From the NCBI GenBank assembly GCA_002215645.1, contig NGFI01000002.1, positions 62,001 through 126,000 on the forward strand: 64,000 nt of DNA, in the 5' to 3' direction. Shown piece after piece: positions 1 through 64,000 of this stretch (position 1 is its first letter; each line of letters begins with the position of its first letter). The translations under genes and the position numbers were made by a program. The notes below the pieces were generated by a model that did no database searches, was not told the DNA's origin, and was given only the letters and a program-made list of their open reading frames with translations. The stretch comes from Gemmatimonadetes bacterium 2013_60CM_65_52 (GTDB taxonomy: Bacteria; Gemmatimonadota; Gemmatimonadetes; Gemmatimonadales; Gemmatimonadaceae).

Positions 1-138
1 CACACGCAGGGAGACAACCCGCCGGACTTCGACTACGCGTTCAACCTGACGTATGGTCGGGAGTATACCGCGGGTGATCCACTGGTGGTGACGCTTCGAG
101 CGGCGCTCGATGAGGCGACGAGGGAGCGCATGACGTGA
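1..138 (+). CDS. C-terminal end of an unidentified protein (partial)
   Basis: Reading frame 1 is open from the first base to a TGA at 136-138, giving 45 residues of the C-terminus of a protein that begins outside the window. The segment is hydrophilic, starts 'HTQGDNPPDFDY' and ends in the charged stretch 'DEATRERMT'. I do not recognise the family and no catalytic motif is visible. The only support is the open frame and its normal high-GC codon use. It is convergent with the MFS gene at 367-1722, and the gap between them holds a long inverted repeat. Confidence 0.5.
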   Translation, partial: HTQGDNPPDFDYAFNLTYGREYTAGDPLVVTLRAALDEATRERMT

Positions 139-223
139 CGCTGAGCCGTGAGCGACGGTGTAATCATGGCGTCGCAGCGCCATCAGGCGTCATCACTGGG
201 CGAAGCCATTGGACAGCACATTT

Positions 224-301
224 ACCACAGAGGACACAGAGTCACAGAGAACGATAAAAGAACGTCGTTGTTTTCTCCGTGCTCTCTGTGTCCTCTGTGG
301 T
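224..301. repeat. Long inverted repeat with perfect 18-bp arms
   Basis: ACCACAGAGGACACAGAG at 224-241 is the exact reverse complement of CTCTGTGTCCTCTGTGGT at 284-301. The inner part also pairs in blocks (CACAGAGAA with TTCTCCGTG, one mismatch; AACGA with TCGTT), so nearly the whole 78 bp can fold into one hairpin. A further 13-bp piece at 316-328 (TCCTCAGTGGTAA) matches the reverse complement of the left outer arm with one mismatch. It lies between two convergent genes, where it could act as a bidirectional terminator. From memory, sequences of this ACCACAGAGGACACAGAG type are dispersed in intergenic DNA of many environmental bacteria. Confidence 0.85.
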
Positions 302-366
302 GATCAGCCTTTGCGTCCTCAGTGGTAATTCGCTTGATCTCGTCGGAGCCATAGCTCACGTCCGAA

Positions 367-1722
367 TCATGCCGTGACTGCCTCCGCCGCCATCACGCGA
401 TTCGTCGATCTGGCTCCCGCATCGTCTCGCACGAATGCCACGAGCGCACTCGCCACCAGCAGACATATGCCACCGAGCATGACGACATAGAGCGGCGCAT
501 TCGGGTTGTCCTCGCCGAACAGGTATCGCGTCAGCGGCCCAAACCCGACTGAGGCGATGATCTCGGGAATGACGATGAAGAAGTTGAACACGCCCATGTA
601 GACGCCCATGCGATGCGGAGGCAGCGCCGTGGACAGAATCGCGTACGGCATCGAGAGAATGGACGCCCACGCGATGCCGACGCCGATCATCGACAGAATG
701 AGCATGTGGCGGTCGTGAATGGCATACACCGATAGAAGCCCGATGCCTCCGCACACGAGCGCCGCCGAATGAACGAACTTGCGGCTCGTGGCTGCGGCGA
801 TCTTCGGCAGCGCGAGCGCCACGATGAAACACGTGATCGAGTAGAAGGCGAACGCGAAGCCGCCCCACTCCATGCCGCGCGTATAGAGATCGGATTTGGG
901 ATCGGTGGCGCCGAAGACGTGGCGCGCCGTCGCCGGGACGAAGAAGAGCCACATGCAGAAGAGACCGAGCCACGTGAACAACTGCACCGCGGCCAGCTGT
1001 CGCATGGTCGCGGGCATCTCGCGGATGGATTCCACGATCTCCCTCAGCAGTGGCCGGATGCCCAGGCTGCCCTTTCGCGCCCGCTCGAAGGCCGCCATGT
1101 CTTCCGGGGGAAACTCGCTCGTGGTGAAGACGGTCCACATCACGGCGAGCAGAAACACTACGGCGCCGGCCTGAAATGAGTACTTCACCGTGAGCGGAAT
1201 TCCGCTGGCGGTGTTGCCGTGGACACCAAGCCATCCGAGGAGAAATGGGAGCGCGTTGGCGAAGCTGGCTCCGATGCCGATGAACAGCGACTGCATCACG
1301 AAACCCGACGTGCGCTGCGAGACGTCCAGCTTGTCCGCGACGAACGCGCGGAACGGCTCCATCGAGACGTTGATGGAGGCGTCGAGAACCCAGAGCAGCG
1401 TCGCCGCCATCCAGAGTGTGCTCGACAAGGGCATCATGATGAGCGCGGCGGACGCGAGAATGGCGCCCGTGAGGAAGTACGGCCGACGTCTGCCGAGCGC
1501 GCCCCACGTTCGATCGCTCAGCGCACCGACGATGGGCTGCACCAGCAATCCGGTGACGGGCGCCGCGAGCCACAGCAGCGGCACCTGATCCGGCCGTGCC
1601 CCGAGCCGCTCGTAGACGGCCGACATGTTGGCGAGCTGAAGTCCCCAGCCGAATTGAATGCCGAGAAATCCGAAGCTCATGTTGAACATCTGGGCCGGAG
1701 TGAGGCGCGGTCGCTGAGTCAT
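367..1722 (-). CDS. MFS sugar transporter, maltose/SLC45-GPH-like
   Basis: A 451-residue inner-membrane permease of the major facilitator superfamily with about 12 hydrophobic segments. The loop motif 'GRRRPYFLTG' after the second or third helix and the N-terminal 'FGFLGIQFGWGLQ' are typical of the maltose/sucrose (SLC45- and MalT-like) branch, so import of maltose or maltodextrin is likely. The ORF track extends the frame upstream, but ATG at 1722 ('MTQRPRLTPAQ') begins the conserved region and lies 2 bp after the stop of the upstream GH13 gene. It is the last gene of a three-gene operon with two secreted GH13 enzymes. Substrate is inferred from family and neighbours. Confidence 0.85.
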   Translation of the reverse strand: MTQRPRLTPAQMFNMSFGFLGIQFGWGLQLANMSAVYERLGARPDQVPLLWLAAPVTGLLVQPIVGALSDRTWGALGRRRPYFLTGAILASAALIMMPLSSTLWMAATLLWVLDASINVSMEPFRAFVADKLDVSQRTSGFVMQSLFIGIGASFANALPFLLGWLGVHGNTASGIPLTVKYSFQAGAVVFLLAVMWTVFTTSEFPPEDMAAFERARKGSLGIRPLLREIVESIREMPATMRQLAAVQLFTWLGLFCMWLFFVPATARHVFGATDPKSDLYTRGMEWGGFAFAFYSITCFIVALALPKIAAATSRKFVHSAALVCGGIGLLSVYAIHDRHMLILSMIGVGIAWASILSMPYAILSTALPPHRMGVYMGVFNFFIVIPEIIASVGFGPLTRYLFGEDNPNAPLYVVMLGGICLLVASALVAFVRDDAGARSTNRVMAAEAVTA

Positions 1723-1724
1723 GT

Positions 1725-3341
1725 TCAATGGGCGGCTGTGAGATCGAAGACGTATGCGTGAGTTGGCGCGAGGACCGCAAGTGGGACGAATGCGTCGATA
1801 CGGCCGTCGCTGCTGGCGTGGATGGATGCGGCCCGCGTCGAGTCGAGAAGGCTCTCGAGATGCCAGCGGCCCGGCGCAAGGGCGCCCGCTGCGGACGTGA
1901 GCGAAAGTCCGGCAAGCGGCGCATCGCCAAGATTCGCGACGACGAGCGCCGCGCGCCGTCCGTCGCGTCTGACGTATGCGACGGCCGCGTCGCTGCTCGC
2001 GGAGACTGGAACGATGCGTCCCGCTGCAAGTGCGGAATGCTGCGCACGCAAATGGATGAGCGCGCGATGAAGGTTGAGCAGTGACGCGGGATCGTGGTCC
2101 TGTGACTCCACGGTGATGCTCGAGGAGTCGGATTGCAGCCGCTCCCAGGGCCGCCCGGCGGTGAATCCGGCGCCTGGCTCGGCGCTCCATTGCATCGGTG
2201 TGCGAAGCTGCTCATCGGGCTTCGACCCCGTCATGCCGATCTCCTCGCCATAGTAGACGAAAGGGACGCCTGGCATGGTCAGCATGATGGTCGCCGCCAC
2301 CGCCGCCTTCCGCATGTCGCCGCCAAGCTCTGTGCGCGTTCTCGGTTGATCGTGATTGCGCAGAAATGGCGACCATCGCGCATCGGGAATCGAGTCCTGC
2401 AACAGCAGCGCTGCGGGAACGATGCCCTTCCCCGTTCCGCGCCTCACGCCGGAGATGATGCTGTCCGCCAGCTCGAAGGCGAAATAGGAGTCGAGTTGAT
2501 CCGGATAGTACGTGCGCATCGTACGCGTATCGTAGGTAACCTCACCGACCGTGTACGACGCCGGGGCAATGTTGCGCACGTACTTCCCGTACTCCGCAAG
2601 CACGGCGTGCGTCCCCTCGGAATGAACGATGTGACCCGGTTCCTCGACGAGATACGGCACAGCATCCAGCCGAAATCCGTCAGCACCCATGTCCTCGAGC
2701 CAGAAGCGAGCAATCGCCTTCGCCTCGGCGAGCACAGGCGGATGCAGATAGTTGAGGTCGGGCATGCCACTCCAGAAGAACCCATAGTACCACTCGTCGC
2801 GTACGGGCGACTTGTGCCAATTGCTCTGTCCCCACGGATTGAGTTCGGCCGGCTTCGTGGGTGACCAGCGGTACCATGCGCGATAGGGCGACGCCGTATC
2901 CCGCAGCGCCGCGCGAAAGTACGGATGCTCGCTCGACGAGTGATTGAGCACCATGTCCACCAGCACGCGAATGCCGCGCTTGTGCGCGGCGGCCATGAGC
3001 CGGCGGAAGTCTTCATTCGTGCCGTAATCTCGAGCGACGCGATAGTAATCCGTCACGTCGTACCCGTGATAGCTCGGCGATTCGGCCACGGGCATCAGCC
3101 AGATGCATCGCGCACCGAGGTCGCGATGTGAGCGCGGATTGCCGTCGTTGATGTAGTCGAGCTTCCGGATCAGGCCCTCGAGATCGCCGATGCCGTCTCC
3201 GTCACTGTCCTGAAAGGAGCGGACGAATACTTCATAGCACGTCGCGCCGCGTGTCCACGTTGGGAGCGGACGCTGCGCACGAGCCGAGCTGGCCGCAAGC
3301 AGCACCGCCGCTCCCACCATGTGGCGTGACCAGCGCATCAC
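1725..3341 (-). CDS. Exported GH13 alpha-glucosidase/alpha-amylase
   Basis: A 538-residue glycoside hydrolase family 13 protein with an N-terminal signal peptide ('VGAAVLLAASSARAQ'). GH13 landmarks appear in order: 'YEVFVRSFQDSDGDGIGDL', 'VLVDMVLNHSSSEHP' (region I), 'ADGFRLDAVPYL' with the nucleophile Asp (region II), 'VGEVTYDT' with the acid/base Glu (region III) and 'FLRNHDQPRT' with the transition-state Asp (region IV). All catalytic residues are present. The DSDGDGIGDL calcium-type loop and overall length fit alpha-glucosidases and neopullulanase-like amylases that act on maltooligosaccharides. It starts with an ATGA overlap on the preceding GH13 gene and is followed 2 bp later by the sugar permease, so the three are surely cotranscribed. 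Confidence 0.9.
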   Translation of the reverse strand: MMRWSRHMVGAAVLLAASSARAQRPLPTWTRGATCYEVFVRSFQDSDGDGIGDLEGLIRKLDYINDGNPRSHRDLGARCIWLMPVAESPSYHGYDVTDYYRVARDYGTNEDFRRLMAAAHKRGIRVLVDMVLNHSSSEHPYFRAALRDTASPYRAWYRWSPTKPAELNPWGQSNWHKSPVRDEWYYGFFWSGMPDLNYLHPPVLAEAKAIARFWLEDMGADGFRLDAVPYLVEEPGHIVHSEGTHAVLAEYGKYVRNIAPASYTVGEVTYDTRTMRTYYPDQLDSYFAFELADSIISGVRRGTGKGIVPAALLLQDSIPDARWSPFLRNHDQPRTRTELGGDMRKAAVAATIMLTMPGVPFVYYGEEIGMTGSKPDEQLRTPMQWSAEPGAGFTAGRPWERLQSDSSSITVESQDHDPASLLNLHRALIHLRAQHSALAAGRIVPVSASSDAAVAYVRRDGRRAALVVANLGDAPLAGLSLTSAAGALAPGRWHLESLLDSTRAASIHASSDGRIDAFVPLAVLAPTHAYVFDLTAAH

Positions 3342-4738
3342 CGCACGAGCACGCGATAGCCGTGAGCCGGTACGTCGACCTTTCCATCACGGCCGAGCGA
3401 CGCCTGCGTGTGGGCGTACCAATCCGTGTACGAGCCTGGGGCTCCGAATGCGGTATACGACACCGTTCGTGGCGAGTCGCCGAAATTCACCATCACGACG
3501 ACGGTGTTCTTTCCACGCGTGCGACTGAACGCGTATACCCGGTCGCCGCCATCCGTCGCGAGATGCGACTGCACGCCGCCCCACGCACCGTTCCACAGCG
3601 CGCCATTGCGATGCTTGAGGGCGATCGTGGTGGAGTAGAACGACGCGAGCGACGGACCGTTCCAGTCCACGGTGTCCTTCTCGAAGAAGCGCAGCCGTTT
3701 GTGCAGACTCGCTTCCTGGCCCGTGTATAGCAGGGGCATCGACTCGCTCATCGTGGCACTGAGCACGAACGCGGCCTGATGATTTTCACCCATCCTCTCG
3801 AACTCGGTGCCGTTCCAACTGTTCTCGTCGTGATTGCTGGTGAAGTACATCCGGAAGGCCGTCGCCGGATACGTGGCCGCCTGCTTCACCAGGTACGCGT
3901 CGATGTCGCTCGTGGGCCGCTTGCCCTGCGCCAGCTCGTTCAACAGATGGTGGAATTCCCAGCCGTACGTCATGTCGAAGGCAACATACAGCGCCGGGTC
4001 CTCCGCCTCGGCCAACCAGAACAGATCGCGCTTTACGCGCGCGAGCTCCGAGTGCGCTTCGATCCAGAAGTTCGTGGGGACGCCGCCGGCGACGTCGCAG
4101 CGAAACCCATCCACGTTCATCGCGTCGAGCCAGTACCGCATGTCGGCGATCATGGCGCGCCGCATGGCGGGGTTGTCGTAGTTCAGCTCCGCGACGTCCG
4201 TCCAGTCGGTTTCGTGGTTCTCGTTGTCGCGCGCGTTCATGATCGAGCCGTCCGCGCGGTGGACGTACCAGTCCGGGTGTTGCGTGATCCACGGGTGGTC
4301 GAATGCGGTGTGATTCGGCACCCAGTCGAGGACAACGCGGAGGCCCTGTCGGTGCGCGGCGTCAACGAATGCCTTGAAGTCGGCCTTCGTACCGAATGCG
4401 GGGTTGACCTCGGTGTAGCTGGAGACCGAATACGGGCTGCCGAGCACTCCTTTTCTTCGCGCCACGCCGATGGGCTGGATGGGCATCACCCACACGACGT
4501 CGATGCCGAGGCGGCGAAGCCGTGGGATATGGGGAATCAGCGCCGAGATGGTGCCTTGGGGCGTGTATTGCCGCACGTTGATCTCGTAGATTGCGGCGCT
4601 ACGGGTCCATTTCGGGGGAGTGTGCGTCGGCGGCGGAGCCTGGGGAGACGCTGTTTGGCTGCCTGCGAGCGCCGTTACGGTCACGATGAGGGCGGCCCGC
4701 ACGAGGGCGCAAAGTTTCACGCAATTGTCGGTTGCCAT
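3338..4738 (-). CDS. Exported GH13 alpha-amylase-family hydrolase
   Basis: A 466-residue GH13 enzyme, first gene of the maltodextrin operon. A signal peptide is followed by a Pro-rich linker, then 'AAIYEINVRQYTPQGT', 'RVVLDWVPNHTAFDHP' (region I), 'VDGFRCDVAGG' (nucleophile Asp), 'WLAEAED' (acid/base Glu) and 'FTSNHDENSW' (region IV). The catalytic triad is complete. It is shorter than its downstream paralogue and diverged from it, so the pair probably splits the work (endo-cleavage versus oligosaccharide trimming); that split is inference. The start at 4738 faces the divergent LacI regulator across 145 bp. Confidence 0.88.
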   Translation of the reverse strand: MATDNCVKLCALVRAALIVTVTALAGSQTASPQAPPPTHTPPKWTRSAAIYEINVRQYTPQGTISALIPHIPRLRRLGIDVVWVMPIQPIGVARRKGVLGSPYSVSSYTEVNPAFGTKADFKAFVDAAHRQGLRVVLDWVPNHTAFDHPWITQHPDWYVHRADGSIMNARDNENHETDWTDVAELNYDNPAMRRAMIADMRYWLDAMNVDGFRCDVAGGVPTNFWIEAHSELARVKRDLFWLAEAEDPALYVAFDMTYGWEFHHLLNELAQGKRPTSDIDAYLVKQAATYPATAFRMYFTSNHDENSWNGTEFERMGENHQAAFVLSATMSESMPLLYTGQEASLHKRLRFFEKDTVDWNGPSLASFYSTTIALKHRNGALWNGAWGGVQSHLATDGGDRVYAFSRTRGKNTVVVMVNFGDSPRTVSYTAFGAPGSYTDWYAHTQASLGRDGKVDVPAHGYRVLVR

Positions 4739-4883
4739 TTGTCCCGAATCAGTGCAAAGTAGCGGTAGCCTGGGCTCGGCCCTCGGCCCAAGTTCCGATC
4801 AGTCTGCTGGAAACACAAGACCGCCCACCGCAATTTCTTGCGCTGGCGTTTGCGAGACCATCCGCCCAAAGCGCATACGGATC
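4739..4883. promoter_or_regulatory. Divergent control region of GH13 operon and lacI-type gene, with candidate operator
   Basis: This 145-bp gap separates the divergent GH13 operon and LacI-family gene and must hold both promoters. Within it, CGCAATTTCTTGCG at 4829-4842 is a small dyad (CGCAA and TTGCG around four bases), resembling the CGCAA half-sites of LacI/MalR-type operators, and a related TTTGCG follows at 4850-4855. The assignment rests on position and symmetry only. Confidence 0.4.
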
Positions 4884-5921
4884 ATGGGAAAACGCGTCAC
4901 CCTTCGTGACATCGCCAAGACCGTCGGCCTCTCCATGGCCACCGTCTCACGCGCGCTGGCCGATCACCCCGACATCAGCAGCGACACCAAGGAACGCGTG
5001 CGCAATGCGGCGCAGGCGATGAGCTACATCCCGAACTACCGCGCGCGATACATGCGCGCCAAGCACTCTCGGCTCATTGCGCTCATCGTCCCCGAGATGA
5101 ACACGTTCTTCGTGCCGTCGATGATCAGCGGCATCAATCACGTCGTGCAGCAGAACGACTATTCGCTCATCGTCTTCCAGTCGGACAACGCCATCGTGCA
5201 GGAGCGCCGCCTGGTCGAGTACTGCACGCATCTCTCCGCCGACGGCGTGCTGCTCGTGCTCTCCTCGGAGACGTCCGACCTCCAGCACCTCGAGGTACTG
5301 CGCGAATGCGGCATTCCCGTGGTGTTGCTGGACCGCACCATGGAGACGACGAAATACACCACCATCACCATCGACGACCAGGAAGTGGGACGCGAGGCCG
5401 CGGCGTACCTCATCAGCCATGGTCACAAACGCTGTCTTGGCGTGTTCAGCGATCCACGCCAGCGCATCAGCGCCCACCGGCTTCGCGGCTTCCGGCGGGC
5501 GCACACGGAAAACTCCATTCCCCTGGCCGATTCGCAGATCGTGCGTGTGTCCGTCATCGACGAGCTGGCGTCAGCGCTGGAGAAATCGCTCGACGCGCAC
5601 CCCGACACGACAGCGGTTTTCACGATGACGGACGAGCTGCTGGTGCATACCCACCATCTCCTGTCCAGACGCGGACTGCGCATCCCCGAGGATGTCTCGC
5701 TGTTCGGCATCAGCGACGGGCAGGCGCCACTGTTCCTGCACCCGAACGTCACGCACTTGCGGCACTCCGGCGTCGAGGTCGGTGAGCGCACCGCGCACAT
5801 CCTCATCGGGATGATCGAGCACAACTCCGACGCCATGATGGACGTGCGGATTCGCACCACGCTCGTGGAGCTCGGATCCGTGGCGACGCGCTCGCGCCCG
5901 CCGGCCAAGCAGCGTCGCTGA
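4884..5921 (+). CDS. LacI/GalR-family transcriptional regulator
   Basis: A 345-residue sugar-responsive repressor. Residues 4-50 form the LacI helix-turn-helix and hinge ('VTLRDIAKTVGLSMATVSRAL'), followed by the periplasmic-binding-protein-like sensor domain ('LIALIVPEMNTFFVPSMISG', 'GIPVVLLDRTM', 'TAVFTMTDELLVHT'). The ORF track begins at 4620, but the LacI domain needs the ATG at 4884 ('MGKRVTLRDI'). It is divergent from the GH13/MFS operon, so it most likely controls that operon and itself in response to maltose or a maltooligosaccharide. No other sugar operon is nearby. Confidence 0.92.
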   Translation: MGKRVTLRDIAKTVGLSMATVSRALADHPDISSDTKERVRNAAQAMSYIPNYRARYMRAKHSRLIALIVPEMNTFFVPSMISGINHVVQQNDYSLIVFQSDNAIVQERRLVEYCTHLSADGVLLVLSSETSDLQHLEVLRECGIPVVLLDRTMETTKYTTITIDDQEVGREAAAYLISHGHKRCLGVFSDPRQRISAHRLRGFRRAHTENSIPLADSQIVRVSVIDELASALEKSLDAHPDTTAVFTMTDELLVHTHHLLSRRGLRIPEDVSLFGISDGQAPLFLHPNVTHLRHSGVEVGERTAHILIGMIEHNSDAMMDVRIRTTLVELGSVATRSRPPAKQRR

Positions 5922-5970
5922 TCCATCGGCCCGCGCCGCGACGGTACGGGAGTTGAAGCAGCTAGGGCCG

Positions 5971-6636
5971 ATGGGCATACGCTTTCGCAATCGTCGAGAC
6001 GCCGGACAGCGGCTGGCGAAGGACCTCGCGTCCTATGCGCGCCGCGACGACGTGCTCGTCCTTGCGCTGCCCCGCGGCGGCGTCCCCGTCGGCGCGGTCG
6101 TCGCCGATACGCTCGAGCTTCCGCTCGATGTGTTCGTCGTGCGAAAGCTCGGCCTGCCCGGACACGAGGAGCTCGCCATGGGTGCGATTGCCAGCGGTGG
6201 CGTCCGCATTCTCGACCGGGACCTGATTCGCCTGGCGCGCGTTCCGGCGGCGGAGGTCGAGCGAGTGACCGCGCGCGAAATGGCGGAGCTGGCGCGTCGC
6301 GAGCGGTTGTACCGTGACGGGCGCTCCCTGCCCGACCCGCGCGGCAAGACGGTCATCCTCGTGGACGACGGCCTCGCCACAGGCTCCACGATGCGCGCGG
6401 CCGTCGAAGCGTTGCGCCTCGAGGGCCCGTCGCGAATCATCGTGGCTGTGCCCGTCGCGGCTGCCGAAACGTGCAACGCGCTCCGCCAGGTCGCCGACGA
6501 GGTCGTGTGCTCGGAGACGCCGGAGCCGTTCATGGCGGTCGGCTCGTGGTATCAGGATTTCTCGCAGACGAGCGATGCGGAAGTGCACGAGCTTATCGGA
6601 GGGAGGAGCTCGGCTCCGAAATTCTCTCTACCGTAA
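5971..6636 (+). CDS. Phosphoribosyltransferase-family protein
   Basis: A 221-residue type I phosphoribosyltransferase-fold protein. The PRPP-binding signature is 'VILVDDGLATGSTMRAA', and the N-terminal 'LALPRGGVPVGAVVA' and 'VVRKLGLPGHEELAMGAI' match the stand-alone family that occurs fused to dienelactone-hydrolase or erythromycin-esterase domains in mycobacteria (Rv0571c, Rv2030c). The substrate is unknown; members are not the classical purine salvage enzymes. ATG at 5971 is preferred over the upstream TTG at 5953 because conserved sequence begins there. Its 3' end overlaps the convergent CBS gene by 44 bp. Dienelactone-hydrolase and erythromycin-esterase proteins occur separately about 23 kb away. 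Confidence 0.85.
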   Translation: MGIRFRNRRDAGQRLAKDLASYARRDDVLVLALPRGGVPVGAVVADTLELPLDVFVVRKLGLPGHEELAMGAIASGGVRILDRDLIRLARVPAAEVERVTAREMAELARRERLYRDGRSLPDPRGKTVILVDDGLATGSTMRAAVEALRLEGPSRIIVAVPVAAAETCNALRQVADEVVCSETPEPFMAVGSWYQDFSQTSDAEVHELIGGRSSAPKFSLP

Positions 6637-7036
6637 GCGCCACTTCGTGCTCGCTCACGCGCCCTCCGCTCAGTGCAGCGCGCGCGAGATCCGCCTGTGA
6701 TACGATGCCGACGCAGCAGCCCGATGCATCCACGACAGGCACGCGGCGCACCTGCTGATCCGCCATGACGCGCTCCACGGCTCGAACATCGTCGTCGGGC
6801 GTGCAGCAGCAGATGTCGCGCGTGATGACGTCCTCGACCTTGGTGTCGGGGCTCAGTCCGTCGGCGAGCGCGCGTATGGTGAGATCGCGATCCGTCACGA
6901 TGCCCACGACGTGACCGTGCTCGACCACGGGGACGGAGCCACAGTCGTGATCGCGCATCTTCTGCGCGACATCCCGCAGGGAATCCTGCGGAGAGCAGAG
7001 ACAGGGATCCGCGGTCATGATGTCCTTTGCTTTCAT
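6593..7036 (-). CDS. CBS-domain-pair protein
   Basis: A 147-residue protein made almost entirely of two CBS domains: 'KAKDIMTADPCLCSPQDSL' through 'IVTDRDLTIRAL', then 'KVEDVITRDICCCTPDDDV' through 'GIVSQADLARAAL'. CBS pairs bind adenine nucleotides and act as energy or redox sensors; the partner here is unknown. The Cys-rich 'DICCCTPDDD' is typical of soil-bacterial stand-alone CBS proteins. Start at 7036 is chosen because GGAGGT lies just upstream; the ORF track start at 7054 would put the ribosome site inside the gene. It converges on and overlaps the phosphoribosyltransferase gene. Confidence 0.9.
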   Translation of the reverse strand: MKAKDIMTADPCLCSPQDSLRDVAQKMRDHDCGSVPVVEHGHVVGIVTDRDLTIRALADGLSPDTKVEDVITRDICCCTPDDDVRAVERVMADQQVRRVPVVDASGCCVGIVSQADLARAALSGGRVSEHEVALTVERISEPSSSLR

Positions 7037-7106
7037 GAGAACCTCCGGAGACATATCCGGAGTGTGCGGAGCGAATCACATGCCGTGGACCGGTCCTACT
7101 GTACTG

Positions 7107-7394
7107 CTACCTGCCCGCAGCGGAATCCCGTGTTCGGCAAGTCGTCCGACGACGCGGACACTTTGACATACCCTCGCATCCACCCGGTGGCGAGCGAATC
7201 GCTCCCACCGACTTCGACGTGATCATGTCGGGCGACAGGACCTTGACGGCGAGATTCCGCTTGAGCGCCAAGTCGTGCACGAGGAACACGACGGCGAAAC
7301 TTCCTTGGCCGAGCGTTCGCTCCACGGCATATCCGTCGCCCAGCGCGGCGGCGAGTCGTAGCGCGAGGTCAGTCGAGTCCGTCACGCGGCCCAT
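7107..7394 (-). pseudogene. Truncated Ser/Thr protein kinase (N-lobe remnant)
   Basis: The frame encodes a recognisable start of a bacterial Ser/Thr kinase: 'LAAALGDGYAVERTLGQG' with a glycine loop 'GQGSFAVVFLVHD' and the ATP-binding lysine in 'NLAVKVLSP'. After about 60 residues the similarity stops ('SVGAIRSPPGG') and the rest is unrelated Pro/Arg-rich sequence. The catalytic loop, DFG and the whole C-lobe are missing. A functional kinase would need roughly 200 more residues, so this is a 5' remnant. The lost part must have been removed on the side facing the CBS gene. Confidence 0.75.
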
Positions 7395-7459
7395 GATGGC
7401 GCATCTGGCGCCTGCACGCCAGTAACGAGATGACGACAAACAGCCCCTTGCAGGCTGGG

Positions 7460-7495
7460 TGTATGTACTTTAACATTGATTGTATATACTTTTAC
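7460..7495. promoter_or_regulatory. Two direct-repeat operator-like sites upstream of toxin-antitoxin pair
   Basis: TGTATGTACTTTAAC (7460-7474) and TGTATATACTTTTAC (7481-7495) match at 13 of 15 positions and are exactly 21 bp apart, two turns of the helix, in an AT-rich pocket of otherwise GC-rich DNA. They end 12 bp before the antitoxin ATG. This arrangement is what a cooperatively binding ribbon-helix-helix antitoxin uses for autoregulation. Binding is inferred. Confidence 0.55.
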
Positions 7496-7506
7496 CAGAG
7501 GGCCGC

Positions 7507-7758
7507 ATGGCAAAGAAGAAGGCGACGGCATTGAGCGCGACACCGAAGCGGGTGAGCGAGCCCAAGGTTGCCATGAGCTATCGCTTGTCGCCGGTCCGCA
7601 TTGCTCGGGCGCAGCGAATCCTCGGTGCGGCCAATGCCACGGCGACCATCGAGGAGGCGCTCGACGCAGTCATCTTCCGCCGCGAGCTCATGGAAGGCAC
7701 ACGTCGCTCGCTTGGCATTTCGGTAACCGCTGCGTTTCCGGACGACTCGAGGAAGTAG
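7507..7758 (+). CDS. VapB-type ribbon-helix-helix antitoxin
   Basis: An 83-residue basic protein. After a Lys-rich N-terminus ('MAKKKATAL'), 'YRLSPVRIARAQRILG' and 'ATIEEALDAVIFRRELMEG' fit the strand-helix-helix of VapB-like antitoxins; the C-terminal tail would wrap the toxin. ATG at 7507 is chosen because AGAGGG lies five bases upstream; the track start adds residues with no ribosome site. The toxin gene follows after 14 bp, the usual antitoxin-first order. It probably neutralises the toxin and represses its own promoter through the repeats at 7460-7495. Confidence 0.75.
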   Translation: MAKKKATALSATPKRVSEPKVAMSYRLSPVRIARAQRILGAANATATIEEALDAVIFRRELMEGTRRSLGISVTAAFPDDSRK

Positions 7759-7772
7759 CAGGCCGACCAACC

Positions 7773-8225
7773 GTGCGCGCCGAACGCCGATACACCATCG
7801 ACACGAATCTGTACATCGACGGGATGCGGACGGCCGACGGCAATGCGGGGTTGTGCGCGTTTCACGCTGCGTATGCGCCCTTTGAACATCTCAGCGCCGT
7901 TGTCGTCCAGGAACTGCGCGCCGGAGTACGCGGCTCAGCGGCGGCCCGGCTGGAGGCGGCTGTCATCGCGCCGTTCGAGCGGCGCGGCCGCCTCGTCACG
8001 CCGAGCTACGAGGCGTGGAAGGAATCCGGGCGTGTGCTCGCCGAGCTCGTTGGTGGTGCCGAGTGGTCGTCGGTGTCCCGCAGCTTCGTAAACGATGTGT
8101 TGCTGGCGATGTCATGTCGCGAATCCGGGATGGTTCTCGTGACGAAGAACCTGCGCGACTGTGCGCGAATTGCCGCCATTCGGAAGTTCGACTATGTCGC
8201 GCCCTGGCCGGTCCCAGCACACTAA
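7773..8225 (+). CDS. PIN-domain ribonuclease toxin (VapC-like)
   Basis: A 150-residue PIN-domain protein, expected to be a Mg-dependent endoribonuclease. The acidic residues of the family can be placed: Asp in 'YTIDTNLYI', Glu in 'SAVVVQELRAG', Asp in 'SRSFVNDVLLAMS', and Asp in 'VTKNLRDCARI' (usually D, with N before it). The start is GTG at 7773 ('VRAERRYTID'), because the longer track frame runs through the antitoxin gene in another phase. It forms a two-gene module with the upstream VapB-like protein and ends 51 bp before a convergent gene, with a hairpin between. Confidence 0.82.
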   Translation: MRAERRYTIDTNLYIDGMRTADGNAGLCAFHAAYAPFEHLSAVVVQELRAGVRGSAAARLEAAVIAPFERRGRLVTPSYEAWKESGRVLAELVGGAEWSSVSRSFVNDVLLAMSCRESGMVLVTKNLRDCARIAAIRKFDYVAPWPVPAH

Positions 8226-8234
8226 CGGAGGTCA

Positions 8235-8272
8235 GTAGGTCGGCGGTACAGTAACGGCGTTTGCCGACCTAC
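8235..8272. terminator. Hairpin with perfect 10-bp arms between convergent genes
   Basis: GTAGGTCGGC (8235-8244) pairs perfectly with GCCGACCTAC (8263-8272) across 18 bases, between the toxin stop (8225) and the stop of the FAD dehydrogenase (8277). It is followed by the tandem-like GTCCTACTGTCCTACCG. The 10-mer GTCCTACTGT (8274-8283) recurs exactly at 7093-7102, and a related hairpin with GGACAGTA arms lies at 25563-25595. It is probably a bidirectional terminator belonging to a small dispersed intergenic repeat family. Confidence 0.6.
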
Positions 8273-8276
8273 CGTC

Positions 8277-9929
8277 CTACTGTCCTACCGCTCTCCCAGC
8301 GATGCGTCCACTGAGTATACACCCTCCGAGAAACGTCCCCTCGAGCGCGCGGTACCCGTGCATGCCGCCACCGCCGAAACCGGCGACCTCGCCAGCCGCG
8401 TAGAGGCCTGGCAACGGCTGGCCACCGGCGCCGAGCACGCGTCCATGCAAATCCGTCTCGAGCCCGCCAAGAGATTTACGCGTCAGGATGTTCAATTTCA
8501 CCGCGATGAGTGGGCCGTCTCGTGGATCGAGAATCGGCGCGGGCTTCGCCACGCGGATGAGCCGCTCGCTGAGCAGGCGTCGCGCGCCGTGGGCGATTGC
8601 GAGCTGAGGATCCTTCCCCGCCGCATTGCGCGTCTGTGAATCGCGGTCGCGCACCTCGCGCTCGACCGTCGCGAAATCCACGAGCGCGTCGCCGATCAAC
8701 GCATTCATGGCGTCCACGAGGGAGCGGAGATCATTTCGGATGACGAAGTCCGCTCCGCGATCCATGAACGCCTGCACTGGCGCCTGCACCGCCTTGCCGA
8801 CACGGCGCAGTGTCAGACGGATGCTTTTGCCGGTGAGATCGGGGTTCTGCTCGCTACCCGACAGCGCGAACTCCTTCTTGATGATGGCGCGGTTGAGCAG
8901 GAACCACGTGTACGGATAGCCGTGCGTCGTGATGTGCTGAAGGGTGCCGAGCGCATCGGCGCCCGGAATGTGAGGGAATGGCAGCCGTCGCCCGGTGGGA
9001 TCGAGCCACAGACTGCTCGGACCTGGAAGTATGCGGATGCCGTGATTCGGCCAGGTGGGATTCCAATTGCGAATCCCTTCCGTGTAATGCCACATCCGGT
9101 CCGGATTGATGAGACGGCCGCCGGCCCACGACACTTCCTGCTGGAATAGTCCGTCGACGTGCTCGGGCACGCCGGAAACCATGAACGCCGGTGCGGCGCC
9201 CAATCGGTCTGTCGGCCAATAGCGTCGTACGAGCTCGTGATTTGCGCCGAGTCCGCCCGACGTGACGATCACGCTCTCCGCGTGTAGTTCGAAATCGCGG
9301 AGTATGGTTCGCGAGCTGCTCTCACCGCGCGCCACGGACGATGTTTCGAGCACGTCGCCCCGCACGCCGTGCACGACGCCGTTCGTCGTCACAAGCCCTC
9401 GAGCACGGTGACGAAAACGAAATTCCACTCGGCCGTCGCGCGCATGCATGCGAACGCCGCGCACGAACGGCTCGAGGACGCCTGGTCCCGTGCCCCAGGT
9501 CAAATGAAAGCGTGGGACGCTGTTTCCGGATGCGCCGGCACCTGCGGCACCGCGCTCTGCCCACCCGACAGCGGGAAACCAGCGCATGCCGAGCGAATGG
9601 AGCCACGGGCGCATTTCGCCGGCGGCAAAGTCGAGATATGCATCGGCCCACTGCCGCGGCCAGTGATCGTCCGGCCGATCGAAGCCGGCGGTGTTCAACC
9701 AGTCGCGCCGCGCGAGCTCGTGTGAATCACGGATGCCGAGCCGGCGCTGTTCGGGCGAGTCGACGAAGAACAAACCGCCCAGCGACCAGAACGCCTGGCC
9801 ACCGAGACTCTGCTCCCCTTCCTGATCGAGCACCATCACCCTCTTTCCCGCGTTCGCCGCTTCCGATGCGGCGACCAGTCCCGCGAGCCCCGCGCCGACG
9901 ACGATGACGTCAGCCTGGGACGTCGGCAT
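8277..9929 (-). CDS. FAD-binding dehydrogenase (Rv0785/KsdD-like flavoprotein)
   Basis: A 550-residue flavoprotein with an N-terminal Rossmann FAD site ('ADVIVVGAGLAGLVAASEA' and 'VMVLDQE') and a C-terminal FAD-closing stretch ('LPGLYAAGEVAGFGGGGMHG'). Length and the motifs 'GGQAFWSLGGLFFVDSPEQ' and 'MWHYTEGIRNWNP' place it in the fumarate-reductase/ketosteroid-dehydrogenase superfamily, in the branch annotated only as FAD-binding dehydrogenase. The physiological substrate is not known. Start at 9929 ('MPTSQADVIVV') is preferred to 9974; it lies inside the end of lgt (20-bp overlap), so the two genes are translationally coupled. There is no export signal. Confidence 0.85.
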   Translation of the reverse strand: MPTSQADVIVVGAGLAGLVAASEAANAGKRVMVLDQEGEQSLGGQAFWSLGGLFFVDSPEQRRLGIRDSHELARRDWLNTAGFDRPDDHWPRQWADAYLDFAAGEMRPWLHSLGMRWFPAVGWAERGAAGAGASGNSVPRFHLTWGTGPGVLEPFVRGVRMHARDGRVEFRFRHRARGLVTTNGVVHGVRGDVLETSSVARGESSSRTILRDFELHAESVIVTSGGLGANHELVRRYWPTDRLGAAPAFMVSGVPEHVDGLFQQEVSWAGGRLINPDRMWHYTEGIRNWNPTWPNHGIRILPGPSSLWLDPTGRRLPFPHIPGADALGTLQHITTHGYPYTWFLLNRAIIKKEFALSGSEQNPDLTGKSIRLTLRRVGKAVQAPVQAFMDRGADFVIRNDLRSLVDAMNALIGDALVDFATVEREVRDRDSQTRNAAGKDPQLAIAHGARRLLSERLIRVAKPAPILDPRDGPLIAVKLNILTRKSLGGLETDLHGRVLGAGGQPLPGLYAAGEVAGFGGGGMHGYRALEGTFLGGCILSGRIAGRAVGQ

Positions 9930-10734
9930 GTTGAACGGTGGCTGGCCGACGCACGAAGAGCAGCAGCGCGACACCCGCGACGATCATGGTGGCGGACAGG
10001 AGCTGACCCGCACTGAAGGGACCAAGCACGAGGCCGAGCTGGGCGTCGGGCTGCCGCGTGAACTCGAGCGCGAACCGGATGATCCCGTATCCTACGAGAA
10101 AGGCGCCACCAAGAAGCCCGGGACGATACCGTCCGCGCGACACCGACCAGCGCTCGAGCCATCGCAGAAAGAGAAACAGCAACAGCCCCTCGGCGACTGC
10201 TTCATAGAGCTGCGACGGATGCCGCGGCACCTGCAACGGGTCGGAGGGAAACACCATGCTCCACGGCATTGAGGAGGGGCGTCCGTACAGCTCACCGTTG
10301 ATGAAGTTTCCGATGCGTCCGAAGAACAGCCCCGGCGCACCCGCAAGCGCGAGGGTGTCGCCTACCTGAAGAAACGGCACGCGGTGCACTCTGGCAAAAA
10401 TTGCGCAGGCCGCCACCATGCCAATCACGGCGCCGTGGAACGAGAGGCCGCCGTGCCATATCCGGAGGAGCTCCACCGGGTCGTTCAGATAGTGGCCGGG
10501 CTCATAGACGACCGCATACATGATCCGCGCGCCGATGAGCATGCCCGCCATGAGGTAGCCGATCCATGAATCGAGATCGCGTTCCGTCATCGCCACCAGC
10601 CCGCGCGTGATGCGATTGCGCGCCACGCGGTGGCCGACAAGGTATCCGACGAGGTACATGAGACCGTACCATCGGAGAGCGATCGGGCCGATCCGGATGA
10701 GCTCCGGCGAAATTCTAGGATACGGTATCGTCAT
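9910..10734 (-). CDS. lgt: Prolipoprotein diacylglyceryl transferase
   Basis: A 274-residue inner-membrane enzyme that transfers diacylglycerol from phosphatidylglycerol to the lipobox cysteine of prolipoproteins. Diagnostic motifs are 'RWYGLMYLVGYLVG' in the first helix, 'IWHGGLSFHGAVIG' and the signature 'FFGRIGNFINGELYGRP', plus 'RHPSQLYEA'. About seven membrane segments are visible, the usual number. Start at 10734 ('MTIPYPRISPELIRIG') fits the family; the track start at 10935 includes sequence that on the other strand is a Fur-like remnant. The last 20 bp overlap the FAD dehydrogenase start. Confidence 0.95.
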   Translation of the reverse strand: MTIPYPRISPELIRIGPIALRWYGLMYLVGYLVGHRVARNRITRGLVAMTERDLDSWIGYLMAGMLIGARIMYAVVYEPGHYLNDPVELLRIWHGGLSFHGAVIGMVAACAIFARVHRVPFLQVGDTLALAGAPGLFFGRIGNFINGELYGRPSSMPWSMVFPSDPLQVPRHPSQLYEAVAEGLLLFLFLRWLERWSVSRGRYRPGLLGGAFLVGYGIIRFALEFTRQPDAQLGLVLGPFSAGQLLSATMIVAGVALLLFVRRPATVQHADVPG

Positions 10735-10737
10735 GAG

Positions 10738-10870
10738 ACATGAACAATACCGTGCGAACCGTGATGGCGAAGACATTTCGAAATTCGTGACGGAAGCGCA
10801 GTGGTCCCGCGGGGGTTTACGCTCGAGTCGCACGAGCTCGTGCTGTACGGGCGCTGCCCGTCCTGCCGCG
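10738..10870 (+). pseudogene. Fur/PerR-family regulator C-terminal remnant
   Basis: In the gap between lgt and the RMD1-like gene, the plus strand (codons from 10801) reads 'RGFTLESHELVLYGRCPSC', very like the C-terminal strand-and-CxxC end of Fur-family metalloregulators ('...H.L.LYG.C..C'). In another frame just upstream, 'RHEQYRANRDGEDISKF' resembles the preceding His-rich metal-site segment. No start or DNA-binding domain exists, since the region runs into lgt, and the two halves are in different frames. It is therefore a decayed fragment, not annotated in the ORF track as such. Family assignment is by pattern recall. Confidence 0.5.
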
Positions 10871-10873
10871 CGG

Positions 10874-11992
10874 CTACGCGCCCCGTCGCAGCACGCCGAC
10901 CACCAGCTCGAGAACGATGAGCACGACGATGGCAATCTCCAGCAGCTCGGCGCGCGCCGCCTGCGCTTCGCTGTTCAACATCGCGTAGGTGTCGCGCAAG
11001 ATGCCGAGCTTGCGATCGATCCCGCGCCGCCACGCCTGCTCGCGAAAGAGCTCCAACGCCGCCGCGTAGATTTTCGCCAGGTAGACGTCGTTGGTGACCT
11101 TGAGCGAGTTCTCGACGCGCTCGACCGTTTCGGTGATGTCGGCGACGCGGGTCTGAAGGTCGGACAGCACAGTGCGGAAGCGACCGGAGAGTCGTGGCTG
11201 CCGCCGCGCACGTGCAGCCTCCACCCGGTCGTAGAGGGCCGGCAGCTCGGCGTCGAGCTGTTGGTCGTACATGCGGAGCTCGAGGAGCTGCGCGTTCGCG
11301 AATTCCAGGACGAACTCCACGTCGCGATCCTCGGCGCGCGGTTCCACCACGAGCGCGTTGTCCCACGCGAGCACGGTGAGGTCGTCCTCATAGTAGGAGA
11401 AGCGGTGCGGCACGAGCTCGCGGCGCGCGGCGGCCGATAGCGTGCGCCGCTCTCCGAGCAGGAGTGGAACGAGCCGCTCGTCGGTGAGCTGCTCTGCAAC
11501 GGGAATGGACATGTCCGCGCGCTCGAGCCGATCGATGCGGAAGACGATGTATTCCTCCGACAACGGCGCAACGCCGGGACGCTCGACGGCGGGAGCGATG
11601 CGCTCCAGCACGGCCCGAAGCTCACGCTCGAGGATGGTACCGATCTCGGACGTCGAGCCAAGTGCCGCGCCAAATGCGGAAAACTCCGCCCACGTGATGT
11701 TGCGCGGCGCCTGCACGCGAAGCTGAAGCGAGCAGAGGCCGAAATCGAACAGATTGGCGGACAGGGTCGCGGGGCATGTCGTGTCGCCAATGCGGACGTC
11801 CCGTGATCCAAGCGCGCCCTGCACGGGCGGATTGCGAATCTGGATGGCGCGGGCCTCCGTGCGACTCGGCCGGAGCCGCTCGCGACTGGTGTCGCCGAGC
11901 AATTGTGCGGCGTGGTCGAGCGCAATGGTGTAGCCGACGTCGTACTGCCGGTACAACGTCGCGCCGCCGTCGACGCGAAGGTCGTCGCGCAC
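10874..11992 (-). CDS. RMD1/DUF155-like membrane-anchored protein
   Basis: A 372-residue protein starting at GTG 11992. The central 'RFSYYEDDLTVLAWDNALVVEP' and 'VEFVLEFANAQLLELRMYD' followed by a long helical region and a single C-terminal membrane segment ('ELLEIAIVVLIVLELVVGVL') match the DUF155/RMD1 (SIF2) family in layout. Bacterial members have no settled function; the eukaryotic homologues act in mitochondrial translation or microtubule organisation. The C-terminal half (from about residue 250) is probably coiled coil. The small gene 11997-12233 lies directly upstream (4 bp), so they are likely cotranscribed. Confidence 0.65.
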   Translation of the reverse strand: MRDDLRVDGGATLYRQYDVGYTIALDHAAQLLGDTSRERLRPSRTEARAIQIRNPPVQGALGSRDVRIGDTTCPATLSANLFDFGLCSLQLRVQAPRNITWAEFSAFGAALGSTSEIGTILERELRAVLERIAPAVERPGVAPLSEEYIVFRIDRLERADMSIPVAEQLTDERLVPLLLGERRTLSAAARRELVPHRFSYYEDDLTVLAWDNALVVEPRAEDRDVEFVLEFANAQLLELRMYDQQLDAELPALYDRVEAARARRQPRLSGRFRTVLSDLQTRVADITETVERVENSLKVTNDVYLAKIYAAALELFREQAWRRGIDRKLGILRDTYAMLNSEAQAARAELLEIAIVVLIVLELVVGVLRRGA

Positions 11993-11996
11993 GCCC

Positions 11997-12233
11997 TCAG
12001 CGATGGCGGCCCCGCGAACGGACCGACGTCACCTTCCTGGGCGGAAGCTTCACGCCGGCCTTGCGCGCCTTGGACAGGCCGATCGCGATCGCCTGCTTGT
12101 TCGAGCTCGCACCGTGCTTGCCCTCGCGGACGTGATGCATCTCCTCGCGCACGAACTCACCCGCTTGTGTGGATGGCGACTTGCCCTCCTTCGCATCCTC
12201 TCGTGCGCGCCTGATGGTCTCCCTGTCCGGCAT
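11997..12233 (-). CDS. Small basic protein with KQAIAIGLSKARKAG motif (DUF6496-like)
   Basis: A 78-residue, highly charged, Lys/Arg-rich protein. The core 'HGASSNKQAIAIGLSKARKAG' followed by a basic tail ('SVRSRGRHR') matches small proteins of the DUF6496 type, which are often near stress or plasmid-type genes but uncharacterised. A very good ribosome site, GGGAGG, lies five bases before the ATG at 12233. The basic tail suggests nucleic-acid contact, which is inference. It immediately precedes the RMD1-like gene. Confidence 0.65.
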   Translation of the reverse strand: MPDRETIRRAREDAKEGKSPSTQAGEFVREEMHHVREGKHGASSNKQAIAIGLSKARKAGVKLPPRKVTSVRSRGRHR

Positions 12234-12301
12234 ATGTACCTCCCTGATGATTCACGCTTCGGTGTGGCACGGCCGTGGGCTGCACATCGCGCGCCAGCAC
12301 G

Positions 12302-12781
12302 CTACCGTCTCGTCAGCGTCACGTTGGTCAACGTCTGCGCGGCAAACGTCTGACTCGAAGTGCGCGGGGGCGTGAACGTCAGCGTTCCCGTCATCGACGT
12401 TGCGCTGGTGAGGGCGCCCGAGAAGGACAACGTGCCGTGGTAGAATGTGCCGTCGCCGACAGGGTTGGAGCCCAGCGACGCCGCGAACGTGAGCGTTGGA
12501 TTGGTGAAGGTGCCGCTCGTGATCGTGAAGTTGTCGCCTGAGTACGCGGGGGTCGCCGGTCCGGAGATGGGCGCGATGGGCGGCACCGTAATCGTTCCCG
12601 TCCCGCCCACCGTGGCTCCCGACTGCGTGAGGTTGAATTGTTGGGAGCTCTGTTGGGCGAGCGCTCCCGTCCACGCACCGGCAGCGTCCGCATCCCCAAC
12701 GGTCGTGGTAGGCACGGACGCCGCGCAGCCAGCAAGGAGAACGAGCATCATGGCACGCGCCCGGCGCACGCCGAGATGCAT
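12302..12781 (-). CDS. Small Ser/Thr-rich lipoprotein
   Basis: A 159-residue predicted lipoprotein. 'MHLGVRRARAMMLVLLAGC' is a clean type II signal with lipobox LAGC. The mature part is rich in Thr, Ser and Gly, with beta-type repeats ('GTGTITVPP', 'TLTFAASLG', 'GTLTFTPP'), as in many extracytoplasmic beta-sandwich lipoproteins that start 'GAWTGAL'. I chose 12781 over the track start because the signal sequence begins there; ATG 12814 is an alternative. Function unknown. It is divergent from the PD40 protein gene across 166 bp. Confidence 0.65.
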   Translation of the reverse strand: MHLGVRRARAMMLVLLAGCAASVPTTTVGDADAAGAWTGALAQQSSQQFNLTQSGATVGGTGTITVPPIAPISGPATPAYSGDNFTITSGTFTNPTLTFAASLGSNPVGDGTFYHGTLSFSGALTSATSMTGTLTFTPPRTSSQTFAAQTLTNVTLTRR

Positions 12782-12947
12782 GGACCACCGCTGACTGGGA
12801 ATGGCTATTGGCATGACCTGAGTATGCACGTGAAGAGCGGCACTGGCGAGGGCCGCCCGCCGCATTACGAACGGCGTTCGACCTCTGCATCTTACGCCTC
12901 ATATGATTCATCGAGACCTGCTTGAACACTGCGCCGGAGTCACTCGC

Positions 12948-14462
12948 ATGATGGGAAGCACTCACATTCGCCGGTTGCTCCATGTGTCGTTTGCGGCCAT
13001 GACGATCTTCACAGCCTCGCTTGCCGGCGCACAGAGCACCGTCGGCATCTTCGAGGGGCATACCGATGTCGGTCGTGTGAGCCATCCCGGCACCGTGTCG
13101 TACGATGGCGCGACACAGGCATACGACATCTCGGGCTCGGGGCAGAACGTCTGGGGCGCGCACGACGACTTTCACTTCGTGTGGAAACGGCTCACGGGCA
13201 ACTTCATTCTTTCGGCGCGCGCGCATTTCGTCGGCAAGGGTGTCGAGGCACACCGCAAGGTCGGCTGGATGATCCGCGCCTCGCTCGACGCGACGTCTCC
13301 CCACGTCACCGCCGCCGTGCACGGAGATGGGCTCACGTCCCTCCAATTTCGCCGGATCGCGGGCGCCAACACCGAAGAGTTACGCATGCACGACAGCCTG
13401 CCCGACGTCGTGCAGCTCGAGCGCCGAGACGGCGCGTACATCATGTCGGTCGCACGGTTCGGGGATACGCTGTCCCGTCAGGAAGTGACCGGCGTGACTC
13501 TGCCCGACACCGTGTATGTCGGCCTCTTCGTCTGCGCGCACAACGACACCGTGACCGAACGCGCGGTGTACAGCAACGTGCGCATCACGAAGCCAGCTCC
13601 GGTATCCCTCGTCCCGTATCGAGAATACCTGGGAAGCAATCTCGAGATTCTGGATGTCGAATCGGGAAACGCGACGATCATTCATCAATATCGCGGCTCG
13701 TTTCAGGCGCCGAATTGGACGCCAGACGGGAAGAGTCTCTTCTATGTACAGGAGGGCAAGATCTACCGGTTCGATCTCGCATCGCGTACCCCTCAGGTCG
13801 TCAACACCGGTTCGGCGACGAGGAACAACAACGATCACGTCCTCTCGTTTGACGGCAGCATGCTGGGTATCAGCAACAGCCCCGATGCCGGCAGTCCGTC
13901 GCTCGTCTACACCGTTCCGTCGCAGGGCGGAATGCCGACGCTGATCACGAAGGTCGCGCCTTCGTACCTGCATGGGTGGTCGCCGGACGGACGGTGGCTC
14001 GTGTTCACGGGCCAACGCGGCGGTGAGTTCGACGTCTACAAGATTCCCTCGGCCGGAGGCGACGAGATTCGTCTCACCAGCGCGCCTGGATTGGACGACG
14101 GACCAGAGTTCTCGCCCGACGGTGCGTACATCTACTTCAACTCGGTGCGGAGCGGCCGCATGCAGATCTGGCGCATGCGTCCCGATGGCAGCGCGCAGCA
14201 ACAGGTGACCGACGACGGCTTCAACAACTGGTTTCCCCACATATCGCCGGACGGCAAGTGGATCGTTTACATCGCCTTTCCGCCCGAGGTGCCTCCTGGC
14301 GATCACCCATTTTACAAGCACGTGACGATCCGCCTCATACCAATCGGCGGCGGAACGGCACGTGTGATCGCGTATCTCTATGGCGGACAGGGCAGCATCA
14401 ACGTGCCCTCGTGGTCGCCGGACGGGAAGCGTCTGGCGTTCGTGAGCAACACGGGGATGTGA
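12948..14462 (+). CDS. Exported TolB-like PD40 beta-propeller protein with N-terminal DUF1349-like domain
   Basis: A 504-residue secreted protein. A signal peptide ('AAMTIFTASLAGAQS') is followed by a jelly-roll domain like DUF1349 ('GRVSHPGTVSYDG', 'WKRLTGNFILSARAHFVG'), then WD40-like PD40 repeats each carrying a 'W(T/S)PDG' turn: 'PNWTPDGKSLFY', 'GWSPDGRWLVF', 'EFSPDGAYIYF', 'HISPDGKWIVY', 'SWSPDGKRLAF'. Such proteins are thought to bind carbohydrate or protein partners in the envelope. ATG 12948 has GGAG upstream; the track start at 12903 does not. It is followed after 3 bp by a Gfo/Idh/MocA oxidoreductase, so the two form an operon. Confidence 0.82.
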   Translation: MMGSTHIRRLLHVSFAAMTIFTASLAGAQSTVGIFEGHTDVGRVSHPGTVSYDGATQAYDISGSGQNVWGAHDDFHFVWKRLTGNFILSARAHFVGKGVEAHRKVGWMIRASLDATSPHVTAAVHGDGLTSLQFRRIAGANTEELRMHDSLPDVVQLERRDGAYIMSVARFGDTLSRQEVTGVTLPDTVYVGLFVCAHNDTVTERAVYSNVRITKPAPVSLVPYREYLGSNLEILDVESGNATIIHQYRGSFQAPNWTPDGKSLFYVQEGKIYRFDLASRTPQVVNTGSATRNNNDHVLSFDGSMLGISNSPDAGSPSLVYTVPSQGGMPTLITKVAPSYLHGWSPDGRWLVFTGQRGGEFDVYKIPSAGGDEIRLTSAPGLDDGPEFSPDGAYIYFNSVRSGRMQIWRMRPDGSAQQQVTDDGFNNWFPHISPDGKWIVYIAFPPEVPPGDHPFYKHVTIRLIPIGGGTARVIAYLYGGQGSINVPSWSPDGKRLAFVSNTGM

Positions 14463-14465
14463 GCC

Positions 14466-15566
14466 ATGAGCGTCACGCGTCGGGCATTCATCGAACGGAG
14501 CGCCGTGCTCGCGGCCGGTGCGCTGATGTCTCGCCCAGCATTGCCTCCGCTGCCAACCGGCCGCACGCATAAGCCTCTCGGCGTCGCCCTCGTCGGATTG
14601 GGAAGCCTCAGCACCAATCAGATCGCACCGGCATTGCTCAGGACGGCCGATTGCACGCTGGCCGGCATCGTCACCGGCACGCCTGCCAAGGCGGCCCGTT
14701 GGAAGACACAATACAATCTGCCTGACCGCAGCATCTACGATTACACGACGATGGAGCGCATGGCGGACAATCCCGACATCGACATCGTGTACGTCGTGAC
14801 GCCCAATGCACTGCATGCCGAGCATTCGATCCTCGCGGCACGCGCGGGCAAGCACGTACTCTGCGAGAAGCCGATGGAGGTCTCCGTCGAACGATGCGAG
14901 GCAATGATCGTCGCATCGAAGGCAGCCAACCGGCAGCTCGCCATCGGCTATCGGTGCCAGTTCGAGCCGCATCATCTCGAGTGCGTCCGCCTCGCCAAGG
15001 AACGGGTGCTTGGCGACGTGAAGCTCATCAGCGCGGGCTTCGGCTTTCCCATTGGGGATCCCACACAGTGGCGCTTGAACAAGGCATTGGCAGGTGGAGG
15101 TCCGCTGATGGACGTTGGCATATATGCGCTTCAGTCGGCGCGAATGCTCGCCGGGGAGGAGCCCGTTGCGGTCTCCGCCATGATGGTGAACACCGATCCC
15201 GTCAAGTTCAAGGACATCGAGGAATCGATGACCTTTCAGCTCACGTTTCCGAGCGGCGTCATCGCCGACTGCCGCACGAGCTACAAGGTGTCCGGCATGA
15301 ACGGCTTTACGGCCTACACGGCGCGCGGGGCGTTTGGGGTCGAGCCCGCGTACGGCTACGCGGGAATCAAGGCCTGGCGCAGCGACGGTGTCGCCCTGCG
15401 CTTCGATCCCATCGACCATTTCGTCGCGGAGCTCGACGACTTTGCGCGGTGCGTCCGGACCGGCGCACCGACCAAAGTGCCCGGCGAAGAGGGTTTACGC
15501 GACATCCGCATCATGATGGCGGCATACGAGGCGGCGCGTACGGGACGAGCCGTCAACTTTTCTTAG
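14466..15566 (+). CDS. Tat-exported Gfo/Idh/MocA-family oxidoreductase
   Basis: A 366-residue NAD(P)-dependent sugar oxidoreductase of the glucose-fructose oxidoreductase type. The N-terminus has a twin-arginine signal ('SVTRRAFIERSAVLAAGAL'), then a Rossmann domain ('VALVGLGSLSTNQIAPAL') and the family signature 'GKHVLCEKPMEVS'; the C-terminal domain contains 'GGPLMDVGIYALQ'. Export with bound cofactor, as for Zymomonas GFOR, is likely. It is cotranscribed with the PD40 protein 3 bp upstream. A second Tat-exported member of the family lies at 51210-52538. Confidence 0.88.
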   Translation: MSVTRRAFIERSAVLAAGALMSRPALPPLPTGRTHKPLGVALVGLGSLSTNQIAPALLRTADCTLAGIVTGTPAKAARWKTQYNLPDRSIYDYTTMERMADNPDIDIVYVVTPNALHAEHSILAARAGKHVLCEKPMEVSVERCEAMIVASKAANRQLAIGYRCQFEPHHLECVRLAKERVLGDVKLISAGFGFPIGDPTQWRLNKALAGGGPLMDVGIYALQSARMLAGEEPVAVSAMMVNTDPVKFKDIEESMTFQLTFPSGVIADCRTSYKVSGMNGFTAYTARGAFGVEPAYGYAGIKAWRSDGVALRFDPIDHFVAELDDFARCVRTGAPTKVPGEEGLRDIRIMMAAYEAARTGRAVNFS

Positions 15567-15621
15567 TGTTTTCTTGATGGTCGGACTTGCGCTGGCGTGG
15601 TTTAGAGGCAATCACTAGGGG

Positions 15622-18600
15622 GTGGTTCTCCGCGCTGACCGCGCACGCGTGACAAAGCCGACTCGCCCGATCAACGAAGCACGACGCCTCGAGTTACTGG
15701 GGCAATACGACGCGCTCGACAGGGCTCCCTATCAGGCACTGGATGAGCTGACCGCGCTGGCAGCGCGCATCTGTGAGGCGCCCACGGCGCTCGTGTCCCT
15801 GGTCGATCGGGACCGCCAGTGGTTCGCATCCCGATTCGGCTGGTCTGCCAGGGAGACGTCCCGCGACATCTCGTTCTGCGGCCATGCCATCAATGAGCCG
15901 GATCTGTTCGTCGTGGCCGACGCCACGAAGGACGAGCGCTTTGCAAACAATCCGCTCGTGACGGGCGATCCACGCATGCGCTTTTACGCCGGCGCCCCAC
16001 TGATCACGCCGGAGGGGCATGCCCTTGGCACGCTATGCGTCATCGATCGGGTCCCGCGCGATCTGAGTCCCATGCAGTTAGAAACGCTCCGCGTACTGAG
16101 CCGGCAGGTCATGAGCCAGCTCGAATTGCGGCGCCAGGCTCGCGAGCTCGCTGAGTCCGAGGCGCGCTTGCTCCAGGTATTTCAGCACTGTCCCGTCGGC
16201 GTGACGGTTCACCGCGGAAGCGACCGCAGATTTGTCGACGTCAACGGCGCTTTCACGAGACTCGTCGGGTGGGAGCGCCATGACGTCATCGGGCACACCA
16301 CCGCCGAGATGGGCATCGTGGACGCCGAGGCGGCCGCGCAGCTGCGCCAACGGTTGGAGGCCGGAGGAGCGCTGCGCGACGTCGAGTTGCGGCTCACCAC
16401 CCGCGCAGGCGACACGCGGTACGTCCTCATGGACACCGAGGCCGTCGAGCTCCGTCACGAACCGCACACGGTCACGACCTTCGTCGACATCACGGAACGC
16501 AAGCGCCAGGAGAGCGTGACGAGCGAGCTTGCGGCGATCGTGGAGTCATCGGACGACGCGATCATCGGCAAGGACCTGACTGGCATCGTCACCAGCTGGA
16601 ATCGCGGAGCCGAGCGCATCTTCGGCTTCACGGCAGCGGAGATGGTCGGTTCCTCGATCGTGCGCTTGATCCCTCCCGACAGGTCAGGTGACGAGGCGGA
16701 AATCCTCAGAGAGATCCGGAGTGGCCAAAGCGTCGATCACTTCGAGACCGTGCGTCTGACAAAGGACGGCCGGCGGATCCATGTGTCGGTCACCACATCT
16801 CCCATCAGGAACGCGGCCGGCACCATCATCGGCGCGTCGAAGGTCGCGCGTGACATCACCGGCCGACGGGAATCGGAGATGGCCCTCGAGGAGTCGAATC
16901 GGCGCTTCCATGAGACCCTCACCACCATCGGCCTCATCGCGATGACGCTGGACTGCGACGGGAACATCACCTTCTGCAACGATTTCCTCCTGCGTCTGAC
17001 CGGTTGGCGCCTCGAGGAAGTCCTGGGCCGTTCCTGGTTCGACTATTTTCTTCCCGATTCGGCTGCGGACGTCAAGCAGCTGTTCCTCGATACCGTCGAC
17101 GCGGGCGATATCCCCAAGCACCATTCGAACCCGATCAAGACACGCAGCGGCGAGGTTCGCACGATCGCCTGGAGCAACACGATGCTCCGCGATGCGGCGG
17201 GCCACGTGATTGGCACCTCCAGCATCGGTGAGGATGTCACCGAGCGCAACCGCACCGAAGCGCGCTTCCGGCGACTCGTGGACTCGAATGCGCAGGGGGT
17301 GATGTTCTGGAATGCACAGGGCAACATCATGGACGCGAACGACGCGTTGCTTCAGATCGTCGGCTACACCCGGGAGGATCTGGCGCGCCGCCGCCTGCAC
17401 TGGCATGACATGACGCCCCCGGAGTACGCCGATGCAGATCGGCGTGCGCTGGAGGAGCTCACCGCCAATGGCGTCTGCCGTCCGTATGAAAAGGAATACA
17501 CTCGGCAGGATGGGTCTCGGGTTCCCGTCCTCGTCGGCGCGGCGACGTTCGAGGACAGCCGGGACGAGGGCGTGTGCTTCGTGCTCGATCTCACCGAGCG
17601 CAAGAAGCTCGAGCAACAGATTTTTCGTGCGCAGCGCATGGAGAGCATCGGTACCCTCGCCGGCGGCATCGCACACGATCTCAACAACGTGCTCGCTCCC
17701 ATCATGCTCTCGGTGGAGATATTGAAGGAGCTCGTGCACGACGAGAGCGCACGGGAATTCCTCGAGACGCTTCACGCCAGCGCCCGGCATGGCGCAGACC
17801 TGGTCCAACAGGTGCTCGGCTTTGCCCGCGGCGTGCAGGGACAACGCGTTGCGGTCAATCCCGTGCACCTCGTGCAGGAGCTGCTGCGAGTGCTCCGGGA
17901 TACGTTCCCTAAATCGCTGACGGTGCAGTTCCTTCCGGCGCCGGATCTCTGGACCGTCACCGGCGATCCGACGCAGATGCATCAGGTCTTTCTCAATCTC
18001 TGCGTCAATGCGCGCGATGCCATGCCCGACGGCGGCACGCTCGCCATGAGCCTCGAGAACGTCGTACTCGATGACACGTATGCGGCGATGCACCTCGATG
18101 GCAAGGTGGGAGCGTACGTCGTCGCGACTGTATCGGACACCGGCACCGGCATACGCCCCGACATCCTGGATCGGATCTTCGATCCCTTCTTCACGACGAA
18201 GGAGACGGGCCGCGGCACCGGACTCGGGCTCTCCACGTCCATGGCGATCGTGAAGAGCCACGATGGCTTCATGCATGTCTACAGCGAAGTGGGCGCGGGC
18301 ACGAAGTTCAAGGTCTACTTCCCGGCGGACGCGTCACGGAGCATGGCAGACGTGGTCGCAGTCGCGCAGACCCGATTGCCTCGCGGCAACGGCGAGATGG
18401 TACTGGTCGTGGACGACGAAGAGGCCATCCGCCGCATCGTCGAGGGCACGCTCGAACGGTTCGGGTACCGTGTTCTGTTGGCCACCAACGGCGCGGAGGC
18501 CGTGGCCATGTACGCCAGGCGCCGCTCGGAGATCGCGCTCGTGCTGACTGACATGGCGATGCCCGTGATGGACGGCCCGGCCACGATCATCGCGCTGAAG

Positions 18601-18792
18601 GCCATTGACCCGGACGTGAGGATCGTTGGCTCCAGTGGACTGATGTCCGACAGCGGCGTCGCCAAGGCACTGGGTGCAGGAGTCGTACATTTTGCCCCAA
18701 AGCCCTACACGGCCGAAACGCTGCTCCGCATCATCAGGGAGGCGCTGGACGATGGAGCGAATGGCTACTCCACCATGATCTCACCGTCTTGA
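15622..18792 (+). CDS. Hybrid sensor histidine kinase: GAF, four PAS, HisKA, HATPase, receiver
   Basis: A 1056-residue cytoplasmic hybrid kinase with no membrane segment. Residues about 25-165 form a GAF domain ('TALVSLVDRDRQWFASRFG'). About 175-670 hold four PAS/PAC units (for example 'TSWNRGAERIFGFTAAEMVG'). The HisKA H-box 'AGGIAHDLNNVLAP' places the phospho-His near residue 685. HATPase boxes follow ('NLCVNARDAMPDGG', 'DTGTGIRPD', 'GRGTGLGLS'). The C-terminal receiver starts 'VLVVDDEEA', with the acceptor Asp near 977 in 'VLTDMAMPVMDG'. No output regulator is adjacent, so it probably feeds a phosphorelay encoded elsewhere. GTG 15622 is the track start; GTG 15649 is an alternative. The tail overlaps the convergent MFS gene by 28 bp. 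Confidence 0.92.
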   Translation: MVLRADRARVTKPTRPINEARRLELLGQYDALDRAPYQALDELTALAARICEAPTALVSLVDRDRQWFASRFGWSARETSRDISFCGHAINEPDLFVVADATKDERFANNPLVTGDPRMRFYAGAPLITPEGHALGTLCVIDRVPRDLSPMQLETLRVLSRQVMSQLELRRQARELAESEARLLQVFQHCPVGVTVHRGSDRRFVDVNGAFTRLVGWERHDVIGHTTAEMGIVDAEAAAQLRQRLEAGGALRDVELRLTTRAGDTRYVLMDTEAVELRHEPHTVTTFVDITERKRQESVTSELAAIVESSDDAIIGKDLTGIVTSWNRGAERIFGFTAAEMVGSSIVRLIPPDRSGDEAEILREIRSGQSVDHFETVRLTKDGRRIHVSVTTSPIRNAAGTIIGASKVARDITGRRESEMALEESNRRFHETLTTIGLIAMTLDCDGNITFCNDFLLRLTGWRLEEVLGRSWFDYFLPDSAADVKQLFLDTVDAGDIPKHHSNPIKTRSGEVRTIAWSNTMLRDAAGHVIGTSSIGEDVTERNRTEARFRRLVDSNAQGVMFWNAQGNIMDANDALLQIVGYTREDLARRRLHWHDMTPPEYADADRRALEELTANGVCRPYEKEYTRQDGSRVPVLVGAATFEDSRDEGVCFVLDLTERKKLEQQIFRAQRMESIGTLAGGIAHDLNNVLAPIMLSVEILKELVHDESAREFLETLHASARHGADLVQQVLGFARGVQGQRVAVNPVHLVQELLRVLRDTFPKSLTVQFLPAPDLWTVTGDPTQMHQVFLNLCVNARDAMPDGGTLAMSLENVVLDDTYAAMHLDGKVGAYVVATVSDTGTGIRPDILDRIFDPFFTTKETGRGTGLGLSTSMAIVKSHDGFMHVYSEVGAGTKFKVYFPADASRSMADVVAVAQTRLPRGNGEMVLVVDDEEAIRRIVEGTLERFGYRVLLATNGAEAVAMYARRRSEIALVLTDMAMPVMDGPATIIALKAIDPDVRIVGSSGLMSDSGVAKALGAGVVHFAPKPYTAETLLRIIREALDDGANGYSTMISPS

Positions 18793-20324
18793 CCCGATGA
18801 TTCGCCGCGCAGCAGCAGCACGAGCGGCAGACCGATGAAGAAGAGCACGGAGACGAGCGCGAAGACGTGATTGTAGGCGAGCACCGACGCCTGTCGTGCA
18901 ATCACTCCGTCGAGAAGGCGCATCGCCTGCAACTTCGCGGTGAACGCATCGGCGCCCTTGGCGATCATTCCGTTGGTGGCCGCATCGAGCCACTGGCGAC
19001 CGGCCACCGACGCGCCGGCGTCCTCCGAGAGAATGGCGTGATTGCGCGCGGTGCTCGTGGTCAACATCGCCGCGGCGATGGCGATGCCGACACTGCCCAT
19101 GACCTGGCGGACGACGTTGTACAGGCCACTTGCCGCCGTCATCTGTGTCCGCTCGATCGTCGACAGGGCGGCAGTGCTCAGCGCGACGAAGATGAGGCTG
19201 AAGCCGACGCCCTGCCACAGTTGGGGCCAGAAGAGGTCCCAATAACCGACGCTCGTCGTCAATTTCGACATCGAGTAGAACGCCGCGCCTGTGATCACAA
19301 GCCCGCTCCCCACGAGGATGCGTGGGCCAAGTCTATTGTAGAAGCGCCCGCCGATGGGCATGAGCAGCGCCATCGCGAGACTTCGTGGCATGAGCGTGAA
19401 GCCCGCTTGCATTGCATTGAAGCCGAGCAATCTCTGAAGAAAGACAGGCAGCAGAAACAGGCTGGCATTCAGCGCGAGACCGAGTACGCCGCCAATCGCG
19501 GTCGCCGAGCCGAACGAAACGTCCTTGAGGATCCGCAGATCGACCGCCGGCTTATCGGTGGTGAGCTCGCGCCACACGAACACCACGAGGCCAATGGCGG
19601 CGACGAGGGCAAGGCGCACGATGAACGGCGACGCGAACCAATCGTTCCGCGCACCCTCCTCGAGCATCAGTTGCAGCGCGCCAAGGCCGGCAATGAGCAG
19701 TCCGAGCCCGGGCCAGTCGATGTAGCCCTTCTCGCGCACGAGATACGGGGGATCCTCGATGAACCGCGAGACCATGACCACGCTCAGCACGCCGACCGGC
19801 ACGTTGATGTAGAAGATCCACGGCCAGGAATACTGATCGGTGAGCCACCCTCCTAGCGTGGGCCCGAACGCCGGCGCCAGCACGGCGCCGAGCCCGTAGA
19901 GTCCCATGGCAATTCCCTGCTCTTCCGGCGGAAAGGTCTCGCGCAGGATGGCCTGCGGGACCGTGAGAAGAACGCCACCGCCGAATCCCTGGAGCGCGCG
20001 AAAGAGCACCATCGGGCCAAGTCCGCGCGCCAGACCACACGCCATCGATGCGGCGGTGAACAGGACCACGCTCGCCATGTAGAAGTTCTTCCGGCCGAAT
20101 CGCGTCGAGAGCAGTCCGGTGATCGGCATCGCGATCACCTGGGCGAGAATGTAGGCCGTCACCACCCACGTGATCTCCTCGATCGTGACGCCCATCGTCC
20201 CGGACATGTCCGGCAGCGCCACGTTGATGATGCTCGAGTCGAGCACGGCCATGATCGTTCCGGTGAGGACCGTGCCGGTGATGATCCACTTGTGCGGCGC
20301 CTCCCGCGCGATCGCGGTGCTCAT
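18765..20324 (-). CDS. DHA2-family MFS multidrug exporter (EmrB/QacA-like)
   Basis: A 519-residue, 14-helix drug:proton antiporter. The N-terminal 'MAVLDSSIINVALPDMSG' and 'WVVTAYILAQVIAMPITG' are DHA2 signatures, motif A is 'LSTRFGRKNFYMAS' and motif C is 'APAFGPTLGGWLTDQYSWP'. It is the last gene of an operon TetR - cytidylate-kinase-like - exporter and begins with an ATGA overlap on the kinase-like gene. No membrane-fusion partner (EmrA) is adjacent. Control by the TetR protein two genes upstream is likely. Its 3' end overlaps the hybrid kinase tail by 28 bp. Confidence 0.93.
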   Translation of the reverse strand: MSTAIAREAPHKWIITGTVLTGTIMAVLDSSIINVALPDMSGTMGVTIEEITWVVTAYILAQVIAMPITGLLSTRFGRKNFYMASVVLFTAASMACGLARGLGPMVLFRALQGFGGGVLLTVPQAILRETFPPEEQGIAMGLYGLGAVLAPAFGPTLGGWLTDQYSWPWIFYINVPVGVLSVVMVSRFIEDPPYLVREKGYIDWPGLGLLIAGLGALQLMLEEGARNDWFASPFIVRLALVAAIGLVVFVWRELTTDKPAVDLRILKDVSFGSATAIGGVLGLALNASLFLLPVFLQRLLGFNAMQAGFTLMPRSLAMALLMPIGGRFYNRLGPRILVGSGLVITGAAFYSMSKLTTSVGYWDLFWPQLWQGVGFSLIFVALSTAALSTIERTQMTAASGLYNVVRQVMGSVGIAIAAAMLTTSTARNHAILSEDAGASVAGRQWLDAATNGMIAKGADAFTAKLQAMRLLDGVIARQASVLAYNHVFALVSVLFFIGLPLVLLLRGESSGQDGEIMVE

Positions 20325-21007
20325 GACGAGTGCCCGCCGGGCAGCGTGTCGGCGTCGTCCCCGGTCGGGCGCGATTCGACGAGCCGCGAGACGATTGCGG
20401 CCGCATCGCCGATGGCGATCCGGCCGGTGTTGATCCGCAGGTCGTAGAGCAGCTCACCCCGGACGTCGCTGTGGAAATAGCGCTGAACATAAGCCTGCCG
20501 ATCATGATCGGCTCGCTGGACGATTGCCGAGACGGTGGCCGGATCGGTGTTCATCCGTTGTGCAATGCGACGCACCCGGACGTCGGGCGGCGCGACGAGG
20601 CGGACATGCAGGGCATCGGGTCGGCCGGCAAAGATGCATTGTGCGCCATGCCCGACGACGATCACCGGCAGGGACGCCGCGGCATCCTCGATCACGTGCC
20701 GCGTCGCCGCGGCGATGGCGTCGTGACTTGGGACGTCGATCGGCGCCGCGAAGGAATACATCTCGGGCGTGAGGACGATGAGCACCGAGGCAATCCGGGC
20801 GAGCAGGGAGGGAGGGTGCTCATCGAACCGCTCGACCGTTCCGTCGTCGAGGCGGAGCCGGTCGGCCACCCGGTGCACGATGTCGTGATCGAGCACCGGC
20901 CAATCGAGGAGACGACCCACCTCGCGCGCCAGCTCGCTGCCACCGGCGCCGAATTCTCGACTCACGGTGATGAGTCGGATCGGCCGTCCCTGTTCGTCGC
21001 GTGACAT
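20321..21007 (-). CDS. Cytidylate-kinase-like P-loop protein
   Basis: A 228-residue protein of the cytidylate kinase-like family (PF13189 type). It starts 'IRLITVSREFGAGGSELAREVG', where the sequence around GAGGSE replaces the classical P-loop; 'LDHDIVHRVADRL', 'IVVGHGAQCIF' and 'VRLVAPPDVRVRRIAQR' are the other family blocks. Members are rarely characterised and need not phosphorylate CMP. Its position is unusual: it sits between a TetR regulator and a drug exporter and is translationally coupled (4-bp overlap) to the exporter. A role in modifying or sensing the exported compound is possible but is inference. Confidence 0.8.
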   Translation of the reverse strand: MSRDEQGRPIRLITVSREFGAGGSELAREVGRLLDWPVLDHDIVHRVADRLRLDDGTVERFDEHPPSLLARIASVLIVLTPEMYSFAAPIDVPSHDAIAAATRHVIEDAAASLPVIVVGHGAQCIFAGRPDALHVRLVAPPDVRVRRIAQRMNTDPATVSAIVQRADHDRQAYVQRYFHSDVRGELLYDLRINTGRIAIGDAAAIVSRLVESRPTGDDADTLPGGHSS

Positions 21008-21060
21008 ACTCTTGAGTCAAATACTCACTATTGCGGGATGGTTCCCTCGGCAACGCCTGG

Positions 21061-21705
21061 CTAACGGGCCGAGCGACCCGCGGGCCGCAAGCCGTGCAGG
21101 AGCAGGTCGGCCGTGGAGTCGATCAACTGATCCGGATCGATCGCCACGCCCGGTGCACCGTCGCCATACTGCCGCCACACGAACTGGAGCAGGAGTCCCG
21201 ACAGCGCGATGCGGGCCGCGACATCGCTGTCCGCATCGGCGCGAAACTCACCGCTCTTCTTCCCTCGCTCGATGAGCCGCGCGAGCAGCTCCCAGGCACG
21301 TACTGGCCCTGTCTCCAGCCACCGGTGATGAACCTGCGGTACGTCCCGCGCCACGCCCTGCACGAGGAGCGACAACACGCTCAGCCGCGTCTCATCCAGG
21401 TTGCCGAACCCTCGGCGCAGCAGCAGCCGGATTGCCGCCGAGACCGGTCCCTTTCTCGAGCGCAGCGCGTCCTCGAGAGGTCGGAATGCGCGCTCGTGAT
21501 AGTGGTCGATGGCGCGAAGGAGCAGATCCTCCTTCGTGTCGAAGTAGTGGTAGATCGTGCCCTTCGTGACGCCCACCGCGTCGGCGATGTCCTCCAGTCG
21601 CGTGTTGCCATAGCCGCGCTCCGCAAAGATCCGGAGTGCCGCTTCCAGCAACTCGTTCGGCCGCTCGTCGGGCCGCCGCTCCCACCGCAGGACTCTGGCC
21701 GGCAT
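21061..21705 (-). CDS. TetR/AcrR-family repressor
   Basis: A 214-residue regulator. The TetR DNA-binding domain is complete: 'LLEAALRIFAERGYGNTRL', 'DIADAVGVTKGTIYHYF', 'TKEDLLLRAIDHY'. The variable ligand domain ends with a helix typical of the AcrR branch ('IDSTADLLLHGL'). It is the first gene of the operon with the kinase-like protein (53 bp away) and DHA2 exporter, and a dyad at 21716-21739 lies just upstream of its start, fitting autoregulation and control of the exporter. Confidence 0.92.
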   Translation of the reverse strand: MPARVLRWERRPDERPNELLEAALRIFAERGYGNTRLEDIADAVGVTKGTIYHYFDTKEDLLLRAIDHYHERAFRPLEDALRSRKGPVSAAIRLLLRRGFGNLDETRLSVLSLLVQGVARDVPQVHHRWLETGPVRAWELLARLIERGKKSGEFRADADSDVAARIALSGLLLQFVWRQYGDGAPGVAIDPDQLIDSTADLLLHGLRPAGRSAR

Positions 21706-21715
21706 CGCACCGGGG

Positions 21716-21739
21716 TTAATTGACCTCTGGGTATATTAA
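21716..21739. promoter_or_regulatory. Candidate TetR operator
   Basis: A 24-bp imperfect dyad with outer arms TTAAT and ATTAA and inner arms ACC and GGT (16 of 24 positions symmetric), in an AT-rich spot 10 bp upstream of the TetR ATG at 21705. Length and spacing fit a TetR dimer site overlapping the promoter of the repressor-kinase-exporter operon. Confidence 0.5.
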
Positions 21740-21768
21740 TGGGCCCACCCGGCGGCAGTCAACCGACC

Positions 21769-22827
21769 CTACTTCCCCACCTTGGCATAATCGACCATCC
21801 ACGTCCGCAGCCCGTAGTTCGGCAGGTTCTTCGTGTGGCCGGCGACGAGCTGCTTGTTGTACTCGACGAAGTACAGATCGAACGGATCCGACTCGTCGGC
21901 GTCGCGAATGAGGAGATCGGTATCCGTCATCGTGAGCTTGCCGAACGTCAGGCGCGCCCCGCGGAAGTACACGAAGTTGCTCACGCCGCTGTCCGGGCGA
22001 ACATAGGTGCCGAAGATCGTGTCCTCGGCCGTGCGGGCAAACTGCTGAACGAGCATGTCGCCGTCCACGCGCACCGACGTCAGGCGCCCATCGACCAGCG
22101 GCGGCGGGATGATGGCCAGCGGCTCGAGGAAGAGGTCGTCGCCCTTGACGGAGACGCCCCGCGCCTTGCTCAAATCCATGAAGTCGGCGAGATGGAGGTG
22201 CAGCGCGTGCATGAGCGCGAGGCCGTTCACGGAGAAGATCTTGAGCTCGTCGGGGTGAAGGCGTAGCCGGCCGTCCGGTTGCAGCGCGGGGATGCTCTTC
22301 ATCTCGAAGGGAATGTCCACGCCCTTGTGCAGGGTGCCCTTCTGAATGAGCGCGCCGTTCTCGATGTGAACGCGAAGATGTTTGATGGGCGCGCCCGGAT
22401 AGTTGAACGCGACGTCGTTGAGCAGTGCACTGATCCCGTCGCCATCGAGCGCGACGGTGCCATTCGTCGCCTGAACGCGGAACGACTTCGGATCGTCGAG
22501 CGACGCGATGGCACCAGCCACGCTCGAAATCACGCGTCCTCGGAGCGACCGCACGTGCATGACGCTTCGGCTGTCGATATGGAGATCCACGTTGCGCATC
22601 TCCATCCACAAGCTCGAATCAGGCGCGCTCATCGTTGCGGACGACCGAGGTGGGTCGAGCACGGCGGCGGGCGGGCGCATGCCGGCCGTGAGCCACAGCG
22701 CCGCGGCCGCTCCCGCGAAGAGCGCACACCGCCGCAGCGTGGCTGCGCCAATCGGATGAGCCTGGTGCGCCTGAGGGGTCACCGCCACCGCCAGTTTGGA
22801 CGGAGCAACGGCCATTGCACCATCCAT
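21769..22827 (-). CDS. Conserved envelope protein, possibly LmeA/DUF2993-like
   Basis: A 352-residue protein with one N-terminal membrane segment ('CALFAGAAAALWLTAGM') and a long soluble part built of beta-rich repeats ('GRVISSVAGAIASLDDPKSF', 'VALDGDGISALLNDVAFNY', 'ALIQKGTLHKGVDIPFEMKS', 'DDLFLEPLAIIPPPLVDGRL'). This alternation resembles lipid-binding DUF2993/LmeA-type domains, but I am not sure. It starts 11 bp after the metallophosphoesterase-cupredoxin gene and is the last gene of the sigma/anti-sigma operon. The ORF track fuses it with a shadow frame of the upstream gene; ATG 22827 removes that. Confidence 0.65.
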   Translation of the reverse strand: MDGAMAVAPSKLAVAVTPQAHQAHPIGAATLRRCALFAGAAAALWLTAGMRPPAAVLDPPRSSATMSAPDSSLWMEMRNVDLHIDSRSVMHVRSLRGRVISSVAGAIASLDDPKSFRVQATNGTVALDGDGISALLNDVAFNYPGAPIKHLRVHIENGALIQKGTLHKGVDIPFEMKSIPALQPDGRLRLHPDELKIFSVNGLALMHALHLHLADFMDLSKARGVSVKGDDLFLEPLAIIPPPLVDGRLTSVRVDGDMLVQQFARTAEDTIFGTYVRPDSGVSNFVYFRGARLTFGKLTMTDTDLLIRDADESDPFDLYFVEYNKQLVAGHTKNLPNYGLRTWMVDYAKVGK

Positions 22828-22838
22828 TCCCGAGCGTG

Positions 22839-24185
22839 CTAGGCGGTCACAATGATCTTCCCCTGCATCTTCGGATGCAGCGAGCAGAAGTAGCTGTACG
22901 TCCCCGGCGTTCTGATGGCCGCCGTAAAGCGATGGTCCGTGTCCAGCACCGGTGACGGCTTGAAGGCATTCTGTACGCTCACGATGAGATGCGGAACGTC
23001 GTCCTTGTTGACCCACACCACCGGCGATCCAGCCTTGACGGAGAGCACATTCGGCGTGAAGCTGAAGTTGTCGATGCCAATCTCGTTGGCCGCGAGCGTG
23101 AGGCTCCTCCGCTCCGTCTTTCGCCGCATCATCGCGTCGTGGGAGGCGGCCTCGAACGCCGGCGCCTCGCCGGACAGGGTCGCATCGACCACGGCCAGCG
23201 CGCTTCGTCCGGGAACGAACGTCACGTTGGTGATGCCGAGCACGCTCTTCAATCTCTCGGGCTCGACCTTCATCGGGCCGGGCGATGGTGCCGTGCCCGG
23301 TGTCGGCTGGGGAAAGGCTGTGGACATCGCCGTGTGGAAGGACACGTTGCCCTCGACCTTCTGCATGATCTGGTGAATGTGACCGTTCAGGACCGTCACG
23401 GACCCGAACCGCTTCAGCAGCGCCAGCGCTTGCTGAGAATCGTCCGTACCCCAGCCCCATTCCGGATAGACCGTCCACAGTGGAACGTGCGCGAACACCA
23501 CCACCGGCGTGCTGGCTGAAAGGTGGGTGACATCCCTCTTCAGCCACGCGATCTGCTCCGCGCCCAGCGAGCCAAGGCCACCCGCTTTCAGGTCGAGCAC
23601 GTTGACCAGACCGACGAAGTGCACGCCCGAATGATCGAAGCTGTGCCAACCGCCGCCGTGCGTGCCCTTCCCATAGCGCTGGAGGTACCCTGCGCCGTTG
23701 TCCGTCGCGACGTCATGCTCGCCTGGGACGTAGAAGACGCGATCGGTCTTCAGACCCTTCAGCACGTCGCGGGCGGTGTTGAACTCCTCAGGCTTCGCGA
23801 GCTGGGTGATATCGCCTGTGTGCAGCACGAGGGCCGGGCTCTGTGGCAGCGCGTTCACTCGCGTTACGGCCTCCTGAAGCGTCGCCGTCACATCCTTGTT
23901 TGCTTCCTTGCTGAAGCCGATGTGACTGTCGCTGATCTGGACGAAGAAGATGCTCTTTCGCTGTGCGTCGGTGAGGAACGGCAATCGACCCACGGGAAAG
24001 GACGTCGGGATTCCGGCCGCCATTCCCCACACCGTCGCGGTGCCGGCCCACGCCATACAACGCAGAAAGCCTCGGCGATCCAGGCCGTCGTCACTGGCCG
24101 CAGTCGTGATGAAGTTGGATCCGGCTGGATGGGTATTTCCGTGTTCGTCGAACCGGTCGTCGTCGCGGTCGCGGTGGCGGCTCAT
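22839..24185 (-). CDS. Tat-exported metallophosphoesterase fused to a type 1 copper (cupredoxin) domain
   Basis: A 448-residue two-domain protein. A twin-arginine signal ('GLDRRGFLRCMAWAGT') precedes a calcineurin-like phosphoesterase with its metal ligands in order: 'QISDSHIG', 'VLHTGDIT', 'VPGEHDV' (GEHD in place of GNHD), 'VVFAHVPLW' and 'VLNGHIHQ'. The last 90 residues are a plastocyanin-like domain with an intact blue-copper site: His 399 ('DDVPHLIV'), Cys 434, His 437 and Met 440 in 'YFCSLHPKM'. Function is unknown; a copper-linked periplasmic phosphatase or pyrophosphatase is plausible. It lies 71 bp after the anti-sigma gene and is probably in the same sigma-controlled operon. Confidence 0.88.
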   Translation of the reverse strand: MSRHRDRDDDRFDEHGNTHPAGSNFITTAASDDGLDRRGFLRCMAWAGTATVWGMAAGIPTSFPVGRLPFLTDAQRKSIFFVQISDSHIGFSKEANKDVTATLQEAVTRVNALPQSPALVLHTGDITQLAKPEEFNTARDVLKGLKTDRVFYVPGEHDVATDNGAGYLQRYGKGTHGGGWHSFDHSGVHFVGLVNVLDLKAGGLGSLGAEQIAWLKRDVTHLSASTPVVVFAHVPLWTVYPEWGWGTDDSQQALALLKRFGSVTVLNGHIHQIMQKVEGNVSFHTAMSTAFPQPTPGTAPSPGPMKVEPERLKSVLGITNVTFVPGRSALAVVDATLSGEAPAFEAASHDAMMRRKTERRSLTLAANEIGIDNFSFTPNVLSVKAGSPVVWVNKDDVPHLIVSVQNAFKPSPVLDTDHRFTAAIRTPGTYSYFCSLHPKMQGKIIVTA

Positions 24186-24256
24186 TGAAGTCGGTCCTCC
24201 GTGGATAGTGGCGTGAGATCATGCCCTCTCCATCCAAGACCGTCCGGCGTTCGACG

Positions 24257-25015
24257 TTATTCCCGACGATACAGGGTGACGAATTGCTCGAGCTCACGGG
24301 CGTTCAGATCGGACGCCACCCAAAGCTCCACACCCCCATCGCTCCAATGGACGACGTGGTATCCCTTCTCGATGGACGTTACCGGGGTGTGCGCGGTGCG
24401 GTCCTCTGTCGGCCACGAGAAGACATTGATGACGTGCTGGCGTCGCACATACACCACGGTGGCGACGGTCCGTCCGCCGACGTAGTCCAGCCGGCCACCC
24501 GCGAGTGGAAAGCCGGCCGAGTCGAGGCGGGGCACGAGCGGTGAGAGATCGACGCGTCCGTTGAACCACGGTTTGACGTTGTGCGAATCGTTCGACGCCA
24601 CGTCCGTCAGGTGACCCGGCATGAGCGACCGTAGATGGCTCGACAGCACCTGCTCCGCGATGGCCGGTCGCGACGCTTCTCGACGCGCGACAGCGAACGA
24701 GGCTCCCCCACTCACCACGGCGATGAGCGCACCGGCGACAAGCAGGCCCGTCCACGGGCGGCCGGGCGTCGTGACGTCGGCGAGGACTCCCGTTGATTGT
24801 GAGAGCGCGCTTCGAATACGAGCCTTGAGCACATCGGGCGCGCGTGGCCGAGCGAGCCCTTCCCGCAAACGTCGTGAAAGGGATTGCAGCATCTCGTGTT
24901 CGGCGGCGCAGGCCGCACACGATGCAAGGTGATCTCGCATCGTCTCCGCCTCCTCTGGCATCAGCTCGCCGTCCACGTATGACGTCAGCGCGTCACGACA
25001 CTCCGCGCACCGCAT
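24257..25015 (-). CDS. Anti-sigma factor with zinc-finger (zf-HC2) domain
   Basis: A 252-residue membrane protein. The N-terminal ZAS domain 'RCAECRDALTSYVDGEL' through 'HLASCAACAAEHE' carries the His-x3-Cys-x2-Cys zinc site of ECF anti-sigma factors. One membrane helix ('GLLVAGALIAVVSGGASFAVA') follows, then an extracytoplasmic domain ending 'VELWVASDLNARELEQFV'. It starts one base after the sigma factor stop, so the two are coupled and it should hold the sigma factor inactive at the membrane. ATG 25015 fits better than the track start at 25072, which lies within the sigma gene. Confidence 0.9.
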   Translation of the reverse strand: MRCAECRDALTSYVDGELMPEEAETMRDHLASCAACAAEHEMLQSLSRRLREGLARPRAPDVLKARIRSALSQSTGVLADVTTPGRPWTGLLVAGALIAVVSGGASFAVARREASRPAIAEQVLSSHLRSLMPGHLTDVASNDSHNVKPWFNGRVDLSPLVPRLDSAGFPLAGGRLDYVGGRTVATVVYVRRQHVINVFSWPTEDRTAHTPVTSIEKGYHVVHWSDGGVELWVASDLNARELEQFVTLYRRE

Positions 25016-25016
25016 G

Positions 25017-25541
25017 TCAGCTCGCCTCCTCGATGAGAAGACCCAGTGAGGACGCGAGTCGTTTGCGCGCACGTGCCAGCCGCGACATGACCGTCCCCAT
25101 CGGCACGCCGGTGATCTGGCTGATCTCCCGGTATGACAGTTCCTGTAGCTCGCGTAACACGATGACCTCGCGGAATTCGGGAGGAAGGCTGGCCACGGCT
25201 CGATCGATCACGGCGCTGTCGGATGAGCGGATGGCTCCCGCATCCGTGTCCGTTCCGCGGAGCTGTGACGACGTCTCGGCGTCAGCGTATGAGACGGAGA
25301 GACCGTCAGTGCGGTAGCGCCTTTGCCATGTGTAGCAACAGTTGCGAACGATGGCGAGCAGCCACGCCCGCGCGTCGCCGTCACGGAAGCCGTCGAAGTA
25401 CCGGAGTGCGCGCAGAACCGCCTCCTGGACGACGTCCTGCGCGTCGTGCTCGTCGCGAAGCAAGTGACACGCAAGCGCGTACGCATCATCCAGATGCGGT
25501 AGCACGAGTCGTTCGAATGACTCGACCTCGCGATGTGCCAT
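25017..25541 (-). CDS. ECF RNA polymerase sigma factor
   Basis: A 174-residue extracytoplasmic-function sigma factor. Region 2 is 'LACHLLRDEHDAQDVVQEAVLRAL' with 'ARAWLLAIVRNCCYTWQRR'; region 4 is 'LPPEFREVIVLRELQELSYREI' followed by the helix-turn-helix 'GVPMGTVMSRLARARKRL'. It leads a presumed operon of sigma, anti-sigma, cupredoxin-phosphoesterase and an envelope protein, which suggests an envelope or copper/redox stress signal. I could not identify its own promoter motif in the 84 bp upstream. Confidence 0.94.
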   Translation of the reverse strand: MAHREVESFERLVLPHLDDAYALACHLLRDEHDAQDVVQEAVLRALRYFDGFRDGDARAWLLAIVRNCCYTWQRRYRTDGLSVSYADAETSSQLRGTDTDAGAIRSSDSAVIDRAVASLPPEFREVIVLRELQELSYREISQITGVPMGTVMSRLARARKRLASSLGLLIEEAS

Positions 25542-25562
25542 CGTGGCCGGTTTTGGCTTGAG

Positions 25563-25595
25563 GGACAGTACTGCCTTACCTGAAGACTACTGTCC
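25563..25595. terminator. Hairpin repeat related to the 8235-8283 element
   Basis: GGACAGTA (25563-25570) and TACTGTCC (25588-25595) form a perfect 8-bp stem. A second, smaller dyad follows at 25613-25626 (GGAC...GTCC). It sits between the stop of the broken sensor kinase and the start of the sigma factor on the same strand, so it can terminate the upstream transcript. The ACTGTCC word also occurs near 8279, suggesting a common repeat family. Confidence 0.45.
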
Positions 25596-25625
25596 GTACG
25601 CGCTTATTCCCGGGACGGTGCTGTC

Positions 25626-28030
25626 CTAGCCATCGAGCACCTCCCTGACCTTCCGCGAGAGCGCCAATGGCGTGAAGGGCTTCTGAAGGAACGGCGCACC
25701 TTCGACCATGATGCCGTGTCGCACGATTGCGTCGTCCGCGTAGCCGGACATGTAGAGGACACGCAGTCCAGGGCGAGCAGACGTCAGTCGCTCGAACAGT
25801 GGCGGCCCGTGCGACTCGGGCATGATGACGTCGCTCACGAGCAGATGGATCGGGCCCTGATATCCGTCGGCCCGTTGCGCGGCCTCGCGCGGATTGCTCG
25901 CCTCGATCACGTGATATCCGTAATGCTCGAGCGTCACGCGCGCCAACCGTCTCACGGCATCGTCGTCCTCCACGAGCAACAGCGTCTCCGAGCCCTTCTT
26001 GCTTCCCGCCTCGCTCGACGATGCGACGGCCGCTGCGTCCGCCCGCGTCACGCGCGGAAGGTATATCTCGAAGGACGCACCCTGTCCGGGCTGGCTGTGG
26101 ACCACGATGTCTCCGCCGCCTTGCTTGACGATGCCGTACACCGTCGCGAGCCCCAGTCCGGTTCCGCGGCCAGCGCCCTTGGTCGTGAAGAAGGGTTCGA
26201 AGATCCGCTGACACGTCGCCTCGTCGATACCCACGCCGGTATCCGCAACGCCCAGCTTGACGTACTGCCCTGGCGTGACTGGCAGATGCCGCTCCCGATA
26301 GTGTTCGTCCAGCGTGACGTTCCGTGTCTCGATCGACAGCCGGCCACCGCGCGGCATGGCATCGGCGGCGTTGATCACCAGGTTGACCAGAATCTGCTCG
26401 AGCTGCGTCGGATCGATCAGAACGAGACCGCCGGCGGCCGCGAGGTCGAGGCTGATGTCGACACTTTCGACGATCAATCTCCGCAGCATCAACTGCATGC
26501 TGCTTACGAGCGCATTGACGTCCACCACCTTCGGCTGCACGACCTGCTTTCGGCTGAACGCCAGAAGCTGCCGGGTGAGAGCGGCCGCGCGCTCGCCCGC
26601 CCTTCTGATCTCGACCAGATCCACTCGCGCGGGATCATCCTCGGCCATTTCAGCCAACCGGATTTCACTGAAACCGAGCACCGCCGTGAGCACATTGTTG
26701 AGGTCATGCGCAATCCCGCCGGCAAGCAGGCCGAGGGCCTCCATTTTCTGCGCTTGACGAAGCTGGTCTTCCGTGTGACGGACCTCGGTAATGTCTTCCG
26801 CCAGCCCGCCACCCGGTACGCATGTCCACGGTGATCGTACACGGGGAAGGTCCGTGCACGTACCCACCGCATGGAGCCATCGGGCCTCACGACGCGATAG
26901 ATGCCATCGGTTGGCGCCGCGGCGTGGTGGCGCGTGAGCGCTTGCTCCATACTCTGGCGATCGTCGATGTGGATCGCCTCCAGAAAGGAGCGAGGATTCT
27001 CGTACAGACTGTTGCGACTTCGCCCGAAGACCACCTCGTACATCGGGCTGACGTACGTGACCCGACTATCGGCAACCTCGTGCGACCAAAACACCTCACG
27101 GATGTTCTCGGCGATCTGGCGAAAGCGCTGTTCGCTCTCGGTCAGTGCGGCGGTGTGCTGGAGAATTCCACTTCTCAGTGAGCGGTTCCACCAGAAGAGC
27201 GACGCGATGACCACGATCGCCACCGCCGCGATGATGGCCCCGTTTCGAGCGTAGGGACCGTACCGCGTGTACCCAGTGATGGAGCTTCCGAACCATTTCT
27301 CATTGAGGCGCTTGAGCTCACTCGAGTCGATAGCGGCAAAGCCCCGCGTCACTATGCGGAACGTCGCGGTGTCACCCTCGTGCACGGCGCGCCGCAGCGA
27401 ATCGCGAAACATCGGCGCCGAGTGCCGGAATTCGGTGTCGATGCCCAGCTTCGTGAGCTGATACACGGCGGCGGGCGCGTCGGCGAGAAAGACGCCGATC
27501 TTGCGCTGCCTTGCCCCTTCGATGATGGCGTCGTTGTTGGGAAATGGGACTACGGTCGTCACTCCGTATTCACGAAGCCGGTCGACGTGTTGATCACCTG
27601 CCTTGACGCCAACCGGAAATCCCTTCAGCGACGCGATGTCCGTGATCCCCGCGATGTCCTTGCGAAAGAAGATCGAGGCCTCGATCACGGCGTATGACGG
27701 GGTGAAGGCATAGTAGGGCAGTCGGTCACGGGTCTCGACGATGCAGTCGATGACGTCGAACTCGCCGGCACGCATGCGGCGCAGAGCCTGACTCCAATCC
27801 AGCGACTGGATTTCGACCTTGATGCCCGTCTTCCGTTCCCAGGCCCTCCATTGGTCGATGAGGAGGCCCTGTAGCGTGCCGTCGCTCGATCGAAACACGT
27901 ATGGCGCATACGCATTGTCCATCACGACGCGAATGGATCGCCGGGCCTCGACGCTCTGGGACGCGAGACCCCAAGGCACGCTTGAGAAGAGGAGTGCCGT
28001 CAGGAAACACGTTCGGCGCGTGGCGTCCAT
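25626..28030 (-). pseudogene. Hybrid sensor kinase (SBP3, PAS, HisKA, HATPase, receiver) split by a -1 frameshift
   Basis: Two overlapping frames make one protein. The first (28030 to about 26807) has a signal peptide, a type 3 solute-binding sensor domain ('RRSIRVVMDNAYAPYVFRS'), a membrane helix and a PAS domain ending 'YDHRGHAYRVAG'. The second carries 'LAEDITEVRHTEDQLRQAQ', the H-box 'AGGIAHDLNNVLTA', an ATPase ('GRGTGLGLATVYG') and a receiver ('LLLVEDDDAVRRL', 'LLVSDVIMPESHG'). Adding one base at the CCC run 26805-26807 restores GLAEDITE and a continuous 801-residue kinase. It may be a true pseudogene, a recent mutation, or a consensus error. Sensing of an amino-acid-like ligand is inferred from the SBP3 domain. 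Confidence 0.85.
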
Positions 28031-28145
28031 TTTTGTGAACTGGCTTTGCCTCGGGCTGTGCTCGTATGCAATTCGCTGTCCGGTGGGTGGGAGTCAAACG
28101 TTTTCACCGGGCGATCAGGATCATCAGAAAGTTGCAGCGCCGGCC

Positions 28146-29030
28146 TCAGGGCGCGCGGGTCAGCGTGAACACGGTGAGCTCGGGCGCTGCGTGCACGCGC
28201 GCCGGCACGTAGCTGAATCCTATCCCGCGGTTGACGTAGAGCCGATTGCCTGGCTGGCCGTAGTTGTCGATCCAGCCGGCGACGCCCGAGCCCTCGTTGC
28301 TGAACCGGTGGCGCCATACCCAATCCGAGATGTATGGAATGCCGATCTGCAGCCCGTGCGTGTGCGCGGCGACGGCAAAGGGCGCCGCGCCCGGCGGAAC
28401 CTTCGCGTACGAATCGGGATCGTGCATGAACACGATTCGGGGAGCGCCATCGGGCACGCGGCCCAAGGCCGTCATCACGCTGTCGTCCTTCGCCCACTTC
28501 TCACCGACGCCCACGAGGTAGAGTTGCGGCGAAGCGGCGCTGTCCGCACCAGGCAGCACCAGCAACACGGCGCGATTGTCCATCATGTGGACACCGGCGC
28601 TGTCGAGTGCGAAGCGGACGCGATGCGCCACATGACTCACTTTCGCCGATCCCTCGTTCATGAGCGAGTAGTCGTGATTGCCGAGCACCGCATAAATGGG
28701 AAGTCGGTGGTCGAGCAGCGGCTGGAGGATGCCGAGCACCTCGGCCATCTGCGAATCGACGCTGTCGTCCGCATCGTACACGAAATCCCCAGCGATGAGC
28801 ACCGCGGCCGGATTGATGTCTACCACCTGGCGAACGAGCCGCCGGGCCGCATCCCGGTTCGACCACCACATGCCGATCTGAAGGTCGGCGAACACGACGA
28901 TCTGCTTCCCTTCCCAGGCCGTTGGGAGTTGCGGGATCGAAGCGGCCTCGTTCTCGCGCACCACGAATCGCGGCTCGATGGCCGTACCGTAGACTGTGAT
29001 GGCAGCCAGGACCTTCAGCAGCAGCCACAT
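28146..29030 (-). CDS. Membrane-anchored metallophosphoesterase (YkuE-like)
   Basis: A 294-residue calcineurin-like phosphoesterase with an N-terminal membrane anchor ('MWLLLKVLAAITVYGTAI'). Metal-site motifs are 'IVVFADLQIGMWW', 'VLIAGDFVYDA', 'AVLGNHDYSL', 'IVFMHDPDSY' and 'AAHTHGLQIG', all in order. The DLQIG in place of DxH is a known variation in this branch. Members hydrolyse UDP-diacylglucosamine or other phosphodiesters in or at the membrane; the substrate here is unknown. The track start at 29093 adds a basic N-terminal extension; neither start has a strong ribosome site. It is divergent from the hydrolase at 29142. Confidence 0.82.
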   Translation of the reverse strand: MWLLLKVLAAITVYGTAIEPRFVVRENEAASIPQLPTAWEGKQIVVFADLQIGMWWSNRDAARRLVRQVVDINPAAVLIAGDFVYDADDSVDSQMAEVLGILQPLLDHRLPIYAVLGNHDYSLMNEGSAKVSHVAHRVRFALDSAGVHMMDNRAVLLVLPGADSAASPQLYLVGVGEKWAKDDSVMTALGRVPDGAPRIVFMHDPDSYAKVPPGAAPFAVAAHTHGLQIGIPYISDWVWRHRFSNEGSGVAGWIDNYGQPGNRLYVNRGIGFSYVPARVHAAPELTVFTLTRAP

Positions 29031-29141
29031 CCGGGCCACCCGTTGGAAGAGGACGCTGTCGCCTCTGCATAGCGCGCACCGTCGTCGTGACATCGCGGGC
29101 GGCGCGGCACGCTCGCTGCGCGTTGGCGGATGGAGGTCGCC

Positions 29142-29831
29142 ATGCCCGCATACGCCGACGACAAGCTGGAACGCACGATCTCGATTCGCGCCGACTCAGT
29201 CGCACTCGAGGGAACGCTGGGTGTGCCGGCCCACGCGCAGGGCCTCGTGCTCTTTGCCCACGGCAGCGGAAGCAGCCGGTTCAGCCCGCGCAATCGCTTC
29301 GTCGCCCGTGTCCTGCGTGATGCCGGGCTCGGCACCCTCCTGATCGATCTTCTCTCGCCGAGTGAGGAGGAGGCCGACGAGGTCACGCGGCATCACCGTT
29401 TCGACATTCCGATGCTCGCCGACCGGCTCACCATCGCCATCGAGTGGCTCGGCCACGACGATGGCAGGGCCGACCTTCCAGTCGGGCTCTTTGGCGCCAG
29501 CACCGGAGGAGGCGCCGCGCTCGTGGCGGCCGCGGGCCGGCCCGATCGCGTTGCTGCCGTCGTCTCGCGCGGCGGACGCCCGGATCTGGCAGGCGCATCA
29601 CTTCCGCTCGTCGAAGCCCCGACCCTACTCATCGTGGGCGGACGCGACGAGGCCGTGATCTCCCTCAACGAGCGCGCGCGGAGCGCGATGCACGCGGAGG
29701 TGCAGCTCGAGATCGTACCGGGCGCAACACACTTGTTCGAGGAGCGAGGCGCCCTGGAGCGCGTTGCTTTGCTCGCTCGCGATTGGTTCTTGCTGCATCT
29801 GCGCCAAGCCGCTCCTCGACTGCGATTCTGA
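29142..29831 (+). CDS. Dienelactone hydrolase-like alpha/beta hydrolase
   Basis: A 229-residue alpha/beta hydrolase. Oxyanion-side motif 'LVLFAHGSGSSRFSPRN', nucleophile Ser in 'LFGASTGGGAAL', Asp in 'IVGGRDEAVI' and His in 'PGATHLFEE' form the catalytic triad. The family is the one fused to a phosphoribosyltransferase domain in mycobacterial Rv0571c; here it is separate from the phosphoribosyltransferase at 5971-6636. ATG 29142 is chosen because GGAGGT lies just upstream. It precedes the erythromycin-esterase-family gene by 132 bp in the same direction. Confidence 0.85.
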   Translation: MPAYADDKLERTISIRADSVALEGTLGVPAHAQGLVLFAHGSGSSRFSPRNRFVARVLRDAGLGTLLIDLLSPSEEEADEVTRHHRFDIPMLADRLTIAIEWLGHDDGRADLPVGLFGASTGGGAALVAAAGRPDRVAAVVSRGGRPDLAGASLPLVEAPTLLIVGGRDEAVISLNERARSAMHAEVQLEIVPGATHLFEERGALERVALLARDWFLLHLRQAAPRLRF

Positions 29832-29909
29832 TCGAACTCGGCGGGTCCATGTGGCGCGTCACTTGCTGCCCGGAACCCTTTGAGTTTTTGCAGCCAAAGG
29901 AGGGAACCC

Positions 29910-29948
29910 ATGAGTTACAGATTCCACGTTTCGAGCCCCGATCGGTAA
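29910..29948 (+). other. Mini-ORF (12 codons) with strong ribosome site ahead of the esterase-family gene
   Basis: AAAGGAGGG, the best Shine-Dalgarno sequence in this neighbourhood, is followed by ATG at 29910 and 12 codons (MSYRFHVSSPDR) ending at TAA 29946-29948. The frame is the same as the erythromycin-esterase-family gene, whose ATG follows 15 bases later and has no comparable ribosome site of its own. It is either a leader peptide controlling or feeding re-initiation at the esterase gene, or the original N-terminus cut off by a nonsense codon. Too short for the ORF track. Confidence 0.5.
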
Positions 29949-29963
29949 TACGTCGGGCCATTC

Positions 29964-31325
29964 ATGATTTTCGACCCGCGTGCGCGAAGAACCGACGCGC
30001 CGGAGCCGCTGGACACACAGCTCCGTCGCGCGGTGCGGCCGCTTGAATCGCCTGAGGACCTCGATCCTCTCATCGACGCAATCGACGACGCGCGCTTCGT
30101 CCTGCTTGGCGAAGCCACCCACGGCACGTCGGAGTTCTACACCTGGCGTACGGAGATCTCGAAACGCCTCATTCTGGAGAAAGGCTTCTCGTTCATCGCC
30201 GTGGAAGGTGATTGGCCGGACTGCTACCGCGTCAACCGGTACGCCAAGTGGATGACGGACTCCGGCACCAGTGCCGAGGAGGTGTTGCACGCGTTCGTGC
30301 GGTGGCCGACGTGGATGTGGGCGAACCGCGAAGTCGTCGACCTGGTCGAGTGGCTTCGCGACCACAACCATCGCCTGAGTGAAGCGCAGCAGGTGGGCTT
30401 CTACGGGCTCGACGTATATTCGCTGTGGGAATCGATGGCCGCCGTCGTCGAATATCTGGACCGAGTCGACCCGGCTGCGGCGCGCAACGCCCGTCGCGCG
30501 TATGCGTGCTTCGACCCGTACTATGAGGACGCACAGGAGTACGCTCGCGCGACGGCGCTCGTTCCGACGTCATGCGAGGACGAGACCGTTCACATGCTCC
30601 GCGCGCTTCGCACCCGCGCACCGGAGTACCGTCAGGACGGGCGTGACGCCTTCTTCAACGCCGAGCAGAATGCGCTCATCGCGCAGAACGCGGAGCGTTA
30701 CTACCGAACGATGATTCGCGGCGGCGCGACGTCGTGGAACGTGCGCGACTACCATATGGTCGAGACGCTCGATCGACTCGCCATGCATCACGGCCCGCTC
30801 TCAAAGGCAATCGTCTGGGAACACAACACCCATATCGGCGACGCACGGTTCACCGACATGGCGCGCCAGGGCATGGTGAACGTGGGACAGCTCGTCCGTC
30901 AGGCGCACGGTGAGCGTCCGGCCGAGCGAGACGGGGTGATGCTGGTCGGATTCGGCACGCATCGCGGCACGGTGATCGCCGGATCGGAATGGGGCGCCCC
31001 AATGGACCGGATGCACATGGCCACCGGTCGTGCGGGAAGCTGGGAGGATCTGCTTCACCAGGCCACCGGCGGCGTGAATGCACTGTTGTTGTTCGACGGT
31101 AGCGCGAACGGTGGCGTTGCGCGTCTCGACCAGCCGGTGGACCATCGCGCCATTGGCGTCGTCTATCATCCCGGCGCCGAGCGCTGGGGCAACTACGTGC
31201 CGACGATCGTGCCGCGTCGATACGACGCGTTTCTATTCATCGACGAGACGCACGCGGTTGACCCGCTTCACATGCCGGTCACGGTCGAGGCCGAACTGCC
31301 GGAGACGTATCCGAGCGGCATGTAG
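29964..31325 (+). CDS. Erythromycin esterase-family protein
   Basis: A 453-residue member of the erythromycin esterase family (PF05139 type). Characteristic blocks are 'FVLLGEATHGTSEFYTWR' with the Glu-His pair, 'FIAVEGDWPDCYRVNRY', 'VWEHNTHIGDARFTDM' with the second His pair and 'VMLVGFGTHRGTV'. Some family members hydrolyse the macrolactone ring; most, including this environmental branch often fused or linked to phosphoribosyltransferases (Rv2030c), have unknown substrates, so resistance should not be assumed. The start at 29964 has no strong ribosome site; the mini-ORF at 29910-29948 lies directly before it in the same frame. Confidence 0.88.
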   Translation: MIFDPRARRTDAPEPLDTQLRRAVRPLESPEDLDPLIDAIDDARFVLLGEATHGTSEFYTWRTEISKRLILEKGFSFIAVEGDWPDCYRVNRYAKWMTDSGTSAEEVLHAFVRWPTWMWANREVVDLVEWLRDHNHRLSEAQQVGFYGLDVYSLWESMAAVVEYLDRVDPAAARNARRAYACFDPYYEDAQEYARATALVPTSCEDETVHMLRALRTRAPEYRQDGRDAFFNAEQNALIAQNAERYYRTMIRGGATSWNVRDYHMVETLDRLAMHHGPLSKAIVWEHNTHIGDARFTDMARQGMVNVGQLVRQAHGERPAERDGVMLVGFGTHRGTVIAGSEWGAPMDRMHMATGRAGSWEDLLHQATGGVNALLLFDGSANGGVARLDQPVDHRAIGVVYHPGAERWGNYVPTIVPRRYDAFLFIDETHAVDPLHMPVTVEAELPETYPSGM

Positions 31326-31331
31326 CCGTCT

Positions 31332-31517
31332 TCAGGGCTTCTCCGGGCCCGGCTCGCGCTCCGCGCCTCCGCTTCCGGCCGAGCCAAACCGCAACTTCGA
31401 CAACGGATTGTCGGATTTCTTGCGCTCGGTCCCGGGTGCGTCAGCGGGCTCGTCGGATGCCGAAGGCTTGGCGGTCCTGGCGCTGTCAGGCCGTTGTGAT
31501 GGCTTTGGATCCTTCAT
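31332..31517 (-). CDS. Small hydrophilic hypothetical protein
   Basis: A 61-residue, Pro/Ser/Lys-rich and probably disordered protein ('MKDPKPSQRPDSARTAKPSA', ending 'REPGPEKP'). I recognise no family. Support comes from a reasonable ribosome site (CGGAGCG, about eight bases before ATG 31517) and from its filling the gap between two plus-strand genes without overlap. It is convergent with the esterase-family gene, only 6 bp apart. It could also be a chance frame. Confidence 0.4.
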   Translation of the reverse strand: MKDPKPSQRPDSARTAKPSASDEPADAPGTERKKSDNPLSKLRFGSAGSGGAEREPGPEKP

Positions 31518-31633
31518 GTGATTCGCTCCGGCGAGGGGTTTACGTCCACAGCCCGTGATGCGGCATTGTCCGTGCCGCAGTTTGTGGCGGCGACGCGTTC
31601 GCTCAGCCGATGCGCACGACATACCTTTGAGCT

Positions 31634-32653
31634 GTGATTATTCCCGCTCCGTCCCAGTCGGCCGAGTGGCCGCCCCTCGCTCTCGAGAGCTGGCAGCCGA
31701 CACAGCGGACGCTGCATCGGTGGGCGCAAATCGTCGGAAAGACGAGGCTCACACTTTCGCCGTTCGAGAATCATTGGTGGCATTGCGTCCTGTACGTCAC
31801 CGCCCGCGGCCTGACGACGTCACCGATGCCGCATCGCGGCAGCGTTCTCGAGATAGAGCTCGATTTCCTGGACGACGTCCTGCTCGCGCGGACGAGCGAC
31901 GGCCGCACCGAGCGCTTGCCGTTGAAGGACGGGACGATCGCCGGATTCTATCAGGACTACCGTGCGATGCTCTCATCGCTCGACGTCGATGTGCACATTC
32001 ACGGCGCCCCGAATGAAGTGCTCGACGCGACACCGTTCGCCGACGACCACATGCACGCCGCCTATGACGGCGATGCCGCGCGGCGGTGTTGGCAAGTGCT
32101 CATCCAGGCGGATCGTGCATTGAAGCAGTTCCGCGGCGACTTTACGGGAAAATGCAGTCCCTCGCACTTCTGGTGGGGCGGTTTCGATCTGGCCTGCACG
32201 CGATTTTCCGGACGGCGCGCGCCGCAGCACCCGGGCGGAATTCCCAACTGTCCGGATTATGTGACGCGCGAGGCATACTCGCACGAGTGCATCAGCGCGG
32301 GGTGGTGGCCCGGAATGGTGGGGTCACCTGTTCCCGATGCGGCGTTCTACGCGTATGCGTATCCCGAGCCGGACGGATGCAGCGCCGCCCCAATCGGGCC
32401 GAAGGCTGCCAGGTATGATGCCGCGATGCGTGAGTGGATCCTGCCATACGAGGCCGTTCGCACGGCCACCGATCCTGACGCGTTGATCGCGGAGTTTCTC
32501 CAGACTACCTATCAGACGGCGGCGACACTCGGCGGATGGGACGTCGAGTCGTTTCGTTCATCGTACGACACTGTTCGCCGTGAACGAAAGGCGGCGGCAG
32601 GTGGTGCGCGTACCCGAGCAGACGGTCAGACAAATGCCAGCGACGCAGTGTAA
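31634..32653 (+). CDS. DUF5996-family protein
   Basis: A 339-residue cytoplasmic protein starting at GTG 31634. 'WPPLALESWQPTQRTLHRW', 'HWWHCVLYVTARGLTTSPM', 'SPSHFWWGGFDLACTRFSG', 'YSHECISAGWWPG' and 'FYAYAYPEPDG' are the conserved blocks of the DUF5996 family. The function is unknown. No signal peptide or membrane segment is visible. It overlaps the UBP zinc-finger gene downstream by 20 bp, so the two are coupled. Confidence 0.85.
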   Translation: MIIPAPSQSAEWPPLALESWQPTQRTLHRWAQIVGKTRLTLSPFENHWWHCVLYVTARGLTTSPMPHRGSVLEIELDFLDDVLLARTSDGRTERLPLKDGTIAGFYQDYRAMLSSLDVDVHIHGAPNEVLDATPFADDHMHAAYDGDAARRCWQVLIQADRALKQFRGDFTGKCSPSHFWWGGFDLACTRFSGRRAPQHPGGIPNCPDYVTREAYSHECISAGWWPGMVGSPVPDAAFYAYAYPEPDGCSAAPIGPKAARYDAAMREWILPYEAVRTATDPDALIAEFLQTTYQTAATLGGWDVESFRSSYDTVRRERKAAAGGARTRADGQTNASDAV

Positions 32654-32939
32654 GCACATCGAGAACATTCAGGGCAAGGAGCCGCGGACGCCGGCGGGAT
32701 GCGAGGAGTGTCTTGCCGCCGGTGGAAGGTGGCTGCATCTCCGGCTCTGTCTCGAGTGCGGACACGTCGGGTGCTGTGACGACTCGCCGAATCGACACGC
32801 GACGAAGCACTTTCACGAGACGCAGCATCCGGTCATCCGCAGCTTCGAGCCTGGCGAGGATTGGGGCTGGTGCTTCGTCGACGAAATGTTCTTCGAGCAG
32901 GTTCCCGACTTCGGGATCAGAACCCTGGCGCACCGCTGA
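32634..32939 (+). CDS. UBP-type zinc-finger protein
   Basis: A 101-residue stand-alone ZnF-UBP domain. Zinc ligands are seen in 'CKHIENI', 'GCEECLAAGGRWLHLRLCLE', 'CGHVGCCDDSPNRHATKHF' and 'TQHPVIRSFEPGEDWGWCF', the complete Cys/His pattern of the fold. In eukaryotes the domain binds ubiquitin C-termini; bacterial copies are of unknown role and common in soil bacteria. ATG 32634 lies within the end of the DUF5996 gene; the longer track start at 32580 adds a non-conserved basic stretch. Confidence 0.85.
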   Translation: MPATQCKHIENIQGKEPRTPAGCEECLAAGGRWLHLRLCLECGHVGCCDDSPNRHATKHFHETQHPVIRSFEPGEDWGWCFVDEMFFEQVPDFGIRTLAHR

Positions 32940-32954
32940 CGCGGACTGCCCGAC

Positions 32955-34427
32955 TCAGGTCCACGCCAGCGTCGTTATCGAATCCGCCGGCAGCTGGAGC
33001 ACCACAGCGCGACCTTCGACGACGATGCGCTGGGTCGCTCCGCTGGCGCCGCGATTCGTCAGGACCACCACCCGACTCTCATCGGGATTCTCGAACGCAA
33101 CATGGGCGACTCCCGCGTGGCCCCCTGTGGACTCGAGGACGCGCGCGCCACGCCGGACATGCCGTGAATAGTGCGCGAACGCCCAGAACTGTCCGCTGCG
33201 CGTCACCGCCTTCGTCTTGCTGTCGATCGTGACGACTCCACCGCACGGGAAGGGCCCGATGTTCGGATTGCCCTTCTCGTCCAGCGCGAGGTTCCAGGCG
33301 ATGATGCAGCGCGACCAGTTGCGCAGGATCCCCGCGAAATCCGATGCCCAGCGCCCCCAGTCCGTCAGATAATTGTTGGACGTGATGTCCGGTCCGCCTT
33401 CCGTCCAGTACGCGTGCTTGTCGGGATACGCGTCGTGGACGCGTGTCATTTCACCCGGCGTGCCGAGGTATCCGTGCCACGCGACGCCATCAGCGAACCG
33501 GCGCACCGCATCGTCCTGGAGTGACGCGAGCGCGCGTCCCCAGAGGTTGTAGTTGTGGTCGATCAACCAGATCTTCGTGCGAAGCCCCGCCTTGACGAAC
33601 GCGGGTCCGAGATGCTGGCCGACGAATCCGACCTCGATCTCCTGCGGCCAGGTGCATTGCGGCATCCGTCCATCCTGGTCGGTGTCCACCTCGTTCTGCG
33701 ACGTCACCGCGTCTACCACCACTCCCTCCGCGGCGTATGCCTCCACGAACTTCGTCATGTACTGGGCGTACTCGGCGAGGTAGCGGCGGCGAATCGTGCC
33801 TCCCATGAGCGAGTTGTTGTCCTTCATCCATCCGGGCGGACTCCATGGTGAAGAAAGGAGGAAGAGCTCCGGATTCACTTTTCGCGCCTCGCGCAACATC
33901 GGCAGGATCCACTGCTTGTCGTGCGCAATGGAGAACCTGGTGAGCTGCGGATCCGGCGTGGGGCTGTCGTCGTAGCTGTAGGGTTTCGTCGAATAGTCGC
34001 TCGAGCCGATACAGCTCCGGCCAACGGACAAGCCCATCTCCGACGGATGAAACAACTCGTGAAAGAGCTCGGCGCGTGCGTCCGGCGTCAACACGTTGAA
34101 CATGTACGTGGCCGCGTCGGTGAACGCGCCGCCGAAGCCGAGCACTTCCTGCTTCTTCTTTGCTGGATCGAGCGCGATGTCGTCCGGTCCGTGGATGGCA
34201 CCCGCTTGCCATGAGAAGTCGAATAGTGGCTCGTGTCGCAGTCTTCCCACGGTTTGCCAGGCATCGATCGGCGTGCGGGGCGCAATCATCACGATCTGCG
34301 CCGCGGCGGTGGCGAGAGGAATACCATAAAGCGCCACAGTGGCTCCGGCGCCCACGGCACCCGACCTGAGGAACTCGCGGCGGCTCACATCGGACGGAGG
34401 CACGGCATCGCTGTCAGGTATGTTCAT
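32955..34427 (-). CDS. Tat-exported GH30 glycosidase
   Basis: A 490-residue glycoside hydrolase family 30 enzyme with a twin-arginine signal ('DVSRREFLRSGAVGAGATVA'). GH30 landmarks: 'EVLGFGGAFTDAATYMFN', 'SPWSPPGWMKDNNSL', acid/base Glu in 'AVTSQNEVDTDQDG', nucleophile Glu in 'HAYWTEGGPD', and the C-terminal beta domain ('SRVVVLTNRG'). The family acts on glucosylceramides, beta-1,6-glucan and related beta-glycosides. Tat export of a GH30 enzyme is unusual because these enzymes have no cofactor. It is the second gene after the lipoprotein GH30 (33 bp). Confidence 0.9.
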   Translation of the reverse strand: MNIPDSDAVPPSDVSRREFLRSGAVGAGATVALYGIPLATAAAQIVMIAPRTPIDAWQTVGRLRHEPLFDFSWQAGAIHGPDDIALDPAKKKQEVLGFGGAFTDAATYMFNVLTPDARAELFHELFHPSEMGLSVGRSCIGSSDYSTKPYSYDDSPTPDPQLTRFSIAHDKQWILPMLREARKVNPELFLLSSPWSPPGWMKDNNSLMGGTIRRRYLAEYAQYMTKFVEAYAAEGVVVDAVTSQNEVDTDQDGRMPQCTWPQEIEVGFVGQHLGPAFVKAGLRTKIWLIDHNYNLWGRALASLQDDAVRRFADGVAWHGYLGTPGEMTRVHDAYPDKHAYWTEGGPDITSNNYLTDWGRWASDFAGILRNWSRCIIAWNLALDEKGNPNIGPFPCGGVVTIDSKTKAVTRSGQFWAFAHYSRHVRRGARVLESTGGHAGVAHVAFENPDESRVVVLTNRGASGATQRIVVEGRAVVLQLPADSITTLAWT

Positions 34428-34460
34428 CGTCTTTCTCGAAGTCGGACTGCGGCGAACGTA

Positions 34461-35915
34461 TCACTTCCAGACGAACGTCGCCACCGACGCTGCCGGCAGC
34501 GTAAACGTGAAGGCACGGCCCGACGCGCGAGCGACGAACGAGCTCGGCGCCGTCCCGCCATTCAATACGATCAACGCGATCGACGCATCATCAGCGTTCT
34601 GAAACGCTACATGGTCGAGCCCCTGCGCGCCCGAAGAAGCGATCCGCACCGCCCCCGGTCGCACGAACTTGCTCGCATGCGCCAATGCGTAGTACTCGAC
34701 GTTGCGCGTGACGCCGCCGGAGGCGCTCACGGTCACGACGCCGCGACAGTTGCCACAGCCGCCGAGATGCGGCCCATTCTTCTCGTCGAGCGCGAGATTC
34801 CAGAGCGCGACCCCGCGCGCCCAGCCCCGTGTCGCGCCGATGATCAACTGCCCGACGTCGAACTTGAGGTTGTCCGCGAAGACCGGTGCCCAGTCACCGC
34901 CTGAACATTCCGTGAAGTAGACGTCCTTGTCTGGATATGCGTCGTGCACCAGAGACTGCACCGACACGTTGCCCGCGTAGCAGTGCCACGCGACGCCCTG
35001 TACGTAGCGCCGCGCCAAAGAATCCTTCAGCACACCGAGCGGCTGCTGTGGCAGATCCCAGTTGTGGTCCCAGTCCCAGATCTGCGTCTTGAAGCCCGCT
35101 CTTGCGAGCGCCGGTCCGAGATGGCGACCGATCACCTCCGCGCGTTGCGACGGGTCGAGGCGCATCCCCGGATAGTTGTTCGGTTCGAACGCCGGCTCGT
35201 TCTGAAGGGTGATGGCCGCAACCGGCACGCCCTCGGCTGCATACGCCTGGACGAACTTCACGAAATAATCGGCGAATGACGGAAATGCCTCCGGCTTCAG
35301 CGTGCCGGTGATGAGACTGCCGCTCGTTTTCATCCAGGCGGGCGGACTCCATGGGCTCCCCACCATTGTGAGCTGCGGATTGATCGCCAGCGCGCGCTTG
35401 ATCACCGGAAGGCGATCGGCGCGATCGACGTCGATCGAGAATTTCGTCAGCGCACTGTCCGTTTGACCCGATGAGATGTCGTCGTAGCTGTAGTGCCGCA
35501 GCGAGAAGTCAGACGCGCCCATGGTGATGCGCGCGAAGCTGAGTCCAATGCCTCCGTCTCGTCCGAAGAGATCCTGGAGCAGCGCTTCACGCTGCGACGC
35601 CGACATCTTCTCCTGGATGAGATACACGGACGCGTCGGTGAATGCGGCGCCGAAGCCGATCATGCGTTGATAGGTCGTCGTGGGATCGACCGTGATCACA
35701 GGAAGGGCTGTCGCGCTGTCGGCGCGAAGATGCAAGTCGGGCGCACGGCTCAGCAGAAGGCTCTGGTCGCCGGTGGTGAGCCACACCTGGACTGGTGCAC
35801 CCTCTGGCGATACAGGCACCGGAGCCGGCGAGGAGGGCTGGCTGGCGGATCCGCAGCCAACGAGGCCCGCGACGAGTACAATCGAGGCGATAGTGGACGC
35901 GCTGCTTGTCGGCAT
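34461..35915 (-). CDS. GH30 glycosidase lipoprotein
   Basis: A 484-residue GH30 enzyme. The N-terminus 'IASIVLVAGLVGCGSAS' is a lipoprotein signal with lipobox LVGC and a Pro-rich linker follows. The catalytic module shows 'RMIGFGAAFTDASVYLI', 'GSPWSPPAWMKTSG', acid/base Glu in 'ITLQNEPAFEP' and nucleophile Glu in 'VYFTECSGGDW'. It is clearly paralogous to the next gene, with different cell location (outer-membrane or inner-membrane anchored versus Tat-exported). The pair probably degrades a fungal or plant beta-glucan or glycolipid; substrate not resolved. Confidence 0.9.
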   Translation of the reverse strand: MPTSSASTIASIVLVAGLVGCGSASQPSSPAPVPVSPEGAPVQVWLTTGDQSLLLSRAPDLHLRADSATALPVITVDPTTTYQRMIGFGAAFTDASVYLIQEKMSASQREALLQDLFGRDGGIGLSFARITMGASDFSLRHYSYDDISSGQTDSALTKFSIDVDRADRLPVIKRALAINPQLTMVGSPWSPPAWMKTSGSLITGTLKPEAFPSFADYFVKFVQAYAAEGVPVAAITLQNEPAFEPNNYPGMRLDPSQRAEVIGRHLGPALARAGFKTQIWDWDHNWDLPQQPLGVLKDSLARRYVQGVAWHCYAGNVSVQSLVHDAYPDKDVYFTECSGGDWAPVFADNLKFDVGQLIIGATRGWARGVALWNLALDEKNGPHLGGCGNCRGVVTVSASGGVTRNVEYYALAHASKFVRPGAVRIASSGAQGLDHVAFQNADDASIALIVLNGGTAPSSFVARASGRAFTFTLPAASVATFVWK

Positions 35916-35940
35916 AGATATCCACGATAATCACCGCATC

Positions 35941-36099
35941 GGCGCCGGGCGAGTTTTTCGCTCCGAGGCATCGCGTGCCATGAGACAGGCCGGAACCCCG
36001 CATTATTTCGTGGTTGAGGACGAACGGGTCATTCGATTCGATGCACGCCGGGCGAAGGACATTCCGCTGCTTGTGGAGGCGCTGAGGCCGACGAGGTAG
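35941..36099 (+). pseudogene. Thioredoxin-fold protein C-terminal remnant
   Basis: The last 52 codons of the track frame 35680-36099 read 'SEASRAMRQAGTPHYFVVED' and 'IPLLVEALRP', like the end of a TlpA/redoxin domain: a cis-proline 'GTPHYF' followed by two strands and the final helix. The upstream part of the frame is only the antisense of the GH30 signal region, so no CxxC active site or start exists. I read it as the 3' fragment of a lost gene; it still has a hairpin behind it at 36137-36164. Confidence 0.4.
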
Positions 36100-36136
36100 G
36101 AGGCAGCGGGCGTTCGCGGAGACGGCGTCTGAGCGT

Positions 36137-36164
36137 GCTCGGGCCGAGCTTCGCCGGCCCGAGC
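36137..36164 (+). terminator. GC-rich hairpin, perfect 10-bp stem
   Basis: GCTCGGGCCG (36137-36146) and CGGCCCGAGC (36155-36164) pair perfectly around an 8-base loop and are followed by GTTTAC rather than a T-run. It lies between the redoxin remnant and the GMC oxidoreductase gene and is probably the terminator of the lost gene. Confidence 0.55.
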
Positions 36165-36307
36165 GTTTACGCGAAGTCCCGCCGTCGGAGCGAGAGCCCC
36201 GCCTGCCGTCACACGCCAGTTGAAGGTCACATTTTGTGGGCTGAGGGCCGTCTTGCGCTCGCCGCGCCCTCCGAACATTCTCGCTCATCGCCACACGAGT
36301 TGGACTC

Positions 36308-38038
36308 ATGGAGATGAAACCGGTGCACGTCGCCCGCACCCCGCAGGTCTACGATGCCATCGTCGTCGGCTCCGGCATCTCGGGCGGCTGGGCGGCCAAG
36401 GAGCTTTGCGAGAAGGGTCTCAAGACCCTCGTCCTCGAGCGCGGCCGCCCACTCAAGCACGGCACCGGCTATGTCACCGAGCACAAGGCGCCCTGGGAGC
36501 TTCCGAATCGGGGACGGCTGAACCCCGAGCCGCTCGAGAAGGACTACTTCATACAGAAGCGCACGGGCTTCCTCGGCGAAGAGAACCTGCACTTCTTCTT
36601 CCGCGACTCGAAGAGTCCGTACGTGGAAGACAAGCCCTTCACCTGGGTGCGCGGCGATCAGGTCGGCGGCAAGTCCCTCATGTGGGGACGCTACACCTTC
36701 CGCCACAGCGACCTCGATTACACCGCAAACCTGCGCGAAGGGATCGCCGTCGATTGGCCGATCCGGTACGCCGACATCGCGCCGTGGTACACCTACGTGG
36801 AGAAGTTCGCCGGCATCAGCGGCGAAAAGCTCGGGCTTCCGCATCTGCCGGATGGACACTTCCAGAAGCCGATTCCGCTGAACGTGGTGGAGAAGGACCT
36901 TCGTCGCCGCATCGAAGCCCTGTACCCGGAGCGCCGTCTCACCATCGCGCGTGCCGCCGTACTCACCGAGCGAATCGGCGACCGGCTGCCGTGCCACTAC
37001 TGTGGTCCGTGTTGGCGCGGCTGTTCAACGGGGAGCTACTTCTCGAGCCTTTCGTCGACTCTTCCCGCTGCCGCGGCCACAGGGAATCTTACGCTGCGCC
37101 CACACAGCGTCGTGCACAGCGTGATTCTCGACGAGAAAAAGGATCGCGCAGTCGGAGTTCGTGTGATCGACGCCGAAACAAAGGAGATGCTCGAGTTCCA
37201 CGCCCGAATCATTTTTCTCTGTGGCTCGACGCTCGGCTCCACGCACGTGCTGCTCAACTCGCGATCGCCTCGTTTCCCCGATGGACTCGGCAGCTCGAGC
37301 GGCGAGCTCGGACACAACCTGATGGATCATCACTTCCAGGTTGGCGCATCCGGCGAAGTGGAGGGGTTCGAGGACCACTATTACTACGGCAACCGTCCGG
37401 TCGGCTTCTATATCCCCCGGTACAGAAACATCAGCGAGACGACGAAGATGGAGACCTTCCTTCGCGGCTACGGCATCGAGGGCGAGGCGGGCCGGCCGAG
37501 TTGGGGCCGAGGCGGCGACATCCCGGAGTTTGGCGCATCGCTCAAGGCCAAGCTGCACGACCCGGGTCCGTGGGAGGTGGGACTCACCGGATTCGGCGAA
37601 ACCCTTCCCCGCCACGAGAACTTCGTCACGCTCGATTCAGAGAAGGTCGACTCTTACGGGATTCCGCAGTTGCGCATCAACTGCTCGTGGGGACCGAACG
37701 AGCTCGCGATGCGGAAGGACATGGCCGCGTCGATGGCGGAGATGCTGGAGCGCTCGGGATTGAAGAAGGTGCGCCCGTACGACGCGTACGTCGAAGGCTC
37801 CATCGGCGCCGAACCGGGACTCGGCATTCATGAAAATGGAACGGCACGCATGGGACGAGATCCGAAGACGTCCGTGCTGAATGGGCACAACCAGGTGTGG
37901 GACGCGCCGAATGTCTTCGTCACAGACGGGGCATGCATGACGTCGTCGCCCTGCCAGAATCCGTCCATCACCTACATGGCGCTCACCGCACGTGCGGTGA
38001 ATTACGCGGTGGCCGAGTCGAAGCGAGGTCGCTTATGA
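36308..38038 (+). CDS. GMC-family dehydrogenase, large flavoprotein subunit
   Basis: A 576-residue FAD oxidoreductase of the glucose-methanol-choline family. The FAD site is 'AIVVGSGISGGWAAKEL'; 'VGGKSLMWGRYTFR' and the Cys-rich 'CHYCGPCWRGCSTGSY' follow; the catalytic region shows 'GIHENGTARMGRDP' (His) and 'CQNPSITYMALTARA' (Asn). Length and partner match membrane or periplasmic gluconate/fructose/glucoside-3-dehydrogenases that need a small subunit. No signal peptide is present, so it is probably carried out through Tat by the small subunit encoded next (4-bp overlap). A possible role is 3-keto-sugar formation, since Gfo/Idh/MocA oxidoreductases that often act with it are in the window. 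Confidence 0.88.
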   Translation: MEMKPVHVARTPQVYDAIVVGSGISGGWAAKELCEKGLKTLVLERGRPLKHGTGYVTEHKAPWELPNRGRLNPEPLEKDYFIQKRTGFLGEENLHFFFRDSKSPYVEDKPFTWVRGDQVGGKSLMWGRYTFRHSDLDYTANLREGIAVDWPIRYADIAPWYTYVEKFAGISGEKLGLPHLPDGHFQKPIPLNVVEKDLRRRIEALYPERRLTIARAAVLTERIGDRLPCHYCGPCWRGCSTGSYFSSLSSTLPAAAATGNLTLRPHSVVHSVILDEKKDRAVGVRVIDAETKEMLEFHARIIFLCGSTLGSTHVLLNSRSPRFPDGLGSSSGELGHNLMDHHFQVGASGEVEGFEDHYYYGNRPVGFYIPRYRNISETTKMETFLRGYGIEGEAGRPSWGRGGDIPEFGASLKAKLHDPGPWEVGLTGFGETLPRHENFVTLDSEKVDSYGIPQLRINCSWGPNELAMRKDMAASMAEMLERSGLKKVRPYDAYVEGSIGAEPGLGIHENGTARMGRDPKTSVLNGHNQVWDAPNVFVTDGACMTSSPCQNPSITYMALTARAVNYAVAESKRGRL

Positions 38039-38619
38039 ATCGTCGCGATGCGGTCAAGGCGATCGGCGTTCTGCTGGGAGCCGCCGTTACGCCTTCGGTG
38101 GCGCGCGCCGTCGGCGCTGGCTACCGTGCGCCCGCGCCCGGTGTGCCCTTTAAAGTGCTCACGCCACAACAGGGTGAGCTCCTCGGCACGCTCACGGAGC
38201 TCATCATTCCGGCGACCAACACGCCGGGAGCCAGAGCCGCGCGCGTGGACGCGTTCATCGATGGACTGCTCGCGGACGTCTTCCGGGCGGAGGAGCGCAA
38301 GCACTTCCTTGCGGGGCTCGCCGACGTGGACGAACGTGCGCGTGCGGCGCATGGAACAACGTTCCTCGAGCTCACGCCGGAACGACAGGTTGCACTGCTG
38401 ACGGCAATGCAGGAGGAGTCGCGTGTCGCAACGCCACCGCCGCGTCGCCGGCGGGGGCGCCCTATGCCGAGAGCGTTCTTCCCGTGGCTCAAGGAGCTCA
38501 CGCTCGTGGGCTATTACACGTCGGAGGTCGGTGCATCACGGGAGCTCCGGTACGTGCACATTGCGGGACGCTACGACGGAGACATTCCGTATCAGAGGAT
38601 CGGACGCGCGTATTCGTGA
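38035..38619 (+). CDS. Gluconate 2-dehydrogenase subunit 3 family protein (small subunit)
   Basis: A 194-residue partner of the GMC dehydrogenase. The N-terminus 'MNRRDAVKAIGVLLGAAVTP' is a twin-arginine-type signal; the mature part contains 'LTPQQGELLGTLTELIIPAT' and 'PFFPWLKELTLVGYYTSE'-like sequence ('RAFFPWLKELTLVGYYTSE'), hallmarks of the subunit 3 family. It is required for folding and export of the large subunit in related enzymes. ATG 38035 overlaps the large-subunit stop (ATGA). A cytochrome subunit is not adjacent. Confidence 0.88.
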   Translation: MNRRDAVKAIGVLLGAAVTPSVARAVGAGYRAPAPGVPFKVLTPQQGELLGTLTELIIPATNTPGARAARVDAFIDGLLADVFRAEERKHFLAGLADVDERARAAHGTTFLELTPERQVALLTAMQEESRVATPPPRRRRGRPMPRAFFPWLKELTLVGYYTSEVGASRELRYVHIAGRYDGDIPYQRIGRAYS

Positions 38620-38637
38620 GCGAGAGCGCGCGCCCCT

Positions 38638-40662
38638 TCAGATCCGCGCGCGTCGTAAGGAGACAGCGTTGAGCGCGACGACAATCGACGACATCGACAT
38701 CAGGAGGGCGGACACCGCCGGCTGAATGGACCAGCCGAGTGAGTGATAGAACGCGCCTGCAGCCACGGGAATTGCCAGCAGGTTGTAGGCGCTCGCCCAC
38801 ACGAGGTTCTGCTTCATCTTCCGCACGGTCGCCTTGCTGAGCCGAATGGCTTTCGCAATGTCGGCCGGGTCTGATCGCATCAGGACGACACGCGCTGCTT
38901 GAGCGGCAACATCTGTCCCTGCTCCGATCGCGATCCCGATGTCGGCCTGTGCCAATGCCGGCGCATCGTTGATTCCGTCGCCCACCATCGCCACCACGCG
39001 CCCTTCCTTCTGAAGGCGCTGAACGTGAACGGCCTTCTCCTCCGGCCGCACCTCGGCGAAGACTTTCTCTATCCCGACCTCGTGGGCCACGCGTTCGGCA
39101 GTGGCCTTGGCGTCGCCGCTGATCAATACGGGCTCCGTTCCCATCGCCTTCAATTCCTCGATTGCGGCGCGGCTCGAGGGACGCACGGCATCTGCAATTC
39201 CGAGAACGCCGAGCACGGCGCCCGCTCGCGCCACGAACACGACCGATTGGCCCGCAGCGGTAAGGCGCGCCGCAACTTCATTCACGGTTGCAAACGCGAC
39301 ACCCTTGTCGTTCAGTAACGCTGCATTGCCGACGAGCACCTCATCGCCGTCGAGGCGGCCGCGAACGCCTTTGCCAGGGATGTTTTCGATGTCGGTGGCC
39401 TTCGCGACAGTGAGCTTCCGATCGTTCGCCGCGCGAACGACGGCTGCCGAGAGGGGATGAGTGGAGGACGATGATACGGATGCCGCGATCGCCAACATGT
39501 CCTCAGGTCGCGCGCCGGCGGTCGGTTCGATATCGGTCACCGTGGGCGAGCCCACCGTGAGCGTGCCGGTCTTGTCCAGCACGATCGTCTGAATGCGACT
39601 CATGCCCTCGAGCGTCGCGGCGTCCTTGATCAGGATGCTGTGTTTGGCGGCTAACCCCGTTCCGACGGCTACCGCCGTGGGAGTCGCAAGTCCAAGCGCA
39701 TCCGGACATGCGATCACGATTGCCGAGATGGCAAAGGTCAACGCCGTGAGAAACGGCGCGTGTGCGAAGAACTTCCAGCCCACGAACGTCGCGACGCCGG
39801 CACCCACGGCCACGACGACGAGCACCGCGGCAGCACGATCGGCGAGACGCTGGCCAGGTGCCTTGGAGTTCTGCGCGCGCTCGACGAGACTCGCGATCTG
39901 CGCGAGAACCGTATCGCTCCCGACCTTCGTGGCCCGAGCGAGCACGGCGCCGCTTACATTGATCGCGCCACCGATGACCGCGTCACCAGCGCGCTTGTGG
40001 ACAGGGTTGCTCTCTCCCGTAATCAACGCCTCGTCCACGTCTGTTTCACCCTCAGTGAGCTCGCCATCCACAGGGATCTTCTCCCCCGGAAGAATTCGAA
40101 GCACGTCGCCGACCGCGACGGCATCGGTTGGAACCATCTCTTCTCTTCCCTCGCGAACGACGCGCGCCCGAGGCGGCACGAGGTCGAGCAGAGCGTGCAG
40201 CGCGTCCGACGTGCCGCGGCGGGCCTTCATCTCCATCCAGTGGCCGAACAACACGAACGTGACGAGCATCGCCGCGGCCTCGTAGTACGCAACGGGATAG
40301 CCGATGATCGTGAGGTACACACTGCTCAGGTACGCCGCGAGCACGCCGACCGCGATGAGAACCGACATGTCGAGCTTACGGTTGCGAAGTGCGTTCGCGG
40401 CACCAGCGATGAAGATCCAACCACTCCAGAACACGACCGGCGTCGAAAGGGCCAATCCGATCCAGCTCGCAACAGGAGGGTGGATCAGCATTGGCAGGCC
40501 CGGCACGTGGCCCGCCATGATCGCAAGCGGAATCGTCAGGACGAGTGCTAGCCAGAAGCGACGCCGCATGTCGGCTTCCATCGCCTTGGCCATGGAGCGA
40601 TCGCTCATCATTGCGGCGTGGTCCTGGCCCGCAGTGCTGTGCTCAGGTCGGCGCACAGTCAT
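38638..40662 (-). CDS. P1B-type heavy-metal ATPase (CopB-like) with a CPD transmembrane motif
   Basis: A 674-residue metal-exporting ATPase. It has no N-terminal CxxC metal domain but a short His/Met-bearing start ('MSDRSMAKAMEADMRRRF') as in CopB. The actuator motif 'TGESNPV', phosphorylation site 'VLDKTGTLTVG', 'HP' in 'STHPLSAAV' and hinge 'MVGDGINDAPAL' are all intact. The ion-path motif in helix 6 is 'IACPDALGLATPTA', that is CPD instead of the usual CPC or CPH. Copper is the likely ion by genomic context, but CPD leaves this open. The start overlaps the CDF gene end by 20 bp. Confidence 0.92.
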   Translation of the reverse strand: MTVRRPEHSTAGQDHAAMMSDRSMAKAMEADMRRRFWLALVLTIPLAIMAGHVPGLPMLIHPPVASWIGLALSTPVVFWSGWIFIAGAANALRNRKLDMSVLIAVGVLAAYLSSVYLTIIGYPVAYYEAAAMLVTFVLFGHWMEMKARRGTSDALHALLDLVPPRARVVREGREEMVPTDAVAVGDVLRILPGEKIPVDGELTEGETDVDEALITGESNPVHKRAGDAVIGGAINVSGAVLARATKVGSDTVLAQIASLVERAQNSKAPGQRLADRAAAVLVVVAVGAGVATFVGWKFFAHAPFLTALTFAISAIVIACPDALGLATPTAVAVGTGLAAKHSILIKDAATLEGMSRIQTIVLDKTGTLTVGSPTVTDIEPTAGARPEDMLAIAASVSSSSTHPLSAAVVRAANDRKLTVAKATDIENIPGKGVRGRLDGDEVLVGNAALLNDKGVAFATVNEVAARLTAAGQSVVFVARAGAVLGVLGIADAVRPSSRAAIEELKAMGTEPVLISGDAKATAERVAHEVGIEKVFAEVRPEEKAVHVQRLQKEGRVVAMVGDGINDAPALAQADIGIAIGAGTDVAAQAARVVLMRSDPADIAKAIRLSKATVRKMKQNLVWASAYNLLAIPVAAGAFYHSLGWSIQPAVSALLMSMSSIVVALNAVSLRRARI

Positions 40663-41338
40663 CACACGGCGGTTTTCCTCGAAGGCCTGCGATGCCCTCT
40701 CGAGTAATGATTGGGATCATGACCAATGCTGCCACCGGATCGGCCCACCACCATCCGAGAAGCGCATTCAGTCCAAGCCCGACAAGCACGATGGCCGACA
40801 GATACATGCAAAGGTCCGTCTGTACCGCATCGGCGTGAAGCGCTCGACTACCGAGTCCACTGGCAACCTGTCGCTTGCCGTGCGCGAGCAGCGGCATGAC
40901 GACAACAGACAGAGCTGCAACGACAATGCCGGGAATGGTTTTCGCGGGCGCCTCACGCGACCAAAGCGCATGTCCCGCATCGACCGCGATGTAGACTGCA
41001 AGCCCGATGAAACACGCTCCGATGATCCTGAGACTCAGTCGCTCTGCCACCTCGCGGCGATCAGCGTCGACATCGGCGCGCAACCGCCAAAGCGCGGCCA
41101 CGCTCGACACGACCTCAATGATACTGTCGACACCGAAGCCGATGAGCGCGACGCTGCCCGCAAGAAGCCCCGTGATGATCGCCGCGAGCCCCTCCCCGGC
41201 GTTGTAAATGAGGGTCATGCGGGACAGCCATAGCCCTCGACGCACGAGCGCGGCGCGGCCAGCGGCCTCGTGCAACAAACTGTTGCGCGAAGGCGGGGAT
41301 GACTTTGACGCTCGCTGATCACTTTCCCGTCTTGCCAT
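40643..41338 (-). CDS. CDF-family cation efflux protein lacking the cytoplasmic domain
   Basis: A 231-residue, mostly membrane-embedded protein (five to six helices). The two metal-site helices are visible: 'GSVALIGFGVDSIIEVVSS' and 'RALHADAVQTDLCMYLSAIV'. It ends shortly after the last helix with 'GKPPCDDCAPT', so the C-terminal cytoplasmic dimerisation domain of full CDF transporters is absent; the CDDC tail could bind metal instead. It lies between the RND pump and the P-type ATPase in one direction and overlaps the ATPase gene, so it belongs to the metal operon. Confidence 0.82.
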   Translation of the reverse strand: MARRESDQRASKSSPPSRNSLLHEAAGRAALVRRGLWLSRMTLIYNAGEGLAAIITGLLAGSVALIGFGVDSIIEVVSSVAALWRLRADVDADRREVAERLSLRIIGACFIGLAVYIAVDAGHALWSREAPAKTIPGIVVAALSVVVMPLLAHGKRQVASGLGSRALHADAVQTDLCMYLSAIVLVGLGLNALLGWWWADPVAALVMIPIITREGIAGLRGKPPCDDCAPT

Positions 41339-41371
41339 CTGTCACCAGGCTGACCATGGTGCGCGAGGATT

Positions 41372-44300
41372 TCATTCCGTGCCTCCATCTTGTAGATGAA
41401 TGTCTCGCTCACGCCAGAGCGAGTAGACTGCCGGGATGACGGCAAGGGTGAGCACGGTCGACGTGATCATGCCACCCACCATCGGCGCGGCGATCCGTTT
41501 CATGACGTCCGCGCCCGTACCCTGGCTCCAGAGAATCGGAACCAGGCCCGCCATGATCGCCATCACCGTCATCATCTTCGGGCGCACACGTTCGACCGCG
41601 CCTCGTTCAACGGCCGCGTCAATATCTCGCCGGTTGGATAGCGGACCGCTGGCCTGCCGCTCGAGATAGGCGTGGTCCAGGTAGATGAGCATGATCACGC
41701 CCGTTTCGGCAGCCACGCCGGCCAGGGCGATGAAGCCGATCGCGACGGCGACGCTCATGTTGTAATCCAGAATCCACATGAGCCACACACCACCAACGAG
41801 CGCAAACGGTAGTGACAGCATGACGATGAGGCTCTCCGTTACCGAGCGGAAATTGAAGTAGAGCAGCAGGAAGATGATCGCGAGCGTGAGCGGTACGACC
41901 ACGCGGAGCTTTCGGGTCGCACGCTCCAGTGCTTCATACTGCCCGGACCATTCGAGTCGGTACCCCGACGGAAGAACGAGACGTCGAGCGAGGAGCCGCT
42001 TCGCGTCGGCCACATAGCTACCGACGTCACGGCCGAGCACGTCCACGTATACGATGTTGTTCAGATAGGCGTCTTCAGACTTGATGAGCGTCGACCCTCT
42101 CGTCACCTGAATGCGGGCCAATTGCCCGAGCGTCACCTGCTGGCCGGCTGGCGTCGCAACAAGGATGTCCGCCAGCTTCTGCGGATCGTCGCGCAATTCC
42201 CGCGGGTATCTCACCAGCACGGAGTACCGCTCCCGCCCATCGATGACCTGTCCGACGTCCATCCCGCCGGCGGCCGTGGCGAGCGCCGTCTGCACGTCGC
42301 CCGGCGTCATGCCAAATCGCGCCGCCGCATCTCGATCGATCGTAATGTCGAGGTACTTGCCGCCGACAGCTCGCTCCGCGAATACGGTGTTCGTTCCTGG
42401 AACGGCCGGCAGAAGTCCCTCGATCTGTTTGCCGAGGGCGTCCAGTGTATCGAGGCTCCGCCCAAACAGTTTGATGCCCACAGGCGTCTTGATTCCCGTG
42501 GTCAGCATGTCGAGGCGGTTCTTGATCGGCATCGACCACATGTTGCCCACGCCCGGCGTTTTGACGGTGTTGTTGGCCTCGGCCACGATTGAGTCGTACG
42601 ACACGCCGCGCCGCCACTCGCTCCTGTCCTTGAGAATCGCGATGGTCTCGATCATCGACATCGGGGCCATGTCCGTCGCCGACTCTGCGCGGCCGATCTT
42701 GCCGAGGACCATGCGCACTTCCGGGATGCGCGCGAGCGCTGCATCTCGCTGTTGCAGGATCATTTTTGCCTGCGCGGAGCCGACACCGGGAAAGAGCGAT
42801 GGCATGTCCATGATCGAGCCTTCATTCAGCGGCGGCATGAACTCGCTGCCGAGCCGTGTCCACGGGAAGATGGTCGCGATCAGAACCGTGCCCGCAACGA
42901 CGATCGTCTGCCATCGGTGGCGAAGCACAAACTCGATCACCGGACGGTACAGGCGAATCAGAACGCGATTCACGGGATTGGCCGCCTCTGGCCTCACGCC
43001 CCGCCGAATGACCAGTCCCATCATCACCGGCACGAGCGTGATGGACAGCAGCGAGGCCGATGCCATGGAAAGAGTTTTCGTCCACGCAAGCGGTTTGAAG
43101 AGGCGCCCCTCCTGTGCCTCGAGCGCGAATACAGGCAAGAACGACACTGTTATAATCAACAGCGACACGAAGAGCGCCGGCCCAACCTCCTGCGCCGAGT
43201 CGACGACCAGGTCCCAGTGGGAGCGCGGGCTCCCGTCGCGTTCGTTGCGCTCGATGTGCTTGTGAAGGTTCTCCACCATGACGATCGCCGCGTCGATCAT
43301 TGCGCCGATCGCGATGGCGATACCGCCCAAGCTCATGATGTTCGCATTCAGCCCAAGCCCTTTCATCGCGAGCAGGGCCATGAGAATGCCGAGCGGCAGC
43401 GTAAGAATGGCGACGAGCGCGCTTTCTGCGTGCAATAGAAAGAGAACGGTTACAAGCGCCACGATGATCGACTCCTCGACGAGCTTGCCGCGGAGCGTGT
43501 GGATCGCCGCCTCGATAAGACCCGAGCGATCATATCCGTTCACGAACACCACGCCCTTCGGAAGCGCCCTCTGGATCTCGGCCATCTTCGCCTTTACGCC
43601 GTTGATCACGTCGAGCGGGTTCCCGCCGTACCGCATGACCACCCAACCGGTCACGATCTCCCCACGACCATCAAGGTCCGCAATGCCGCGCCGGATGTCC
43701 GGACCGATCTGCACGTTCGCGACGTCCGAGAGCATGATCGGCGTTCCCCCCGTGCCCACGCCGAGCGCCACGCGGCGAATGTCGTCGAGATTCTGGAATC
43801 GACCGCGCGCGCGAACCACGTACTCGTTGCCGCTCATCTCCAGGACGCGTCCGCCCACGTCGGCGTTCGAGTTGCGCACGGCGTCGGTGACGCGACTGAG
43901 TGGAATCCGATAGGCCAGCAGCTTGGCAGGATCTACCTCGATCTGGTATTGCTTCGCGAAGCCGCCGAACGAGGCGACCTCGGCGACTCCGGACACCGAC
44001 GTGAGCGCCGGTCGTACCGTCCAGTCCTGGAGCCCGCGAATTTGGGCGAGATTGAGCTTCCCGGTGGTGTCTGTGAGGATGTACTGCATGACCCAGCCGA
44101 CGCCGGTGGCGTCCGGCCCAAGCGTCGGCTGCGCACCCTCCGGCAGCTTGTTGCGCACGCCGTTCAGATACTCGAGCACTCGGCTTCGTGCCCAGTAGAG
44201 ATCCGTGTTGTCCTCGAAGACGACGTAGACGGCGGACAACCCGAACTGGCTCATGCCGCGCACGAACTTGATCTTCGGGACCTTCAGCAGCTCCGTCGAC

Positions 44301-44506
44301 AGCGGATAGGTGACCTGGTCTTCGACGAGCTGCGGCGCTTGCCCCGGCCACTCGGTCATGACGATTACTTGCACGTCCGACAAATCCGGAATGGCGTCGA
44401 CGGGCGTGTGGAACAGTGCCCAGAGGCCGGCGAGCGTCACGGCGACGGTGCCGAGGATGACCAGCAGTTTGTGACGCACCGACCACGCAATGATGTATTG
44501 CAGCAT
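41372..44506 (-). CDS. cusA: Heavy-metal RND efflux pump, CusA/CzcA type
   Basis: A 1044-residue inner-membrane resistance-nodulation-division pump. It starts 'MLQYIIAWSVRHKLLVILGT', and the family signatures 'HTPVDAIPDLSDVQVIV', 'YDRSGLIEAAIHTLRG', 'GGIAIAIGAMIDAAIVMVEN' (proton relay Asp) and 'SMPIKNRLDMLTTGIKTPVG' are present. The last motif carries the methionines of the CusA-type monovalent-metal path, so Cu(I)/Ag(I) export is favoured over the zinc-type CzcA. It follows cusB by 9 bp. Confidence 0.94.
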   Translation of the reverse strand: MLQYIIAWSVRHKLLVILGTVAVTLAGLWALFHTPVDAIPDLSDVQVIVMTEWPGQAPQLVEDQVTYPLSTELLKVPKIKFVRGMSQFGLSAVYVVFEDNTDLYWARSRVLEYLNGVRNKLPEGAQPTLGPDATGVGWVMQYILTDTTGKLNLAQIRGLQDWTVRPALTSVSGVAEVASFGGFAKQYQIEVDPAKLLAYRIPLSRVTDAVRNSNADVGGRVLEMSGNEYVVRARGRFQNLDDIRRVALGVGTGGTPIMLSDVANVQIGPDIRRGIADLDGRGEIVTGWVVMRYGGNPLDVINGVKAKMAEIQRALPKGVVFVNGYDRSGLIEAAIHTLRGKLVEESIIVALVTVLFLLHAESALVAILTLPLGILMALLAMKGLGLNANIMSLGGIAIAIGAMIDAAIVMVENLHKHIERNERDGSPRSHWDLVVDSAQEVGPALFVSLLIITVSFLPVFALEAQEGRLFKPLAWTKTLSMASASLLSITLVPVMMGLVIRRGVRPEAANPVNRVLIRLYRPVIEFVLRHRWQTIVVAGTVLIATIFPWTRLGSEFMPPLNEGSIMDMPSLFPGVGSAQAKMILQQRDAALARIPEVRMVLGKIGRAESATDMAPMSMIETIAILKDRSEWRRGVSYDSIVAEANNTVKTPGVGNMWSMPIKNRLDMLTTGIKTPVGIKLFGRSLDTLDALGKQIEGLLPAVPGTNTVFAERAVGGKYLDITIDRDAAARFGMTPGDVQTALATAAGGMDVGQVIDGRERYSVLVRYPRELRDDPQKLADILVATPAGQQVTLGQLARIQVTRGSTLIKSEDAYLNNIVYVDVLGRDVGSYVADAKRLLARRLVLPSGYRLEWSGQYEALERATRKLRVVVPLTLAIIFLLLYFNFRSVTESLIVMLSLPFALVGGVWLMWILDYNMSVAVAIGFIALAGVAAETGVIMLIYLDHAYLERQASGPLSNRRDIDAAVERGAVERVRPKMMTVMAIMAGLVPILWSQGTGADVMKRIAAPMVGGMITSTVLTLAVIPAVYSLWRERDIHLQDGGTE

Positions 44507-44515
44507 GGTCGTCGC

Positions 44516-45790
44516 CTATGGCTTCGGAGTGGTCTTCTTCGCGACGACCGGGGCGGGCATCGCCATGCCGGGCATGTCCGGCATGTTCTGCTTCCGGCTC
44601 ACGACGCCGGAATTCATCTGACCGATCATCGACCGCATCACTTCGGCCAGGTTGGATTCGGAGTCGAGGAGGAACTGCGCCGATGTCACGACGCGTTGCC
44701 CTGGCTCCAATCCCGCGAGCACTTCGGTGTAGTCGGACGTGACGGCGCCGAGCTCGATGTCGTGCGGCATGAGCGAGCCTCCGCCCATATCGACAAACAC
44801 GACATTTCGTTCGCCAGTCCGCAGCACCGCCGAGTTGGGTACCGTGAGCGCAGTTCGCGTCGGCGTGATGAGTTGCACCGTGGCATACATCCCCGGCTTC
44901 AACAGACCGCCGGTGTTGGAAACCTCAACGCGCGCGCGAATGGCTCGCGACGTGCTGTCCAGCGTCGGATAGACGTAGGTCACCCGACCCCTCAATGGGT
45001 GTCCCACGAGCCCGGTGATCTGAATGTCGGCGGCAGTGCCCGTCCGAACGGCCGCCGCGTCTGCCTCGCGTAGTTGTATATCGATCCAGACTGCCGATAG
45101 GTCAGCGATTGTGTAAAGCGGTTGGCCACTCATGATCGATTGCCCTTCAACCACTTGCTTGCCAATCACAACGCTGCCCGCCGGGGCATACAGCGTGAGG
45201 GTTCGACGGGGTTGTCCGGTTCGAATCACCTCGTCGATTTGTGCCTCGGTGACGTCCCAAAGCCGGAGTCGCCGCCTTGCTGCGGCGACTAGATCATTAC
45301 CGGTGCCCGGAACGCCAGGCACTGCACCGCGACCGAGCTCCCGCTGAAGTTGGCTGGCCAGCAGCAACTCATGCTGCGCCGCAAGAAGATCCGGCGAAAA
45401 CACGTCGAGCAACGCTTGTCCGCGTCGAACAGGCTGGCCTGTCGCGTTCACATGGAGCCGCTCGACAAAGCCGCCAAACTTCGGCGTTACCTGAACAAGC
45501 CGCGTTTCGTCGACGGCAACGATACCCGTGGTTCGGGCTGTCGTCACGAGGCGTCGCACATCGACGGTGCCAAACGTCACGCCGAATTGTCGAATTTGGC
45601 TTGCGGTCAGTTTCGCTGAGCCGTTGTCGGCCATGTCCATGCCGGACATTCCCGACATGGCACTCGCCGACGATGACTTTGCGGGCGTCGCGGGGGGAAT
45701 CGACTTGCTGCCACGCGAAGCGAGAGTCGCCCAAACGATGCCGGCGAGTAGCACCCCCGCCAGCGCGAACCAGACGTTGCGGCGCCTCAT
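44516..45790 (-). CDS. cusB: RND periplasmic adaptor, CusB type
   Basis: A 424-residue membrane-fusion protein. After an N-terminal anchor, the Met/His-type stretch 'SASAMSGMSGMDMADNG' resembles the metal-capturing N-terminus of CusB; 'GGFVERLHVNATGQPVRRGQ' and 'LYAPAGSVVIGKQVVEGQ' form the split lipoyl domain. The C-terminus also has a Met-rich tail ('NMPDMPGMAMPAP'). It overlaps the outer-membrane gene by 4 bp upstream and is 9 bp from cusA. Cu(I)/Ag(I) capture is inferred from the methionines. Confidence 0.92.
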   Translation of the reverse strand: MRRRNVWFALAGVLLAGIVWATLASRGSKSIPPATPAKSSSASAMSGMSGMDMADNGSAKLTASQIRQFGVTFGTVDVRRLVTTARTTGIVAVDETRLVQVTPKFGGFVERLHVNATGQPVRRGQALLDVFSPDLLAAQHELLLASQLQRELGRGAVPGVPGTGNDLVAAARRRLRLWDVTEAQIDEVIRTGQPRRTLTLYAPAGSVVIGKQVVEGQSIMSGQPLYTIADLSAVWIDIQLREADAAAVRTGTAADIQITGLVGHPLRGRVTYVYPTLDSTSRAIRARVEVSNTGGLLKPGMYATVQLITPTRTALTVPNSAVLRTGERNVVFVDMGGGSLMPHDIELGAVTSDYTEVLAGLEPGQRVVTSAQFLLDSESNLAEVMRSMIGQMNSGVVSRKQNMPDMPGMAMPAPVVAKKTTPKP

Positions 45791-47268
45791 CGTAGCACCT
45801 CCTGACCGACGATTCGCTCCAACTCGGCGAGGTTTTTCGCAAAGTCGCTCAGCGCACGGACGTAGTCCGTCTCATAGTTGAACAGCGCTGCTTGGCCGTC
45901 GAGCACGGTGAGAAACTCGACTTTCCCGGCCTGATAGCTTGCGGTCGAAGACGTGAGCGCAGCGCGCCCCTGCGGCAGAATCGCCTTGGTGTACAGCGCG
46001 AGCTGCGTCCGCTCTCGTTCGAGCTGAGACACGAGCCGCGCGACGTCGGCATTGATCTCGTTGACTTTGCTCCGATGCTCCTCGTGCAACGCCGCGAGCT
46101 CCGCGTCGGCCGCCGCGACGAGTTGATCCTGTTTGCGCCGTCGCTGGATCGGAATGGGGATCGAGACGGTCGCGGTAATCATGTCCGTCAATCCCGGCCT
46201 CAGTCCGTATTGCAGCGAGACGTCGACGTCCGGCAGCATATCTTTTCGCGCCAATTCGGTCCGCACGCCCTGCGCGGCGATCATCGCTTCGTGCTCTCGG
46301 AGTCCTGGATTCTGCCGAATCGCAATCTCTTGCAGTTCGTCCACCGGCGGCAACGGCGAATCGGCTGCGCGCGCGCCGAGCGCGACCGACAAGAATCGTA
46401 TACCGTGTGCAGAGTCGTTGACGGCGGCCCGGACGATGGCGTCAGGTATCGAGGGTGCATCAACCGGTGTATTGCTTGGCCGGTCGAGGATCGCGTTGAA
46501 GCGCGCCAGCGCCGCGCGACGCTGTTCCTTCAGGGTGACAGCACTTTCGGCGACGCGCGCGGCCTCGACGCGCGCCTTGAGCACGTCCTGCTGGCCAGCG
46601 ACGCCGTCACCATATCGCGCCTCGGTCACTTGAATGAACGTGCCGACGACGTCGGCACTGCGGGTTGTTACCGCGAATGCCTGATCGAGGAACGCGAGCT
46701 CGTAGTAGGCGTCCTTCACGTCGCGTGCGACCGTTCGACGCGCGCCATCGAGGGCCGCTTCAGCGGCGTCCGTTTCTTTCTGTGCGGCTTGCGTGCGAAG
46801 GGAGAGCTTCCCGCGATACGGTATCGTCTGCCCAATACCGATCATGCGCATTGTCATCGGATCCGGTCCGCCAACGGCTGGCGCACCGTGCGCGGATTGA
46901 GTCTGCATCTCCTGTCCAAGCGGCTGGTTGATGATGCCGGCCATCAGGGTCGGATCGGGCCGCGCTCCCGCGGCGATGGCGCGATGTCGCGACGCTTCAA
47001 CTCTCGCGGCGGCAGCGCGGACCGCGGGACTGACTCGAAGCGCGCGAGCCTTCAGGGAATCGAGATCGCCGCCAGCCGAGACGCCTGCGGGCGGACGTCC
47101 ATGGATGACATGGACAGAGTCGAGCGCCTGCGCAGAGAGGATTCGCGGCGACACATCAGCAATGGTGGCAAGAGCTGACAGTCCGATCGAGAATCCAAGC
47201 CCGGCGTGGCCATCCAAACCGCGGATAGCTGATGCCGCGGCACAAACAAAGCGAGTGAGGTGACACAT
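45787..47268 (-). CDS. TolC-family outer-membrane channel of the Cus system
   Basis: A 493-residue outer-membrane efflux protein with two OEP repeats: 'DLDSLKARALRVSPAVRAAA' in the first and 'VDELQEIAIRQNPGLREHEA' in the second, each followed by long coiled-coil helices. Met-rich 'PDPMTMRMIGIGQTIPYRGK' is typical for copper-related members. No lipobox is obvious; the start at 47268 ('MCHLTRFVC') is uncertain and the track start at 47346 is 26 codons longer. It is coupled to cusB by an ATGA overlap. Confidence 0.88.
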   Translation of the reverse strand: MCHLTRFVCAAASAIRGLDGHAGLGFSIGLSALATIADVSPRILSAQALDSVHVIHGRPPAGVSAGGDLDSLKARALRVSPAVRAAAARVEASRHRAIAAGARPDPTLMAGIINQPLGQEMQTQSAHGAPAVGGPDPMTMRMIGIGQTIPYRGKLSLRTQAAQKETDAAEAALDGARRTVARDVKDAYYELAFLDQAFAVTTRSADVVGTFIQVTEARYGDGVAGQQDVLKARVEAARVAESAVTLKEQRRAALARFNAILDRPSNTPVDAPSIPDAIVRAAVNDSAHGIRFLSVALGARAADSPLPPVDELQEIAIRQNPGLREHEAMIAAQGVRTELARKDMLPDVDVSLQYGLRPGLTDMITATVSIPIPIQRRRKQDQLVAAADAELAALHEEHRSKVNEINADVARLVSQLERERTQLALYTKAILPQGRAALTSSTASYQAGKVEFLTVLDGQAALFNYETDYVRALSDFAKNLAELERIVGQEVLR

Positions 47269-47382
47269 GAAATACCCGAGTGAAGTCCACGGTACGTCGA
47301 CACTCGGCTCATCGGAGTCGAACACGTGCGCACCGACCGCCCGCATCGACCGTCACGTTGTGACCGGCGCGCGGAAGCGGCA

Positions 47383-47401
47383 CTACAACAGGCAGTTGTA
47401 G
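47383..47401. promoter_or_regulatory. Dyad CTACAAC/GTTGTAG upstream of the Cus operon
   Basis: CTACAAC (47383-47389) and GTTGTAG (47395-47401) are perfect inverted repeats around five bases. They lie 115-133 bp upstream of the TolC-type start and just after the stop of the Met/His-rich gene. The ACTACA/TGTAG half-sites recall BlaI/CopY-type operators, but no such regulator is in the window. It could equally be a short terminator stem. Confidence 0.35.
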
Positions 47402-47406
47402 AGGGA

Positions 47407-47823
47407 CTACGCTCTCGGAGGGGGCGGCTCGGGCGGATGTCCGCGCGAGGGCGGCATCAAGACATGGAGTATCGCAACAGCAGCGGGCGCATCAGCGGCG
47501 ACACGCAGGGCCTGCGCCGGCGAAGTGATCGCCAGCGCCAAGCATGGCGTCGCGACTCGACACCCGTCCGGCGCCCAGGGGAACTCACACGGACGGTGTT
47601 GATGTGTTGGCGTCTTCGAGTGACTCTCGGTGGCGCCACGTGGCATGTCCGGCATGTCCATGCCGTTTGTCGTTGCAGCTGACATGTCCGTGCCGACCAT
47701 CGCCTCGGCTTGCGAACCCGATATGTTCGCCATGACACACGCGAACCCGCTCCCAACCCACATCGCGTGGAGCAGGACGAGGTTTGCCACTGTCGCGATC
47801 AGACGCCGGTGCCGACAAAGCAT
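47407..47823 (-). CDS. Met/His/Cys-containing small secreted protein linked to Cus genes
   Basis: A 138-residue protein with a signal peptide ('ATVANLVLLHAMWVGSGFAC') and a metal-ligand-rich middle: 'TNGMDMPDMPRGATESHSKT' and 'PTHQHRPC'. Two further cysteines lie in 'PDGCRVATPC', and the C-terminus is Pro-rich ('PPSRGHPPEPPPPRA'). I do not recognise a named family; layout and position upstream of the Cus genes suggest periplasmic copper binding, like other small Met-rich copper proteins. Its start is only about 28 bp from the truncated hydrolase, so it marks the edge of the copper block. Confidence 0.65.
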   Translation of the reverse strand: MLCRHRRLIATVANLVLLHAMWVGSGFACVMANISGSQAEAMVGTDMSAATTNGMDMPDMPRGATESHSKTPTHQHRPCEFPWAPDGCRVATPCLALAITSPAQALRVAADAPAAVAILHVLMPPSRGHPPEPPPPRA

Positions 47824-47850
47824 GATTCAACATACCTCCGGCGGCGACTG

Positions 47851-48423
47851 GAGCAAAGTTCCGCCGGTGGTCTCGGTGCGCTCAGCGACGGCAAGCAGCT
47901 CGACTACGCCTACGGACTCGAGCTGCGCCATTATCGGGGCCTGCCGATCATCGAGCACGGCGGCAGCACGGGAGGATGCAGGGCCGAGACGCTGCGGTTT
48001 CCCACTCTACACACGAGCTTCGTGGCCCTGTGCAATGCCAGCAACGCCGATCCGACGACGCTGATGCGCAGAGTTGCCGACGTGGTGCTCGCGTCGCGCT
48101 TCGTGGACCCTCTGCCGGCGGTCAGCATGCGAAGCGCCGAAGCAACCAGCGTGGCGCCAGCCGTGGGCGTCATCGTTCCGCGGGCGGATCTCTCGCGTTA
48201 CGGGGGAACGTTCTATTCCGACGAGCTTGACGCGGTTTATCTCCTGGGCGCGACAGACAATGGCCTGGTGCTGCGCCGAGCTCGCGGGCCGGCAGACACT
48301 CTTCAGGCGGTCGACGCGCGGACGTTTCGCGGTGCCGGCATCATCCTGAACTTCTCCGCGGACGCCGCGACCTTCACCGTCGATGCGGGTCGGGTGCGCG
48401 GTATCGCATTCCGGCGGCGATAG
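47851..48423 (+). pseudogene. Serine hydrolase (beta-lactamase family) C-terminal fragment
   Basis: The frame carries the end of a class C-type serine hydrolase: 'DGKQLDYAYGLELRHYRGLP' followed by the third active-site box 'IIEHGGSTGGCRAE', 'FVALCNASNADPTTLMRRVA' and a DUF3471-like C-terminal domain. The SxxK and YxN boxes and some 250 N-terminal residues are missing; upstream codons belong to the antisense of the Met/His-rich gene. The break lies between about 47824 and 47860. The intact homologue at 59186-60763 shows what is lost. A 12-bp-stem terminator behind it is preserved. Confidence 0.75.
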
Positions 48424-48440
48424 CGCCCTTCTCGCGCTGA

Positions 48441-48470
48441 CCGGTGGTTCGGTTCACTCCGAACCACCGG
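48441..48470. terminator. Bidirectional terminator hairpin, perfect 12-bp stem
   Basis: CCGGTGGTTCGG (48441-48452) and CCGAACCACCGG (48459-48470) pair perfectly around a 6-base loop. It lies between the stop of the truncated hydrolase (plus) and the stop of the VOC gene (minus), the expected place for a shared terminator. Confidence 0.75.
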
Positions 48471-48482
48471 AAGGCCCGCGTT

Positions 48483-49304
48483 TCATTTCTTCGAGTGCAC
48501 CGCGAACTGTGCGCCCTGCGGATCGCTCAGCACTGCGATCCGGTCGCCGCCAGGCACCTCCATCGGTCCGGAGATCAGCTTGGCGCCGGCCTTCTGTGCC
48601 CGTTCCGCCGCGGCGTCCGCGGTATCGTCCACACGGATATAGTGGAGCCAGTACGTTCCCGGCGCCTGCGCCGATTTCTTCATGATTCCGCCGTACGTGA
48701 AGCGGTCGCGCCCGAACATGTAATAGTTGCCCATCTCGCCCATGTCGAACTCGTCCTTCTTCACCCAGCCGAAAAGCTGTTCGTAAAAGCGGATCGCTGC
48801 GCCCTGGTCACTGGTCGTGAGCTCGTGCCAGGAAAACTCACGCGGCTTGGGATCGGACTCGGCTTGCGGGGGGGTGGCGCTCGTGACCACAGCGAACGCC
48901 GCGCCCTGCGGATCCTGCAACACGGCGAACCGGCCCGCCTTCTCCATTGTCTTTGCGGGCATGAGCACCTTGCCACCCATCGCCACTGTGTGCTTCACGG
49001 CCGCATCCGCATCCGGCACCTCGGTGTAGGCGACCCAGCTCGGCCGAGCGCCCATCGCAGCAGCCTCGGCTGGTAGTTGCAGCAGGCCACCGATCATCGA
49101 ATCGGGTGTGTCGCCAGCGAGCCAGAAGGTGTAGTCGATCTCGCCGCCTTCCATCGCGCTGGTCTTCCACCCGATGACCTTCTCGTAGAAGGCCTTCGCT
49201 GCCGCCGGGTCGGTGGTCGCGAGCTCATGCCAGACGAATCGGCCGCGCGTCTCAGCTGCCGAGGTTGCCGAGGTTGCCGAGGGTTCCTTTGCCGTCGTTG
49301 CCAT
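48483..49304 (-). CDS. Two-domain VOC (glyoxalase/bleomycin-resistance fold) protein
   Basis: A 273-residue protein with two tandem VOC domains. Domain 1: 'GRFVWHELATTDPAAAKAFY' to 'AVLQDPQGAAFAVV'; domain 2: 'EFSWHELTTSDQGAAIRFYE' to 'AVLSDPQGAQFAVH'. Each has the 'WHEL...D...A..FY' start and 'DPQGA.FA' end typical of the soil-bacterial group annotated as glyoxalase/hydroxylase of unknown substrate. The N-terminal 'SATSATSAAETRG' is low complexity. It stands alone, with its terminator at 48441-48470. Confidence 0.88.
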   Translation of the reverse strand: MATTAKEPSATSATSAAETRGRFVWHELATTDPAAAKAFYEKVIGWKTSAMEGGEIDYTFWLAGDTPDSMIGGLLQLPAEAAAMGARPSWVAYTEVPDADAAVKHTVAMGGKVLMPAKTMEKAGRFAVLQDPQGAAFAVVTSATPPQAESDPKPREFSWHELTTSDQGAAIRFYEQLFGWVKKDEFDMGEMGNYYMFGRDRFTYGGIMKKSAQAPGTYWLHYIRVDDTADAAAERAQKAGAKLISGPMEVPGGDRIAVLSDPQGAQFAVHSKK

Positions 49305-49381
49305 ACTTCCTCCTTACGCAGGATCGTGAGTTGAACACGGTGGGCCGGCGTAATTCGCGGCAACATGTGCGCCGGAGGCGC

Positions 49382-50602
49382 CTACGGTCTCCGCCGAAAC
49401 AAGGTGAGATCGATCGCCTCGCCCATGGCGCGATAGCCGGCGTCGCCCGGATGCAGGTGATCTCCCGAATCATAGGCCGGCAGAAACTGCAGTGGATTGG
49501 CGGGATCCCGCGTCGCCGCATCGAAGTCGATGACGCCGTCGAATTCCCCGCTCGTGCGGATGAACGCGTTCACCGCTGCACGCCGTGCTTCGAGCGCGGG
49601 GGTGAATGATGCGCGCACTCCGGCGGGCGTCAGCGTGGCGCCGAAGATCACGATCCCGCGATCGTGCGCCCGCGCAATGAGTTGCCGATAGCCAACAATG
49701 ATGTCCTCGGCCGTCGTGCCATCCGTCGCGCTCCGGCCGATGTCGTTGATTCCCTCGAGGACGATCACGTGCGTCAGTCCTGGCGTCATCAGCACGTCAC
49801 GATCGAACCGTGCCAGCGCGCTCGGCCCTGCACCGAGAGTGAGCACGCGCCCCCCCGAGATGCCGGCGTTCACCACCGCCTTCAACGGCTCGGCGCTGGC
49901 GAGCAGTCGGGCGGCGAGAACATTGGGCCAGCGCGTGTTTGCATCTCGCTTCGAGCCTGCACCATCGGTGATCGAGTTCCCGATTGTCGCGATCACGCCC
50001 GTCGCGGCACGATTGGTCACGTCCACGCCGACGAGGAACGGCCAGACGTAGATGCTCGTGTCGGCGACAAAGGTGCGTGCGCCCGCAACATTGCCGCGCC
50101 GCACGTAACTGGTTTGCAGCGCAAGCGGATGGCGCGTCATCAAGCGAGCCGAATCGGCAAAATGAAGACTGATGGCCAGGTCGCGTAGCGCCGGAATCGG
50201 GATGGCGACGGGATCGCTGAATGCGACGGCGCCCGGCCGCAGCGTCACCCACGACCGCCCGCCGAAGGTCAATGCACGATCCGTGGATGCGTCGATGGCC
50301 GGTCCGGAATCGCGAACAGCAATGTGAGCGGCGTCGATGGCGAGCGGGCGATCTCCGTATTCATTCGACAACCGGATGCGGGTGTCGTCACCGCCAATCG
50401 ACGTATGGACGATGAGGCGGACCGTCTGGTCGAACAGCGTCGGCGTGCGATCGACCGAGTCGCGCGGAGGGCGCGGTACATCGTACGGGCTCGCGGTCCA
50501 CGTGGCGAACCAGCCCGAGGGTGCTGCGGGGACGATTGCCTGGCTCGATGGACGCGCGCAGGCACCGCAGAAAACGACGACCAGCAGGAGACAGCGACGC
50601 AT
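49382..50602 (-). CDS. SGNH/GDSL-family esterase lipoprotein
   Basis: A 406-residue exported hydrolase. 'RCLLLVVVFCGACARPSS' is a lipoprotein signal (lipobox CGAC). An N-terminal beta domain ('VRLIVHTSIGGDDTRIRLSN') is followed by the SGNH core: Ser in 'ATIGNSITDGAGS', Gly in 'AGISGGRVLT', Asn in 'LEGINDIGRS' and Asp/His in 'DHLHPGDAGYRAMG'. This two-domain form acts on acetylated glycans or rhamnogalacturonan-like polymers. The ORF track fuses it to the antisense of the upstream gene; ATG 50602 marks the real start. It follows the coiled-coil protein gene by 11 bp. Confidence 0.9.
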   Translation of the reverse strand: MRRCLLLVVVFCGACARPSSQAIVPAAPSGWFATWTASPYDVPRPPRDSVDRTPTLFDQTVRLIVHTSIGGDDTRIRLSNEYGDRPLAIDAAHIAVRDSGPAIDASTDRALTFGGRSWVTLRPGAVAFSDPVAIPIPALRDLAISLHFADSARLMTRHPLALQTSYVRRGNVAGARTFVADTSIYVWPFLVGVDVTNRAATGVIATIGNSITDGAGSKRDANTRWPNVLAARLLASAEPLKAVVNAGISGGRVLTLGAGPSALARFDRDVLMTPGLTHVIVLEGINDIGRSATDGTTAEDIIVGYRQLIARAHDRGIVIFGATLTPAGVRASFTPALEARRAAVNAFIRTSGEFDGVIDFDAATRDPANPLQFLPAYDSGDHLHPGDAGYRAMGEAIDLTLFRRRP

Positions 50603-50613
50603 GGGAGAACCCC

Positions 50614-51096
50614 TCAGGTCTTGCGCTCGAACAGGAGCTTGCTCTGAAAGCGCTGTGATTCGCTGATGCGTTCCACTTCCACTGCCATCGCATCCACGCT
50701 CTGTTGCAGATGGAGGATCTGCTGCTGCAAGAGTTGTGCGTTGTTCGATGTCGCCTTCATTTCCGGGCGGCGCTCGACGCGCCGAGCGATCATGCGTGTG
50801 ATCGGCCCGAGAATGATGATGGCGGCGAGCAGTCCCATGAGCCCGAGCGCCGTGTCCTTGGCCATCGTCGCCATTGGCAGGAGCTCGGGCGGAAGCGAGG
50901 CGCTGGTAATGGTCGTGCGGTCGCCTTGACGATCGATGATCAGCCGTCCGCCGCCCTCTGGAATGGCCGGTAGTGCCGGCGGCGCCTGCGGCGCAGCCGG
51001 TGCGGGTGGGGCTTTGGCGTCGGGCTGGCCCGCGATGATAGCGCCCGGAGAGGACTGTCCCACGATGACCCTGCCCTGGGCATTCTGCATGTTCAT
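50614..51096 (-). CDS. Single-pass membrane protein with coiled coil
   Basis: A 160-residue protein. A Pro/Ala-rich N-terminal part ('DAKAPPAPAAPQAPPALPAI') and 'GGRLIIDRQGDRTTITS' precede one membrane helix ('ALGLMGLLAAIIILGPIT'), a basic 'RMIARRVERRPEM' and a C-terminal coiled coil ('NNAQLLQQQILHLQQSVDAM'). I do not recognise a named family. Start ATG 51096 removes a shadow extension. It is in an apparent operon with the SGNH esterase and divergent from the Gfo/Idh/MocA gene. Confidence 0.65.
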   Translation of the reverse strand: MNMQNAQGRVIVGQSSPGAIIAGQPDAKAPPAPAAPQAPPALPAIPEGGGRLIIDRQGDRTTITSASLPPELLPMATMAKDTALGLMGLLAAIIILGPITRMIARRVERRPEMKATSNNAQLLQQQILHLQQSVDAMAVEVERISESQRFQSKLLFERKT

Positions 51097-51209
51097 CAGT
51101 CGTCGGTGTGGGAGGATGCAAGATAGAACATCCTTCCGCACTTACGCACGATGGAGTTGAATTGTTTCCCATTGCCGCACCCGAAAACCGAATCACCTGA
51201 GGAAAGGAT

Positions 51210-52538
51210 ATGAGCAAGGACACCTTCTCTCGCCGCGAATTTCTTGGCGTCGGCGCGGCCGTCGCCGGCGCATCGCTCGTGGGCAACCCGCTGGTCGCCG
51301 CGCCCATCCCGCACGCTGCCTGGCAACCACCCAAGGGCGCGCCGAGCGATCGCGTGCGCTTCGGCATGATCGGTATCGGGATGCAAGGGTCCGCCTTGCT
51401 CGGCCAATCCATCAGGCTGGATGGCGTGGAGTGCGCCGCCGCGTGCGATCTCTACGACGGACGTCATGTCCTGGCACGCGAGATCGTTCGTCCCGACCTA
51501 CCGGTGACGCGACGCTATCGCGAGCTCCTCGACGACAAGAACATCGATTGTATCGTGGCCGCCGTGCCCGACCATTGGCACAGGCAGATCGTCGTCGACG
51601 CCGTGAGCGCCGGCAAGGACATCTACTGTGAGAAGCCGATGTCCCACACGCCTGCGGACGGCGCGGCCATGCTGGATGCCGCAAAGAAGAGCGGCCGCAT
51701 TGTGCAGATCGGATCGCAGCGCGTGAGCTCACAAGTCTGCGCCAAGGCGAAGGAGCTCATCGCACAGGGGATGATCGGCGATCTCACGCTCGTCGAAGGG
51801 TGGCTCGGCCGTAACGATCCCAACGGGGCATGGCAGTACCCGCCACCGCCGGATCTCTCGCCGGCGAATCTCGACTGGGACACGTGGCAGGGCACCGTGC
51901 CGAAGCGCCCATTCAATCCGCTGGTGTTCGCGCGTTGGCGCGCGTGGAAGGAGTACGGCACCGGCGTGGCGGGCGATCTCCTCGTCCATCTCGTGAGTGG
52001 CATGCTGTTCATGACCGGCATGAACCAGGTGCCGAGGCAGGCGATGGCCATGGGAGGCATCCGACGCTGGAATGACGGGCGCAACATGCCCGACGTCCAC
52101 GCCGTTCTCTACTACTACGGTGACCTCCCCGTGTACATGCGCCTCAACCTCGGCACCGAGACGCCGGAGACGTACCGATTCCAGGGCTCGAAGGGCATTC
52201 TCGAGGTCAGCGGCCGCACCATCGCCTTCTCGCCGCAGAGCGGCCTGGATGAATCGCCGAGCTATTACGCGTACAGTTTTCCGCGCGCGTTGCGCGATCA
52301 GTACTTCAAGCAGTGGCACGCTGAGAATGATTCCAGGCTTGCCAAGGGCTCGATGCGGGAATCGTTCTCCTTCACCGGTCCGGATTTCGACGACATCAAG
52401 CCACATCTCTGGAACTTCTTCGATGCGGTGCGCACTCGGCGTCCCGTGGTGGAGGATGCGACGTTCGGTCACCATGCGGCACTTGCCTGTCACATGGCGA
52501 ACGAGTCGTACTTCACGAAAGCGGCTGTGTCAGCGTAG
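51210..52538 (+). CDS. Tat-exported Gfo/Idh/MocA-family oxidoreductase
   Basis: A 442-residue NAD(P)-binding oxidoreductase. The twin-arginine signal is 'TFSRREFLGVGAAVAGASLV'; the Rossmann domain starts 'VRFGMIGIGMQGSALL' and the family signature is 'GKDIYCEKPMSHTP'. The larger C-terminal domain ('WRAWKEYGTGVAGDLLVHLV') is that of the exported branch abundant in Planctomycetes, Bacteroidetes and Gemmatimonadetes, which acts on glycosides or inositol-like sugars. A good ribosome site (GAGGAAAGG) precedes ATG 51210. It shares the class with 14466-15566 but is not adjacent to it. Confidence 0.9.
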   Translation: MSKDTFSRREFLGVGAAVAGASLVGNPLVAAPIPHAAWQPPKGAPSDRVRFGMIGIGMQGSALLGQSIRLDGVECAAACDLYDGRHVLAREIVRPDLPVTRRYRELLDDKNIDCIVAAVPDHWHRQIVVDAVSAGKDIYCEKPMSHTPADGAAMLDAAKKSGRIVQIGSQRVSSQVCAKAKELIAQGMIGDLTLVEGWLGRNDPNGAWQYPPPPDLSPANLDWDTWQGTVPKRPFNPLVFARWRAWKEYGTGVAGDLLVHLVSGMLFMTGMNQVPRQAMAMGGIRRWNDGRNMPDVHAVLYYYGDLPVYMRLNLGTETPETYRFQGSKGILEVSGRTIAFSPQSGLDESPSYYAYSFPRALRDQYFKQWHAENDSRLAKGSMRESFSFTGPDFDDIKPHLWNFFDAVRTRRPVVEDATFGHHAALACHMANESYFTKAAVSA

Positions 52539-52552
52539 GCCTGCGCGGCGTA

Positions 52553-52918
52553 TCACCGCGTTCGTGCACGCTTCGCCGCGAGGAAGTGGCCGAGCTGCGT
52601 GGCAACGAGTGAGGCATTCTTGGCGTCCAGCGACCCCGCCCGGCGCACGATTCGTCCGGGCTCGATGCAGGCGATCTTGGCCGTGCGCACCACCGATGGC
52701 GCCGGCAAACCCGCTCGCGCGAGATCGCCGATCCGCACGTCACATTGCCAGGGGTCGTTCGCCGCACTCGTGATCATGGCCACCCACAGAACACCGTACG
52801 TGGCCAGAGCGGCGCTCGAGACCACGAGCGCCGGGCGTCGCTTCTCGGCGAAGCGGTCCACATAAGGAAAGGGTACGATGACGACATCGTACGCCTCGAG
52901 CGACTCAGAGGTCGTCAT
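52553..52918 (-). CDS. MazF/PemK-type endoribonuclease toxin
   Basis: A 121-residue toxin with the MazF fold: 'EAYDVVIVPFPYVDRFAEKR' (strand 1 and basic loop), 'RPALVVSSAALATYGVLWVA', 'MITSAANDPWQCDV' and 'SVVRTAKIACIEPGRIVRR', which is the usual 'S.V....I..I....' core. It should cleave RNA at short sequences. ATG 52918 lies 14 bp inside the antitoxin gene, so they are coupled; the longer track frame is a shadow of the antitoxin. Confidence 0.85.
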   Translation of the reverse strand: MTTSESLEAYDVVIVPFPYVDRFAEKRRPALVVSSAALATYGVLWVAMITSAANDPWQCDVRIGDLARAGLPAPSVVRTAKIACIEPGRIVRRAGSLDAKNASLVATQLGHFLAAKRARTR

Positions 52919-53144
52919 AAGCCTTGTCATCAGCGGGGCCGTTCCATTCCGAAAACGCGGCGAACGGATCATCCGCATCCTTGGCGCGGACCGCTTTGTC
53001 GATGACGACACCGTGCCCCGTGATGCGGTAGCGGAGGGTGTCTCCGGGAGCGATTCCAAGCGCCTCCCGCACCTGCTTGGGGAGCACGGTCTGGCTCTTC
53101 ACGGACACGAGGGAGTAGGCGGCATCACTAGGCTTCCGTTTCAT
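52905..53144 (-). CDS. AbrB/MazE-type antitoxin
   Basis: A 79-residue antitoxin. 'YSLVSVKSQTVLPKQVREAL' followed by 'GIAPGDTLRYRITGHGVVI' is the swapped-hairpin AbrB/SpoVT DNA-binding domain; the C-terminus 'DPFAAFSEWNGPADDKAYDD' is the acidic toxin-binding tail. Order is antitoxin first with a 14-bp overlap into the toxin. There is little room for a ribosome site before ATG 53144 because an operator-like dyad begins four bases upstream. Confidence 0.85.
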   Translation of the reverse strand: MKRKPSDAAYSLVSVKSQTVLPKQVREALGIAPGDTLRYRITGHGVVIDKAVRAKDADDPFAAFSEWNGPADDKAYDDL

Positions 53145-53148
53145 GAAA

Positions 53149-53172
53149 GGTAAGATGTCTTACCATCTTACC
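53149..53172. promoter_or_regulatory. Operator-like repeats at the MazEF-type promoter
   Basis: GGTAAGATGTCTTACC (53149-53164) is a dyad with perfect 7-bp arms around TG, and a third half-site ATCTTACC follows immediately (53165-53172). It ends four bases before the antitoxin start codon. Three evenly spaced half-sites at a toxin-antitoxin promoter are the expected target of an AbrB-type antitoxin. Confidence 0.6.
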
Positions 53173-53239
53173 CCTCGTCAAGGGGGATGTGCATCGGGGG
53201 AGAGAGAGTTCTGCCTTTCGCAGCGAGTAACGGCGGAGG

Positions 53240-54088
53240 CTAATGTCGACCGAAGGTGAGCGTTGCCCACTTGGACTCGTAGTTCACGCTGTCTCCAGCG
53301 GCAGCCGGAACAGACCGCATGGAGATGAACTTTACATACCACGTGCCGCGCGTCTCCAACCGAAAGCGCGCAATCCCAACCGAATCCGTTCTCACCTCAC
53401 GCTGCGCGATGCGTTCACCGTTGGTGGTCCGTCCGCCCGCCTGTACCACCTGATTGGACACGGGGCGCCCATCGACCAATGCGCGAACACGAAGCGTCGC
53501 GCCCGCACGGAGTCGATAGGGATCGTCCAGAGGAACCAACTCTGCCGCATATCCGAGGGCGACGCGATACGCTGTGTCCGCCGTCGGGAGCACCGCCCGA
53601 GCACCCTCGACACGGACCAGCGCCTTCACGTGCTTGGCGTAGCGCTCGTGGGCCGAGTCGCCGAGTTGTCGCGCGGCCTTCCGCGCGGCGAGAACCTGCG
53701 GCAGCCCTTCCTCGCGCAAATAGCCATCGAACTGCGTGCCCGTGAGACGGATGGTTCGTGGCTCGAGGGAGGCGCCCAGCACGTTCGTCCCCGGCTCGTG
53801 CAACGTGATGCGCCAATGGCTCTCCTTCCCACTGTCGGCCCAGCCCGAGCGGTCAGGATGCGAGATGCCGGCCGGCGTTACCACGACGAGATCGCGCAGT
53901 CTGTTCCGCGCGACCGCGTTCTCACTCGAGGTGAAGGTGCCGTTCAAGACACGCACCTGGACCTCGCCTCCCGATCGTACGACGAAGTCGCGGGGCCGCA
54001 GAAACAGGTCGTGCGCGTCGGCGATCACGGCGGCCAATAACAGGATGACTGCGGTCGCTGCTCCAACGCTCGCCGTACGACGGCTCAT
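53240..54088 (-). CDS. DUF4198-family exported protein
   Basis: A 282-residue periplasmic protein with signal peptide 'ATAVILLLAAVIADAHDLFL'. The mature start 'AHDLFLRPRDFVVRSGGEVQV' and later 'DDPYRLRAGATLRVRALVDG' and 'TRGTWYVKFISMR' are hallmarks of the DUF4198 family (two beta-sandwich domains; an N-terminal His after signal cleavage, as in copper-binding proteins). Members are linked to nickel, cobalt or copper handling. ATG 54088 replaces the track start, which runs into the divergent neighbour. Confidence 0.85.
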   Translation of the reverse strand: MSRRTASVGAATAVILLLAAVIADAHDLFLRPRDFVVRSGGEVQVRVLNGTFTSSENAVARNRLRDLVVVTPAGISHPDRSGWADSGKESHWRITLHEPGTNVLGASLEPRTIRLTGTQFDGYLREEGLPQVLAARKAARQLGDSAHERYAKHVKALVRVEGARAVLPTADTAYRVALGYAAELVPLDDPYRLRAGATLRVRALVDGRPVSNQVVQAGGRTTNGERIAQREVRTDSVGIARFRLETRGTWYVKFISMRSVPAAAGDSVNYESKWATLTFGRH

Positions 54089-54214
54089 GAAAGCACCTTG
54101 TGTGAAGGCTGGACGTTCAGCCAGGCCGATTGATCTCCGATACTGTGGCATCGAGCGTAGAGCCGGACAATAGCGCCTGTGCAACCACGCACGAGAAAGG
54201 AACGAGGGCCGACC

Positions 54215-55267
54215 ATGTGTATTGGACGTCGAGCAGCCATCATGTGTCTTGCGATTGCCTCCGCGTGCGGCGGCGGCAGTGACGCCACGACGCCGCAGCG
54301 GAATACGGGACCAAATGACTTTACGAACGTCCCCGCACCGCCGAACGGCGTCGCCCAATTCAGCGTGCTCCCCGTCTCCATCGCGGCAGGCGCCACGCTG
54401 ACCGCACTCGGAAACCTCTCTCCACCTGGTCACGTGCTCCCGACCGATCACGTGTACTTCTACGACTGGGACCTCGCATCCCGCCGCCCATCGTCGATGG
54501 ACGTTCGCGACGTCTACATGCCCGCGACGGGAGCCGCGTTCCTCATCCTCCCGATCACGCCGCCCGAGAGCAAAGTCATGTTCCGGGCGACGAACAATTT
54601 CTATTTCTACCTCGACCACATCGTGCTCTCCTCGCCGATCGCCGTCGGGCAGGTGATTCAGGCGGGGACGCGCATCGCAAAGACACTTCCCGGGCAGACG
54701 GTCGACCTTGGCGCATTCGACATGTCCGTGCAGAACGCGGGGTTCGTGAACACGGCGCGGTACGGACCACAAACGCTGAACTGCGTGTCACCGTGGAAGT
54801 ATTTCACGCCTGAGCTGCAGACGCAGATTTACAGTCACGTGTATCGCGCCCCGACCGCACCCGACAAGGATGGCAAGATCGACTTCGGCGTCGCCGGACG
54901 ACTCGTGGGGGATTGGTTCCTGCAAGGCATGCCTGCCGACAGCAGCTCCGGTCCTTATGGATGGACGCGCAGCGTGTCGTTCGTGTACGACTACTTCGAT
55001 CCGACGCAGGTGCGCATCTCGATCGGCGGCACGGTGGCGCCCGCCGGCGTATGGGGAATCGACTCCACGGCCACGCCGCCAGCAAACATCTCGGTGGCGT
55101 CGGGGCTGGTGGCGTATCGGCTCTACGGGATCTTCGATTTCAAGCCACTGTACGGGCTCATGCTCGTGCAGATGGTGAACGACTCGACGATCAAGGTCCA
55201 GGTCTTTCCCGGAAGCCAGGCGACCACGGGGCAGTTCGACGGGCAGGTCGCGACGTTTGTGCGTTAG
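54215..55267 (+). CDS. Lipoprotein with a degenerate M23-like domain
   Basis: A 350-residue predicted lipoprotein: 'MCIGRRAAIMCLAIASACGG' with lipobox ASAC. The central 'ALGNLSPPGHVLPTDHVYFY' resembles the zinc-site start of M23-type peptidases as seen in related lipoproteins, but the full His/Asp set cannot be followed. Other blocks are 'RATNNFYFYLDHIVLSS' and 'RLVGDWFLQGMPADSS'. Probably a binding protein rather than an active peptidase. ATG 54215 has GAGGG upstream; the track start at 54179 does not. It is convergent with the sigma factor gene. Confidence 0.6.
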   Translation: MCIGRRAAIMCLAIASACGGGSDATTPQRNTGPNDFTNVPAPPNGVAQFSVLPVSIAAGATLTALGNLSPPGHVLPTDHVYFYDWDLASRRPSSMDVRDVYMPATGAAFLILPITPPESKVMFRATNNFYFYLDHIVLSSPIAVGQVIQAGTRIAKTLPGQTVDLGAFDMSVQNAGFVNTARYGPQTLNCVSPWKYFTPELQTQIYSHVYRAPTAPDKDGKIDFGVAGRLVGDWFLQGMPADSSSGPYGWTRSVSFVYDYFDPTQVRISIGGTVAPAGVWGIDSTATPPANISVASGLVAYRLYGIFDFKPLYGLMLVQMVNDSTIKVQVFPGSQATTGQFDGQVATFVR

Positions 55268-55283
55268 TCACCGACGTATGAGC

Positions 55284-55331
55284 CTACTTGCGGTCCGCTT
55301 TGACCTTGTATCGCACCATCAGTCGCTTCAT
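55284..55331 (-). pseudogene. Start of a lost gene coupled to the sigma factor
   Basis: On the minus strand an ATG at 55331 overlaps the sigma factor stop (ATGA) and opens 15 codons, MKRLMVRYKVKADRK, before TAG. The opening 'MVRYKVK.DR' is how small alpha/beta-barrel (ABM/YdhR-like) proteins found next to such sigma factors begin. The remaining ~80 residues are absent in any frame before the convergent lipoprotein stop, so it is a truncated remnant. Confidence 0.45.
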
Positions 55332-56248
55332 GTCACTTCCCCCTGGATTAGAACCGAGGCCGCGGCAGGCAGCACCCATCCGCAGTGATCGTAGTCAACG
55401 ATGCGCGCGATGCGGTCACCCACCGCGTAGAGTCGGATGATCGAGTGTGGCGTCCAGACACCATCCACCTCGTGCATGGAGATGACGACCGGCTCTCCAT
55501 CCACTTCGCCGTCGGCCATTCGCCATGCGATGGTCAGCCGCTGGTAGCGGCCGAAGTACGGCGAATCGGCGATCCGTCCCGCGAAGCGATCAGCAACGAG
55601 CACCCGGGCATCGTCCGCGATCAGCTCGCGCAGACCGTTCCAGTCGCGACGATTGAATCGCTCCACGTAGAGGTTGCGTAGACGCGCCGCTTCCGCGTTG
55701 ATTGCCCGGCGAGGCGGCGTTTTCTCGGGCGACGCCGCCAATTTTGTGCGGCCGCGATTGAGTGCGGCCTTGACGCCGCCAACCGTCGTGCCGATCAGCT
55801 CCGCGATCTCCTCCAGTGAGTAGTCGAGCACGTCCTTGAGCAGCACGCTCGCACGCTCCTTCGGGGGCAGCGTGAGAACGAGGAACTCGACGGCGCGCCC
55901 GAGCTCCGCTCCAACTGGCGCGGCTGGCGTGACGACGTCGGGCGTCTCCGCTTCCGCCTCTGTTTCTGCGTTCTCCCGCACGTCGCGACGGCGCAGAAAG
56001 TCGATGCACCGGTGATGAGCGATCTGAAACAGCCAGGGCTTCAGTGGTCGTGTATCGTCGAACGTATCGAGCCTCCGATACGCGTGAAACAGCGCCTCCT
56101 GCACGATGTCCTCACCGTCCGACACCGATCCGGTCATCCGCGCGCAATAACGGTGCAGGCTCGGCCGCAGCTCCGCGATCGTTGCGAGAAAGGCGAGATA
56201 GCGCGCCTCGAAGACGCCGATGTCGGGAAGGTCCGTCATGTCATCCAT
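55328..56248 (-). CDS. SigJ/ECF41-like sigma factor with C-terminal SnoaL-type domain
   Basis: A 306-residue sigma factor. Region 2 is 'LHRYCARMTGSVSDGEDIVQ' with 'RPLKPWLFQIAHHRCIDFLR'; region 4 is 'LPPKERASVLLKDVLDYSLE' with HTH 'LIGTTVGGVKAALNRGRTKL'. The extra C-terminal 120 residues ('LRNLYVERFNRRDWNGLREL' to 'RIARIVDYDHCGWVLPAA') form an NTF2/SnoaL-like domain, typical of ECF41/SigJ sigma factors where it regulates activity in place of an anti-sigma factor. Start 56248 or 56239; the track start is longer. The downstream gene is a remnant (55284-55331). Confidence 0.9.
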   Translation of the reverse strand: MDDMTDLPDIGVFEARYLAFLATIAELRPSLHRYCARMTGSVSDGEDIVQEALFHAYRRLDTFDDTRPLKPWLFQIAHHRCIDFLRRRDVRENAETEAEAETPDVVTPAAPVGAELGRAVEFLVLTLPPKERASVLLKDVLDYSLEEIAELIGTTVGGVKAALNRGRTKLAASPEKTPPRRAINAEAARLRNLYVERFNRRDWNGLRELIADDARVLVADRFAGRIADSPYFGRYQRLTIAWRMADGEVDGEPVVISMHEVDGVWTPHSIIRLYAVGDRIARIVDYDHCGWVLPAAASVLIQGEVT

Positions 56249-56347
56249 ACCATCTGTTACGCACAAGGCGGCCCGCGGGATACGACTGACGTATCCCGCG
56301 TCGAGCGGCAGCCGTATCAAGGGATACGACCACCCTCAGCAGGAGAC

Positions 56348-57040
56348 ATGTTGAAGATGACACGATACATGCACGCGTTGCTCGCGACGCTCGCGATGGC
56401 TCCCACGATGACCGCCGTCGCGCAGTCCTCGAAATATCCGCCAATCCGTGACTACATCATGGAGACGAGCGCCGAGATCGCGTTGGCGAAAAGCGCGGCG
56501 CCGGCAAACATCTCGGATCGGGCGACAATCAAGGTGTTGAAGAAGTCCGGATTCGAGGTGGCGCAGCTGGGCGACAATGGCAATGTCTGCCTCGTGATGC
56601 GTGGGTTCAGTGCTCCCACCTATACGCCGGCGCAATTCCGCGACTTGGTCTATGACCCGACCATTCACGCCCCTATCTGCTTCACGGCTCCGGCTGCCCG
56701 CACGGCGCTACCATACTACGAGCTCCGTACAGCTCTCGCGTTGGAAGGAAGGACGCCTGACCAGATCACCGTAGCACTCCAGGAGGCGTATGTCACTGGA
56801 AGGCTGCCCCGTCGCGAGGCCGTCACGTTCGCGTACATGTGGTCCGCGCACCAGCACCTCGGCTCCGGAATCGACGCGTGGCACCCACACCTGATGATCT
56901 TCGCGCCATACTTCGAGAATTCCATGGTCGGTGGCAATGCCTTCGGATCGCCGCTACCGCAGGTATCTGATGACGCCGGCACGCCATTCACCGTGGTCGT
57001 GGTGCCGGTGGATGACAAGCTGGCGGTGCGGATTCGGTAG
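56348..57040 (+). CDS. Exported hypothetical protein
   Basis: A 230-residue protein with signal peptide 'ALLATLAMAPTMTAVAQSS'. The mature part shows 'ISDRATIKVLKKSGFEVAQL', 'NGNVCLVMRGFSAPT' and 'WHPHLMIFAPYFENSMVGGN'; the last is well conserved in my memory among exported soil-bacterial proteins of unknown role. AGGAG lies at 56341-56345, only two bases before ATG 56348 and eleven before ATG 56357, so either could be used. It is divergent from the sigma factor gene and may depend on it; this is inference from position. Confidence 0.7.
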   Translation: MLKMTRYMHALLATLAMAPTMTAVAQSSKYPPIRDYIMETSAEIALAKSAAPANISDRATIKVLKKSGFEVAQLGDNGNVCLVMRGFSAPTYTPAQFRDLVYDPTIHAPICFTAPAARTALPYYELRTALALEGRTPDQITVALQEAYVTGRLPRREAVTFAYMWSAHQHLGSGIDAWHPHLMIFAPYFENSMVGGNAFGSPLPQVSDDAGTPFTVVVVPVDDKLAVRIR

Positions 57041-57088
57041 TTTCGGCACTATCATCTTCGTTCGAACGACTCTCACAAGGACATATCC

Positions 57089-57577
57089 GTGAACGCAGAA
57101 CAACAGCTCATCGACTCGGGCCTTCGCGCGTGGAAGTTCAACGCTGACAGGATCGAGACATTCTTCCACGCGCTCTCAGCGGACCAACTCCAGCAGGAAG
57201 TCGCGCTCGGGCGGAATCGTCTGCTCTACCTCTGGGGCCATCTCGCTGCGGCGAACGACGCATTGTTCCCTCTTCTCGGCATCGGTCCAAGGCTCCATCC
57301 GGAGCTGGACGCGATGTTCATTGCCAATCCCGACCGCGCCGTACCGTCAACGCTGTCGCACTCGGAGCTCGAGGGTGCGTGGCGTGAGATTCACGGCGCC
57401 CTGTGGAGCGCGTTCAGCGGATGGACTGCGGCGGAGTGGGTGCAGAAGCACACCGCGGTCTCCGACGAGGACTTTCTCCGCGAGCCTCACCGGAACCGCT
57501 ACACCGTGATGCTGAGCAGGAACACGCACATGGCGTATCACTTCGGCCAGGTAATTCTTGCCACACCGCGCACGTAG
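57089..57577 (+). CDS. DinB-family four-helix protein
   Basis: A 162-residue member of the DinB/YfiT superfamily. The GTG start at 57089 has AAGGA seven bases upstream. Helix 1 'LRAWKFNADRIETFFHALS' and 'LLYLWGHLAAANDALFPLL' carry a metal-site His, and 'LSRNTHMAYHFGQVILA' the other His residues (HxxxH-like). Members bind metal and act as thiol-dependent transferases or remain unknown. It stands alone, followed by 227 bp without a gene. Confidence 0.82.
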   Translation: MNAEQQLIDSGLRAWKFNADRIETFFHALSADQLQQEVALGRNRLLYLWGHLAAANDALFPLLGIGPRLHPELDAMFIANPDRAVPSTLSHSELEGAWREIHGALWSAFSGWTAAEWVQKHTAVSDEDFLREPHRNRYTVMLSRNTHMAYHFGQVILATPRT

Positions 57578-57666
57578 TCGTACGCGCGCGGGAGCGGGTC
57601 TCTAGCGGGCAGTGCGCTCCACGCTGCACAACCGCGAGCCCTACTAGCGCCGAGACGGTCTTAACG

Positions 57667-57691
57667 ACAGTATGGTGATACTGTTAACAGT
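57667..57691. promoter_or_regulatory. Overlapping palindromes upstream of the radical SAM gene
   Basis: ACAGTAT-GGTG-ATACTGT (57667-57684) is a dyad with perfect 7-bp arms, and the 12-mer ACTGTTAACAGT (57680-57691) overlapping its right arm is a perfect palindrome. They lie in a locally AT-richer stretch about 115 bp before the radical SAM start and are the only structure I see in the 227-bp gap 57578-57804. They look like a regulator binding site for the downstream gene. Confidence 0.45.
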
Positions 57692-57804
57692 GTCCCTGGC
57701 GTGTTACTCCTACCGTCTTTACCCCACAAAGGTAGTCGCCTGGCGCGCTTCTCCAAGCACGAACGTCCCGTCGTCACGTAGCCTTACGCTTACGCGGAGT
57801 TCGT

Positions 57805-59220
57805 ATGCCACGCCACAAGTTGCTCCTTGCCTCGCCGGTGCAGCCGATCGGCGGCTGCTCGCCGAACGTCTACGGCTGGGATAAGCGGCCCGCGCATGTG
57901 CGTATCGCCATGTCGTTCCTCAGTCACCCTGGGCTTGCGTTCCTGGGCGCCAATCTTCCGTGCGATGTACTCGAGTATCCGGATGCGTGCGCCTTTGCCG
58001 AGAGCCTGCGCGATCCTCCGGAGGTGCTCGGCATTTCGTTCTACATAAACGAAACGAGCATCGCGTTGCGGATGATGGACGACGCAAGGCGTGCCGGCGT
58101 GAAGGAAGTATGGGCCGGCAACTACGGCGCGTACACGCCGGAAGTGGCTGCCAGGTTCGATAGGACCTTCACGGGGTGGGGTGAACGGCAGCTTGCCTCC
58201 GCGATTGGTGCGGAGTTACCCGTCTCAGGCCTCGTGCATCCCGAGATGTATGGTGCCATCGGTACGAATGTCTTCCCCCGCATGATGCTGTCGGGACTGC
58301 TCTTTACCTCGCGGGGATGCCCATGGACGTGCTCGTTTTGCCAGACGCCGCAGTTTTATGGAAAGCCGCAGGAGATCTCGCTCGAGGCCATTGACCGCGT
58401 ATTATGGACGTACAAGTCGCGCGGCGTTCGCGGCATCAACATCCTCGACGAAAACTTCGGCACTTTTCGTGGACACGCCGACGAGGTCGTTGATCTCCTC
58501 CATCGCTACCGCTTTCGATGGATCGCACTCACTCGCGTGGACACCCTTCTCAAGAGCTTCGACCGGTGGGCATCGAAAGGTCTCTTTGGGGCGCACCTCG
58601 GCGTGGAGAGCCTCAACCAAAGCTCGCTGTCAGGCGCGGGCAAGCGCATCCAACAGAACGATTCGGTGAAACTGCTTCATTCGATGAGCCGACACCACAT
58701 GTTCGTCCAGGCCTTCTACATCCTTGGCTTCGAGCAGGACACCACATCGTCGATCCGTGCGGACGTCGACATGCTCGCCACGCTCGACGTGGACCTCGTT
58801 CAGGTGCAGGTGCTGACGCCGTATCCACAGACGCGCGAACGCGAGACCATCGCGCGACAATTCGGCATTCACGATCAGGAGCTCACACATTACAATTCGC
58901 GCCACCTGGTGTGGAACCATCCGAACATCTCGTTGACCGAGATGCGCGAGTTGCAGCGATACGCCAACACAAAGCTGGCGTCGTCGCGCCGCGCCCTGCG
59001 CACGCTCGCCAAGTTCGCCGTGTTTGGCGGTCAGCCGCAGGTGAGCACGAGGGGGCTCTCTCTGGTCGCGGCGACGGTTGGTGGGAAGGCTTCGGCGCTG
59101 CACCGCCGCTATTCCGCATCGCTCGCGAGTGCACGCTCCTGGTCGCGGGTGGGATGGTACTCTTACGAAGAGGGCGCCTCCGCGGCTAGCGCGGCCGAGT
59201 TTGCGCTCCGGCCGCAATAG
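57805..59220 (+). CDS. B12-binding-type radical SAM protein
   Basis: A 471-residue protein. The N-terminal 170 residues resemble a B12-binding Rossmann fold ('LGISFYINETSIALRMMDDA', 'VWAGNYGAYTPEV') but lack the DxHxxG motif, so cobalamin may be held base-on or not at all. The radical SAM core has the CxxxCxxC cluster site in 'LLFTSRGCPWTCSFCQTPQF', then 'GINILDENFGTFRG' and 'LFGAHLGVESLNQSSLSGAG'. This layout is shared with methyl- or ring-modifying enzymes such as BchE-like and hopanoid enzymes; the substrate is unknown. No biosynthetic neighbour exists. Its end overlaps the convergent serine hydrolase by 35 bp. Confidence 0.85.
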   Translation: MPRHKLLLASPVQPIGGCSPNVYGWDKRPAHVRIAMSFLSHPGLAFLGANLPCDVLEYPDACAFAESLRDPPEVLGISFYINETSIALRMMDDARRAGVKEVWAGNYGAYTPEVAARFDRTFTGWGERQLASAIGAELPVSGLVHPEMYGAIGTNVFPRMMLSGLLFTSRGCPWTCSFCQTPQFYGKPQEISLEAIDRVLWTYKSRGVRGINILDENFGTFRGHADEVVDLLHRYRFRWIALTRVDTLLKSFDRWASKGLFGAHLGVESLNQSSLSGAGKRIQQNDSVKLLHSMSRHHMFVQAFYILGFEQDTTSSIRADVDMLATLDVDLVQVQVLTPYPQTRERETIARQFGIHDQELTHYNSRHLVWNHPNISLTEMRELQRYANTKLASSRRALRTLAKFAVFGGQPQVSTRGLSLVAATVGGKASALHRRYSASLASARSWSRVGWYSYEEGASAASAAEFALRPQ

Positions 59221-60763
59221 GCTGAGGGACCTTCCTGGCGAGAAGACTCGCATCGCCCTGAAGGCCGAAGTAGAGACCGCTCACGGTATTCTCGGGGCTG
59301 ATCTCGAATTTGATGAACATGTTCCCGGTCGGCGTGCCGGCTGGAAGCAGCCAGCGGAAATTGGTCGCATTCCAATACTGGAGCTCGGCCGACCAGTCCC
59401 CGTGCCTCATCTCGAGGTGCCCGTCCTTCACGGACACCACCGCGTCGCCATAGAGGCTATCGGCATAGGTGCCGGTAAACGTCGTGAGCGCGAGCGAGGG
59501 CTGGGCGCCGCCGACGTGCGCCCCGGCCTGCGCTTTTTCCACCGAGTCCGCTCGTTTGCGCTGTACGGCCGAGCGCGCGTATGCCTCCGCACTCAGGTCC
59601 TTCATCGGCACGCCGAGCGCGCGGTCGAAGATGTAGCGCTCGAGAATCTGCGGCAGGGCGGCGCTCTGCATGTTGCTCAGCACTGCCACGCCGAGCCGCT
59701 TCTCGGGAAGCATGCCGACCGCCGCCGTCATGCCCGGTGTGTTGCCGCCGTGCTGCCAGGCCAGCGCGCCGTGGTAATCCTCCACGAACCAGCCCATGCC
59801 ATATGTGTTGAAGTGCGTCGCCGGGATGGTATCGGCGTCAGGCGCCCGCGCGCCGGGAGCGGCGCCAATGAGAATCTGCGGCGTGTGCGTCTCGCGTAGC
59901 GCCGCCGAGCTGAGGAGCCGCTTTCCATTCGCGACACCATCGTTGAGCTGGAAGCGCAGCCATTGCGCCATGTCGACGGCATTCGAGAGAATCGATCCCG
60001 CCGGCGCGATGTTCTCGGCGTCGAACGTCCCCTTCGTGAACGCCGTGTCGTGCGTACTGCCATGCGCCGTGGCGACGTTGGCATTCGTGAGACCCTTCGA
60101 GGACGCAACGCTCGACGTCATGCCGAGCGGCGTGAAGATCCGTTGCTGGACGAGCGCGTCCCACGACGTGCCCGCAACCCTTGCCGCCGCCTGGCCCGCG
60201 GCGAGGAACATGATGTTCTGATAGGAGAACTTCGAGCGGAACGGCGACTCGGGCTTGAGAAACCGCACGCGATGGAGGACCTCGTCGCGATTGAGGCCGG
60301 AGCCGAGCCACGCCAACTCGCCCCGTGCGATGCCGCTGCGGTGCGTGAGTGCGTCGCGCAGCGTCACGCCGTCGCTCGCCACCGGATCGTACAGCCGGAA
60401 GTCGGGCAGATACGTGGAGAGCCGGTCATCCCAGCGCATCTTGCCGTCGCTGACCAGCATCGCGGCGAGGGTCGCGGTGAACGCTTTGGAGCTCGAGCCG
60501 ATCTCGAACAGGGTGCGGTCGTTCACCGGCATCGTGCCTCCGGTGCGGAGGACGCCAAATCCCCTGGTGTAGATCACCGAGTCATTGCGAACGATGGCGA
60601 CGCTCAGCCCCGGCACCTTCCAGACCGTGACGGCGTTGGCGATGTACGCGTCGAGCCCCGGATAGGGCTCGCCGGTTTGCGCCGTGGCTTGCTGGGCGAA
60701 GGAGAGCACGGCGAGCGCTGCGAGACCCAGCGTCGTTCTCGAGTGGAGACGGATCGGAGTCAT
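59186..60763 (-). CDS. Exported serine hydrolase, class C beta-lactamase-like
   Basis: A 525-residue hydrolase with signal peptide ('AALAVLSFAQQATAQT'). Active-site boxes: SxxK in 'FEIGSSSKAFTATLAAM', YxN in 'KFSYQNIMFLAAGQ', and HGG in 'ALAWQHGGNTPGMTAAVG'. A DUF3471-like C-terminal domain ends near 'GLYFGLQGDASLLARK'. Such proteins are mostly D-amino-acid peptidases or esterases, not resistance enzymes. ATG 60763 fits the signal peptide; the track start at 60838 is too long. It is the intact counterpart of the fragment at 47851-48423. Confidence 0.9.
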   Translation of the reverse strand: MTPIRLHSRTTLGLAALAVLSFAQQATAQTGEPYPGLDAYIANAVTVWKVPGLSVAIVRNDSVIYTRGFGVLRTGGTMPVNDRTLFEIGSSSKAFTATLAAMLVSDGKMRWDDRLSTYLPDFRLYDPVASDGVTLRDALTHRSGIARGELAWLGSGLNRDEVLHRVRFLKPESPFRSKFSYQNIMFLAAGQAAARVAGTSWDALVQQRIFTPLGMTSSVASSKGLTNANVATAHGSTHDTAFTKGTFDAENIAPAGSILSNAVDMAQWLRFQLNDGVANGKRLLSSAALRETHTPQILIGAAPGARAPDADTIPATHFNTYGMGWFVEDYHGALAWQHGGNTPGMTAAVGMLPEKRLGVAVLSNMQSAALPQILERYIFDRALGVPMKDLSAEAYARSAVQRKRADSVEKAQAGAHVGGAQPSLALTTFTGTYADSLYGDAVVSVKDGHLEMRHGDWSAELQYWNATNFRWLLPAGTPTGNMFIKFEISPENTVSGLYFGLQGDASLLARKVPQPIAAGAQTRPR

Positions 60764-60827
60764 TTGGTCGCGAGGTGGAGGGCGGCGCCAAACGTACCGC
60801 GCGGGACCCCGTTCAGATAGACCACTT

Positions 60828-60837
60828 TGGTATACCA
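60828..60837. promoter_or_regulatory. Palindrome in divergent promoter region
   Basis: TGGTATACCA is a perfect 10-bp palindrome in the 204-bp gap between the divergent serine hydrolase and the aldehyde oxidoreductase operon. It is AT-richer than its surroundings and could be a small operator. No dedicated regulator is adjacent, so this is only suggestive. Confidence 0.25.
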
Positions 60838-60967
60838 CTCAGAGGATGAGGCGCGTGTCCGCGACGAGAAAGGCGCCGCGCGACTCCCGTGGCCCCCAGG
60901 CTGGAGATCCTCTGGTGCGGAGAGTGCAGTGCACGAGCCTCGTATTACCTCCTGCCAGGAGCCAGTC

Positions 60968-61612
60968 ATGCACGATCCTGACGCGCCCGATTCGGACGAG
61001 TCGCCACACCGGCTGACACGCCGCGGCTTTCTCACGCAGGCCGGCATGGCGGGCGTCGCAAGCGTCGCCGCCGCGATGCCGCTCGTCGGCGCGGCCGAGG
61101 CTGCTCCAGTGCCGGAGGCGCCCGACATTCCGGGGACGGTGCCGGTCGCGCTTCGCATCAACGGAACGACGCACCGGATCCGGATCGACCCGCGCGCCAC
61201 GCTCCTCGACACGCTGCGCGAGACGGTGCACCTCACCGGCACGAAGAAGGGGTGCGACCACGGGCAGTGCGGCGCGTGCACGGTCCACGTGAACGGCCAG
61301 CGCGTCAACTCGTGCCTGCGCCTCGCGCTCATGCACGAGGGCGACGACATCACGACGATCGAGGGAATCGGCGTCCCGGAGGCGTTACACCCGATGCAGG
61401 CCGCCTTCGTTGCGCACGACGGCTACCAGTGCGGTTACTGCACGTCGGGACAGATCATGTCGGCCGTCGCGCTGCTGAAGGAGCCGTGCGGACCATCCGA
61501 CGCCGACGTAAAGGAGCTGATGAGCGGCAACATCTGCCGGTGCGGCGCCTACCCGAACATCGTCGCGGCAATCCAGCAGGTGCGGGGCAACACCCGCGTG
61601 AGCGAGGGCTGA
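60968..61612 (+). CDS. paoA: Aldehyde oxidoreductase iron-sulfur subunit (PaoA/YagT-like), Tat-exported
   Basis: A 214-residue subunit with two [2Fe-2S] clusters. The twin-arginine signal is '[20 protein letters not shown]'. The plant-type cluster is in '[18 protein letters not shown]' with a fourth Cys in 'VNSCLRLAL'; the second is in '[15 protein letters not shown]' and '[13 protein letters not shown]'. It is the first gene of an operon with the FAD and molybdopterin subunits, 3 bp apart. ATG 60968 has AGGAG six bases upstream. The enzyme should oxidise aldehydes in the periplasm. Confidence 0.92.
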
Positions 61613-61615
61613 GCC

Positions 61616-62626
61616 ATGGAACGCTTCCAGTACACTCGCGCGCGCACGGTCCCTGAGGCCATCGGGATCGCCGCGCAGTCGACGACCGCGCAGCAGAGTG
61701 CGCCGATCAGGTTCGTCGCCGGCGGCACGACGCTCGTCGATCTCATGAAGCTCGACGTCGAACGGCCGACACGCCTGGTCGACATCAACCACCTCGGCCT
61801 GAACGCCATCGAGCGTACGGCCGACGGCGGCCTCAAGGTCGGCGCGCTCGTGCGCAATTCCGCGCTCGCGCAGGACCCCGCCGTCATGCGTGACTACCGC
61901 GTGCTCTCGGAGGCCCTGCTCTCCGGCGCGTCCGCGCAGCTCCGCAACGTCGCGACGACCAGCGGCAATCTGCTCCAGCGCACTCGCTGCATGTACTTCC
62001 GCAACACGGCAATGGCGTGCAACAAGCGCGAGCCGGGCTCCGGCTGCTCGGCCATCGGCGGCGAGAACCGGACGCTCGCGATCCTCGGCACGAGCTCGCA
62101 GTGCATCGCGACCAATCCGTCGGACATGAACGTCGCGCTCGCGGCGCTCGAGGCGACGGTCCACCTACAGGGCACGAAGGGCACACGCGCGATCGCATTT
62201 CAGGACTTCCACCTCCTTCCGGGCGACACGCCGAATCGCGAGACGGTGCTCGAGCCCGGCGATCTCGTCACACACGTCACACTGCCGCCGCCGCGTTCGG
62301 GAACGACCTCGCGCTACCTCAAGCTGCGCGACCGCGCCTCGTACGAGTTCGCTCTCGCGTCAGCGGCCGTCGTCGTCGAGGTGGCAGGCGGGCGATTCCG
62401 CTACGTTCGCCTAGCGATGGGCGGCATCGGCACCAAGCCCTGGCGCATGACCGCGGCTGAGCAGGCGCTGACGGGTGCGCCCGTCGACGAGGCAACGATC
62501 CGGCAGGCGGCGACGCTCGCACTCCGCGACGCGCGTCCGCAGAGCCAGAATGGCTTCAAGGTCGAGCTGGCGACGCGGTGCCTCGCGCACGCGCTGCGTC
62601 TCGCGACCGGGATGGCATCCGTATGA
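61616..62626 (+). CDS. paoB: Aldehyde oxidoreductase FAD subunit (PaoB/YagS-like)
   Basis: A 336-residue flavin subunit of the xanthine oxidase family. FAD-binding motifs are 'RFVAGGTTLVDLMKLDV' and 'RNVATTSGNLLQRTRC'. The inserted cysteines in 'RTRCMYFRNTAMACNKREPG' and 'SGCSAIGGE' match the extra [4Fe-4S] site of E. coli PaoB, which supports assignment to PaoABC rather than xanthine dehydrogenase. It lies 3 bp after the iron-sulfur subunit and overlaps the next subunit by ATGA. Confidence 0.92.
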   Translation: MERFQYTRARTVPEAIGIAAQSTTAQQSAPIRFVAGGTTLVDLMKLDVERPTRLVDINHLGLNAIERTADGGLKVGALVRNSALAQDPAVMRDYRVLSEALLSGASAQLRNVATTSGNLLQRTRCMYFRNTAMACNKREPGSGCSAIGGENRTLAILGTSSQCIATNPSDMNVALAALEATVHLQGTKGTRAIAFQDFHLLPGDTPNRETVLEPGDLVTHVTLPPPRSGTTSRYLKLRDRASYEFALASAAVVVEVAGGRFRYVRLAMGGIGTKPWRMTAAEQALTGAPVDEATIRQAATLALRDARPQSQNGFKVELATRCLAHALRLATGMASV

Positions 62627-64000
62627 GCCGCGCCCGAGAATCATCCCGTGCTCCCGGGGCACCCGAAGCGCCGAAAGTGATCGGCGGCAAGCTGCCGCGC
62701 ATCGATGGCCCGCTCAAGGTGAGCGGCCGAGCCGTCTATACGTCCGACGTCTCACTCGACGGAATGCTGTACGCCGTGCCGGTGCCGAGCACGATTGCGA
62801 GCGGCCGCATCGTCTCGATCGACGCGGCCGCTGCCAGGAAATTGGCTGGAGTCCGCGCCGTCTACTATCGCGGCAACCTCCGGCCGTTCTTCCGAAGCGC
62901 GCCGCCGCAGGGCTTCAGTGGCCTGATCGACGAGAAACGGCCGCCATTCGAGGATGACGTCGTGCGCTACTACGGCCAATACGTCGCCGTGGCGGTCGCG
63001 CAGACGATGGAACAGGCCAAGGCCGCCGCGGACGCAGTGCGCGTGCGGTACGCCGCCGACGCGCACAATGTCGAACCCCATCTCGCTACGGAGAAACCGT
63101 TCAGGACGGAGAGCGAGCGCGGCAACGCCGACGCGGCATTCCAGTCCGCGCCCGTAAAGATCGACCAGACGTACGTCACGCCGACCGAAGTCCACAACCC
63201 GATCGAGCTCCACGCGACGGTCGCGGCATGGGAGGGTGACAGAGTCACACTGTACGAGACCTCGCAGGCGATCATGAACCACCGCGAGGTGCTCTACCAG
63301 ATGCTCGGCGTGCCGAAGGAGAACGTGCGCGTGGTCTCGCACTTTCTCGGGTCCGGCTTCGGCGGGAAACTATGGCCGTGGACTCATTCCATCCTCGCGG
63401 CCGGCGTCGCGCGGGAGGTCGGCGCGCCCGTCAAGCTCGTCGTCTCGCGTCAGTCCATGTTCCAGACCGTGGGACACCGGCCGCGTACGCAGCAGCGTTT
63501 CCGCATCGGCGCGGGACACGACGGCAAGCTGTTGTCGCTTCACCATGAGTATCTGAACCAGACGTCGATCCTCGATGATTACGGCGAGGACTGCGGCGAG
63601 GCGACGCCCTTCATGTACTCTGTGCCGAACGTGCGCGTGATCTCGGCGCTGGCGCATCGCAACATCGGCACGCCCACGGCGATGCGTGGCCCTGGTGCCG
63701 TACCTGGCCTGTTCGCGATGGAGTCGGCGATGGACGAGCTGGCGATCGCGCTGAACATCGATCCGATCGAGCTACGGCGCCGCAACGAACCGCAGCAGGA
63801 CGAGTCATCGAAGCTGCCATTCTCGTCGCGACACCTTGTCGAGTGCATGCAGGTGGGCGCCGAAAAGTTCGGGTGGGCGCGGCGCGACGCGCGGGTGGGC
63901 GCGATGAAGCGGGACGGTCTGACGATCGGATGGGGAATGGCGGCGTGCTCCTGGGGCGCCATGCGCTCCGACGCGCAGGCATCGGTGGAGATCGCGCGCG
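62623..64000 (+). CDS. paoC: Aldehyde oxidoreductase molybdopterin subunit (PaoC/YagR-like), partial at window end
   Basis: The large subunit begins at ATG 62623 ('MSRARESSRAPGAPEAPK') and is open to the window end, giving 459 codons of an expected ~730. It is missing from the ORF track because no stop is reached. Characteristic are 'GKLPRIDGPLKVSGRAVYTS', 'HNPIELHATVAAWEGD', the molybdopterin-site 'FLGSGFGGKLWPWTHSI' and 'TAMRGPGAVPGLFAMESAMD'. The catalytic Glu near the C-terminus lies outside the window. It has no signal and would be exported with PaoA. Confidence 0.9.
   Translation, partial: MSRARESSRAPGAPEAPKVIGGKLPRIDGPLKVSGRAVYTSDVSLDGMLYAVPVPSTIASGRIVSIDAAAARKLAGVRAVYYRGNLRPFFRSAPPQGFSGLIDEKRPPFEDDVVRYYGQYVAVAVAQTMEQAKAAADAVRVRYAADAHNVEPHLATEKPFRTESERGNADAAFQSAPVKIDQTYVTPTEVHNPIELHATVAAWEGDRVTLYETSQAIMNHREVLYQMLGVPKENVRVVSHFLGSGFGGKLWPWTHSILAAGVAREVGAPVKLVVSRQSMFQTVGHRPRTQQRFRIGAGHDGKLLSLHHEYLNQTSILDDYGEDCGEATPFMYSVPNVRVISALAHRNIGTPTAMRGPGAVPGLFAMESAMDELAIALNIDPIELRRRNEPQQDESSKLPFSSRHLVECMQVGAEKFGWARRDARVGAMKRDGLTIGWGMAACSWGAMRSDAQASVEIAR

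Follow-up and report, generated by a model that had tools for sequence, protein, structure and literature searches.

Four genes in a 64-kb window (the whole stretch of DNA analysed, 64,000 nucleotides) raise the question of what a metallophosphoesterase (MPE) fused to a copper protein does, and whether the sigma factor encoded beside it is its regulator. The original prediction placed an ECF sigma factor and a zinc-finger anti-sigma factor ahead of a Tat-exported, calcineurin-like phosphoesterase that ends in a type 1 copper domain, with a lipid-binding-like envelope protein after it. All four open reading frames are present on the minus strand between 21769 and 25541, and Pfam agrees with the first three assignments. 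The fusion matches Metallophos (PF00149) over residues 81-272 (E 4e-11; 44.2 bits against a cut-off of 21.5) and Cupredoxin_1 over residues 367-446 (E 8e-11; 42.4 bits against a cut-off of 27), and the twin arginines of its Tat motif, residues 37-38, are conserved.

Table 1. Genes and promoter sites of the locus, with positions in the window
Feature	Positions	Strand	Remarks
ECF sigma factor, 174 aa	25017-25541	-	Pfam Sigma70_r2 and Sigma70_r4_2
Anti-sigma factor	24257-25015	-	Pfam zf-HC2 (E 1.1e-9); begins 1 nt after the sigma stop
MPE-cupredoxin fusion	22839-24185	-	Pfam Metallophos and Cupredoxin_1
Fourth gene, beta-rich protein	21769-22827	-	Begins 11 nt after the fusion stop; no Pfam family
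ECF26-type promoter GGAATA-N17-GTC	25585..25610	-	69 bp upstream of the sigma start codon
Second GGAATA-N17-GTC promoter	24238..24263	-	Overlaps the anti-sigma gene at its end; ~78 bp before the fusion start

Distribution and gene linkage

Full-length copies of the fusion were found in 11 of 60 related genomes, and its distribution is therefore patchy. A scan of 84,980 species yielded at least 80 loci in which an MPE and a cupredoxin are fused or adjacent, those listed belonging to Gemmatimonadota, Acidobacteriota, Verrucomicrobiota, Armatimonadota, Rokuibacteriota and Alphaproteobacteria; plasmid records added carriers from Burkholderiales, Streptomyces and Mycobacteroides abscessus. Among 88 aligned members 30 are fused and 58 split, the cupredoxin gene of the split form being adjacent on the same strand, downstream of the MPE gene in 55 and upstream in 3. 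The fused state requires four changes on the MPE-domain tree, at least two of them forced by the starred branches, which suggests that fusion or fission of the two parts probably happened more than once.

Linkage to the regulatory genes was counted at the 42 loci with complete flanks, i.e., at least 3.5 kb on both sides. Both sigma and anti-sigma genes are present at 33 of these, and neither at the remaining nine, which include three from Microvirga. Relative to the MPE gene, the sigma gene is divergent in 21 cases, downstream on the same strand in 19 and upstream on the same strand in 11. The linkage thus survives rearrangement through three main arrangements, and gene order is not kept. The four-gene unit proposed in the original prediction is not supported, since the fourth gene does not share this linkage. 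Relatives of the fourth gene occur in 14 of the 60 related genomes. Several of these genomes have the fusion as well, and none of them has the two on one contig; nor was any relative seen among the listed fused and split loci of the 84,980-species scan. Because its relatives are never near the fusion in other genomes, we rejected a four-gene operon, and as judged from linkage the conserved unit is three of the four genes, namely sigma, anti-sigma and MPE-cupredoxin. The fourth gene is probably co-transcribed with the fusion here, outside the conserved module.

The fourth protein is beta-rich and, within the genomes searched, restricted to Gemmatimonadales (relatives at loci L114-L126). It had been labelled "lipid-binding-like", a role that we rejected: the protein matches no Pfam or NCBIfam family and no PDB fold significantly (best ToxS, E 0.03), despite a fair model with a mean pLDDT of 80.

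Promoters and the sigma/anti-sigma pair

The ECF26 sigma factors of Sinorhizobium meliloti use promoters with GGAATA at -35 and GT at -10, and the rpoE4 promoter reads GGAATA-N17-GTC (PMC6180224). Exactly two GGAATA-N17-GTC sites occur in the window, one before the sigma gene and one before the fusion, where 0.23 would be expected; 2 of 100 shuffles of the window reached two sites. Across the family, the exact promoter precedes 35 of 88 MPE genes (shuffled mean 0.22) and 16 of 59 sigma genes (shuffled mean 0.11), 0 of 62 anti-sigma genes and 1 of 66 cupredoxin genes. The exact promoter is missing upstream of more than half of the MPE genes, in part because several Acidobacteria have GTT where others have GTC. 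With the pattern relaxed to GT[CT], 96 of 144 sites at the 80 loci listed precede genes for MPE/cupredoxin (56), sigma (29), a DUF2231 protein (8) or a ferritin-like protein (3). As a positive control, the pattern recovered the published RpoE6-type SMa0142 promoter on S. meliloti pSymA (PMC6180224). In an independent plasmid search, the best plasmid relatives of the sigma factor adjoin MPE genes. Promoter placement, linkage and the plasmid search together provide good evidence that the sigma/anti-sigma unit controls the MPE-cupredoxin gene.

We also considered a genome-wide regulon in the window's own genome, which contains 44 loose promoter matches, most without the extended GGAATAA. None of the additional GGAATAA sites that were examined stands before a convincing gene, and this possibility was rejected. 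Ferritin-like proteins are encoded near the MPE in eight loci (L045:2871-4148 and seven similar ones), three of them preceded by a sigma-type promoter; the Acidobacteriota copies that were read are of the Tat type.

The sigma factor is 39% identical, in one pairwise comparison, to a pSymA sigma of S. meliloti with the rpoE6 (ECF26) gene arrangement. Two traits of that group are present, the GGAATA/GT promoter at target genes and a sigma factor co-encoded with a downstream membrane anti-sigma. We infer that the sigma factor is ECF26-like, an assignment based on promoter, gene order and moderate identity. The window module resembles the S. meliloti systems RpoE1, RpoE3, RpoE4 and RpoE6 in its GGAATA-N17-GTC promoter, sigma-anti-sigma operon and membrane anti-sigma, and the targets of RpoE4 likewise include a blue copper protein (PMC3511301, PMC6180224); it differs from them in its moderately similar sigma factor and in its target, which is MPE-cupredoxin instead of the sulfite oxidase SorT.

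The zinc motif HxxxCxxC of the anti-sigma factor (His29-Cys33-Cys36) is kept in 77% of the 64 aligned rows. One likely membrane span, read by eye, covers approximately residues 88-110, and the outer domain beyond it contains the conserved His127, His145 and His194 in the same alignment. The pSymA ECF26-type anti-sigma has no zinc finger, in contrast to the zf-HC2 domain found here. No second copy of the anti-sigma was found in the window's own genome. On an M. abscessus plasmid (L127:8020-8721), a membrane Rieske protein directly follows the ECF sigma gene, in the position of the anti-sigma; its N-terminus reads as anti-sigma-like to us, with no Pfam match. A Rieske domain in this position suggests redox sensing, and the protein is possibly a redox-sensing anti-sigma.

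The GEHD motif, the copper site and electron-carrier partners

The MPE domain carries the motifs D86-x-H88, D125, GEHD155-158, H233 and GHIH268-271. Over 88 MPE rows D86-x-H88, GD124-125, H233 and GHxH268-271 are invariant, and His157 is kept in 87. Motif III departs from the canonical GNHD, since Glu156 is present in all 88 rows and aligns with the Asn of the GpdQ GNHD motif. This Asn is a metal ligand. More distant relatives (27-36% identity) from Sinorhizobium, Rhizobium, Phyllobacterium, Methylocystis and Cupriavidus also have GEHD. The Asn-to-Glu change, the promoters before sigma and fusion, and the split form in other phyla were absent from the original prediction. Elsewhere in the window (28146-29093), a second metallophosphoesterase-like open reading frame has an ordinary GNHD motif and adjoins a kinase/response-regulator region.

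GpdQ is the nearest solved relative of the MPE domain, both by sequence and in a Foldseek search with a modest-confidence AlphaFold2 model of the fusion (mean pLDDT 64, residues 286-361 low), in which the placement of the two domains is too uncertain for a metal-site distance. The fusion shares the Metallophos fold and its best structure and PDB-sequence matches with the GpdQ/CpdA-type class III cyclic nucleotide and glycerophosphodiesterases, but is set apart by the Tat motif, GEHD in place of GNHD and the copper-domain partner, and scores 40.6 bits against the cut-off of 225 of the NCBIfam equivalog PRK11148. As for the copper domain, the site described earlier as an intact His-Cys-His-Met set is indeed complete: the predicted ligands His399, Cys434, His437 and Met440 are invariant in all 88 cupredoxin rows. 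Its nearest solved relative is amicyanin by sequence, and Foldseek returned amicyanin/plastocyanin folds. It has their fold and His-Cys-His-Met site, yet differs from amicyanin in being fused to or paired with an MPE and in scoring 43.7 against an equivalog cut-off of 110.2.

A type 1 copper domain could mean that copper itself is the signal and that the module is a copper-stress response with the cupredoxin buffering periplasmic copper. The three histidines in the outer domain of the anti-sigma and the SCO proteins encoded near rhizobial GEHD MPEs are in line with such a role. Against it, the shared neighbours included no multicopper oxidase, copper regulator or copper exporter that we saw, and type 1 copper sites generally serve electron transfer; we consider this reading very improbable. 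That the phosphatase is copper- or redox-gated, as the original prediction had it, is plausible, and gating by copper is possible; the recurrence of cupredoxin and cytochrome partners speaks for a redox link more than for copper as the signal.

These partners are found well beyond the fusion. A cupredoxin or a CxxCH protein is encoded within approximately 2 kb of the GEHD MPE at 12 of 14 plasmid-borne loci, among them five of the six most distant, which had been found through the MPE part alone. By comparison, none of 20 GNHD/GNHE control MPEs (17 from Gemmatimonadota genomes and three from plasmids) adjoins a cupredoxin or cytochrome, in counts of GEHD against GNH[DE] that ignore kinship. The carriers beside GEHD MPEs include cupredoxins, SoxA/TsdA-type cytochromes and a MauG-type dihaem protein. 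A plasmid of Phyllobacterium zundukense (L169:2174-8678) encodes in a row an SCO protein, a cupredoxin-like protein, a GEHD MPE, a SoxA/TsdA-type cytochrome and a cbb3-type oxidase. Loci from Acidobacteriota and Verrucomicrobiota yielded a cluster of 30 open reading frames for a DUF2231 membrane protein, 29 of them no more than 700 bp from the MPE; this partner is absent from the window's own genome.

The simplest alternative is a plain periplasmic phosphodiesterase under envelope-stress control, its copper domain being a passive copper store or tether that takes no part in functional electron transfer. The MPE fold and most motifs are ordinary, GpdQ is the nearest relative, and two GEHD MPEs (L130 and L170) have no carrier nearby. 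We regard this alternative as unlikely, given that the copper ligands are never lost in the 88 rows, that carriers of unrelated kinds (copper and haem) are repeatedly the neighbours of GEHD MPEs but not of the controls, and that DUF2231 is under the same promoter in nine loci.

The cytochromes beside distant GEHD MPEs, as well as soxYZ near the S. meliloti one, point to another alternative, in which the MPE handles sulfur oxyanions such as thiosulfate, sulfonate or sulfite, the cupredoxin passes the electrons on and the regulon is a variant of the RpoE1/RpoE4 sulfite response. RpoE4, an ECF26 sigma, controls sorT, a cytochrome c and the pseudoazurin gene azu2 in response to sulfite (PMC3511301, PMC6180224), the window module has the same promoter type, and at the M. 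abscessus locus a sulfite-oxidase-family protein is encoded two genes upstream of the sigma. However, the window module contains no sulfur gene and the 80 relatives listed have none consistently, sulfite generators elicit no response from two other ECF26 sigmas of S. meliloti (PMC3511301), and the nearest MPE folds are phosphodiesterases. A sulfur function appears distinctly unlikely to us.

A candidate redox-coupled metallohydrolase regulon

The explanation that we tentatively prefer, at a little short of even confidence, is an envelope-stress regulon of ECF26-like type with one main output, a dinuclear metallohydrolase that Tat exports to the periplasm and that is coupled to an electron carrier; the plain-hydrolase and copper-stress readings are less favoured. 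In this regulon, the membrane anti-sigma would hold the sigma factor through its cytoplasmic zinc-finger domain, and its outer domain, with the three conserved histidines, may sense a periplasmic signal. Once freed, the sigma factor would use the GGAATA-N17-GTC promoters to transcribe both its own operon and the MPE-cupredoxin gene, and the product would be exported in its folded state through Tat. The calcineurin-like domain would hold a putative dinuclear metal site with Glu in place of the usual Asn. The enzyme would be a periplasmic hydrolase, and its turnover or the redox state of its metals would depend on exchanging electrons with the type 1 copper protein, a partner attached here and encoded separately in other phyla. 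Of these elements, the sequence itself shows the linkage, the promoters, the export motif, the intact ligands, the Asn-to-Glu change and the repeated pairing with carriers; ECF26 membership, sensing in the periplasm, hydrolysis and electron exchange are proposed.

It is tempting to extend this proposal to all GEHD MPEs, which could form a branch of the calcineurin-like superfamily that is coupled to redox chemistry. Replacing Asn by Glu would retune the dinuclear site for electron exchange with a dedicated periplasmic carrier (a type 1 copper protein or a cytochrome c), making the enzyme an oxidoreductase or a hydrolase dependent on redox cycling. This extension is speculative and, in our judgement, unlikely. 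SoxB, a dimanganese sulfur-oxidation enzyme of the MPE superfamily, is comparable in that a periplasmic fold of the metallophosphatase type works together with redox partner proteins; Pfam and NCBIfam scans of the fusion gave no SoxB match.

In open-licence full text, we found no paper that joins a metallophosphoesterase and a cupredoxin in bacteria or describes the module, in agreement with its original designation as a candidate for an undescribed system. The parts, an ECF sigma, an MPE and a cupredoxin, are familiar; their combination pairs a hydrolase fold with an electron carrier across many soil-bacterial phyla, under a sigma factor of its own and with a diagnostic residue change where a metal ligand is expected. 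The correlation between GEHD and the carriers is the point most likely to surprise specialists. The sigma factor, its promoter and a single main target constitute a regulon that could easily be tested in cultured Mesorhizobium or Gemmatirosa. If the link between enzyme and carrier is functional, a very large superfamily known for phosphoester hydrolysis would have a redox-coupled branch.
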